Virus record (IMG/VR): IMGVR_UViG_3300032294_002237
Span: 1 to 32,790 of that record
DNA length: 32,790 nt
Source: a virus
Reading direction: 5' to 3' (one strand)
The position numbers and the translations under genes were made by a program. Positions within the stretch are counted from its first letter, which is position 1, and each line of letters begins with the position of its first letter. This document shows, piece by piece, positions 1 through 32,790 of this stretch. The notes beneath the pieces are model-generated. The model did no database searches and was not told where the DNA came from. It saw only the letters and a program-made list of their open reading frames with translations.

Positions 1-33
1 CATAATCAGTCAACTGCATATAAGCCTGTCCAA

Positions 34-603
34 ATGATAGTAGCTGGCTTGAATGAGAGTCCTAATGTTAGGAAGACGAAATTTATCAACCAGTTGTTTA
101 CAACCTGTATGACATGTTCTTGTTGCCGATTGGGCACTGAGGATGTGCAGAAGGATGGAATAATTAGAGACCCGCACCTGCTTAGTAATAGAATAATATC
201 CGATTATATGATAATTTTAGATAGGCCAACATATGACGATATACAATCTCGAGACCGTGGTGAAACCAATTGGGTACAAAGGAATTTAACTACTGATGTC
301 TATGTCACGTACTTGCTGAAATGTTGTAGTAGTTACCCCTCTGATGAGGAATATAATCATTGCAGGGCTTACATTGACATGGAGGTGTCGTGTCTAAAAC
401 CTAAATTAATAATAACTATGGGCCCTAAACCTTTTGCTGCTGTGAGCGGAGGTTTATTATCTTATACGGACCAGATATTGAAGGTAAGAACCAGCAAGTA
501 TGGTATTAAAATGTTGACTCTAGGAGACATATACGACATCAACTGGCATCAGCAGATATCTAAATTAAACAAATTGCTGCACAAGATTAATACGAATCAG
601 TAA
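34..603 (+). CDS. Uracil-DNA glycosylase family 4-like Fe-S protein
   Basis: The product resembles the family 4 uracil-DNA glycosylase scaffold. Cysteines C25, C28, C97 and C110 have the spacing of the 4Fe-4S ligands in that family (CxxC near the N terminus, then KC, then a Cys 13 residues on). The segment VYVTYLLKC followed by an acidic stretch, C110 and LKPKLIITMG matches the conserved core that precedes the second half of the fold. The GEAPG catalytic loop expected near residues 60-68 is replaced by LDRPTYDD, and no clear HPS motif is present, so activity is doubtful. The reading frame is open to the left edge of the window and there is no Shine-Dalgarno before the ATG at 34, so the gene may begin upstream. 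Homology is inferred from the motifs; function as a repair enzyme is uncertain. Confidence 0.6.
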   Translation: MIVAGLNESPNVRKTKFINQLFTTCMTCSCCRLGTEDVQKDGIIRDPHLLSNRIISDYMIILDRPTYDDIQSRDRGETNWVQRNLTTDVYVTYLLKCCSSYPSDEEYNHCRAYIDMEVSCLKPKLIITMGPKPFAAVSGGLLSYTDQILKVRTSKYGIKMLTLGDIYDINWHQQISKLNKLLHKINTNQ

Positions 604-607
604 ATAA

Positions 608-1021
608 TCATTGTTGATTGTATGGTATAAAGACATAGTGTGGTTCACCATTTATCTTCACTCGTGACAGAGCAAAAGGATTACCCCTATCCCGGAGCAA
701 TTTCTTCATTCTGAGCGTGAAAGCAGAAGAATTAGGTATAACTTCTGATACTAAACCCAAAACATCATTGCAATGAACACCACGATCTTTGGCTTGCTCG
801 ATTTTGTCGTAAGCTTGCCCCATCAACAGAGAGATACTGTCGACCGCCTGGCTTTTCTCTGCGTTTTGTCTGGCCTTGAGGGCATCCCTTTCCTTGGATA
901 CTTCTATGGCTGTCTCTAAGTCTCGTTTGGCCTGTCCTGTAAGTTCTTCGACGCCTTCCGCGATCAGATCTTGGACGTCGTAACCTAGATTAACCGGGAT
1001 GATTGTTATCTTGGTAGCCAT
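608..1021 (-). CDS. Hypothetical coiled-coil protein
   Basis: I do not recognise this 137-residue protein. Its middle (about residues 30-80) is rich in Glu, Lys, Ala and Gln and probably forms a helical coiled coil. The C-terminal third is basic and ends in a compact strand-like segment (HYVFIPYN). On the minus strand a GAGG Shine-Dalgarno lies five bases before the ATG. It is divergently oriented to the gene starting at 1043, with only 21 bases between the two starts, and nearly meets the upstream gene tail to tail (stop to stop 4 bases). No membrane segment or signal peptide is visible. Confidence 0.7.
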   Translation of the reverse strand: MATKITIIPVNLGYDVQDLIAEGVEELTGQAKRDLETAIEVSKERDALKARQNAEKSQAVDSISLLMGQAYDKIEQAKDRGVHCNDVLGLVSEVIPNSSAFTLRMKKLLRDRGNPFALSRVKINGEPHYVFIPYNQQ

Positions 1022-1042
1022 TATAACCTCGAGGAGTTAACA

Positions 1043-1777
1043 ATGAATTCTTGCATAATGTGCGGAAGTGACCAAAACTTAAATACTAAACTTACTATAG
1101 TCATAGATAATCAGAATATCATAGTAGTTCTGTGTGATCTTCACGCTGAAGAAACTACGGTGAAGATGGCCAGAGAAAAGTATCAAGAGAGATTAGGAAA
1201 GATTAATGAATTAGTCGAGCAGGCAAAGCGTCTAGGGCTTGACGCTAGTAGCTTGCTTGGCAAGCCAACGCCACAAGTAGACAGGCAACCTGAACACAGG
1301 CAAAATAATGCCGCAGTCAGTAGTGCAGCCAGTGAGAGTGATGTAAGTCAAGAGGATGGATGGATCAGCACCGCTAAGTATGATACGATCGATAACAGGG
1401 GGTTTACCTCGACGGGCGGGCAAGGAGTCCAATCTTATTCGAGTTACAGGGTGGCAGGGCAAGAGGATGTTTTAGATGGTAATGTGCGGCAGGGCAAAGT
1501 TAAAATGGGAATAATAGAGGGTCGCGAAGGTAATCCAGTCCCTGTCCCTGTAGTTAGGGTAGATGGGACTGGCACCACCAAGATAAGAGTTATTAAGACA
1601 GACGATCAAGCACTACAAAAAAGATTCAAGCGGATGGCAGCAAGTCCAGAGCAACCAGACTTTAGGCATGGTTATGACGATTCAACCAGGACATGCCCTA
1701 TATGCCATGGGGACTGTTCAATCAATGGTAAGGATTGTCCTAAATGCCAAGGCACAGGTCTCATTAGCGTGTATTAA
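1043..1777 (+). CDS. Hypothetical protein with two Cys-rich zinc-binding ends
   Basis: The 244-residue protein starts with CIMCG (C4, C7) and has a second cluster CDLH at about residues 31-34, which together could bind one zinc. Residues 45-65 are helical. A long low-complexity Ser/Gln/Gly linker follows. The C-terminal 30 residues hold CPICHGDC and CPKCQGTG, a DnaJ-type zinc-finger repeat pattern. No J domain is present. The start has GAGGAG six to seven bases upstream. The protein may be an adaptor that contacts nucleic acid or protein through its zinc ends; that is inference, as no catalytic motif is visible. It is followed 11 bases later by another gene on the same strand. Confidence 0.7.
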   Translation: MNSCIMCGSDQNLNTKLTIVIDNQNIIVVLCDLHAEETTVKMAREKYQERLGKINELVEQAKRLGLDASSLLGKPTPQVDRQPEHRQNNAAVSSAASESDVSQEDGWISTAKYDTIDNRGFTSTGGQGVQSYSSYRVAGQEDVLDGNVRQGKVKMGIIEGREGNPVPVPVVRVDGTGTTKIRVIKTDDQALQKRFKRMAASPEQPDFRHGYDDSTRTCPICHGDCSINGKDCPKCQGTGLISVY

Positions 1778-1788
1778 AGAGGCTTATT

Positions 1789-2136
1789 ATGTCCGAACTA
1801 TTCGCTGATAAACTAGAGCGATGCCTCAAAGAGTTAGAGATGGAGGCAGAGGCTGAGTTCGGGAGAGACGATACTGGCCCTACAGACAAGAGAAACGTAT
1901 CACAAAGGTGCATTAAGCACCTCGGCAATTGGATGAGAAGCAACTGCAGTCAGGGATTAGTGGATGACCGTAGAAGGACCAAGAAAGAGTGCTATAAGCA
2001 AGTGCGAAGAGAAGTTACGCAGGAATACCAAGAGGAATACGGCTTCGCTATCTTATCATTCTTGCTAATATATGTAGTATTACCTATGGTGTTAAAATGG
2101 TTGATAGAGAAGATATTCAAAAAATTAGCTGATTAA
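1789..2136 (+). CDS. Hypothetical C-terminally membrane-anchored protein
   Basis: This 115-residue protein has a highly charged, soluble N-terminal part (about residues 1-85) with two cysteines near the middle and a basic, Arg-rich patch. It ends in a hydrophobic helix, roughly residues 87-108 (ILSFLLIYVVLPMVLKWLI), followed by a basic tail. That architecture suggests a tail-anchored membrane protein with the N terminus in the cytoplasm. I recognise no family. An AGAGGC Shine-Dalgarno precedes the ATG. It converges on minus-strand genes; its stop overlaps the end of the 68-residue minus-strand gene by four bases. Confidence 0.65.
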   Translation: MSELFADKLERCLKELEMEAEAEFGRDDTGPTDKRNVSQRCIKHLGNWMRSNCSQGLVDDRRRTKKECYKQVRREVTQEYQEEYGFAILSFLLIYVVLPMVLKWLIEKIFKKLAD

Positions 2137-2339
2137 ATATTGTTGCCAGGAACCTTGACACCTAAGAAATCACGGTGTCGAGCTTTATGAGGTATTCCGC
2201 TAGCTAACTGCGTTCCAGATGAGGATCTGGAACCCGAATCTATGCCCGCATTCGGGTCGTAAAGCTTCTGCGTATGCAAAGCTGGACGGTTTAACGACTT
2301 ACGTGCCCGTAGTCTACCAGCGATGGCTTTAAGTCTCAT
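2133..2339 (-). CDS. Small basic hypothetical protein (68 aa)
   Basis: An open frame of 68 residues fills the space between two convergent genes. Its ATG overlaps the last 11 bases of the preceding minus-strand gene, as expected for translational coupling, and it ends within four bases of the convergent plus-strand stop. The product is strongly basic at the N terminus (MRLKAIAGRLRARK) with a Ser/Gly-rich centre. No Shine-Dalgarno is obvious. The same stretch contains three stem-loops, so it could instead be a structured 3' region or bidirectional terminator. I cannot assign a function. Confidence 0.45.
   Translation of the reverse strand: MRLKAIAGRLRARKSLNRPALHTQKLYDPNAGIDSGSRSSSGTQLASGIPHKARHRDFLGVKVPGNNI
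2157..2257. other. Cluster of three stem-loops between convergent genes
   Basis: Three inverted repeats follow one another: GACACC/GGTGTC at 2157-2179, GTTCCAGAT/ATCTGGAAC with a 4-base loop at 2212-2233, and ACCCGAAT/ATTCGGGT at 2232-2257. They lie in the region where a plus-strand gene (ending 2136) meets minus-strand genes. A bidirectional terminator or structured RNA is possible; there is no clear T-run on either strand. Confidence 0.5.
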
Positions 2340-2874
2340 CCATATGCCCAGGGCTGGCATCCCCTTCTTCGAAATCAACATTAGACTCCATAGACCAATC
2401 TTCAGGCTCTTCGACAGTGAACTCTGATGGCTGCTCAGGCTGAGAAGCATCTATAATCTCGTCCATCCGGGGGTTAAACCCGAAATCTTTCTCTGCCCAT
2501 TCTTTCTGCCCGTCCTGTAACTGTTTGATGATCTTCGGGATGAATCCGATAGCTTGCTCACGTTCCGCGGCTGGCACTGCCTGTGCTACCATTTCTTTCT
2601 GCATTGCAGTGGCGAACGTTGGATCATCCAGGTATTTATAACCGTGGACTTTGGAAAATGCTTGACATATGCCAGTAGCGTGCGTCAATTCTGCTGCTTT
2701 GAGGGCAAACATTTCGTCTATTTCGTTATGTAGATATTCATAACCCCTCTCTGTCTCGCCAGACGATTTATGGTCCTTCTCGTGCATTTGCAAGCCCAGT
2801 TGTACATCATCTTGCAGCATAGATTTGATACCCTCGAGAAGTATCAATTCTTCATTGGTCAGGTCTTGGCTCAT
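2329..2874 (-). CDS. Hypothetical acidic helical protein
   Basis: The 181-residue protein is mostly helical and acidic. Its N-terminal 40 residues contain several Glu and Leu, the centre has a GYEYLHNEIDEMFALKAAEL helix, and the C-terminal 45 residues are very rich in Glu, Asp and Pro, as in many phage scaffolding or accessory proteins. No domain is recognised. AGGAGAG lies six bases before the ATG on the minus strand, a strong start signal. It is divergent from the gene beginning near 2913, with about 38 bases between the starts, which must hold both translation signals. Confidence 0.75.
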   Translation of the reverse strand: MSQDLTNEELILLEGIKSMLQDDVQLGLQMHEKDHKSSGETERGYEYLHNEIDEMFALKAAELTHATGICQAFSKVHGYKYLDDPTFATAMQKEMVAQAVPAAEREQAIGFIPKIIKQLQDGQKEWAEKDFGFNPRMDEIIDASQPEQPSEFTVEEPEDWSMESNVDFEEGDASPGHMDET

Positions 2875-2912
2875 ATACTCTCCTAAAAGTGTCCTCTGTA
2901 GTTTTGAGTCGG

Positions 2913-3176
2913 ATGGATACCCCTGGACGTAAAATCGAGAGATTTGACCAGGTAAGGTTACTTACTGTACGAAATGTTTCATATTTATCGGCATCTCCCG
3001 GATCCAAAGTATTACCACAGGGTGTGTGGTCGGTTACTGCCATAGTAGGTGATAATGACTTACTACTGGCTAAAGATAATGCCATTATCAGAATCCCGGC
3101 GGTAGATGTGTTAGTGGTATCAGATTATGACTTAAGATCACTAACCGATATTCTTGGGAGGCTATCAGATGGCTAA
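2913..3176 (+). CDS. Hypothetical small beta-rich protein upstream of recA
   Basis: From the ATG at 2913 the product is 87 residues; a GTG at 2889 in the same frame would add eight. Alternating hydrophobic residues (VRLLTVRNVSYL, GVWSVTAIV, AIIRIPAVDVLVV) suggest a small beta-barrel. The last eight bases overlap the start of recA, whose Shine-Dalgarno is inside this gene, so the two are probably translated together. I recognise no family. Confidence 0.6.
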   Translation: MDTPGRKIERFDQVRLLTVRNVSYLSASPGSKVLPQGVWSVTAIVGDNDLLLAKDNAIIRIPAVDVLVVSDYDLRSLTDILGRLSDG

Positions 3177-4281
3177 ACAGAAAAAAACAACACCTATTGC
3201 TTTAGACGAGCAAGATTTGATTAGCATAATCGAAAAGACATGTGGTTCTGGATCAGTCATGTTGGGCGAGGGGACAATAGTCAAGGTAGACACTTTTCCT
3301 ACAGCGGTGCCGAGTATCGATTTGGCCATGGGATGTGGCGGCCTACCCCAAGGTCGTATCATAGAGATGTATGGTCCGGAAAGCGGTGGTAAGACCACCA
3401 CATGTCTTCAGTTCATCGCAGCTTGCCAGCAGCATTACTTCGAAGCTAAGGGCAGGAATGGCCGTGCAGCTTTTATAGATGCTGAGCATGCTTTTGATCC
3501 AGAGTGGGCCAAAAAGATAGGAGTAAAGACCGACAAGCTTCTATTTAGCCAGCCTAACAGTGGGGATGAAGCTTTCAATATTATCGAGGTGATGGTAAAG
3601 TCTAAACTGGTCGACTTGATAATCGTAGATTCAGTCGCAGCATTGACTCCACAAGTAGAGTTAGACGGAGAGATGTCTGACGCTAATGTGGGTGCCCACG
3701 CACGAATGATGAGCAAAGCTCTTAGACGGCTTAAGGGAGAGATAAGTAATTCAAAGACTACGGTAGTATTTATAAATCAGATTAGAGAAAAGATCGGAGT
3801 TATGTTCGGCAATCCTGAGACTACCCCAGGTGGAAGAGCCCTCAAATTCTACGCCTCAATCAGGGGAGAGGTCAGAAGGGGCCAACCGCTCAAGGAAAAC
3901 GACGATGTGATAGGTTTTAAGACTAGTGTTAAAATAGTAAAGAATAAGGTGGCTGCCCCATTTAAGAGGGCAGAATTCGACATATGTGTTGGCCATCCAG
4001 CTAGACCTATTTGTGGTATAGACTCAGTCTCGTCATTGTACGAAGTGGCTAAGCAATGCAAAGTGCTGACATCAGCAGGTAGTTGGTGGGTCTACGACGG
4101 AAAGAAGTTAGGTAATGGTACTAATGCTACTATCGCATTTCTGCGGGATAATCAGGACATATTAGAAGAGATTAGAAAAAAGACATATAACTTGGCATTT
4201 GAACAGTATGTGGCCAGTGCCACTACAGACGATGGTGCCGAAGATAATAGTATGGATGATGCCATATTGGATGGCGAATGA
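3169..4281 (+). CDS. recA: RecA recombinase
   Basis: ATP-dependent strand-exchange protein that forms a filament on single-stranded DNA. The Walker A motif GPESGGKTT is at residues 69-77, the catalytic Glu in FIDAEHAFDP near 106, and Walker B LIIVDSVAAL at 150-159. The DNA-binding L2 region with NQIREKIGVMFGNPETT at 203-219 is nearly identical to the bacterial consensus. At 370 residues it has bacterial RecA length with an acidic C-terminal tail (DDGAEDN...). It is of bacterial RecA type rather than T4 UvsX. The start at 3169 is chosen because GGGAGG lies seven bases upstream; an earlier in-frame TTG at 3154 has no such signal. With the helicase, the gp32-like and UvsY-like proteins it forms the recombination module. 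Confidence 0.95.
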   Translation: MAKQKKTTPIALDEQDLISIIEKTCGSGSVMLGEGTIVKVDTFPTAVPSIDLAMGCGGLPQGRIIEMYGPESGGKTTTCLQFIAACQQHYFEAKGRNGRAAFIDAEHAFDPEWAKKIGVKTDKLLFSQPNSGDEAFNIIEVMVKSKLVDLIIVDSVAALTPQVELDGEMSDANVGAHARMMSKALRRLKGEISNSKTTVVFINQIREKIGVMFGNPETTPGGRALKFYASIRGEVRRGQPLKENDDVIGFKTSVKIVKNKVAAPFKRAEFDICVGHPARPICGIDSVSSLYEVAKQCKVLTSAGSWWVYDGKKLGNGTNATIAFLRDNQDILEEIRKKTYNLAFEQYVASATTDDGAEDNSMDDAILDGE

Positions 4282-4282
4282 T

Positions 4283-5629
4283 ATGTCTACTTTAGACGCA
4301 CTTAATCAAAGCGATGACGCATCGGATGAATCTATACGTCCATTCGGTGCATACGAAGAAGAGTCTATTGTATCATTGGCATTGGATTATCCTGAATTCT
4401 TTACCGCAGTCAGCGGATTTATCCAGCCGAATCTATTAAAACGCCCAGAATGTCAGTGGGTCATAGCAGAAATTCTTAATGCGCATGAAGAATTTAATAC
4501 CATACCCACAAGAGAGATACTATATGATCGCATCACAGCCAAATTAACCGAAGATGACCCATATGATCAGGTTCTAGGTTTAATTAAACGTAAGTCCAGC
4601 CATCGGGAAGTGCCGATGGTGAAGGATACGTTATTAAAATGGGCCAAGGACCGACAGTACGGTATGCTTTATAGCGACGAAGCTATAGAAGCATATAGAC
4701 TAGGCAATTATCAGATACTTGAAAACCTGGTGACTCAGGCTAATCGAATAGCTGATGTCTCAGAAGGTGGATTTTGGTTTTTCGAAAACCTAGAATTGCT
4801 ATTCCAAGAAGATATAATTGATCATCGCACTACCGGTTTCCCTAAACTGGATAGAATACTGAACAATGGTGGTCCATCTAAAAAAGAAGTAGTGTGCTGG
4901 TTAGCAGGCACCAATGTTGGTAAATCTATTCTGTTGTGTAACAATGCAATATCATCTTTACAAGGCGAAACATTAAAAGGCGAGATCGGACAAGATGTCC
5001 TTTTGATAACATTCGAATTAGATAGTATAAAAACGGCTATGAGGTGCTTAGGAGCGGCTACTGGAGTTCCATTAGCTAGTATTATTGAGCACAAAGATCT
5101 GATTAGGCGGCAAATTAAAACTATGGAACGCACATATAAAAAGAAATTCGCCATTTACGAATGGCCTCCCGAGGAACGTAGTGTCAATCATATCTATGCC
5201 CTGTTGGACAATCTTAAACGAACTAAAGGGTGGAAGCCTGATGTGATTATATTGGATTATATGGATCTGATGATCAGTCGCATCGCTGAATTCAATAAAA
5301 GGGACTATGATAGACAGAAGCATGTGGCGAACGAGATTAGAGGTTTAGCTAAAAATGAAGATGTGTTGGTCTTCACAGCCACACAGACCAACAGAAGCGG
5401 AGCATCTAGCGAAGAGGGCGTCGCAGATCTTAACCAAGCAGCAGAGAGTTTCGCAAAGCAATTCGCATTAGACTATGTCATAAGCCTGAATCAGAGTGAT
5501 TCCGATCGAAATGCTACTCCTCATCCACGCATTAGGTTTTTTGTGGCTAAGAATCGGAATGGTCCTAAGCACGACCAAGTCGAGTGTGAAATCGAGTACG
5601 ACAAAATGCAAGTTAGGGAGTTAATATGA
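4283..5629 (+). CDS. Replicative DNA helicase, DnaB/gp41 type
   Basis: A hexameric helicase that unwinds DNA at the fork. Of 448 residues, about 1-160 form the helical N-terminal domain and the rest the RecA-like ATPase core. Visible motifs are Walker A AGTNVGKS (208-215), the catalytic Glu in ITFELD (245), Walker B VIILDYMDLM (321-330) and the ATQTN sensor motif (366-370). The C terminus has the basic VAKNRNGPKH segment typical of SF4 helicases. The ATG at 4283 follows the recA stop by one base; an ATG at 4271 inside recA is an alternative. The neighbourhood, with recA directly upstream, matches phage replication operons. No separate primase is visible in this window. Confidence 0.93.
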   Translation: MSTLDALNQSDDASDESIRPFGAYEEESIVSLALDYPEFFTAVSGFIQPNLLKRPECQWVIAEILNAHEEFNTIPTREILYDRITAKLTEDDPYDQVLGLIKRKSSHREVPMVKDTLLKWAKDRQYGMLYSDEAIEAYRLGNYQILENLVTQANRIADVSEGGFWFFENLELLFQEDIIDHRTTGFPKLDRILNNGGPSKKEVVCWLAGTNVGKSILLCNNAISSLQGETLKGEIGQDVLLITFELDSIKTAMRCLGAATGVPLASIIEHKDLIRRQIKTMERTYKKKFAIYEWPPEERSVNHIYALLDNLKRTKGWKPDVIILDYMDLMISRIAEFNKRDYDRQKHVANEIRGLAKNEDVLVFTATQTNRSGASSEEGVADLNQAAESFAKQFALDYVISLNQSDSDRNATPHPRIRFFVAKNRNGPKHDQVECEIEYDKMQVRELI

Positions 5630-5799
5630 AATTGAAGGTGGTTATCGAAGTCGAGGTCTCAAGGTCTATGGCAGAGACCATGCAGAGGAGTGGGTTCGTC
5701 GTATGCCCTGATGGGTCAGCTATGCAAGTAAAGGTAGGTAATAGCCCAGCAATACCTAAACGTAAGACCAAAGTCGCTTACGAAAAAGAAGAAAAGTAA
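5626..5799 (+). CDS. Small hypothetical protein (57 aa)
   Basis: A 57-residue frame starts with an ATGA overlap with the helicase stop and has AGGGAG five bases upstream, a strong coupled start. The product begins MKLKVVIEVEVSRSMAETM, a strand followed by a helix, and ends in a run of Lys and Glu. I recognise no family; a small helicase-associated or DNA-binding role is only a guess from position. Confidence 0.65.
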   Translation: MKLKVVIEVEVSRSMAETMQRSGFVVCPDGSAMQVKVGNSPAIPKRKTKVAYEKEEK

Positions 5800-5829
5800 A
5801 TAAGACCAACCATTTAAAAGGAGATCCTC

Positions 5830-6258
5830 ATGCCGATACCTAAGAGCAAAACCCTAACGCAACACGAGGGGCGTGACACGCCTAGAGATATATTACCGTT
5901 CGAGAAGCCTATCAGTGATAAGACCATAGTTATCAAGCCGGTGAAGATGCATAATAATTATGTAGCTATTTTACAAACGGCTAGCGAATCTCCAATCCAA
6001 TTAGCCAATACTGAGGGGCAATATAAAAATGAGGGATTGGTCATAGGTGTTGGACCTGGCCTAAGCGATAATAATGGTGGGAGACTAAAACCTACTGTGA
6101 ATGTAGGTGATTATGTCATGATCGCTGTCAAGAATCATGTAGCGACTATAGTTCCTGACAATGGCCATTACCAAGGCCGGAAAGTTGTAATAATCTCGGA
6201 AAATCACATCGTGTGTGATATACCATGCGGCATTCCATATGTTATAGAATCTGAGTGA
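5830..6258 (+). CDS. GroES-like co-chaperonin
   Basis: The product resembles the 10-kDa co-chaperonin fold, as in GroES and T4 gp31. Residues 31-46 (KTIVIKPVKMHNNYVA) match the first GroES strand region, 50-66 would be the mobile loop, EGLVIGVGPG (68-77) matches the GroES eGevvaVGpG segment, and VNVGDYVMIAVKN matches VkvGDkVlf. The last part resembles the C-terminal strand (KVVIISENHIVCDI). About 30 extra residues precede the domain. AAAAGGAGATCCTC gives a strong Shine-Dalgarno. Phage proteins of this type help the host GroEL fold capsid or tail proteins; no GroEL is encoded here. Its place among replication genes is consistent with early expression. Confidence 0.75.
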   Translation: MPIPKSKTLTQHEGRDTPRDILPFEKPISDKTIVIKPVKMHNNYVAILQTASESPIQLANTEGQYKNEGLVIGVGPGLSDNNGGRLKPTVNVGDYVMIAVKNHVATIVPDNGHYQGRKVVIISENHIVCDIPCGIPYVIESE

Positions 6259-6262
6259 TACC

Positions 6263-6745
6263 ATGCCTAGATATAATTATGAATGCAATAAATGCAGGAA
6301 AAAAGCATATAATGATAATGCAGATAAGCTGATTATTAATAACTCTGGCGACAAAGAATTGCCTATAGAGTTATATGAAGAGCTGGTATTATTTGAGACA
6401 ATACATTCTATGGAGCCCGATCCAAAGGAATTAAAAGAAGCTACTATATGCCCAAGGTGTAATAGCAATGATTGCACCAGGACTGTTTATGGATCTAATT
6501 TCACCAGCTTTATCAGAGGCTATGGCTTTTTGGATAGAGCCGGTGCTCATAGAGATATGAATCGTTATAAGTTAGCCCATGAGGATCCATATGCTCAATA
6601 TCGAGTCCCTGGTGAGGTCGACCATTTGGACAATACCCTAAAGAAGAAGGGTCAATATGATCCTAAGACCAAGCATTTCTTAGCGTCTTCAGCTACGCAG
6701 GCAGAATCAAAGCCACGCGACAAACGACCTAAGAAGTCTATATAG
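6263..6745 (+). CDS. Zinc-ribbon protein, FmdB-like N terminus
   Basis: The N terminus MPRYNYECNKCRKK matches the FmdB-type zinc ribbon start (PxYxYxCxxC), and a second pair CPRCNSNDC lies near residue 63-71, so the two pairs probably bind one zinc with an insertion of about 50 acidic residues between them. The C-terminal half is basic and Lys/Pro rich (KKKGQYDPKTK, KPRDKRPKK). Such proteins are common in phages and their role is not well established. It follows the GroES-like gene by four bases and probably shares its transcript. Confidence 0.65.
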   Translation: MPRYNYECNKCRKKAYNDNADKLIINNSGDKELPIELYEELVLFETIHSMEPDPKELKEATICPRCNSNDCTRTVYGSNFTSFIRGYGFLDRAGAHRDMNRYKLAHEDPYAQYRVPGEVDHLDNTLKKKGQYDPKTKHFLASSATQAESKPRDKRPKKSI

Positions 6746-6779
6746 AATATCGATATTTAACCGCTGTATTTAGTCGGTA

Positions 6780-7985
6780 ATGGATGACTTGTTCGTTTAT
6801 ACAGTGTTTGATAATAAAACAGGTAAGCCGCGCTGTACTGGCGTTAAGAATCAGGATAAAGTAACCATATGTGATATATTCCGGCCAGGTGCTGGCAAGA
6901 CCATTAAATCTATCGACAAGATAAGAAAAACGATAAAGGAGCTGTTCTTAAAAGCGGAATCTAGCAATAGGCGTATCATCACTTCTGACTTTAAATCGCA
7001 CATTAAATATTTTGACCTGCCCAGAGATAAAAGGACATATAACGTCTATGACATGCATTTACCTGATATCGCTCCTACGGATTCCAGATCTAAAGATCAC
7101 ATGATAGTAGCGAAGATATTGGATAAGCTATCAGTTAAACAACCATTACCATACCATAACATACTTGCTTTAGCAGCAGTGGCTTACCAATTCCTCGAGG
7201 AAAACGGCATCCAAGTCAATGGTTTATATGAATATCCAAAGTGGTCACAAAAGACATTCTCAGGTCGTAGTAAGTCATCTGGTTTCAACATTCAGGGATT
7301 ATCTGAAAACTATCACGTTGCATCAGCTGGCGGTAATGATTGTGACGTGCTTCTGATGTTCGACTGGATATGTGCTGATATTAGAGCAGCATCTATATTA
7401 GCCGAAGATCCGGTGCTAGAAGCAACATTCACTGATACGGACCCGTACACCCACATGATGGAGACAATCAACAAGGAGTCAGAAGAGGCGATTACTAGGT
7501 CTGAGAGCAAGCAATACTTGCTCAAGTCTATCAATTCGATGGATTTAAGTAGTGTGGCATTGACCAATGTATTCCCCAAGCTAGGAGGGTGGATCAGTAA
7601 ATGTAGATCTATCATATCGAATGGTAAGCCATTAAGCACACTATTAGGTAGAACCTTCCGCCCAGCTCATGCTAAGAATGACTTAGCAGTTTTAAACGGT
7701 ATAATGCAAGGATCAGTAGCACATGCTATGCAGAACACTCTACGAAAGGTTTGGGAAAAGCTACCTGACAATATAGTTTGCGAGATACATGATTGTCTTA
7801 TTATATCAGCTCCACCAGATCCTCAACAGATCAAGGCCATCATCAATGTTATAGTTCCAATCATGACCAGACCATTCGAAGGTTTATTACATGATAATCC
7901 ATTTTTCCCGATAAATGTAAGTATTGGAGATAAATGGAAGATGTGGAAGAAATACAAAACATACAGGTCCAATCATGAGCAATGA
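6780..7985 (+). CDS. Family A DNA polymerase, short and divergent
   Basis: A polymerase domain of the DNA polymerase I family. Recognisable parts are TFSGRSKSSGFNIQGL (159-174, equivalent to TGRLSSxxPNLQ), motif A FDWICADIRAA with D195 and D200, the stretch LGRTFRPAHAKN...IMQGSVAHAMQ (289-317), and motif C EIHDC with H337-D338. Both metal-binding aspartates are kept. In motif B the K249-S-I-N is present but the usual Phe and Tyr-Gly are Ser residues (253, 257, 258). The 401-residue length leaves only about 150 residues before the palm, too short for a normal 3'-5' exonuclease, and no DxE motif is seen. There is no Shine-Dalgarno; an AATATCGATATT palindrome lies at 6746-6757. It sits in the replication block. 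Either it is an unusual polymerase or a non-processive paralogue. Confidence 0.8.
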   Translation: MDDLFVYTVFDNKTGKPRCTGVKNQDKVTICDIFRPGAGKTIKSIDKIRKTIKELFLKAESSNRRIITSDFKSHIKYFDLPRDKRTYNVYDMHLPDIAPTDSRSKDHMIVAKILDKLSVKQPLPYHNILALAAVAYQFLEENGIQVNGLYEYPKWSQKTFSGRSKSSGFNIQGLSENYHVASAGGNDCDVLLMFDWICADIRAASILAEDPVLEATFTDTDPYTHMMETINKESEEAITRSESKQYLLKSINSMDLSSVALTNVFPKLGGWISKCRSIISNGKPLSTLLGRTFRPAHAKNDLAVLNGIMQGSVAHAMQNTLRKVWEKLPDNIVCEIHDCLIISAPPDPQQIKAIINVIVPIMTRPFEGLLHDNPFFPINVSIGDKWKMWKKYKTYRSNHEQ

Positions 7986-8352
7986 GAGAGCTAAAAAACT
8001 CTATAGGGCCAAGGAAAGAGCTAAATATAGAGCCAAGAAACGAGTTAAAAAACTTGAGAGGAAGAAAGAAGAAAGAAGTAGATTGGTATCTACGCACCAT
8101 TATACGAAGCATGAGTCGGATGATGTTAAGATGGCGCGTCGTCGAGCCAAATTGATGATAGACCATGGTGCACAAGTATCTGGATTTTCGCGATTTGCGT
8201 ATATGCCTAGGGGTGCTGGTTCAACAATAGCACCGATCGCTGGTCAGGCACAGCCGATATCGCAAATTAGCCAATCTAGTGGGCATTCTGCCGACGTATT
8301 AAAGAAAGACCAAAAATTCGAGACGCAAAAATGGGAGCCACCTACACAGTGA
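7975..8352 (+). CDS. Hypothetical basic coiled-coil protein
   Basis: From the ATG at 7975, which overlaps the polymerase stop, the product is 125 residues. Residues 4-40 are a Lys/Arg/Ala/Glu helix (RAKKLYRAKERAKYRAKKR), likely a basic coiled coil able to bind nucleic acid. The second half is low complexity with Ser, Gln and Pro. I recognise no domain. It probably belongs to the replication transcript. Confidence 0.6.
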   Translation: MSNERAKKLYRAKERAKYRAKKRVKKLERKKEERSRLVSTHHYTKHESDDVKMARRRAKLMIDHGAQVSGFSRFAYMPRGAGSTIAPIAGQAQPISQISQSSGHSADVLKKDQKFETQKWEPPTQ

Positions 8353-8358
8353 CCATAT

Positions 8359-8877
8359 ATGCCCAAAAATAAAGAATATTCTGATTGGATTGATGCGAAT
8401 GTACCAGAAGAATTAATCTCTTCGAGTCTATTTAGGTTCGATGTAACATTAAGAGTGCCAGACCAAAATGATCCTAAGAAATTAAAAAAGATAACTATAG
8501 ATATACTGTCTGACCTAGACGTGAATATGGATATTCTCGAGGAGCAGATGCAAAATATCCCTTCTCAATATGCCTATTGGGCTGCCATCTACTCTGAGCT
8601 AAGGGTTGCCGTGGCGGTTGCAGAAAGAAATCTAAAGGTCAGAAAAGGGAAGGCTACCGATGAGGTGGCAAGGACAGCTAAAGAAGCTGGGACTAAGATA
8701 ACTGCCGAACAAATGAGACATATCGTGGAGGTTAACCCCGGGCTGGTGGAGGCGGATCTGAGATTGGCTAATGCACATATGCTTGCCGGTAAGGTATATC
8801 ATATGATGGAAGCAATCAAAATGAAACACGAAGTCTGTAGATCTCTGATAGGTATAAAGAAAGCCGAGCAGAATTAG
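8359..8877 (+). CDS. UvsY-like helical protein, putative recombination mediator
   Basis: The 172-residue protein is predicted helical throughout except for a strand-like start. It has the layout of T4 UvsY: a helix with AYWAAIYSELRVAVAVAERN, a basic linker KVRKGKATDE, a mid segment, then a long helix ending in KHEVCRSLIG. UvsY loads the recombinase onto ssDNA coated with gp32. The gene lies directly before the gp32-like gene and in the same block as recA, which fits. Similarity is by architecture and position rather than clear sequence identity, so the call is tentative. Confidence 0.5.
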   Translation: MPKNKEYSDWIDANVPEELISSSLFRFDVTLRVPDQNDPKKLKKITIDILSDLDVNMDILEEQMQNIPSQYAYWAAIYSELRVAVAVAERNLKVRKGKATDEVARTAKEAGTKITAEQMRHIVEVNPGLVEADLRLANAHMLAGKVYHMMEAIKMKHEVCRSLIGIKKAEQN

Positions 8878-8947
8878 TACAGATCAGGTAGCGTATTCCA
8901 AGTATTTTAACTACAGTTCCGAGAATCAAAGGATTAGAGGTGTAAAA

Positions 8948-10105
8948 ATGTCTAAGTACGATGTCAAAGCTGTGCGTGATAAGCTCCGGGCGTCTATGTC
9001 AGGTAAGTTCATCGATCCTGATGAGTTTAAGCCGGAGAAGGCAAATAGCACTACCGAGCCATTGAAGTACAGGTTTTTTATATTGCCACCCTTGGCTAAA
9101 GGGGATGTGATCAAATCTGGCACCGTGAAAAAATCTATGGATCAGTTCTTTATTACGCATGCCGACCATTGGATCGACAACAAGCCGTATCCTTGCCCGA
9201 GAATATGGGTAGACGGATCAGATTGCAAAGTCTGCCAGTTCGGTTTTGATTTGCTCAAGTCAATAGACAAGAAAGAAGAAGAGAAAAGGAAAGCCGTAAT
9301 CAAGCAGTGGATGCCTTCTACTTACCATATGGTTAATATCTTTTTCCCTAATTGGAAGGGAAATCCTGAAGAAGTCCGTGGTAAAGTAATGTTCTTCAAC
9401 GCTCCAAAGACTCTCTTTGACTTGTGGTCTTCGACGTTAATGAAGGATGACTGTGGTGACAAGGACGATCCACAGGCATTTGGTATTTTCTTTGATGAAA
9501 GTGCCGGATTCTTATTCGAACTTCAGGTGTTGAAGCAGGGCAGGTCTAATAGTTATAAGACAAGCAAATTCCTGCCTAACGGTGGGGAGCCAATGCCCAT
9601 GATCAGGGGTAAAGACGGCTCAACCAGCGACGAAATCCTGGCCAAGTTACTTTTCAATAGGCATAATCTGTGGGAGAAGATTAAAGCCCCAGATCCCCAA
9701 AAGCTCAATGCCGTTTTTGCTAGGATCGTCGATGGCGACGACAGCGGAAATGATAATGGCGGATTTGATCAGGATGATACAGTTCAGACAGAATCCAGGG
9801 CCAATAGGGCAACCCAGCGTCGTAATTCTGCAGACGATACAGAAAATGACGTCATGGCCAAACCTTCTCGCAAGGGCTCATCTAGCTCAAATGATGAAGA
9901 CGCCGATGATGCCGACGAGGATGTCGTTTCCCATATGGAAGATGATCTGGCTGCAGAGGAACCACTGGACAACGTCTCTCCAAAGAAGACAGGCCAGGCA
10001 AAGTCTGGTGCAACAGCTAAGAGCAATGCCAAGTCAGAGCCAGAAACTGAATCGACGGATAACGACTCTAGTGACATCGATGACTTACTCAGTCAATTGG
10101 ATTGA
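8948..10105 (+). CDS. gp32-like single-stranded DNA-binding protein
   Basis: The N-terminal region resembles the LAST-type cooperativity segment of T4 gp32 (KLRASMSGK, 12-20). The OB-fold core contains a zinc-binding pattern, H71/H74, C83, C93, C96 in YPCPRIWVDGSDCKVC, with nearly the same spacing as the His-Cys-Cys-Cys site of T4 gp32. The C-terminal 100 residues are Asp/Glu/Ser rich and end in SDIDDLLSQLD, the acidic tail that recruits partner proteins. At 385 residues it is somewhat longer than T4 gp32. A 70-base leader precedes it and a strong hairpin follows 18 bases after the stop, so it is probably a separately regulated, abundant protein. Confidence 0.88.
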   Translation: MSKYDVKAVRDKLRASMSGKFIDPDEFKPEKANSTTEPLKYRFFILPPLAKGDVIKSGTVKKSMDQFFITHADHWIDNKPYPCPRIWVDGSDCKVCQFGFDLLKSIDKKEEEKRKAVIKQWMPSTYHMVNIFFPNWKGNPEEVRGKVMFFNAPKTLFDLWSSTLMKDDCGDKDDPQAFGIFFDESAGFLFELQVLKQGRSNSYKTSKFLPNGGEPMPMIRGKDGSTSDEILAKLLFNRHNLWEKIKAPDPQKLNAVFARIVDGDDSGNDNGGFDQDDTVQTESRANRATQRRNSADDTENDVMAKPSRKGSSSSNDEDADDADEDVVSHMEDDLAAEEPLDNVSPKKTGQAKSGATAKSNAKSEPETESTDNDSSDIDDLLSQLD

Positions 10106-10123
10106 GCAGTCAGCTTATTAGCG

Positions 10124-10161
10124 CATTCGGCCCCAGCAGGCATATCTGTTGGGGCCGAATG
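10124..10161 (+). terminator. Long hairpin after the ssDNA-binding protein gene
   Basis: CATTCGGCCCCAGCAG pairs with CTGTTGGGGCCGAATG over 16 positions with one wobble, loop GCATAT. No T-run follows, so it may be a protein-aided terminator or a 3'-end stabiliser. A near-identical hairpin occurs at 31029-31063. Confidence 0.7.
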
Positions 10162-10179
10162 TGTAGGTGGGCTTAACAT

Positions 10180-11010
10180 ATGCATATGCTCATAGACGCC
10201 CGCAATACCCTGTACAGGGCGATATATGCAGTAAAAGCAGACAGAAGGCAGGATAATAAGTATCACTATATAACTACATTGCTTAGGATGTATAGTAGTA
10301 TGATTAATATGTATAGGCCAACATCTTTGAGTATATTCTGGGATGCCCCAAGGAAAGAGGTTTGGAGAAGGGCTCTACTCCCGACTTATAAGGATCGCCA
10401 GAGTAATCACTACTTTGGCGATATATCAGAAGAATTGAGAAGTACTAGTGATATTGCAAAGCAGTTATTTGGAGTGATTAGTGTAAGACAATTTGAACGA
10501 GAGCAAATGGAGGCCGACGATTTAATATATGCGGCAGTAAGCCTGTTACATCCCAATAAAAGCATAGTCGTATCATCAGATAGTGACATGATACAAATAC
10601 CATATTATTTCAATTCATGCACGTTGTACGACCCAGGCAAAAGGCGAGAAATAGCTGCCCCACTCGTCAACCCTGTATGGCAGAAGGCTTTAATTGGTGA
10701 TAAATCCGATTGTATCGATGGCTATAAAGGCATAGGCCCCAAGAAGAGCACTAAATTATTAGAAAGCCACCGTAGTGTCAAGGATTATTTGGATCAGGAA
10801 GGATATCATATATTGAATAGGAATTTGTTGTTAATAGACCTATCCCTATGTCCAAAATTATTACATAATAAGATGTACTGCCATAAGAAGCTAGCCCAAG
10901 ATGTGGCATTTGACCAGTCTAAGATTAGAGAGCTGACGATTAAATATAAACTGAACGGAATATTGCAGGAATTTCACGATATAGTGCAACCTTTTAAATC
11001 GTTGTCATGA
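10180..11010 (+). CDS. 5'-3' exonuclease / RNase H, FEN-like
   Basis: A flap-endonuclease family nuclease that removes RNA primers and 5' flaps. Visible metal-ligand motifs are LIDARN (residues 4-9), FWDAP, EADDLIYAAV and VVSSDSDMIQI. The helix-3-turn-helix follows as GDKSDCIDGYKGIGPKKSTKLL. The 276-residue length fits phage members such as T4 RNase H. Two ATGs are present at 10180 and 10186; the first is used, with AGGTGGG about ten bases upstream. The gene overlaps the next one by four bases. Position after the ssDNA-binding protein matches T4-like replication clusters. Confidence 0.88.
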   Translation: MHMLIDARNTLYRAIYAVKADRRQDNKYHYITTLLRMYSSMINMYRPTSLSIFWDAPRKEVWRRALLPTYKDRQSNHYFGDISEELRSTSDIAKQLFGVISVRQFEREQMEADDLIYAAVSLLHPNKSIVVSSDSDMIQIPYYFNSCTLYDPGKRREIAAPLVNPVWQKALIGDKSDCIDGYKGIGPKKSTKLLESHRSVKDYLDQEGYHILNRNLLLIDLSLCPKLLHNKMYCHKKLAQDVAFDQSKIRELTIKYKLNGILQEFHDIVQPFKSLS

Positions 11011-11798
11011 AAAAGTTTATAATATTGGCGCAGCCCAGGACAGGCTCCACATTAGTCACCAGTTTGATACATTCAGGCGCACCGGCAGGAATTAGGTGTA
11101 TCAATGAACCCATTAATCCTGTCGGGCATAAGCACCATATGCAGCCCGCCAAACCGGAGAATAAAGAACGGCACGCCTTAATCCCAGACGAAATAATCCA
11201 AAATGATATATGCAGAGCTTTGGATCTTTGTTATACACCCACGTTTGATAACGTATCAGAAGATATGAAAAACATCTCATGGGTTAAAAGAAAAATAGAT
11301 GGCCGTGTGGCAGCAGGTTTTAAAATCATGGCACATCAAATTATGGCTCTGAAACAGGAAAAGAAATTCTGGGAATATTTGCATAGGTATGATATTCGAA
11401 CTATAGTGGTCCGCAGATCGAATATATTAATGCAATGGATATCTGATCTTATCGTTAAAAAAACTAGACAATGTGTAGTATGGAATGGGCCGGTAAAGAG
11501 GGCTAAAGTAGAAGTACCGATAGAGGATTTAGAAGACAACATCAACAGAATAACACGCGAAGAGGAATACTTACTAGACAGATCACGTCTATTGGATAGG
11601 AGAATATTGATATATGAGCACTTCAGATATGATTACAAGAGGGTGGAGGAATTATTGCCGTGGTTAATAGGGGTTAAGTATCCTGTGATAGCCCATTGCT
11701 CCAAGCAGAATTCAGATGAGCTAGCGGAAAGAGTAACTAATATAGAGCGATTGCAGGCTAAACTAGAACAATTAGGCTTAGTACATTTACTGAAATAG
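11007..11798 (+). CDS. Sulfotransferase-like protein
   Basis: The N terminus FIILAQPRTGSTLVTSLI contains the PxxGSTL 5'-phosphosulfate loop of PAPS-dependent sulfotransferases, close in style to the Stf0 group. A second strand-helix unit near the middle, IRTIVVRRSNILMQWISDL, resembles the 3'-phosphate-binding segment. The 263-residue length is typical. It would transfer sulfate from PAPS to a sugar, lipid or protein; the acceptor is unknown. It starts with an ATGA overlap on the FEN-like nuclease gene. A second sulfotransferase lies at 19.1 kb, and glycosyltransferases between them suggest a role in glycan decoration. Confidence 0.75.
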   Translation: MKKFIILAQPRTGSTLVTSLIHSGAPAGIRCINEPINPVGHKHHMQPAKPENKERHALIPDEIIQNDICRALDLCYTPTFDNVSEDMKNISWVKRKIDGRVAAGFKIMAHQIMALKQEKKFWEYLHRYDIRTIVVRRSNILMQWISDLIVKKTRQCVVWNGPVKRAKVEVPIEDLEDNINRITREEEYLLDRSRLLDRRILIYEHFRYDYKRVEELLPWLIGVKYPVIAHCSKQNSDELAERVTNIERLQAKLEQLGLVHLLK

Positions 11799-11808
11799 GG
11801 AGGTAGTC

Positions 11809-12093
11809 GTGGCTATTGGTATCCATGTGGCTAGGGTAGGGCTTTTTAGCGTTGATCCTGCAGGGAACATTATCAAGAAAAATAGTCCCGATCTTCAGAT
11901 CAAACAGGTACTCAATTCAAGCATGGATCACCTGGTTCTGGAGGATGCGACTATTCCTAACACCTCTGGTAATCCTAATGTGACAGAATACCTCAAGCTT
12001 GAGGCGGCTAATGATTATGTCTTATCTCATATCAATCAGACAATGGTAATCACTTATAAGCGTAGTGCCGCAGGCGGTTACGTAGCACCATAA
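11809..12093 (+). CDS. Small hypothetical protein, possible virion component
   Basis: A 94-residue protein starting at GTG with GGGAGG five bases upstream. It is strand-rich with little charge, with Asn/Thr-rich stretches (DATIPNTSGNPNVTEYL), the style of small phage surface or structural proteins. I recognise no family. It is followed after two bases by the next gene. Confidence 0.65.
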   Translation: MAIGIHVARVGLFSVDPAGNIIKKNSPDLQIKQVLNSSMDHLVLEDATIPNTSGNPNVTEYLKLEAANDYVLSHINQTMVITYKRSAAGGYVAP

Positions 12094-12095
12094 TT

Positions 12096-12794
12096 ATGGG
12101 GGAGAGGATACAAGTTTATTTGTCGCCAGGCTATGATACTGAACTAGCCCCTATACCTGCTATCAGATATAGAAACTGGTGGGAAGATAATAGAGCCACT
12201 GAGAATCATGCCAGGCATTGTTTACCGTTGAGCATGGCCAACAGTCTCGGCTTTTATATATTGTCTCCTGGCACATTTAAGGTTACTTGGAATGGAGACG
12301 TTCACAAGAGAGCAGTAATAGAACACATAGATAAGTCCTCGCATTATGAGGTAGATGACCACGCATCTTTTGCTAGTTTTACAGTGCAAGCTAAGTTTAT
12401 CCCCGTCACTGATGATCCAGGCGATTTCGTTTATATCAAGGGGATACCTAATATGCGTGGGCTACCCTATAGCTGTATGGAGGCCATCATAGAAGCTTGG
12501 TGGAGCGTGTCGAATTTTGGCTTAGTATTCATTATCAATCAGCCAGGGCAATTTACAATTAATAAAGGCGATCCGATAGCTCAGATGTTTCTATACCATG
12601 GTGTAGCTGGTGCCGCCATCGGAGAATTACACCAAGGGCATCCAGAAGGTCACAAAGAGTGGCAAGCTAAGAGATCGCGTCCTGAGTATGTTAAAGACCT
12701 TGATTACTTGAAAGGTGTTAAGCATACCGGCCAGGACGTACCCACTCACATCACTAATTGGAAAGACGCATCCAAATTCAGGAAGCCGACATGA
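12096..12794 (+). CDS. DUF6065-like protein
   Basis: The 232-residue protein has the pattern CLPLSMANSLGFYILSPG (residues 42-59) followed by FKVTWNG and a beta-rich C-terminal half including INKGDPIAQMFLY. This is the layout I associate with the DUF6065 family, found in phages and bacteria and of unknown function. It overlaps the following 2OG-Fe(II) oxygenase gene by four bases, so the two may act together. No Shine-Dalgarno precedes the ATG, which lies three bases after the previous stop, so translation may depend on reinitiation. Confidence 0.55.
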   Translation: MGERIQVYLSPGYDTELAPIPAIRYRNWWEDNRATENHARHCLPLSMANSLGFYILSPGTFKVTWNGDVHKRAVIEHIDKSSHYEVDDHASFASFTVQAKFIPVTDDPGDFVYIKGIPNMRGLPYSCMEAIIEAWWSVSNFGLVFIINQPGQFTINKGDPIAQMFLYHGVAGAAIGELHQGHPEGHKEWQAKRSRPEYVKDLDYLKGVKHTGQDVPTHITNWKDASKFRKPT

Positions 12795-13588
12795 GCATAG
12801 ATAACTGGATTAACCCGATATACCTAGAAGACAGAGTGGTCGATGATATCAGGCAATCGATATGTGCCAAACCTATAGCAAAATACGCAGTATTAGACAA
12901 CTTTTTTAGGGAGGACAAGATAGAACAGTTGATAGCAAAACACAGTTCTTTATCTTTTAGCGAAAAGGCAGACAGAGTAGTAGATGGTGTGAAACTTCCC
13001 TATGACGGATCTGTTAAGTTTGCAGATAAAACAGACGTAGGCGCAGATCTGTTTTTTGATGCAGAGTGGCATAGGTATTGTGCGTATATCACAGATACGA
13101 GGTTATCAGAGCCAGCCGGTGTGGAGGTCAAATTAAGGTATCATAGAGATCAGGCGGACGGATTTTGGATCCATACTGATTCTTCGATCAGGGATTTAGT
13201 GGTCATTACTTATTTTAATAAGGGATGGACAGCAGCAGACGGTGGGCTACTACAATTATGGAGGATCGATGAGACACATGACCCCAGGGCCTTCAAGGTC
13301 AATGCTCCAACAGGGCGAATGGATTTTTTAACACAATGTGGTAGGATTCATACCGCAACACCAGGCGGTGGCTTCCCGGATAATAAGCCGCACGATCTGG
13401 TGCTGATTGACCAGATAGTGCCTACCTATAATAGAGTGTTCATCTGCAATCTAAAAGCGGAGCCGGCCTATCACAGTGTTACGCCAAGTAATGGGAAACC
13501 ACGCATAGGATTTGTTCAGTGGCTATTTGATCTAGAAAATGGCAAAAGGCGCGATCATCGTATACCCAATTTAAGAAATAAAGCCTGA
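12791..13588 (+). CDS. 2-oxoglutarate/Fe(II)-dependent oxygenase
   Basis: A double-stranded beta-helix dioxygenase. The iron ligands are visible as HTD (H128, D130) in WIHTDSSIRDLVVITYFN and the distal H228 in AYHSVTPSNGKPRIGF; R238 would bind 2-oxoglutarate. The strand DGGLLQLW between them is typical of prolyl-hydroxylase-like members. From the ATG at 12791 the length is 265 residues; AGGAAG lies upstream and the start overlaps the previous stop. An insertion of about 50 residues precedes the distal histidine. The substrate may be a protein, sugar or nucleotide; position beside DUF6065-like and sulfotransferase genes favours a modification pathway, by inference. Confidence 0.85.
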   Translation: MSIDNWINPIYLEDRVVDDIRQSICAKPIAKYAVLDNFFREDKIEQLIAKHSSLSFSEKADRVVDGVKLPYDGSVKFADKTDVGADLFFDAEWHRYCAYITDTRLSEPAGVEVKLRYHRDQADGFWIHTDSSIRDLVVITYFNKGWTAADGGLLQLWRIDETHDPRAFKVNAPTGRMDFLTQCGRIHTATPGGGFPDNKPHDLVLIDQIVPTYNRVFICNLKAEPAYHSVTPSNGKPRIGFVQWLFDLENGKRRDHRIPNLRNKA

Positions 13589-13620
13589 GCACCTGATGTA
13601 AAACATATATTGGGTGGTTT

Positions 13621-14058
13621 ATGGCCAAATATGTAAATCAAAAAGGGTTAATCGAATACAGGCTACAATATAAGTCGGCAAGATGTGCCATATTAGATAT
13701 AGAAGAATATAAGCCGGTTGTAGACCACGACCATTCAACGGGTAGGATCAGAGGTGTTATATCGTCGGAAGGTAATATTCTTATTGGCAAACTCGAGAAC
13801 TGTTTTAGGTCAAGGTGTGTGAGTAGTCAATTATCACTACCCAGAGTATTAAGAAATATAGCCGCGTACCTGGAGGCAGAGCAGGGCCCATACCATCCGG
13901 TAGGAGTTAGACAATTAGTACGCAGATTCAGCAGGAAAACGAAAGAAGAACAATATGATATACTCCAAGCATACCAGTACCCTCTGCAGGTGATAGAGGA
14001 ATGTAAAAATTCAGCGGAAAGAGCCAAATTATATCGCCAGAAGCTGGTAGGAGAGTAA
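13621..14058 (+). CDS. Endonuclease VII-like Holliday-junction nuclease lacking most zinc ligands
   Basis: The segment VVDHDHSTGRIRG (33-45) is the catalytic motif of T4 endonuclease VII and its homologues, with N52 downstream in the expected place. T4 endonuclease VII has two CxxC zinc pairs around this motif. Here only C22 remains; the other positions are L25, S48 and G51. The C-terminal helices resemble the dimerisation and C-terminal domain in length (145 residues total against 157). The enzyme would resolve branched DNA before packaging. Loss of the zinc site makes activity uncertain. GGGTGG precedes the ATG. Confidence 0.75.
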   Translation: MAKYVNQKGLIEYRLQYKSARCAILDIEEYKPVVDHDHSTGRIRGVISSEGNILIGKLENCFRSRCVSSQLSLPRVLRNIAAYLEAEQGPYHPVGVRQLVRRFSRKTKEEQYDILQAYQYPLQVIEECKNSAERAKLYRQKLVGE

Positions 14059-14059
14059 T

Positions 14060-14209
14060 GTGGCATGTATGTCATGTGGTGGTAGTGTAGCATTTACTAA
14101 GAAAATAGTAGATCAACCGCTTAAAAATAAGATATTAAGACCTCTTAAGGTCAAGCCTGTGAAAGTCCGAAAGCTTCACCCCTATAATAGTATAGATCAG
14201 AGGCATTAA
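14060..14209 (+). CDS. Small Cys-Gly-start protein (49 aa)
   Basis: A 49-residue frame starts at GTG with GGAGA six to nine bases upstream and ends one base into the next start (TAATG). The N terminus MACMSCGG resembles the MGCCGGSG start of the following gene. The remainder is basic with Pro-Leu-Lys repeats (RPLKVKPVKVRKL). It may be a short paralogue or partner. I recognise no function. Confidence 0.55.
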   Translation: MACMSCGGSVAFTKKIVDQPLKNKILRPLKVKPVKVRKLHPYNSIDQRH

Positions 14210-14487
14210 TGGGATGTTGTGGGGGGTCTGGCCGTCCCAGTCGGACCATAAGACCTCAAAAGATAGAGAGACCTCAGCACATCAAGCCTAACCGTGTGCC
14301 CACGCAGAGGTTGTCTAAGTATAATGTGGGTGCTGAACAAGCAAGGACTCCGCCATTACCGGTAAGACAGAGATTGGTACAAACAGAGAGATGTTCACAA
14401 TGTGGCCATACTACGGTAATGGTAAATATAGCTGGCAGAGAAAGAGAACAATGCTCTAATCCCAGTTGTCGTAAGATAAAACGATGA
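14209..14487 (+). CDS. Small zinc-ribbon protein with Cys-Gly N terminus
   Basis: The 92-residue product starts MGCCGGSG, continues with an Arg/Pro-rich linker, and ends in a zinc ribbon with CSQCGHTTVMVNIAG and CSNPSC. The four cysteines are in good order to bind zinc. The style is that of phage virion-associated or nucleic-acid-binding zinc ribbons; function unknown. Its start and stop both overlap the neighbours, so it is part of one operon. Confidence 0.65.
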   Translation: MGCCGGSGRPSRTIRPQKIERPQHIKPNRVPTQRLSKYNVGAEQARTPPLPVRQRLVQTERCSQCGHTTVMVNIAGREREQCSNPSCRKIKR

Positions 14488-14903
14488 TAGCTGTTTTGTT
14501 TACGATCACGCTAATGTCTATAGCCGTAGAGGCAATATCTGAGATAATAACGTCATCCACACTGTTCGTGCCACTGCATAAGTCGATATTCAAACATGCC
14601 TATCCAACACCACCTGTTGATACTACATCCACTAAAGTCTATTCCTGGATATATGGTCTAATTACATGTGGGTATTGTACGAGTGTTTGGGTATCGATTT
14701 TTATGGTACTATTGGTCGGGGCACCACCATTAGTTGGTAGTTTGGTAACTATTTTCGTGATACATAGGGTGTCGAACTGGATCCATGTTGTTTATGAGTT
14801 AATCAGAAAAGGACGAGTCATCTCGATCTCTCTTAACTTGGAGGACCAATATGGAGCAACTGGAACAAGCTTTGCAGAGAGAGCAACGCAAGCTGAGTCC
14901 TGA
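14484..14903 (+). CDS. Membrane protein, DUF1360-like
   Basis: The 139-residue product has an N-terminal hydrophobic helix (about 2-22), a second region YGLITCGYCTSVWVSIFMVLLVG (about 57-79), and a third hydrophobic stretch near 84-95. The motif with two cysteines before SVWVS matches the DUF1360 family of small phage and bacterial membrane proteins of unknown role. The C terminus is hydrophilic and overlaps the next gene by 53 bases. Confidence 0.65.
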   Translation: MIAVLFTITLMSIAVEAISEIITSSTLFVPLHKSIFKHAYPTPPVDTTSTKVYSWIYGLITCGYCTSVWVSIFMVLLVGAPPLVGSLVTIFVIHRVSNWIHVVYELIRKGRVISISLNLEDQYGATGTSFAERATQAES

Positions 14904-15360
14904 TATATTAAAGCCAGTTGTCATACGATCTGTAGCCGATATACAAAGAGTAGTGGCAGAGTTTGATCCTGCTAAGAATATGCCCAGCGTTGAAGTACCT
15001 ATATCAACAATGTTAAACGAGACAGAGGGTGGTAAAAATATCACATATAGTGTTACTGCTACTACTAAATCCAGAAGCAAAAGAGATATTTTAATAGATG
15101 GTCTTACATTAATCCAAAAGAGGCAGGAAGCCGCCAGTTACTTAAGTGAGTCTGTTCAAGAAGTAGAAATAAACGGCCGCGTAGTAAGGCCGGTAGCACT
15201 GAGCAGCAATGTAAATGGTCAATCGTGGGTAGACACATTGATCAAACAATGGACCGGCGGCAGTCGGGATGGAGCAATCATCACTTGGGACATGAGCGAT
15301 GGCTACCAATACAGGTATGAAATCTTCGCCCACCGGCTTACTAGGGTTAGGCGGCAATGA
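14851..15360 (+). CDS. Hypothetical protein
   Basis: A 169-residue protein starting with a helix (EQLEQALQREQRKL) followed by a beta-rich part. There is a central helix ILIDGLTLIQKRQEAA and aromatic-rich C terminus (WDMSDGYQYRYEIF). TTGGAGG lies six bases before the ATG, inside the preceding gene, so the 53-base overlap is real. No recognised family; virion component is possible. Confidence 0.65.
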   Translation: MEQLEQALQREQRKLSPDILKPVVIRSVADIQRVVAEFDPAKNMPSVEVPISTMLNETEGGKNITYSVTATTKSRSKRDILIDGLTLIQKRQEAASYLSESVQEVEINGRVVRPVALSSNVNGQSWVDTLIKQWTGGSRDGAIITWDMSDGYQYRYEIFAHRLTRVRRQ

Positions 15361-15664
15361 GAGGTTGACACTACCTCCTCTAGCGTACCATAGGCCGAGA
15401 ACTCTATACACGCCAACATATGGTGATATAATCATATGGACAAAATGGTTTACTACTTGGTATGGCGTGGTAACTAATAATGTCGATGATCAGATAAATG
15501 TAATTTTCGAAGGGTTGCCCATATTGTTGTTTACCATGAATGAAGCAGAACAAGGTAAGAACACTTTTAATCTCAAGCTATCGGAAGTGAGAAATGCGAA
15601 GAACGGCAAATATTCAATCTTGCAACGAGACCCTACCACCAGAGAAAATATCTGGTACGTCTAG
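15299..15664 (+). CDS. Hypothetical small beta-rich protein
   Basis: The 121-residue product has a Pro/Gly-rich start and a central segment YGDIIIWTKWFTTWYGVVTN with strand character, then VIFEGLPILLFTMN. It resembles small barrel domains but I cannot name a family. The first ATG at 15299 overlaps the upstream gene by 62 bases; an ATG at 15317 is a second candidate. No strong Shine-Dalgarno is seen for either. Confidence 0.55.
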   Translation: MATNTGMKSSPTGLLGLGGNERLTLPPLAYHRPRTLYTPTYGDIIIWTKWFTTWYGVVTNNVDDQINVIFEGLPILLFTMNEAEQGKNTFNLKLSEVRNAKNGKYSILQRDPTTRENIWYV

Positions 15665-16244
15665 ACTTACGCTTCCTAAGATATTACCATACCCCCAAAT
15701 CGATATATTCGCTCATAATAGCCCTTTATGTAATATGTTTTGTTATGTGGTAAGATCTTATGGCGATAAAGGTATTTCGGTATTAATTTATAGGCATCAC
15801 GACACGGACCAGGTGGTGACTCTGTTTGGCGATTGGGCAGGAAATAGTATAGACTTAGTACAAGGGGTCGACGAAAATATCCAAAATTTATGCGTCGAAT
15901 TCATGAGATCCGAACTGATAAAGATACTAGAGTTGATGAGGGTGATAAAACTGGATCAAGCACAATATTACTTTGGGATAGACGAATCAGGTTTAGTCTT
16001 ATGTGATGTGCAGGTATCATTAAATAAGATGATCGGGCCAGGTATGGTCAAAGATGTTTTTGGTAAGGTGGTCAGGACGCAGGAGGTTATGAAGATTGAA
16101 ATATTAGACGAGAGAGCCGTAGATGCTATATTCAAAGGAGCCGGGTCATATGAAGGCGACTTGATACTCAAACCTTCAAAGTTTAAACTAGATCAGGTAG
16201 CAGGCCAGACATACAAGCCATTGTATGCGAAAGTGGTGCGGTAA
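15594..16244 (+). CDS. Hypothetical protein
   Basis: A 216-residue protein with an alpha/beta pattern and no recognised motifs. Residues 45-100 contain alternating strands (YVVRSYGDKGISVLIYRH) and the C-terminal 60 residues are rich in Lys, Val and Phe. The assigned start overlaps the previous gene by 71 bases, and the translation signal is weak, so the true start could be further in. It ends with a TAATG junction to the glycosyltransferase gene. Confidence 0.6.
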   Translation: MRRTANIQSCNETLPPEKISGTSRLTLPKILPYPQIDIFAHNSPLCNMFCYVVRSYGDKGISVLIYRHHDTDQVVTLFGDWAGNSIDLVQGVDENIQNLCVEFMRSELIKILELMRVIKLDQAQYYFGIDESGLVLCDVQVSLNKMIGPGMVKDVFGKVVRTQEVMKIEILDERAVDAIFKGAGSYEGDLILKPSKFKLDQVAGQTYKPLYAKVVR

Positions 16245-18187
16245 TGCCAGAATACGTAAACCCTAACCCATTTATGGTTGCGTTGGAGGGGCCAGACAGG
16301 ATAGTAATAAAGGTTAAACCATACTCGAAGATAATATTGCCTGAGTATTATGATATCTATGTGGCCAAAGGATTGATCAAGCCTGTCCATGCTGGCGGGC
16401 CAAATCTGCGGACACAAAGAGTCATACCACCACTGGTCAAAAGGATATCTAAGCCAAAGCCGAGGCCAGTTATTGAGTCAGATACCAATAAGATCAAAAA
16501 ACTACCACCTGATACGCCCAGGCATAGTGACTTATTGTTACATAGGGCAGTCGTGCCTCAGAAGAAGATCAAAGGCTTAAAGGAGAAAAAGAGTAAAACG
16601 CCAGCAAGTGGCAAGATCGTAGGCATATCTAGCCGGCGTAAAGGAATGGAGCTGTTGGCTCCATTCCTTAAAGGAAAGCGGATACCAATAAGCAATAACA
16701 TAGGTGTAGGCATCTTATCATATAATAGACTCAACTGTTTGAGAAGGTTGGTCACATCTATTAGACGCAACACAGATTTAAACAAAACCACAATTTTCAT
16801 AAGCGATGATGCCAGCACAGACCCTGAGCTATCCGCATATCTAGACGAGCTAAAATCGTCTGGAGATTTGGTAATAATGAAGAATGACCAGCGATTAGGT
16901 GTTGCTGGCAATAGTAACCGTCTCCTAAGGTGTTTGTCTAGATTCAAGTATGCTATATTGTTGAATGATGACGTAGAAGTGTTAGATCCCGGATGGGAAT
17001 ATTTTTATGCTAAGGCATTAGAACAAACAGGCATGCATCATTTCATGATGCGTCAGCCAGGTGTATATGGTGCTAAAGAAGGCACCGCTGTGATTTGTGG
17101 TGGGTTGACGTTAAATCGCGTAGACGACAAGCCTCATGGCGCTATATTGGCGTTCACACATTTGATGCTGTCTAAATGTGGGTTCTTTAATGAAAAATAT
17201 GGCTTATATGGTATGGAGCATATAGATTGGTCAGCAAAAGCGTGGGAGTTTGATTTGCAGCCCCGTGGATTTTTTGATGTAGGTGGGTCAAGCCGCTTTT
17301 TTATGTTGCATAATCAACCATCGGCGGTAAAGGACAGAGATGGTTTATTAAGGTCAGCCAAGGTGACCTTTGATACGAGGAAAGAAGGTGTTAGAGAGCT
17401 ACCTAGTCCGTCGACCGAATTGCCCGAGATTACATATATTATTCCTTATAGAGATTCAGATAGGAGTTTATCTATAAGGACAGTGGTTAATAATATCAGA
17501 GCACAAAGATTTCCGGTCATTAATGTGATCGTATCCGAACAAGATAACTTATCTAAACTATCAACAGAACGTTTAGTACCCATAGAATATATCCATACGC
17601 CGAGAGCAGATAACCCTTTGTTTAATAAATCTTACGCATTTAATCAAGCTGTATGCCGTGCACCAAATGACGCATTAATTTTACACGATGCTGATATGGT
17701 TACATTTGGTGATTATGCTCAGAAGATATGGGATATTCTACGGAAGTCAGACTCGTGCCATATAGGTGCTAGAGTACTGTACACTGATCAGTCATCTTGC
17801 GAGAACTTGAACACTACAGGAGAGCTATCAGACTTTGCTAAATGTGAAAGAGTAGTAGAATACTACGAGGGAGGATCAATAGCATGCACCAAGGATGCGT
17901 ACTGGAGTTGTGGTGCTTTTAATGAAGACTTCTGGGGGTACGGGTGTGAGGATTGTGACTTTTACACAAGATTATCTAGTGTAGGAAAGTGGCACGAAGA
18001 CAGGTACTACGACCTTGTCCACCTTTGGCATCCTCGAGTAGAAGGATGGAACTGCCATCATGATAAGAACAAGCAGCTAGAAGATGGCTTAAAATTACTG
18101 ACTGTGGCAGAGCGAGTTAAAGCTCAAATCGAACAGTTATCAAAGAACGGATATAATCGTTATTTACAGGAAGTAGGTCTACTATGA
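16244..18187 (+). CDS. Bifunctional GT2 glycosyltransferase with N-terminal extension
   Basis: A 647-residue protein with two GT-A domains. Residues 1-50 form a small separate beta-rich unit (ALEGPDRIVIKVKPYSKIIL), then a Lys/Pro-rich linker to about 150. The first GT2 domain runs 152-380 with GVGILSYNR, ISDDAS (186-191) and the nucleotide-sugar motif NDDVE (241-245). The second runs about 395-640 with ITYIIPYRDSD, the DxD motif HDADM (481-485), and WGYGCEDCDF (564-573), the pattern of the galactosyltransferase-7 C-terminal type. It would add two sugars in succession to a glycan. The N-terminal unit may attach it to another protein. It is cytoplasmic as no membrane segment is visible. Confidence 0.85.
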   Translation: MPEYVNPNPFMVALEGPDRIVIKVKPYSKIILPEYYDIYVAKGLIKPVHAGGPNLRTQRVIPPLVKRISKPKPRPVIESDTNKIKKLPPDTPRHSDLLLHRAVVPQKKIKGLKEKKSKTPASGKIVGISSRRKGMELLAPFLKGKRIPISNNIGVGILSYNRLNCLRRLVTSIRRNTDLNKTTIFISDDASTDPELSAYLDELKSSGDLVIMKNDQRLGVAGNSNRLLRCLSRFKYAILLNDDVEVLDPGWEYFYAKALEQTGMHHFMMRQPGVYGAKEGTAVICGGLTLNRVDDKPHGAILAFTHLMLSKCGFFNEKYGLYGMEHIDWSAKAWEFDLQPRGFFDVGGSSRFFMLHNQPSAVKDRDGLLRSAKVTFDTRKEGVRELPSPSTELPEITYIIPYRDSDRSLSIRTVVNNIRAQRFPVINVIVSEQDNLSKLSTERLVPIEYIHTPRADNPLFNKSYAFNQAVCRAPNDALILHDADMVTFGDYAQKIWDILRKSDSCHIGARVLYTDQSSCENLNTTGELSDFAKCERVVEYYEGGSIACTKDAYWSCGAFNEDFWGYGCEDCDFYTRLSSVGKWHEDRYYDLVHLWHPRVEGWNCHHDKNKQLEDGLKLLTVAERVKAQIEQLSKNGYNRYLQEVGLL

Positions 18188-19140
18188 AAGTCTTGCTTTG
18201 CCACAGGCCAGAAGGTGCATTTGGGTACATTTCGGACGGGTGGCAGAATGCTCTAAGAGACAAAGGACATGATACAAGAAGATGGGATGGGAAGCCACAG
18301 TCTTGGTACGAATTCGAGCCAGATCTGTATATCGGGTGCTCTGGTCATCAACAGCCTATCCCGAAATCTCGCAATTGTAAAGTGGCCATACACGTCAATC
18401 CATATGGGCCAGTAGAGATCAATGGTATCAATGAATCAGAGCAGAACGTTAAATGGGTCGTGGAACAAAAGCCAGATGTAGTATTTGGATATGGCCAAGA
18501 AGACGACCGATTGATATGGAGCGGATGGACGACCGAATACGGATTTGGTTGGGTGCCAATGCCCTGTGCAGCTGACACGGTCATATTCAAACAAATTAAA
18601 TCATACCAAGAACGTGATATAGATATGGTATATCTTGGTGGCAGGTGGCCGTACAAAGCAAAGACTATTGACACATACCTGATCCCTGCTATAGCTAATG
18701 CGAAAGAACGCCATAAGAAAGTGGCTTTACGAGGTTGGGGTGAGTGGCCTAAGGATCTATGTGATGGGATATTAGCCAGTGATCGGGCCAATGCATTTTT
18801 GAATAGTGGTAAGATCGGTCCATGTATTTCTGAGTTGCATACACAAATGTTCGGCATCGACATACCAGAACGGGCGTTTAAATTGGCGGCTTGTGGGACC
18901 TTAGTAGTCCACGACGCAGTGATGCACCTTAGAAGGTTGATCCCTTCGGTAGTAGTAGCAGCTAGTCCCGAGCATTTTGGCGAAATGTGTATGCATTACA
19001 TGAATAATGATGCTGAAAGAATAGCATTGGTTAAGAAGCAACAGGAAGAAGTATTAACAAGTCAGACCTATCACCACCGCATGTCCTCACTGTTGGCAGC
19101 ATTGGGAATGCACGAACAGGCTCGACAGATGATTGGGTGA
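18184..19140 (+). CDS. GT-B glycosyltransferase, CgeB-like
   Basis: The 318-residue protein begins with a Rossmann-type strand MKVLLCHRPEG and has a C-terminal domain with HTQMFGIDIPERAFKLAACGTLVVHD (about 220-245), the donor-binding region of GT-B group 1 enzymes related to CgeB. The middle segment DIDMVYLGGRWPYKAKT is the domain linker strand seen in that group. The start overlaps the previous stop by four bases. It is likely the third sugar-transfer step of the same glycan pathway. Confidence 0.78.
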   Translation: MKVLLCHRPEGAFGYISDGWQNALRDKGHDTRRWDGKPQSWYEFEPDLYIGCSGHQQPIPKSRNCKVAIHVNPYGPVEINGINESEQNVKWVVEQKPDVVFGYGQEDDRLIWSGWTTEYGFGWVPMPCAADTVIFKQIKSYQERDIDMVYLGGRWPYKAKTIDTYLIPAIANAKERHKKVALRGWGEWPKDLCDGILASDRANAFLNSGKIGPCISELHTQMFGIDIPERAFKLAACGTLVVHDAVMHLRRLIPSVVVAASPEHFGEMCMHYMNNDAERIALVKKQQEEVLTSQTYHHRMSSLLAALGMHEQARQMIG

Positions 19141-19144
19141 ATAA

Positions 19145-19789
19145 TTGGCCCTTGCGACTGATAAATATCTATTTTTGCATATCCCCAAGACCGGTGGGGT
19201 GTGGTTGTCTAGGATCCTACGCCAAATATCTAAACCTATTGAAGTAGGGCAGCAACATTCTCATTTCCCTCAATTATTACAGATATATGACGAGCAATGG
19301 TATAGGCAAAGATTTATATTTAGTATGGTGCGACATCCTATAACATGGTACCAATCTAGGTGGGCATTCAGAATGAAGCACGGTTGGCAACCAACTCATC
19401 CACTGGACTATAACTGTGCAAGTAACGATTTCAATCGATTTGTGGTTAATGCTTTAGAATACAAACCAGATGGTTGGTATAGCTATGAAATAGATCAATT
19501 TTTGAATGGTGTCCCTGGTGGTGTAAAACATATTATACGTTTAGAAGAAGGTATAAATGGAGTAGTTGAGGCATTAGATAAGATAGGATTGAATTACGAT
19601 CTACGTAGCATTAAAAGTATTGCTCGAACCAACGACTCAGATATGGGGTGTAAGCCATCAAAATATTGGGCAAGGTATGAACAAGACATATATAATCGAG
19701 TGATGAACGTAGAAAGAAGAGTAATAGATAGGTTTTATCCGACGTATAAGATCAATCCCACCGACCATGTAGGTCCACGTCCTTGGTGA
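19145..19789 (+). CDS. Sulfotransferase family protein
   Basis: The 214-residue protein carries FLHIPKTGGVWLSRIL near residues 10-25, the 5'-phosphosulfate-binding motif of sulfotransferase family 2 types, and FSMVRHPITWYQSRW near 59-73, the 3'-phosphate motif with the catalytically placed Arg-His-Pro. It starts at TTG, four bases after the previous stop, with GGGTGA upstream; no ATG lies near. It converges with and overlaps a minus-strand GT2 gene by 38 bases. Confidence 0.82.
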   Translation: MALATDKYLFLHIPKTGGVWLSRILRQISKPIEVGQQHSHFPQLLQIYDEQWYRQRFIFSMVRHPITWYQSRWAFRMKHGWQPTHPLDYNCASNDFNRFVVNALEYKPDGWYSYEIDQFLNGVPGGVKHIIRLEEGINGVVEALDKIGLNYDLRSIKSIARTNDSDMGCKPSKYWARYEQDIYNRVMNVERRVIDRFYPTYKINPTDHVGPRPW

Positions 19790-20501
19790 TATTGCGTTTC
19801 TTCCAAGCAATATATTCATCGTCACTATCGATATTTAGATGTTTGACCATCACATTGCTATTTATACCAACAAAAGCGTTGTGTCGATATGCTCTGGCAC
19901 ACAGAATGCCATCATCTGCCCCATACAATTGCTTGTCATAGAACATGCCAGTAGATTCAAAGAATCTAGTATCAATAATAAATAAAGGCCCAGCAGTATG
20001 TCTATTATGATATAGACCCGGATAATAGTCAAAGACCGGATTAAGATGAATAGGATTGTGCATCACCATTTGGTTAGACGTTTGATAGTCCCATGTCTGA
20101 TAATCGTGATTACAAATAGCTGGCGCTATCATCGCCACTTTTGTGGCTTGTTTTAAATAATAAAATGATCTAATAAGCTCGGTTAACCAGCCTTCGGAGA
20201 CCACTATATCAGCATCTATCGAAACGAAATGAGCCAATTGATTATGGATCATAACGGTAGGGTACCACTTATTAACTGAAGCCCCTTTGCCAATATTAGT
20301 ATCATTGGCGTAAATGGTGACATTAGGAAGATCACGATACTCATTCAGGTAAGAATCTATGTGGCCCATAGAATTATCTATAATCGATAGGTGGAATGGA
20401 CAATTAGTATTATCTAAGATCGACTGAATACAGTTAGAAAAATCATTTGGCCTATGATATGTGACCATTATGATTTGTGTAGGACTGGGGTCGAATAGCA
20501 T
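19752..20501 (-). CDS. GT2 glycosyltransferase
   Basis: The 249-residue protein is a compact GT-A enzyme. It shows IIMVTYHRPNDF near the start, SIIDNSMG, and SIDADIVVSEGW (about 93-104), the DxD metal and nucleotide-sugar motif. YGADDGILCARAYRH near the C terminus is the acceptor-region ED-like motif. It has no close Shine-Dalgarno; the ATG at 20501 is preceded by TATATAAAG, which may be a weak promoter. It lies on the opposite strand from its functional neighbours, so it has separate transcription. Confidence 0.8.
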   Translation of the reverse strand: MLFDPSPTQIIMVTYHRPNDFSNCIQSILDNTNCPFHLSIIDNSMGHIDSYLNEYRDLPNVTIYANDTNIGKGASVNKWYPTVMIHNQLAHFVSIDADIVVSEGWLTELIRSFYYLKQATKVAMIAPAICNHDYQTWDYQTSNQMVMHNPIHLNPVFDYYPGLYHNRHTAGPLFIIDTRFFESTGMFYDKQLYGADDGILCARAYRHNAFVGINSNVMVKHLNIDSDDEYIAWKKRNITKDVDLHGRWD

Positions 20502-20526
20502 ACTTTATATATGTTATGAAATAGTA

Positions 20527-20548
20527 GGAGCCGCCATCAGGCGGCTCC
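20527..20548 (-). terminator. GC-rich hairpin
   Basis: GGAGCCGCC and GGCGGCTCC form a perfect 9-bp stem with loop ATCA. It lies downstream of the minus-strand gene ending at 20587 and upstream of the GT2 start at 20501. It may end the first gene's transcript. There is no T-run, so a terminator call is moderate. Confidence 0.55.
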
Positions 20549-20586
20549 GGGTGCTAATGGTTGGCAATCAAGTGTGCCAGTATATA

Positions 20587-20817
20587 TCAACGAGACACAA
20601 ATGTGATTAATTTCTTCCTACCTAATTGCTGTAACTGGGCAAGATCAAGACGTAGCGTCTCGAGAGTGATCTGCGCACCAGGGACTATGGATGTTTGGTT
20701 GCTTACCTGGGATCGAAGGTCAGAATTTTCATTGGCACTGGCAGGACCGATCGAATTGACTAGGATTGGAATGATCTGGTTGGAGATGTTGGTTATGGTC
20801 GTAAGATTGCTGGCCAT
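20587..20817 (-). CDS. Small hypothetical protein (76 aa)
   Basis: AAAGGAGG lies about five bases before the ATG at 20817, one of the strongest ribosome sites in the window. The 76-residue product is Asn/Ser/Thr/Leu rich with a heptad-like C-terminal half (ITLETLRLDLAQLQQLGRKK), suggesting a helical bundle, perhaps a small virion or fibre-associated protein. It is divergent from the gene starting at 20857 and followed by a GC-rich hairpin. I recognise no family. Confidence 0.65.
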   Translation of the reverse strand: MASNLTTITNISNQIIPILVNSIGPASANENSDLRSQVSNQTSIVPGAQITLETLRLDLAQLQQLGRKKLITFVSR

Positions 20818-20856
20818 GTAAGCCTCCTTTGTAACGGTTATCGTAAAATTTGACCA

Positions 20857-21714
20857 ATGCCAGACTTTTCGGTAATTTGCTGTATTTCCCAACCTGACGT
20901 TTTTGACGAATGTCTGTTAAAATCGGTCTATGAGACTAGGGATGGATACGACGTAGAAATAATACCAATATTCAACCAAGATAATAGATACTCTGCTAGC
21001 AATGCATTAAACATTGGCGCGGATGTGGCTAGATCCGATAATCTGATATATGCGCATCAAGATGTCCGATTATTATATAATTGGTTTGATATTTTATCTG
21101 ACAATATAAGCAGAATGTCAGAAGGTTGGGCCGTATTAGGTTCGGCCGGCATAGATTTACAGTATGGAAGAGCCGATATAGGTAGATGGGGAGGTGCACT
21201 CAATCAGGATACCGTGGCCATAGGCTCTGTTTGGTTTGGTGACCCCATCCCTAATTCGCAACCAGATTGGGCTGGCACAAAACAGCTAGCGTTGGCTCAT
21301 TGCGTAGACGAGTGTTTGATGGTGGTTAATAAAAAGTCAGGGCTTAGATTTGATTCGATGTTCGATGGCTTTCACTTTTATGCAGTGGATCTGTGTCTAC
21401 AAGCAAGATCAGCTGCTTACCAGGTATATTGCACTTATTTGCCGATAGTACATTACGGTAAGTATTCAGCTAGTATATCAGATGACAATAGATATTGGCC
21501 ACAATTGCGATACTTGCACCAAAAATGGAAGATGAGATACCCAGAATTGTTAGGAACACATATGCATTGGGCCGACCAGGAACTCACAAGCTACATACCA
21601 ATGTCTATAGTATCTGATGATGGGCAAGAAGTTAAGATACGGGCAATGGGTATTTCCAACGTAAGGTTGACTACTGACCAGAGTAGAGGGATTTTAGACG
21701 TGCACAGACTATGA
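20857..21714 (+). CDS. GT-A glycosyltransferase-like protein
   Basis: The 285-residue product starts FSVICCISQPDVFDECLLKS, the first strand-helix of a GT2-type fold, and contains IYAHQDVRLL near residue 65-74 in the place of the DxD motif (HQDV). FDGFHFYAVDLCLQARSAAYQV followed by IVHYGKYSAS resembles the acceptor and histidine-containing segments of the Glyco_tranf_2_5 type. The start has no good Shine-Dalgarno. Together with the following gene it forms a pair overlapping by four bases. Confidence 0.72.
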   Translation: MPDFSVICCISQPDVFDECLLKSVYETRDGYDVEIIPIFNQDNRYSASNALNIGADVARSDNLIYAHQDVRLLYNWFDILSDNISRMSEGWAVLGSAGIDLQYGRADIGRWGGALNQDTVAIGSVWFGDPIPNSQPDWAGTKQLALAHCVDECLMVVNKKSGLRFDSMFDGFHFYAVDLCLQARSAAYQVYCTYLPIVHYGKYSASISDDNRYWPQLRYLHQKWKMRYPELLGTHMHWADQELTSYIPMSIVSDDGQEVKIRAMGISNVRLTTDQSRGILDVHRL

Positions 21715-22613
21715 TTAATGCAATAGTACTGTTACACCCACAATCTGCAGATTTGGTGCCGCGGAGCACATTTAACTCTAAGCTGGTTAAGTTGACGACT
21801 ATATCCTGCGGTGCTTCTAAAGTCAAGGGGGCTGACTTATCGGAAGCAGGCGATTTTTATCCGACCTATGCTGCTTGGAATTCAGCACTTTTCGAGACTT
21901 CCATAATATTAACTGTGTGGGAGCATGCCGATCGTTTGATAGGAGGTAACCACGTTGCCTTTCTTCATACAGACGTGCGCCCACACTTTCGACCACACAC
22001 GATATGGAATAAGATCGATAAATGGTTAGACAAGGATGACAGAGTGTCAGTGGCCCTTACAGCTCCCGCGGCCTATCAAAACATCTGGGAATCTATATTG
22101 ATCCAAGAGGATGCAAACCTAATACCTGATAAAGACCCATATAAGATTCATTGTTTTGACAATGGTGTGTATGTGTGGGACATAATTAAGAATTATGATC
22201 CGGACATTTATGAATGGGCATTCGATACACAGCCTCAGATGATATACAGTCATCAATTCGCTTGTACTAGGCAGACTCTAGATTATTTGGGTAATAAATT
22301 GATGAGTATTATCAGTAGATTAAGAATGAGGGATGTAGGATTTTGGACGCCGCATGTCTTCGAACGATTGATAGCTTTATATTTAGCATATAGGGCCAAG
22401 CCGATACTCACGACTGCTTTTTGGCACTATCAATCCTCTGGTGTGTACGGTCCAGGTGATCACAGCCTATACGGCCCTAGACCAGTCCGGTATTATAAGG
22501 TCAAGCGTCGCGGCCCTATAGGAGAATCGCATGCATCAATGAAAGAAAAGCTGCTTCCACAGATTCATACCAATCAGGAGCTAGATCCTCTATCGAATCT
22601 ATCCCGGCGTTGA
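21711..22613 (+). CDS. Putative glycosyltransferase, DUF4422-like
   Basis: The 300-residue protein has an AAWNSALFETSIILTVWEH segment followed by HVAFLHTDVRPHF, and later PHVFERLIALYL, an arrangement like the DUF4422 capsule-type glycosyltransferases (tyrosine/tryptophan-rich region, H-x-D metal site, then ERL). It overlaps its upstream partner by four bases. The assignment rests on pattern and context, and the HTD motif could be a metal site. Its 3' end overlaps a minus-strand gene by 98 bases. Confidence 0.55.
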   Translation: MINAIVLLHPQSADLVPRSTFNSKLVKLTTISCGASKVKGADLSEAGDFYPTYAAWNSALFETSIILTVWEHADRLIGGNHVAFLHTDVRPHFRPHTIWNKIDKWLDKDDRVSVALTAPAAYQNIWESILIQEDANLIPDKDPYKIHCFDNGVYVWDIIKNYDPDIYEWAFDTQPQMIYSHQFACTRQTLDYLGNKLMSIISRLRMRDVGFWTPHVFERLIALYLAYRAKPILTTAFWHYQSSGVYGPGDHSLYGPRPVRYYKVKRRGPIGESHASMKEKLLPQIHTNQELDPLSNLSRR

Positions 22614-22866
22614 TATCCAGTGGTATGATCACAGTTATCGTCTTGCTCTTCCAATCTAATATAGCAGGATCAATCCTGACATCCACGCCAAAAGGTAAGG
22701 TGGGCCGATCTTTGTGTGGTTTTCTTTTAACGACAGCGTAGATATAGGTGTCGAAGTGGATTATCTGACTGGGGATGGCTTCGATAAATGGCGAAGTTAT
22801 CCTTCTGGTCACCTTGATCTGTTGTGGTGATGGCGATCTCCTTTTCATGCGATATCTACTAGGCAT
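22516..22866 (-). CDS. Hypothetical beta-rich protein
   Basis: A 116-residue frame fills the space between two plus-strand genes. The sequence has protein-like features: IIHFDTYIYAVVKRKP, LDWKSKTITVIIPLDI and a helix YESVEAAFLSLMHAILL at the end. The ATG at 22866 lacks a clear Shine-Dalgarno; an ATG at 22848 is an alternative. It overlaps the convergent gene's end by 98 bases. I recognise no family. Confidence 0.5.
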   Translation of the reverse strand: MPSRYRMKRRSPSPQQIKVTRRITSPFIEAIPSQIIHFDTYIYAVVKRKPHKDRPTLPFGVDVRIDPAILDWKSKTITVIIPLDINAGIDSIEDLAPDWYESVEAAFLSLMHAILL

Positions 22867-22871
22867 CTGAA

Positions 22872-23198
22872 ATGACAGAAGCACAAGAATTAGCCGCCAG
22901 GGCAATCCGCATTCAACAAGAGATCGATCGCCTTACAGCTGAGTTAGTTCCTGTCAAGGAACAGCTTAGAGAATGGGCAGGTGGGAAGACCCAAGAAATA
23001 TTAGTCGCTGGATTAGGTAAAGTAAGTATCAGCGTGCCATACGCCGGAGGTGAGAAAAAATCTTGGGTCGTGGACGAGCAAAGATTTAAGCAAGATCCTG
23101 ATCTACTCAATAGATTAGTCGACGATGGTATAATAATAGAACACGTAAAGAAAATATCAGCTAGCGCTGCTAAGGTCACAATCAAATCAAATATTTGA
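22872..23198 (+). CDS. Hypothetical protein with N-terminal coiled coil
   Basis: The 108-residue protein starts with a strong coiled coil (residues 3-38, AARAIRIQQEIDRLTAELVPVKEQL) followed by a small beta-rich part. This arrangement recalls small phage nuclease-inhibitor or tail-chaperone-like proteins, but no specific family is recognised. It is divergent from the minus-strand gene starting at 22866, and precedes the tRNA-like element by about 50 bases. Confidence 0.6.
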   Translation: MTEAQELAARAIRIQQEIDRLTAELVPVKEQLREWAGGKTQEILVAGLGKVSISVPYAGGEKKSWVVDEQRFKQDPDLLNRLVDDGIIIEHVKKISASAAKVTIKSNI

Positions 23199-23246
23199 CG
23201 TATTAGAGTAATGGTGGAAGTGTGGTCGACCTTCATTGATCGACTA

Positions 23247-23365
23247 CCCGGTGTAGCTCAGCCTTCGGGATCCAATCTAAAGGTATCACCTTTAGGGGGA
23301 AGTCTAGAGCGGCGATTCTACAAAATCGATCGCAGGTCGCGGGTGCAAATCCTAGCCACCGGCCA
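23247..23365 (+). tRNA. tRNA-like element with enlarged D-loop
   Basis: CCGGTG at 23248-23253 pairs with CACCGG at 23357-23362 as an acceptor stem. TA and GCTCAG follow as in a normal tRNA, and GAGC closes the D-stem at 23307-23310, so the D-loop is about 47 bases instead of 7-11. Inside the loop CTAAAGGT and ACCTTTAG form an 8-bp hairpin (23277-23295). The anticodon arm is CGATT/AATCG with a 6-base loop, so no anticodon can be assigned. The T-loop TGCAAAT is close to TTCAAAT, but the T-stem pairs poorly. It could be a degenerate tRNA, a tRNA-like RNA or an att remnant. Confidence 0.5.
23277..23295. repeat. 8-bp inverted repeat inside the tRNA-like D-loop
   Basis: CTAAAGGT, loop ATC, ACCTTTAG: a perfect palindrome-like hairpin inserted where the D-loop of the tRNA-like element should be. 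Confidence 0.7.
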
Positions 23366-23470
23366 CCAATTAAGCATATTTTCTCAAAAAATGAAATTAA
23401 GCACTATAGCAGAGGATCCCATACCTACGATAGAACGAGTAGGTCACACATATTATCACGGTAGTTTTAG

Positions 23471-24091
23471 ATGACTACGACAAAGTCTAACTTGGTCCGC
23501 GAGGAACTACAGAAGCGGCTTTCTCAGGAACGAGGTGTGGTGATGCACACGATCCGGCGATCCTCACCGCAGGCCATGCAAGCGGACAGGCTAGCCGTGA
23601 TCTACCTCGCGCCGCGTTGCGACGTGCAGGTCGAGGATCGCGTCGAGCAGGCGGAGCATGCGCAGCCGCGCACGCCATCGTGGACGCTCGAGGACACCTG
23701 CGGTATCGGCGCTCGCAAGTTGGTTGGTTTTGGGATGTTCTCGCTTGGCGTCGTCATCTGCGGCTTCCCGGTGTGGTTCGCCTATGCTCCGAAGGCCACG
23801 AGTGCCGTCATTGAGTTTATGACGCTGTCGGATGGCAAGGTTGGCGCAAACTGGCTTGAGTTTACGCTCCTACTGGTGTGGATTGTGGTAGGTATCGCCC
23901 TCTGGGCCTTCGGCGCGTCACTCGCGTGGCCAGTGCCGCCGGATACCACGCACTGGACGTACGCTCCACGCGGCGAACAGCCGACGGAGCTGTCGGTCAT
24001 CCCGCCATCCGTGCCGATCGTCCAGTCTCACGCTCGCGCTCGCGTTCGCGTGTGGCAGCCTGGCACGCCGCGAATCACACACTGTTCCTAA
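23471..24091 (+). CDS. G/C-rich two-TM membrane protein
   Basis: The 206-residue protein has two hydrophobic helices, about residues 86-107 (FGMFSLGVVICGFPVWFAY) and 128-150 (FTLLLVWIVVGIALWAFGA), with hydrophilic ends. The C-terminal part contains a short ARARVRV repeat encoded by CGC-rich DNA. Codons end mostly in G or C, unlike the neighbouring phage genes, so it is probably a recent import. The frame from ATG 23471 has no Shine-Dalgarno, while ATG 23543 has GAGGTG upstream and would give 182 residues. No family is recognised; holin-like or host-derived accessory are both possible. Confidence 0.6.
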   Translation: MTTTKSNLVREELQKRLSQERGVVMHTIRRSSPQAMQADRLAVIYLAPRCDVQVEDRVEQAEHAQPRTPSWTLEDTCGIGARKLVGFGMFSLGVVICGFPVWFAYAPKATSAVIEFMTLSDGKVGANWLEFTLLLVWIVVGIALWAFGASLAWPVPPDTTHWTYAPRGEQPTELSVIPPSVPIVQSHARARVRVWQPGTPRITHCS

Positions 24092-24104
24092 GAGGATCGC
24101 TGAC

Positions 24105-24236
24105 ATGCACACCGTCTGGCACTGGCTCCTCTGGTGTCTCGCCGCCTGGTCGCACGACCCCGCGCCGCCCGACGCGGACGAAGTGCAGATCTCGCACGCG
24201 GCCCTCGGCACGGACGGGCACCAACTGCTCAGATAG
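24105..24236 (+). CDS. Short G/C-rich protein (43 aa)
   Basis: A 43-residue frame begins MHTVWHWLLWCLAAW, a possible signal or membrane helix, then becomes acidic and Pro-rich. AGAGGA lies upstream. The codons are strongly G/C-ending, as in the gene before it. It is probably part of the same transferred segment. Function unknown. Confidence 0.4.
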   Translation: MHTVWHWLLWCLAAWSHDPAPPDADEVQISHAALGTDGHQLLR

Positions 24237-24285
24237 GGCGTCGCACCATAGATTATATCTCCGAATTTATTGTCACATATGGAGA

Positions 24286-24405
24286 TTGTCAATCCAATTT
24301 AGAGAGGCAGGCATTTCACCCAGAGTCAGGAATGGCTCCTACTTTGTGGGTGCCTATGCACATGCCGCCACAGAAGCCATGATTTTAGAAAAAATATATC
24401 TGTAG
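24286..24405 (+). CDS. Possible short ORF or gene remnant
   Basis: A 39-residue frame with a TTG start encodes FREAGISPRVRNGSYFVGAYAHAATEAMILE, which looks protein-like and has the AT-richer style of the phage rather than the G/C-rich island to its left. The GGAGA before TTG is too close for a normal ribosome site. It may be the 3' remainder of a phage gene interrupted by the island, or a real small gene. Confidence 0.3.
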   Translation: MSIQFREAGISPRVRNGSYFVGAYAHAATEAMILEKIYL

Positions 24406-24429
24406 CCATGAGATTACAAGGGAGCACCC

Positions 24430-25392
24430 ATGATCGTTTGGGCTTTAAGTTTTAATATAGCATATAGAGATGGCACTACCTCGATATTAGAAATAACCAG
24501 AGGAGAGAAAGTCGTAGACCTCCGCAAAAGCGATAATGTGACCTGGAGTAAATGTAAGCGATTGCCCAAATTTGTCAATTTTATCAATAATTTAGGTGGC
24601 AATCTCTCACCATCGCTCCCGGCTGACGTGGCCGATTATAACTTTAGATTTACAGCTACGACCGCCGACGGCCACATACGTGTGTTAGGTGGATCTGATG
24701 TCTTAGAGAATCAGTCTACATCTAATGTAGATCTTGCAACCATGTATGCTTACTTGCGATCCGATCGCAAATTCGCCTCATATTTTATGTCTTGTACGGT
24801 TTTGATCAATACCGATTATGTAGACTATCAACCAGGACAGAGCGGAGCGGAAGCATCTAACCTGATAGATTCACTTAATGCCTTGGGTATGAGCGTTTCT
24901 ACCTTTACCGCTATTACTTCGGCAGGGTTTGTAGAGGCATTATCTTCTTCTAATATGCTATTCATCCCAGAGATAGAGGAAGGATATTTAATATTAGATT
25001 CGGCTGCAAAAAATGTAATCAAACAGTGGGTTGATGGCGGTGGTACATTATTCGTTTTTAGTGAAGTAGATGATTTGATAGATGATATATTCGATTTGTC
25101 TATCACTCAATCAGGCGAGGGGCATGGCACAGCTACCAAGACTGCAGCAGCAGTGGGTACGCCGTTAGAAAATGGGCCTGCTGAGATCGGCGAAAACAAT
25201 GCCACCAGCAGCGTTGATGCAGCATCGTTGCCGCCGGGATCGAAGTCTTATTATGAGACTCAGGGGGCTCAGAGCTACGTAGCATCAATACCTTACGGCC
25301 AAGGACAGATAATATTTATGGGTTGGGACTGGTACCACCCATCCGCTGGCGATCCGAGATGGTTAACCGTACTCGAGTTGCTCACGCAATAG
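24430..25392 (+). CDS. Protein with class I amidotransferase-like fold
   Basis: The 320-residue protein has a beta-rich N-terminal domain of about 110 residues and then an alpha/beta part: LIDSLNALGMSVSTF, SSSNMLFIPEIEEGYL, VIKQWVDGGGTLFVFSE, and finally YGQGQIIFMGWDWYHP. That order is the pattern of glutamine-amidotransferase-like and ThuA-like folds used in many surface and carbohydrate-related proteins. No catalytic Cys is in place, so a binding role is more likely. GGGAGC precedes the ATG by about seven bases. It may be a phage adhesin or virion protein. Confidence 0.5.
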   Translation: MIVWALSFNIAYRDGTTSILEITRGEKVVDLRKSDNVTWSKCKRLPKFVNFINNLGGNLSPSLPADVADYNFRFTATTADGHIRVLGGSDVLENQSTSNVDLATMYAYLRSDRKFASYFMSCTVLINTDYVDYQPGQSGAEASNLIDSLNALGMSVSTFTAITSAGFVEALSSSNMLFIPEIEEGYLILDSAAKNVIKQWVDGGGTLFVFSEVDDLIDDIFDLSITQSGEGHGTATKTAAAVGTPLENGPAEIGENNATSSVDAASLPPGSKSYYETQGAQSYVASIPYGQGQIIFMGWDWYHPSAGDPRWLTVLELLTQ

Positions 25393-25530
25393 CTATAAAT
25401 TAGCGAGTTGGCACAGATATCAGAAGTTATAGTTTTCCGATGTCTCTGGATGTGGAATTCACAGGCACGATAGATAGTGCAACATTAGTGCGTCAGACCC
25501 ACCATCCAATATCCCCCATTAGGTAATCAT

Positions 25531-27606
25531 ATGGCAGTCAAGACTAATGACAGTCTCTGCGAACTTAGGCACCAAATCGATAAGGCAGCACAAGCTTATT
25601 ATCGGTCGGATAGACCCCTGATCACCGACGCCCAATATGACCATCTGATCAGCCAATTACGCGAGCTGGCACCCGATGACTTCCGTCTGTCAAGAGTAGG
25701 TATTCCTTACGATCCTTCCGAACTCCGCAATAAAATCAAGCACCCCATCCCCATGGGGTCGCTTGACAATACTGACGATGGTATCGGTGGCTATGACAAG
25801 TGGCACGGCGACGTCGGGAACGTTCCGGTCTGTGCTTCACTTAAGGTTGATGGTAGCAGCATCCGGCTGCGTTACAAGAACGGTGTGTTGGTAGAGGCAG
25901 CCACTAGAGGTAACGGAGAGGTCGGAGAGTTGATCACTGCAAACGTGGTCAATTTCAAGAACGTGCCAACTGTCCTCCCCGAGCCTGTGAACATCGATGT
26001 TCGCGGAGAAGCTATCCTTTATCTGCAGGATTATCGAGATATTCGCTCTGCCAGTCAGGGCATGGATTTCGAGGCGATTCCGGACAAGGATAAGAGCAAC
26101 CCTCGAAATATTGGCAACGGCATCATCGGTCGCGATGACGGCACCGACACCGACAAGATGCGATTTCTTGCTTTTAATATAGAGGCCGAAGGCACCACGT
26201 TTGATGGTGAAATCACTAAGCTCGAGTATATCTCTAAATTGGGCTTTGATGTGGTGCCCCACCGCTTGGCCAAGACAGCAGCGGAATTGCGGGAATATTA
26301 TGAGCAGATCAATGCTGCCAGGAGCGAACTGCCATTCGAAATTGATGGAATCGTGGTGTGTGTTAACTCAATCGACGAGCAACGGTTGTATGTCACCGCC
26401 GATCCTAAGACACGCATGAGGCCCAAGTATGCTAGGGCTATTAAGTTCCCTCACAAGGCCAGCACCACCAAGATCGTAGACGTAGAAATCTCTATTGGTC
26501 ATTCCGGAGCTATCATTCCGACGGCTGTGCTGGAAGAAGTACGTGTCGGTGGTGTGAACGTGGTACATGCTCTATTGAATAATTGGGATGAGATTGATAG
26601 GTTGGGTGTATGCATCGGAGACCAAGTTGAAGTGGTCCTCGCAGGAGATATTATTCCCAAGATCACGCGGGTGGTAGACAGGGCAGCGAATCGAACCAAG
26701 ATTGTTGAACCCGCTAGGTGCCCAGCATGCGATGATAAGACCACCCGTATGCTTCGTGGTAAGCCGGGGGCAGTGACATATTGTGTGAATAAGCAGTGCC
26801 CAGGTGCTGCCTTGCAAAAGGTGAGTAAGTGGATTGGAGGCTCCAAGACTGGAGTCGGCATCCTCGGCATCGGCGATGCCATCTTGAAGGTATTGTGGGA
26901 CGAGGGTTTGGTCAAAGATCCTGCTGATCTTTATACTCTGACAGTGGATCAGATCACAGATCTGGAGATACCCAATAGTGATCGAGCAAAGGGTATCACT
27001 GGTATCAGGATTGGTGAGTCTCGCGCCCAGGAGATCATCACCAATATCAACAGCAAGAGGCAGCTTGGTCTGGACACCTTTTTGGGTAGTTTGGGTATCG
27101 AACTGCTCGGTAGGAGGCGTGTTAAGATCTTGCAGCAAGCCGCCAAGGGTCAACTGGACTCTTTGGAAGACTGGCTTGATGACCGCAAGTTGGCTAGCAT
27201 CCAGATTGAAGGGTTTGGGGCTACTATCCGCGAGTCTGTACGACTTGGCATTGATGAGAATCGAGCCTTGATCAGTAAATTGATCATGGTCGGAGTTAGT
27301 ATCGAAGCACCAAAGGGAGCATCTCAGATGGTATCAATAAAGGCTAGTAACGACAACCAGTTTGCTGGCGTTTCATTCTGCTTTACCGGAACCAGGGATG
27401 GTCTTGATGAGGTAGCTGCTCTTGGTGCTGTGATCAAGAGTGGGGTTTCCAAGTCCGGCCCTAGTCCTGATTACTTGGTTCAAAAGGATCCTCTGAGCAC
27501 TTCATCTAAGACTAAGAATGCGGAGGCTAATGGTCATACCAAGATTATTAGTATTGATTTTCTCAAGAAGTGTTTGAACGGTGAAGCGAAGCTCAAGGTT
27601 GAGTGA
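25531..27606 (+). CDS. ligA: NAD+-dependent DNA ligase LigA
   Basis: A complete 691-residue LigA. The Ia domain with AYYRSDRPLITDAQYDHL is at the N terminus. K105 in SLKVDGSS is the adenylated lysine, and FEIDGIVV matches a later nucleotidyltransferase motif. An OB fold, a four-cysteine zinc finger (C397, C400, C418, C423), helix-hairpin-helix repeats and a C-terminal BRCT domain (about 612-690) follow in the standard order. It seals nicks using NAD+. Codon choice is richer in G/C third positions than the replication genes, suggesting later acquisition. AGG lies nine bases before the ATG. Confidence 0.96.
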   Translation: MAVKTNDSLCELRHQIDKAAQAYYRSDRPLITDAQYDHLISQLRELAPDDFRLSRVGIPYDPSELRNKIKHPIPMGSLDNTDDGIGGYDKWHGDVGNVPVCASLKVDGSSIRLRYKNGVLVEAATRGNGEVGELITANVVNFKNVPTVLPEPVNIDVRGEAILYLQDYRDIRSASQGMDFEAIPDKDKSNPRNIGNGIIGRDDGTDTDKMRFLAFNIEAEGTTFDGEITKLEYISKLGFDVVPHRLAKTAAELREYYEQINAARSELPFEIDGIVVCVNSIDEQRLYVTADPKTRMRPKYARAIKFPHKASTTKIVDVEISIGHSGAIIPTAVLEEVRVGGVNVVHALLNNWDEIDRLGVCIGDQVEVVLAGDIIPKITRVVDRAANRTKIVEPARCPACDDKTTRMLRGKPGAVTYCVNKQCPGAALQKVSKWIGGSKTGVGILGIGDAILKVLWDEGLVKDPADLYTLTVDQITDLEIPNSDRAKGITGIRIGESRAQEIITNINSKRQLGLDTFLGSLGIELLGRRRVKILQQAAKGQLDSLEDWLDDRKLASIQIEGFGATIRESVRLGIDENRALISKLIMVGVSIEAPKGASQMVSIKASNDNQFAGVSFCFTGTRDGLDEVAALGAVIKSGVSKSGPSPDYLVQKDPLSTSSKTKNAEANGHTKIISIDFLKKCLNGEAKLKVE

Positions 27607-27653
27607 CCGAGAGCGAGCTATTAGATTCATTGCCGTACAGAGGATGCCATGCG

Positions 27654-27824
27654 ATGAGCCACGACCACGAGCTTGAGCGACAGGTATACGAACTGCGAAA
27701 GGACATGCGCGCCGTCCAACTGCTGCTGCTGATGTTCGTTCTCGCCGGCTGTTACTTGTGGGTTCGTTCAGTTGCCACGCAGACCCGTGACGTTCCCGTG
27801 AGCGAGCAGGAGGCAGTGCGATGA
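27654..27824 (+). CDS. Small one-TM protein, G/C-rich
   Basis: A 56-residue protein with a charged N-terminal helix (ELERQVYELRKDMRA) and one hydrophobic segment (VQLLLLMFVLAGCYLWV). A GTG at 27603 overlapping the ligase stop would extend it by 17 residues, but those codons have phage-like composition while the G/C-rich part begins at the ATG. The layout with a charged helix and one TM segment resembles phage lysis or accessory membrane proteins; this is not proven. Its final codons are partly duplicated 40 bases downstream. Confidence 0.5.
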   Translation: MSHDHELERQVYELRKDMRAVQLLLLMFVLAGCYLWVRSVATQTRDVPVSEQEAVR

Positions 27825-27838
27825 CGTGGCTGGATTAG

Positions 27839-27856
27839 CGGCCTTGCTGGAGGCCG
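27839..27856. other. Small inverted repeat CGGCCT/AGGCCG
   Basis: A 6-bp stem with a 6-base loop lies just after the small TM gene and within the duplicated 3' end. It may act as a weak terminator. No T-run follows. Confidence 0.35.
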
Positions 27857-27974
27857 TGCGATGAGAGACGTATGGGTGGTGTTCCAGGTAAATGATACAT
27901 TATAGAATTCACTGGTATGTATAGTAGTGTAACATATATGTGAGCTGGTTTACTTGATTACTAATACTAGAAAT

Positions 27975-28202
27975 ATGAAAAAGCCGAGAATAATCGTGTT
28001 GTCAGGTAGTACCGACACAACGTTCAGCTGGCTGTCGGATGGGTGGTATGATGTAAAGAAGCGTGACGGCGAATATGCCAAAGCCTTGATGGCGAAGGCG
28101 AGGCAGGCTATCGCGAGTGGCTCAGACGTCCCAGACACAATCAACAAGCTCGAGGCGGTTGGATTTGAGGTCACGCAGGACCCAGATTTTTCCCATTCTT
28201 AA
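27975..28202 (+). CDS. Small hypothetical protein (75 aa)
   Basis: The product MKKPRIIVLSGSTDTT begins with a strand, has an aromatic centre (SWLSDGWYDV), then two helices with Ala and Lys and a C-terminal Asp/Pro tail. It is fairly G/C-rich. A TTG at 27954 would add seven residues. I recognise no family. Confidence 0.5.
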   Translation: MKKPRIIVLSGSTDTTFSWLSDGWYDVKKRDGEYAKALMAKARQAIASGSDVPDTINKLEAVGFEVTQDPDFSHS

Positions 28203-28300
28203 TAGACGCTTGGTCGAACAGCCTGGGTGTCATTTTAGACACTATAATGAGTAAATCGATCAAAGATAGGTTTGAGGTACAGGTGCTTTAGGAGTTATAA

Positions 28301-28558
28301 ATGGTTATTTTCTCTTGGGACGAGATCGGTGGTGAGTGGGCTACGCACGAACTACCGATTGACACAAAGGATCCAATCGAGATCAATCGGGTACTCGGAG
28401 CTTCATTAGTAGACTCGGAAGTAGGTATCGATGCCTTGGGTGATGAATCGCCTGACGGATGGGTGGTTGAGTCGAGTGGCTGGTCTGGTCCAGTGTTGAC
28501 GATCGTATCACGCGATGAAAGGAATCATCTAGCTGTAATTGTAGCCATTTATGAGTGA
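28301..28558 (+). CDS. Small acidic hypothetical protein (85 aa)
   Basis: The protein is acidic and beta-rich with several Trp (IFSWDEIGGEWATHEL, DGWVVESSGWSGPVLTIV). TAGGAG precedes the ATG by seven bases. It resembles small anti-host or immunity-type proteins in size and charge but no family can be named. The 100-base leader holds GTGTC/GACAC (28228-28243) and TATAAT at 28243-28248, a possible promoter. Confidence 0.55.
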   Translation: MVIFSWDEIGGEWATHELPIDTKDPIEINRVLGASLVDSEVGIDALGDESPDGWVVESSGWSGPVLTIVSRDERNHLAVIVAIYE

Positions 28559-28603
28559 TTCTACTTAGAGACTGATTCAGCGAGTTCTCCAACTGGGGGT
28601 ATA

Positions 28604-29236
28604 ATGGCTAACAATCGACCAGATATAGCCATAATCGGTAGTGCCTTCAGTGGCCAACCAGAGAATGCGGAACCATTGGATATATTGGCTGGCATATATC
28701 ATGTGGCATATAGTGTAGAGGTCGATGGCGTTAAAGGCATGGCCCTTCTCATATACGAGTTTGATGAACGGGATATTATACGCGAAGATGTGTACTCTAC
28801 GCCGCAGGTAGCACGACAGTTGGAAAAATATTTAGGCGGGCGGAGCCCAATTACTTATTCCTTGCTACCTTTACCGGACGATGGCCACGAAAACTCAAAT
28901 AGAGCAGCAGTAGCCAAAGCCAAAAAATCGTCCACAGTTAGGGTCTATGGGGAGAACACAATGAACGAGAGCGACGTTCAAGTGGTCGCCAATATGATAA
29001 CAGAAAACATAGACGATAATAATGGGATTGCTGAAATTAGCGAGCTGCTCGACATAGTTAAACAACTCAGCTTGAATCAGCAGCAGCAGCTGGTCGTCAA
29101 GCGGATTGAGATGGAACTGAATGCAAACGATGCCGAAGGTGAATGGGAATTGCATAATTGGATTCATCAAGCTGGAGCTGAACTCGAATATATAATTAAA
29201 GCTGCGTGGGGGATTACTGGCCGAGACAGAGGCTGA
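28604..29236 (+). CDS. Hypothetical protein
   Basis: A 210-residue protein with an N-terminal alpha/beta part (DIAIIGSAFSGQP, YSVEVDGVKGMALLIYEF) and a C-terminal helical, acidic part (NESDVQVVANMITENIDDNN, QLSLNQQQQLVVKRIEMEL). GGGGG lies about five bases before the ATG. No catalytic motif is recognised. It precedes the ADP-ribosyltransferase-like gene by two bases. Confidence 0.6.
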   Translation: MANNRPDIAIIGSAFSGQPENAEPLDILAGIYHVAYSVEVDGVKGMALLIYEFDERDIIREDVYSTPQVARQLEKYLGGRSPITYSLLPLPDDGHENSNRAAVAKAKKSSTVRVYGENTMNESDVQVVANMITENIDDNNGIAEISELLDIVKQLSLNQQQQLVVKRIEMELNANDAEGEWELHNWIHQAGAELEYIIKAAWGITGRDRG

Positions 29237-29238
29237 GG

Positions 29239-29682
29239 ATGCGGCTTAATCAGCTATGGTTAGAGTATAGGGGATATCATCAGGCACCAAATGCAGAAAA
29301 TGGTGCCCCATTATATGATTTAAAAACAATATATCCTGATGACATATATTCAGCTGATGGTGCAAGAATATACGGTACGCGGTGGTGGGGGAAATTGGAT
29401 GCAAAAGGAGAATCATATGATCAATTTGCTATAACCATATTGCGGTTAGCTCGAGGCGAACCAGAACGTCAGATAAAGGTGTACAGGGCTGTCCCGAAAT
29501 CATTACCATCAGATGTGCATATTAACCCAGGTGATTGGGTAACTATTACAAAGCAGTATGCAGAGTTGCACGGTGATTATGCTTTTAATGAACCATATCA
29601 AATATTAACCAAGACCGTAAGAGCTAAGGAACTATATACCGAGGGTAATAGCATACATGAATGGGGATACAATCCATCTTGA
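29239..29682 (+). CDS. ADP-ribosyltransferase-like protein of polyvalent-protein type
   Basis: The 147-residue protein carries IKVYRAVPKSL (R83), INPGDWVTITKQYAELHG (T102/T104) and GNSIHEWGYNP (E141), in the order of an R-S/T-E ADP-ribosyltransferase active site. The same string order (YRAVP, GDWVT, YA-HG, EWGY) occurs in a domain of large polyvalent proteins of mobile elements. The start at 29239 is chosen because AGAGGCTGAGG lies upstream; a GTG at 29206 in the same frame overlaps the previous gene. Such enzymes can modify host proteins or nucleic acids. The fold call is by motif and remains tentative. Confidence 0.55.
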   Translation: MRLNQLWLEYRGYHQAPNAENGAPLYDLKTIYPDDIYSADGARIYGTRWWGKLDAKGESYDQFAITILRLARGEPERQIKVYRAVPKSLPSDVHINPGDWVTITKQYAELHGDYAFNEPYQILTKTVRAKELYTEGNSIHEWGYNPS

Positions 29683-29723
29683 CGCTAGCACTTAAAATAG
29701 TCGATAAACGCAAACGAGATTAT

Positions 29724-29933
29724 ATGAGTCAAATCCCTGATTTTGAACCTCAACGATTGGATTGGCGAATCAAACCATCCTCTATACCTTCGCAGCCGCA
29801 TTGTATGAAATTTGACGATTCTCGAGTGCAGATATGTTACGTCAATGTTTGGGAAACGTCGCGAATGATGCGGATTGGTGCCATTTATATAACTCGCGAT
29901 GATGGTTCAATAGTCGAAGTGAGCCTTAGATAG
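29724..29933 (+). CDS. Small hypothetical protein (69 aa)
   Basis: From ATG 29724 the product is 69 residues: Pro-rich start (MSQIPDFEPQRLDWRIKP), then beta-rich (VQICYVNVWETSRMMRIGAIYITRDDG). An in-frame TTG at 29679, overlapping the preceding stop, or an ATG at 29661 would add 15-21 residues. The stop codon shares its last base with the first base of tRNA-Glu. No family is recognised. Confidence 0.5.
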   Translation: MSQIPDFEPQRLDWRIKPSSIPSQPHCMKFDDSRVQICYVNVWETSRMMRIGAIYITRDDGSIVEVSLR

Positions 29934-30004
29934 CCCCGTTCGTCTAGATGTCAGGACGCGGCCCTTTCAAGGCCGCGACGCCGGATCGTAACCGGCACGG
30001 GGTA
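29933..30004 (+). tRNA. tRNA-Glu (anticodon UUC)
   Basis: GCCCCGT pairs with ACGGGGT as acceptor (one G-U at the end). The D arm TCGTCTAGATGTCAGGAC is close to that of bacterial tRNA-Glu, and the anticodon arm CGGCC-CTTTCAA-GGCCG has a TTC anticodon. The T-stem GCCGG/CCGGC is intact, but the T-loop ATCGTAA differs from TTCRANY. No CCA is encoded. Function is probable; the loop is unusual. Confidence 0.85.
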
Positions 30005-30028
30005 TTATGACAATAGTCATACCGCTTG

Positions 30029-30042
30029 TGGTCGAATATAAT
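30029..30042 (+). promoter_or_regulatory. Promoter-like motif TGGTCGAATATAAT
   Basis: A -10-like TATAAT (30037-30042) preceded by TGGTCGAA, 75 bases before the secreted repeat protein gene. The motif lies inside the inverted repeat ACCGCT/AGCGGT at 30021-30050. Nearly the same 14 bases recur at 30544-30557. No standard -35 is seen, so recognition by an activator or phage factor is possible. Confidence 0.5.
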
Positions 30043-30116
30043 GTAGCGGTTAGTAGACTAGATGTATTAAAAGAATGTTTGGTCGGAAGTGATAGAATTC
30101 CTTTAGGAGGTCAGCG

Positions 30117-30536
30117 ATGCGTTACTTGAATATGCTGGTACTCATGTCGATGGTATGTGTGACAGCCTATGCCGGAGAGTTTGAAGGTGATTGCTCCAGT
30201 GGGATGTGCAGCCTTGCCTCAAATAAGGCTCGCCCCGTGATCAATGTGGTTAAGGCACCTGTGAATGCCGTGATCAACGTGGCAAGGGTTCCGGTCGGGG
30301 CAGCCATCGATGTGGCTAGGGTCCCTGTTACTGCGGCAGTTGCAGTCGCAAAGGCACCAGTTGTGGTGGTCGATCGGTTGATTGACCGGCCACGGGAGCA
30401 CCAGAATAGTAACGCAGGGTGTGAATGCGTTGGTTGTGGCTGTGCTGCAGTAAGTACACAGAATGTCAGCTGTGGGCAGCCAGCGGTCAGCAACCGTTAT
30501 CGTAGGTCTAATGTTATCCTGCGGCGGTGCAAGTAG
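30117..30536 (+). CDS. Secreted Cys-rich protein with 11-residue repeats
   Basis: A signal peptide is visible (MRYLNMLVLMSMVCVTAYA, cleavage likely after AYA). The mature part contains four tandem 11-residue units of the style VINVxRxPVxA (about residues 42-86) with regular Val, Ala and Pro, then a Cys-rich tail with CECVGCGC. GGAGGTC lies about six bases before the ATG. Codons are G/C-richer than most neighbours. Small secreted repeat proteins of this kind are common in some planctomycetes; a host origin is a guess. In a phage it might act in the envelope or remain unexplained. Confidence 0.65.
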   Translation: MRYLNMLVLMSMVCVTAYAGEFEGDCSSGMCSLASNKARPVINVVKAPVNAVINVARVPVGAAIDVARVPVTAAVAVAKAPVVVVDRLIDRPREHQNSNAGCECVGCGCAAVSTQNVSCGQPAVSNRYRRSNVILRRCK

Positions 30537-30543
30537 GATCCCT

Positions 30544-30557
30544 TGGTCAAATATAAT
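30544..30557 (+). promoter_or_regulatory. Promoter-like motif TGGTCAAATATAAT
   Basis: Matches the motif at 30029-30042 at 13 of 14 bases, with TATAAT at 30552-30557. It starts 77 bases before the next gene and lies inside the inverted repeat TTGGTC/GACCAA at 30543-30568. Confidence 0.5.
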
Positions 30558-30620
30558 ACGGAGACCAAAGAAGCTACCTTCTGAGGTCAAAGTAAGAAGT
30601 TAACCAAGGAGACACTGCTC

Positions 30621-31007
30621 ATGGCCGCACAGCCAGCCAACACGGATATTTCGGTTTTCCGAAGCATACGTAGTACTCGGCAAGCTCATCGGCATGAATC
30701 CGTAGCAGCCTTGATCAAGCGGCTCCGTCCGAAGGTCATGAGCATCCCAGGCCACGAGATTCTTGCCGGGGTCCTTACGCGAGACACTAACGTTGTCGAC
30801 TTTAGCCCGTATATGGGCGAGGCTCGGCACAATGCTTCACGCGGTTTCCCAATCGTTTATGGTCTCAAGGAGACCGTTACGTTTGAGGCCGCACAGGAGG
30901 GTATTCCAGAGGTTGACTTCGCCTTCCAGATTGGTGGCGATGTCTTCTTGAAGAACACCAAGGCCGGTCTCTCTGGTGATCTGCACGGGGACGCTCGCGC
31001 TCTCTGA
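30621..31007 (+). CDS. Hypothetical protein, probably abundant
   Basis: A 128-residue protein, basic at the N terminus and beta-rich later (ETVTFEAAQEGIPEVDFAFQIGGDVFLKN). AAGGAGAC precedes the ATG, the codons are regular and G/C-richer, and a strong hairpin follows 21 bases after the stop, which together suggest high expression. It may be a small virion protein such as a capsid decoration protein, but no family is recognised. It is the first gene after the second promoter-like motif. Confidence 0.65.
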   Translation: MAAQPANTDISVFRSIRSTRQAHRHESVAALIKRLRPKVMSIPGHEILAGVLTRDTNVVDFSPYMGEARHNASRGFPIVYGLKETVTFEAAQEGIPEVDFAFQIGGDVFLKNTKAGLSGDLHGDARAL

Positions 31008-31028
31008 AGTCACTGAAGTGGGATAAAA

Positions 31029-31063
31029 CATTCGGCCCAGCAGGCTAATTGCTGGGCCGAATG
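31029..31063 (+). terminator. Perfect 14-bp hairpin after the 128-aa gene
   Basis: CATTCGGCCCAGCA, loop GGCTAAT, TGCTGGGCCGAATG. The stem differs from the hairpin at 10124-10161 essentially by one C. Both follow the stop of a probably abundant protein. No T-run, so a factor-dependent terminator or RNA stabiliser is possible. Confidence 0.7.
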
Positions 31064-31118
31064 CATATCCGGACATCCGTAGAGACATGTCCTGCCAAAC
31101 CTAATTTAGGAGTCATCT

Positions 31119-31382
31119 ATGTCATTCGAGACTATCAAGATCTATCGCGATTTGCCCGTCAAAAGCGGGTTCGTACAAATACCGCCCAATGATCCGATAT
31201 CCAACAGTAGACTTACACCAGAGGCAGTTATAACACTACTGAATAACAGTCGAATAGTAAGATTGTCCATAGGGTCTGGTAAATCTACCGGTTCTAAGTG
31301 TGGTCAACAAGAATTCGTCAGACTAGCTGGTTTGCATCCAAATAGCTGGTACGATGCCGACCCTGTAGCACAATTATCTTGA
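31119..31382 (+). CDS. Small hypothetical protein (87 aa)
   Basis: TTTAGGAG precedes the ATG. The product is strand-rich with a central LTPEAVITLLNNSRIV helix and a Ser/Gly stretch (SIGSGKSTGSK). No family is recognised. It is the first of a run of plus-strand genes with strong ribosome sites that probably encode virion proteins. Confidence 0.6.
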   Translation: MSFETIKIYRDLPVKSGFVQIPPNDPISNSRLTPEAVITLLNNSRIVRLSIGSGKSTGSKCGQQEFVRLAGLHPNSWYDADPVAQLS

Positions 31383-31394
31383 TAGGAGGCAGAT

Positions 31395-31922
31395 ATGGCT
31401 AAATTCGTACCATTCACACTGCATGTACAAATAGTGCCAGCAAGAGGGTCTGGTATTATTAAGAGCAAGAGGTTTGAGTATGTTCGAGACATGCAAAAGA
31501 TAGCTAGTAAGATGTATCAAAGCATTATAGGAATATCTGGAATACAGGTAGCGCAGCCAGGTGGCGGTCAGCATATGTCCAGCAACGCTTTAAGAAGTGG
31601 ACTCGTCGCTGGTATGGCAGTTAAGCCACAAATAGGCGAATCGCCGGCTCAAACTATGCTTACTGGATTCATCGAGGTATCAGGTCAGAACGTCCAAAAC
31701 CATGCGGAAATCCAACGCATATCTGGCAATGAATTGTACGATGGTGCTGTTCCAAGCCCTGCAGAGAATAATCCTTTATCTCATCTTGACGCGACGGTCA
31801 GTAGCTTGAAGGCTAGCGTGGAGAATGCATTTGCTACCGATCTGCCAGGTATAGAATATAGTATTTTTAGGATCGACCTGTCTGGTGTAACGTACGGCGA
31901 CAAGGGATATCACTTTCCATGA
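31395..31922 (+). CDS. Hypothetical protein, possible virion component
   Basis: The 175-residue product starts with strand character (FVPFTLHVQIVPARG), then a helix with Lys and Met, a Gly/Ser/Gln-rich middle, and a beta-rich C-terminal end. GGAGG lies seven bases before the ATG. No family is recognised. The next gene overlaps its stop by four bases. Confidence 0.6.
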   Translation: MAKFVPFTLHVQIVPARGSGIIKSKRFEYVRDMQKIASKMYQSIIGISGIQVAQPGGGQHMSSNALRSGLVAGMAVKPQIGESPAQTMLTGFIEVSGQNVQNHAEIQRISGNELYDGAVPSPAENNPLSHLDATVSSLKASVENAFATDLPGIEYSIFRIDLSGVTYGDKGYHFP

Positions 31923-32107
31923 AGATGGCCAAGGAAGATCTACTACGTGTCAGAGAGATCATGGCGGAGCAGGGGTCAGAAAGCACTCCTGATGAGCTTG
32001 TTGATTTATTAAAGCAAGTCCAACCAGATCTATGTATAGAGGATGAGCCTGGCTTGGTGACGATAGTAAGGGAGTCAAGAAAATATGGCGATAATAGCAC
32101 CAGCTGA
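31919..32107 (+). CDS. Small acidic helical protein (62 aa)
   Basis: An ATGA overlap with the previous stop suggests coupling. The 62-residue product is helical and acidic (KEDLLRVREIMAEQGSES, DELVDLLKQVQPDLC). It overlaps the following gene by 23 bases. No family recognised. Confidence 0.5.
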   Translation: MKMAKEDLLRVREIMAEQGSESTPDELVDLLKQVQPDLCIEDEPGLVTIVRESRKYGDNSTS

Positions 32108-32790
32108 TTTGCCCTCGGTTCTTAAGCTCCGAAGCGAGCCGATGAAGAAATATGTGATGACCCAGCTAGGTCATCCAGTTACTGAAGTTGAGATAACTGA
32201 AGATCAATGGGAAACAATATGGAAAGTGGCTGGTGATTTTATAGCAGGATATTTCCCAAGAGAACAGAAGTTAGGGCTGTTTTATACCCAACCTTTAGAA
32301 TCTACCTACCCATTACCCGCCGATGCATATTGGGTCCAGGAGGTGTCGTGGGATCCAGTTACCACCAGGATAGATGATGTATTTGGTGCTGAATCATTTT
32401 TGTTTAATATAGGCAATATATCAGGTATACAGAATATATTAGTCGACTACCATTTACTCCAAGCTTACAGAAAGTTCTCTCAGAAGATATTGGGTACAGA
32501 AGGTCATTGGGAAGTTATTAATGAGGGCGTGAGTAATGCACAAGGGGACAGTCTAAGTGCAAAGGACCAGAAAATTAGATTATATCCGACCCCCAAAGGT
32601 AGTTTTCCTGTCGTTGTCCTGTATACCCCAGTCATTACGCATTTTAGAAGCCCACAAGCCAGAAGAGTCTGTTATGACATGATGTTAGCAGAGGCTAAGT
32701 GTGTGCTTGGGCATGCTCGTAGGAAAATCCAAGGCATGCCGACGCCTGATGGTGGGTCGATTAACTATGATGGTAGTGATTTGGTCCAAG
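32085..32790 (+). CDS. Virion/neck-like structural protein, 3' end missing
   Basis: From ATG 32085 the frame is open for 235 residues to the window edge. It begins MAIIAPADLPSVLKL and includes QLGHPVTEVEITEDQWETIW near residues 27-46, an early motif seen in proteins that I associate with T4 gp13/gp14-type neck or tail-completion proteins of marine and environmental phages. The rest is mixed helix and strand with aromatic patches. It fits the start of a structural module. The match is pattern-based; the family is a suggestion. Confidence 0.5.
   Translation, partial: MAIIAPADLPSVLKLRSEPMKKYVMTQLGHPVTEVEITEDQWETIWKVAGDFIAGYFPREQKLGLFYTQPLESTYPLPADAYWVQEVSWDPVTTRIDDVFGAESFLFNIGNISGIQNILVDYHLLQAYRKFSQKILGTEGHWEVINEGVSNAQGDSLSAKDQKIRLYPTPKGSFPVVVLYTPVITHFRSPQARRVCYDMMLAEAKCVLGHARRKIQGMPTPDGGSINYDGSDLVQ

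What the first reader, a model, noticed from the sequence alone, without database searches (positions are those of the whole stretch)
29239..29682. Stand-alone ADP-ribosyltransferase-like domain near a tRNA gene
The R-T-E order with YRAVP, GDWVT and HEWGYNP is a pattern mainly familiar to me from large polyvalent proteins of mobile elements; here it is a separate 147-residue gene, 251 bases before tRNA-Glu. It may target host translation or another phage factor.
Basis: partly seen in the sequence, partly recalled or inferred. Interest (0 to 1): 0.5.

Follow-up and report, generated by a model that had tools for sequence, protein, structure and literature searches.

The report
Unnamed phage ADP-ribosyltransferase-like protein family
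A small gene in an uncultured phage most likely makes an enzyme that uses the cofactor NAD to tag another molecule with ADP-ribose; it belongs to a large, so far unnamed phage family, found both as single genes and inside giant phage proteins, that public records leave unnamed or sometimes call a DNA-partition protein.

Summary
The 147-aa ORF at 29239-29682 is real: a syntenic contig (L001) has it at 91% aa identity, and 519 of 599 candidate stretches in viral contigs encode relatives. Pfam, NCBIfam, PADLOC and PDB sequence searches give nothing significant; PHROGs gives phrog_2579, 'ParB C-terminal domain'.

A confident AlphaFold2 model (pLDDT 90.9) looks like an ADP-ribosyltransferase (ART). 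All listed VIA-align entries with Z of 2 or more are ART-fold for it (27 of 27) and for a divergent relative (13 of 13), a few counted from recall. But Z is 5.2 or less, and Foldseek against PDB is not significant. Aligned end points mostly put the family's R and E on catalytic R and E of known ARTs. R83 is invariant, position 102 always S/T, E141 55 of 58.

The polyvalent link holds: 23 of 57 relatives lie in ORFs of 1000 aa or more; ART-PolyVal shares the ORF in 11 of 50 records. Stand-alone copies are not rare. A tRNA-Glu beside the gene was seen only in the two closest phages, so a translation target has no support. Verdict: an unnamed branch of a known kind; activity and target untested.

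The parts
29239..29682 (+). 147-aa ORF, predicted ADP-ribosyltransferase-fold protein (matches the last part of phrog_2579)
29206..29238 (+). possible in-frame upstream extension from a GTG codon (11 more residues); start codon not settled, the same extension is open in L001
29485..29487 (+). codon of R83 (YRAVP), invariant in 58 of 58; the end of an alignment puts it on Arg7 of cholera toxin A1
29542..29550 (+). codons of T102-I103-T104 (GDWVTIT), an S-T-S-like stretch at the end of strand 100-102; 102 is T or S in 58 of 58
29659..29661 (+). codon of E141 (HEWGYNP), E in 55 of 58 and Q in 3; aligned end points put it on the catalytic Glu of cholera toxin A1, Vis and C3

Best explanation
The gene makes a small stand-alone mono-ADP-ribosyltransferase of an R-[S/T]-E type, produced inside the infected cell. 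NAD+ would bind in the cleft of the split beta sheet: R83 on the first core strand holds the NAD phosphates and ribose, T102 at the end of the second strand orients the site, and E141 just before the last strand activates the nicotinamide ribose so that ADP-ribose passes to a host (or rival-element) macromolecule. The predicted fold and the conservation of these residues are shown by computation; NAD binding, catalysis, target and benefit to the phage are inferred. The residue two before the Glu is I, L, W, P or H in 57 of 58 members and not the E or Q of well-known Arg-, Asn- or Cys-modifying enzymes (that rule is recalled), so I expect a different acceptor. In other phages the same domain is a module of giant polyvalent-type proteins, in some beside an ART-PolyVal domain and in one fused to a portal protein; those copies are probably packaged and injected.
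For: Model mean pLDDT 90.9, pTM 0.85, with strands 78-86, 100-102, 120-128, 132-134, 142-144 and helix 105-115. VIA-align: 27 of 27 listed entries with Z of 2 or more are ART-fold (KptA/Tpt1, Vis, Arr, cholera toxin A1, C3, Plx2a, iota toxin, PARP14; two CNFy entries counted as ART-like from recall), best Z 5.2 over 75 residues at 3.0 A. A divergent relative (L101, pLDDT 89.8) gives 13 of 13 ART-fold entries (TreX/TreTu and CNFy counted from recall), best Z 4.5 over 71 residues at 3.0 A. Aligned end points fall on catalytic R and E of cholera toxin A1, SdeA and ExoS, and on catalytic E of Vis and C3. E residues of ExoS, CTA1 and SdeA are named in passages of PMC13367040, PMC4379533 and PMC5518988; ExoS R319 points into the NAD pocket; the other numbers are recalled. 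R83 58/58, S/T at 102 58/58, E141 55/58; R83 and E141 are invariant also in the 8-row A1, which has two Vibrio phage and one Mycobacterium phage rows from annotated records. Purifying selection, dN/dS 0.18. PF18760 ART-PolyVal lies in the same ORF in 11 of 50 records at E of 1e-3 or less, 5 of them over Pfam's cut-off; portal fusion in L064.
Against: No significant sequence similarity to a known ART: no Pfam or NCBIfam hit, only scattered weak Pfam matches among the 58 relatives, no PDB hit for the profile, hhalign against T4 ModA/ModB relatives P 0.04, probability 1.3% (the register does pair R83 with the hYR arginine of ModB), against KptA P 0.32. Foldseek against PDB has no match below E 0.26, and its top match is a phage portal. 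All Z values are under 8, which the tool says may reflect a common arrangement. The distances between the three side chains were not measured. Three of 58 members have Q instead of E. No partner gene, phenotype or target is known.
Confidence: 0.62

Rival explanations
1. ART-fold NAD+ glycohydrolase or phosphorylase: it breaks NAD+ down and lowers the cell's NAD or makes a signal, rather than tagging a macromolecule.
For: ART clades include NADases and NAD+-phosphorylases (section 27 of PMC9503650; RES passage); no E/Q two before the Glu in 57 of 58; ParT, recalled as a RES-family ART and titled a Prs ADP-ribosylating toxin, is among the fold matches of the relative.
Against: The phage itself encodes an NAD-dependent DNA ligase at 25531-27606, so depleting NAD would cost it; S/T and E are kept here, whereas RES replaces S and E.
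Confidence: 0.15
2. ART-like fold without catalysis, acting as a binding or adaptor domain.
For: Three of 58 members have Q at the Glu position; the fold match is weak.
Against: 55 of 58 keep E and all 58 keep R and S/T; R83 and E141 are invariant too in A1 with Vibrio and Mycobacterium phage rows.
Confidence: 0.1
3. ParB C-terminal (DNA partition or nuclease) protein, as some public annotation says.
For: phrog_2579 is called 'ParB C-terminal domain' and matches at E 3.8e-35; 58 of 58 A2 members match it; 13 of the 60 phage records listed bear a ParB-type name.
Against: The match covers only positions 340-462 of a 472-position profile, and all listed VIA-align entries are ART-fold. No Pfam model, ParB included, matches the window protein at E up to 1.
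Confidence: 0.03
4. RNA 2'-phosphotransferase of the KptA/Tpt1 kind (RNA repair).
For: KptA or Tpt1 entries have the best Z for both models (5.2, 75 residues, 3.0 A; 4.5, 71 residues, 3.0 A).
Against: The KptA family model PF01885 does not match the window, hhalign P 0.32, the alignments cover only the second half of KptA, and the pattern is R-S/T-E rather than H-H-h.
Confidence: 0.04

Closest known systems
phrog_2579 ('ParB C-terminal domain'), last third of the profile
   Same: Direct sequence homologue, E 3.8e-35 for the window protein; 58 of 58 A2 members match.
   Different: The family name points to ParB; the matched part has an ART-like predicted fold, and the window protein does not match the first 339 of 472 profile positions.
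ART-PolyVal (PF18760; ART of polyvalent proteins)
   Same: Also an ART module of polyvalent phage proteins; in the same ORF as this domain in 11 of 50 records.
   Different: Separate, non-overlapping match; the polyvalent ART family of PMC5512222 has an H-Y-D site (section 9; that PF18760 models that family is inferred from its name) versus R-S/T-E here; no PF18760 match to the window protein.
T4 ModA/ModB and Alt (R-S-E phage ARTs)
   Same: Same expected residue triad and phage setting; hYR and the V-x-S-F-S stretch of the Mod consensus look like YR and VTIT by eye.
   Different: No significant profile similarity (P 0.04); Mod proteins have E-x-E near the end, this family a hydrophobic residue at the first E. 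[quoted passage not shown]
R-S-E ARTs of known structure (cholera toxin A1, ExoS, SdeA mART, Vis, C3)
   Same: R and/or E in register at the ends of structural alignments.
   Different: Z only 2.0 to 3.8, 8-19% identity; no E/Q two before the catalytic Glu; one register conflict with Vis.

Membership tests
ADP-ribosyltransferase superfamily | ART fold (split beta sheet around an NAD cleft) | tested here: met
   All listed VIA-align entries are ART-fold for two models (27 of 27; 13 of 13; a few by recall), but Z is 5.2 or less and Foldseek against PDB is not significant.
ADP-ribosyltransferase superfamily | Significant sequence-profile match to a known ART family | tested here: not met
   No Pfam or NCBIfam hit, no PDB profile hit, hhalign P 0.04 and 0.32.
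R-S-E clade of ARTs | R on strand 1, S/T on strand 2, E at the last core strand, conserved | tested here: met
   R 58/58, S or T 58/58, E 55/58, at the expected secondary-structure elements; register at alignment ends agrees in 3 of 3 R and 5 of 5 E comparisons made, with one conflict noted for Vis.
R-S-E clade of ARTs | The three side chains meet in an NAD pocket | not testable with these tools
   Model coordinates were not in the Python box.
R-S-E clade of ARTs | NAD-dependent ADP-ribosylation | not testable with these tools
   Needs a bench assay.
R-S-E arginine/asparagine/cysteine-modifying subgroup | E or Q two residues before the catalytic Glu (ARTT motif; rule recalled) | tested here: not met
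   Position 139 in A2: I 37, L 12, W 4, P 3, H 1, one row not listed.
ART-PolyVal (PF18760) | Match to the Pfam model | tested here: not met
   0 Pfam families at E up to 1 for the window protein.
phrog_2579 | Match to the profile | tested here: met
   E 3.8e-35 over profile positions 340-462 of 472.
ParB | A ParB domain recognised in the window protein | tested here: not met
   No Pfam hit at E up to 1; the phrog match is confined to the last third of the profile.
KptA/Tpt1 | Match to PF01885 | tested here: not met
   0 matches in the window record.

The most novel reading that the evidence does not exclude
This is an undescribed, large clade of phage ARTs of R-[S/T]-E type that serves both as a stand-alone intracellular enzyme and as a module of injected polyvalent proteins, at times beside an ART-PolyVal domain. 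It lacks the acceptor-choosing E/Q of known clades, so it modifies a host or immune target by a chemistry not yet seen in phage ARTs, and it has been hidden behind 'hypothetical protein' and ParB labels.
Probability: 0.4. Interest if true: 0.66.

Novelty: new variant of a known kind. Interest (0 to 1): 0.47.

Why it matters
If right, a gene family matched in 150 Mycobacterium phage records and in hundreds of stretches of viral contigs gets a testable enzyme activity in place of no label or a misleading DNA-partition label. Most of the matching phage records name M. smegmatis mc2 155 as host, so loss of the gene can be tested in a standard laboratory system. It would also add an R-S-E-type ART to polyvalent proteins, where the 2017 survey describes H-Y-D ones.

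Tried and rejected
Sequence routes to known ARTs gave nothing significant: Pfam, NCBIfam, PADLOC, PDB sequences, hhalign to ModA/ModB (72, 75) and to KptA (75). The weak PDB hits (E 0.028 to 0.44: a conserved hypothetical protein, a helicase-like protein, a methyltransferase) were set aside as chance.

A link with translation through the tRNA: not supported. One search scanned 15 loci: L143 is the L001 phage again (tRNA-Glu); of the other 14, L162 has tRNA-Tyr about 1.25 kb away, L170 tRNAs from about 1.6 kb, and 12 have none in the stretch held, which is short on one side for several.

A toxin-antitoxin pair with the upstream 210-aa ORF: not supported. No family hit, it is 162 aa in L001, and the neighbours differ in the four annotated phages inspected.

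ART-PolyVal as the same family: rejected, because its matches lie beside and not on this domain. Several of the 11 co-occurrences rest on weak, partial matches (40-55 of 140 positions in G145, G150 and G152).

Papers: PMC5512222 passages and section 9; PMC9503650 passages and section 27; PMC13367040, PMC4379533 and PMC5518988 passages; all other papers only as search listings. I saw no paper that names this family; supplementary files could not be read, so the 2022 survey may include it there.

Rows dropped before A2: L094 and L100 (stops inside), L005 (C-terminal half only; its close copies L006-L008, with the split domain, went as redundant), other near-identical copies, and L009-L013. A4 has 40 rows. 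Searches used 50 of the fetched records, chosen by me. In the register test I used only rows whose catalytic residues I could name: CTA1, SdeA, ExoS, Vis and C3; R was tested only for the first three, whose alignment starts beside it. Vis was used only; the Vis rows disagree (Glu on 213). Plx2a, iota toxin (aligned to residues 11-182, its non-catalytic domain by recall), CNFy, Arr, PARP14, ParT, TreX/TreTu and KptA rows were not used.

Full report
Setting. The window is a whole virus record of 32,790 bases, possibly a fragment, host unknown. It carries, among others, an NAD-dependent DNA ligase at 25531-27606 (phrog_3869, E 5.1e-134). The gene in question lies at 29239-29682 on the + strand and encodes 147 residues. 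The frame is open back to a GTG at 29206, in L001 too, so the start is uncertain. The first ten residues of the model are its least confident block (mean pLDDT 62).

Is it a gene? Yes. A 178-kb viral contig (L001) encodes the protein at 91% identity over its whole length in the same neighbourhood, including a tRNA-Glu downstream. Between the two, dN is 0.039 and dS 0.219, dN/dS 0.18. The stretch 29175-29683 is 92.5% identical at the DNA level, while the other matching stretches are 68-87%, apart from one 34-base piece at 91%.

How widespread? With one motif pattern, 400 of 453 candidate stretches in viral contigs encode relatives (best 80 kept). In annotated phages, 173 of 50,697 records match: 150 Mycobacterium, 10 Vibrio, 6 Gordonia, 3 'Caudoviricetes', 2 'Bacteriophage', 2 Rhodococcus. 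Three of 72,556 plasmid records match, and 14 of 46 candidates in genome contigs. All 58 members of alignment A2 match phrog_2579, 'ParB C-terminal domain'; Pfam gives only scattered weak matches (best E 0.0044). Of 60 matching phage records listed, 13 bear a ParB-type name, one is 'acetyltransferase', and the others are hypothetical proteins.

Motifs. In A2 (58 rows) R83, N96, W100 and V101 are invariant, and Y10, H14, P17, P33, D35, Y45, P75, Y82, A84, P86, I95, G98, D99, Y107, A108, H111, V127, A129, E141 and G143 reach 90%. Position 102 is T or S in all; 104 is S or T in 38; 141 is E in 55 and Q in 3, the three being Sinomonas copies L102, L106 and L107. Position 139, two before the Glu, is I, L, W, P or H in 57 of 58.

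Fold. AlphaFold2 on A2 gives pLDDT 90.9 and pTM 0.85; R83 is in strand 78-86, T102 ends strand 100-102, E141 comes just before strand 142-144. Foldseek finds no significant PDB match; ExoS chains rank 3, 4, 8, 10 and 14 with E 1.5 to 3.2, and a portal protein is first at E 0.26. In the viral library 15 matches reach E of 1e-3 or less, among them proteins of Phabba (164 aa), Myrna (477 aa) and a 'Large polyvalent protein associated domain-containing' protein. VIA-align of 348 chains lists 27 entries with Z of 2 or more, all of the ART fold if CNFy is counted from recall, best Z 5.2 to KptA. A relative from a Bacilli MAG (L101, 32% identical to the window protein) was modelled from A4 (pLDDT 89.8); Foldseek again finds nothing significant, and 13 of 13 listed VIA-align entries are ART-fold, TreX/TreTu and CNFy counted from recall. 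The two alignments share rows, so these tests are not fully independent.

Register. The tool prints only the first and last aligned residues. Counting from the nearest end without gaps, R83 falls on R7 and E141 on E112 of cholera toxin A1. For the relative, its Arg falls on SdeA R766 and ExoS R319, and its Glu on SdeA E862 and ExoS E381. E141 also falls on Vis E191 and C3 E214. E110/E112 of CTA1, E860/E862 of SdeA and E379/E381 of ExoS are named as activity residues in passages read; R319 is said to point into the NAD pocket; the other numbers are recalled. So 3 of 3 Arg and 5 of 5 Glu comparisons made agree. Against this, the two Vis rows of the second model (rmsd 5.0 and 7.0 A) put the Glu on residue 213 by the same count, and rows whose catalytic residues I could not name were left out. 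This is the strongest hint that R83 and E141 are catalytic, but it assumes no gaps near the ends, and T102 could not be tested this way.

Architecture. Of 57 non-redundant relatives (stop-to-stop frames), 9 are complete and 200 aa or less, 22 are 201-999 aa, 23 are in frames of 1000 aa or more, and 3 are cut off. In 50 records searched for both domains, PF18760 (ART-PolyVal) lies in the same ORF in 11 at E of 1e-3 or less, 5 of them over the Pfam cut-off; in 10 of the 11 the nearest match lies within about 9-120 residues of this domain, in the other (L020) about 236. In the other 39 records it was not found in the same ORF. L064 has portal + ART-PolyVal + this domain. L022 has pyrophosphatase, GGDEF and acetyltransferase domains. 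Stand-alone genes sit in different places: between regA and the DNA polymerase gene in Vibrio phage VH7D, about 2 kb before the tail sheath gene in Phabba, about 3 kb from a recA-like gene in Wiggin. No conserved partner was seen in these.

Interpretation. I take the window protein as a mono-ADP-ribosyltransferase of R-[S/T]-E type acting in the infected cell; fold and conservation are shown by computation, the rest is inference. [quoted passage not shown] The 2022 survey lists N4-like, PART, ORF28, p0068-like, T4Alt/VIP2 and Mod as the most frequent viral ART families, and reports Alt/VIP2 ARTs fused to MuF head proteins (section 27 of PMC9503650). The ParB label rests on a profile of which only the last part is matched.

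What is ordinary: stand-alone copies are common, and the tRNA is a local neighbour. What is of note: a large, conserved, enzyme-like phage family without a fitting name, in phages that grow on laboratory hosts.

Noticed in passing
phage records, e.g. NC_022065.1 and MH399774.1: 13 of the 60 listed records with a relative are annotated 'ParB C-terminal domain', 'ParBc domain protein' or similar, probably label spread; most others are 'hypothetical protein'.
   Followed up: partly
L007:3747-5192 and L008: The domain is split by about 335 residues of other sequence between its YRAVP half and its INAGDWV half, so the loop after strand 1 tolerates a large insertion; shorter inserts occur in L002, L003, L013 and L029.
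   Followed up: no
L102, L106, L107 (Sinomonas): Glutamine replaces the otherwise conserved glutamate in these bacterial copies.
   Followed up: no
window 29175-29683 against L001: The ART gene is 92.5% identical in DNA to the related phage while the longer flanking matches are 68-87%, which could mean recent exchange of the gene.
   Followed up: partly
window 28604-29236: The upstream ORF ends two bases before the ART start codon; in L001 it is 162 instead of 210 residues.
   Followed up: partly
G120 (327-kb virus record of L029), 247454-250736: Four ART-PolyVal matches in separate frames in a row in one large phage, far from its copy of the present domain at 143629-144207.
   Followed up: no
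window 30117-30536: Small protein with a signal-like N terminus and repeats of the kind VINVxKxPVxAVINV; no family match.
   Followed up: no
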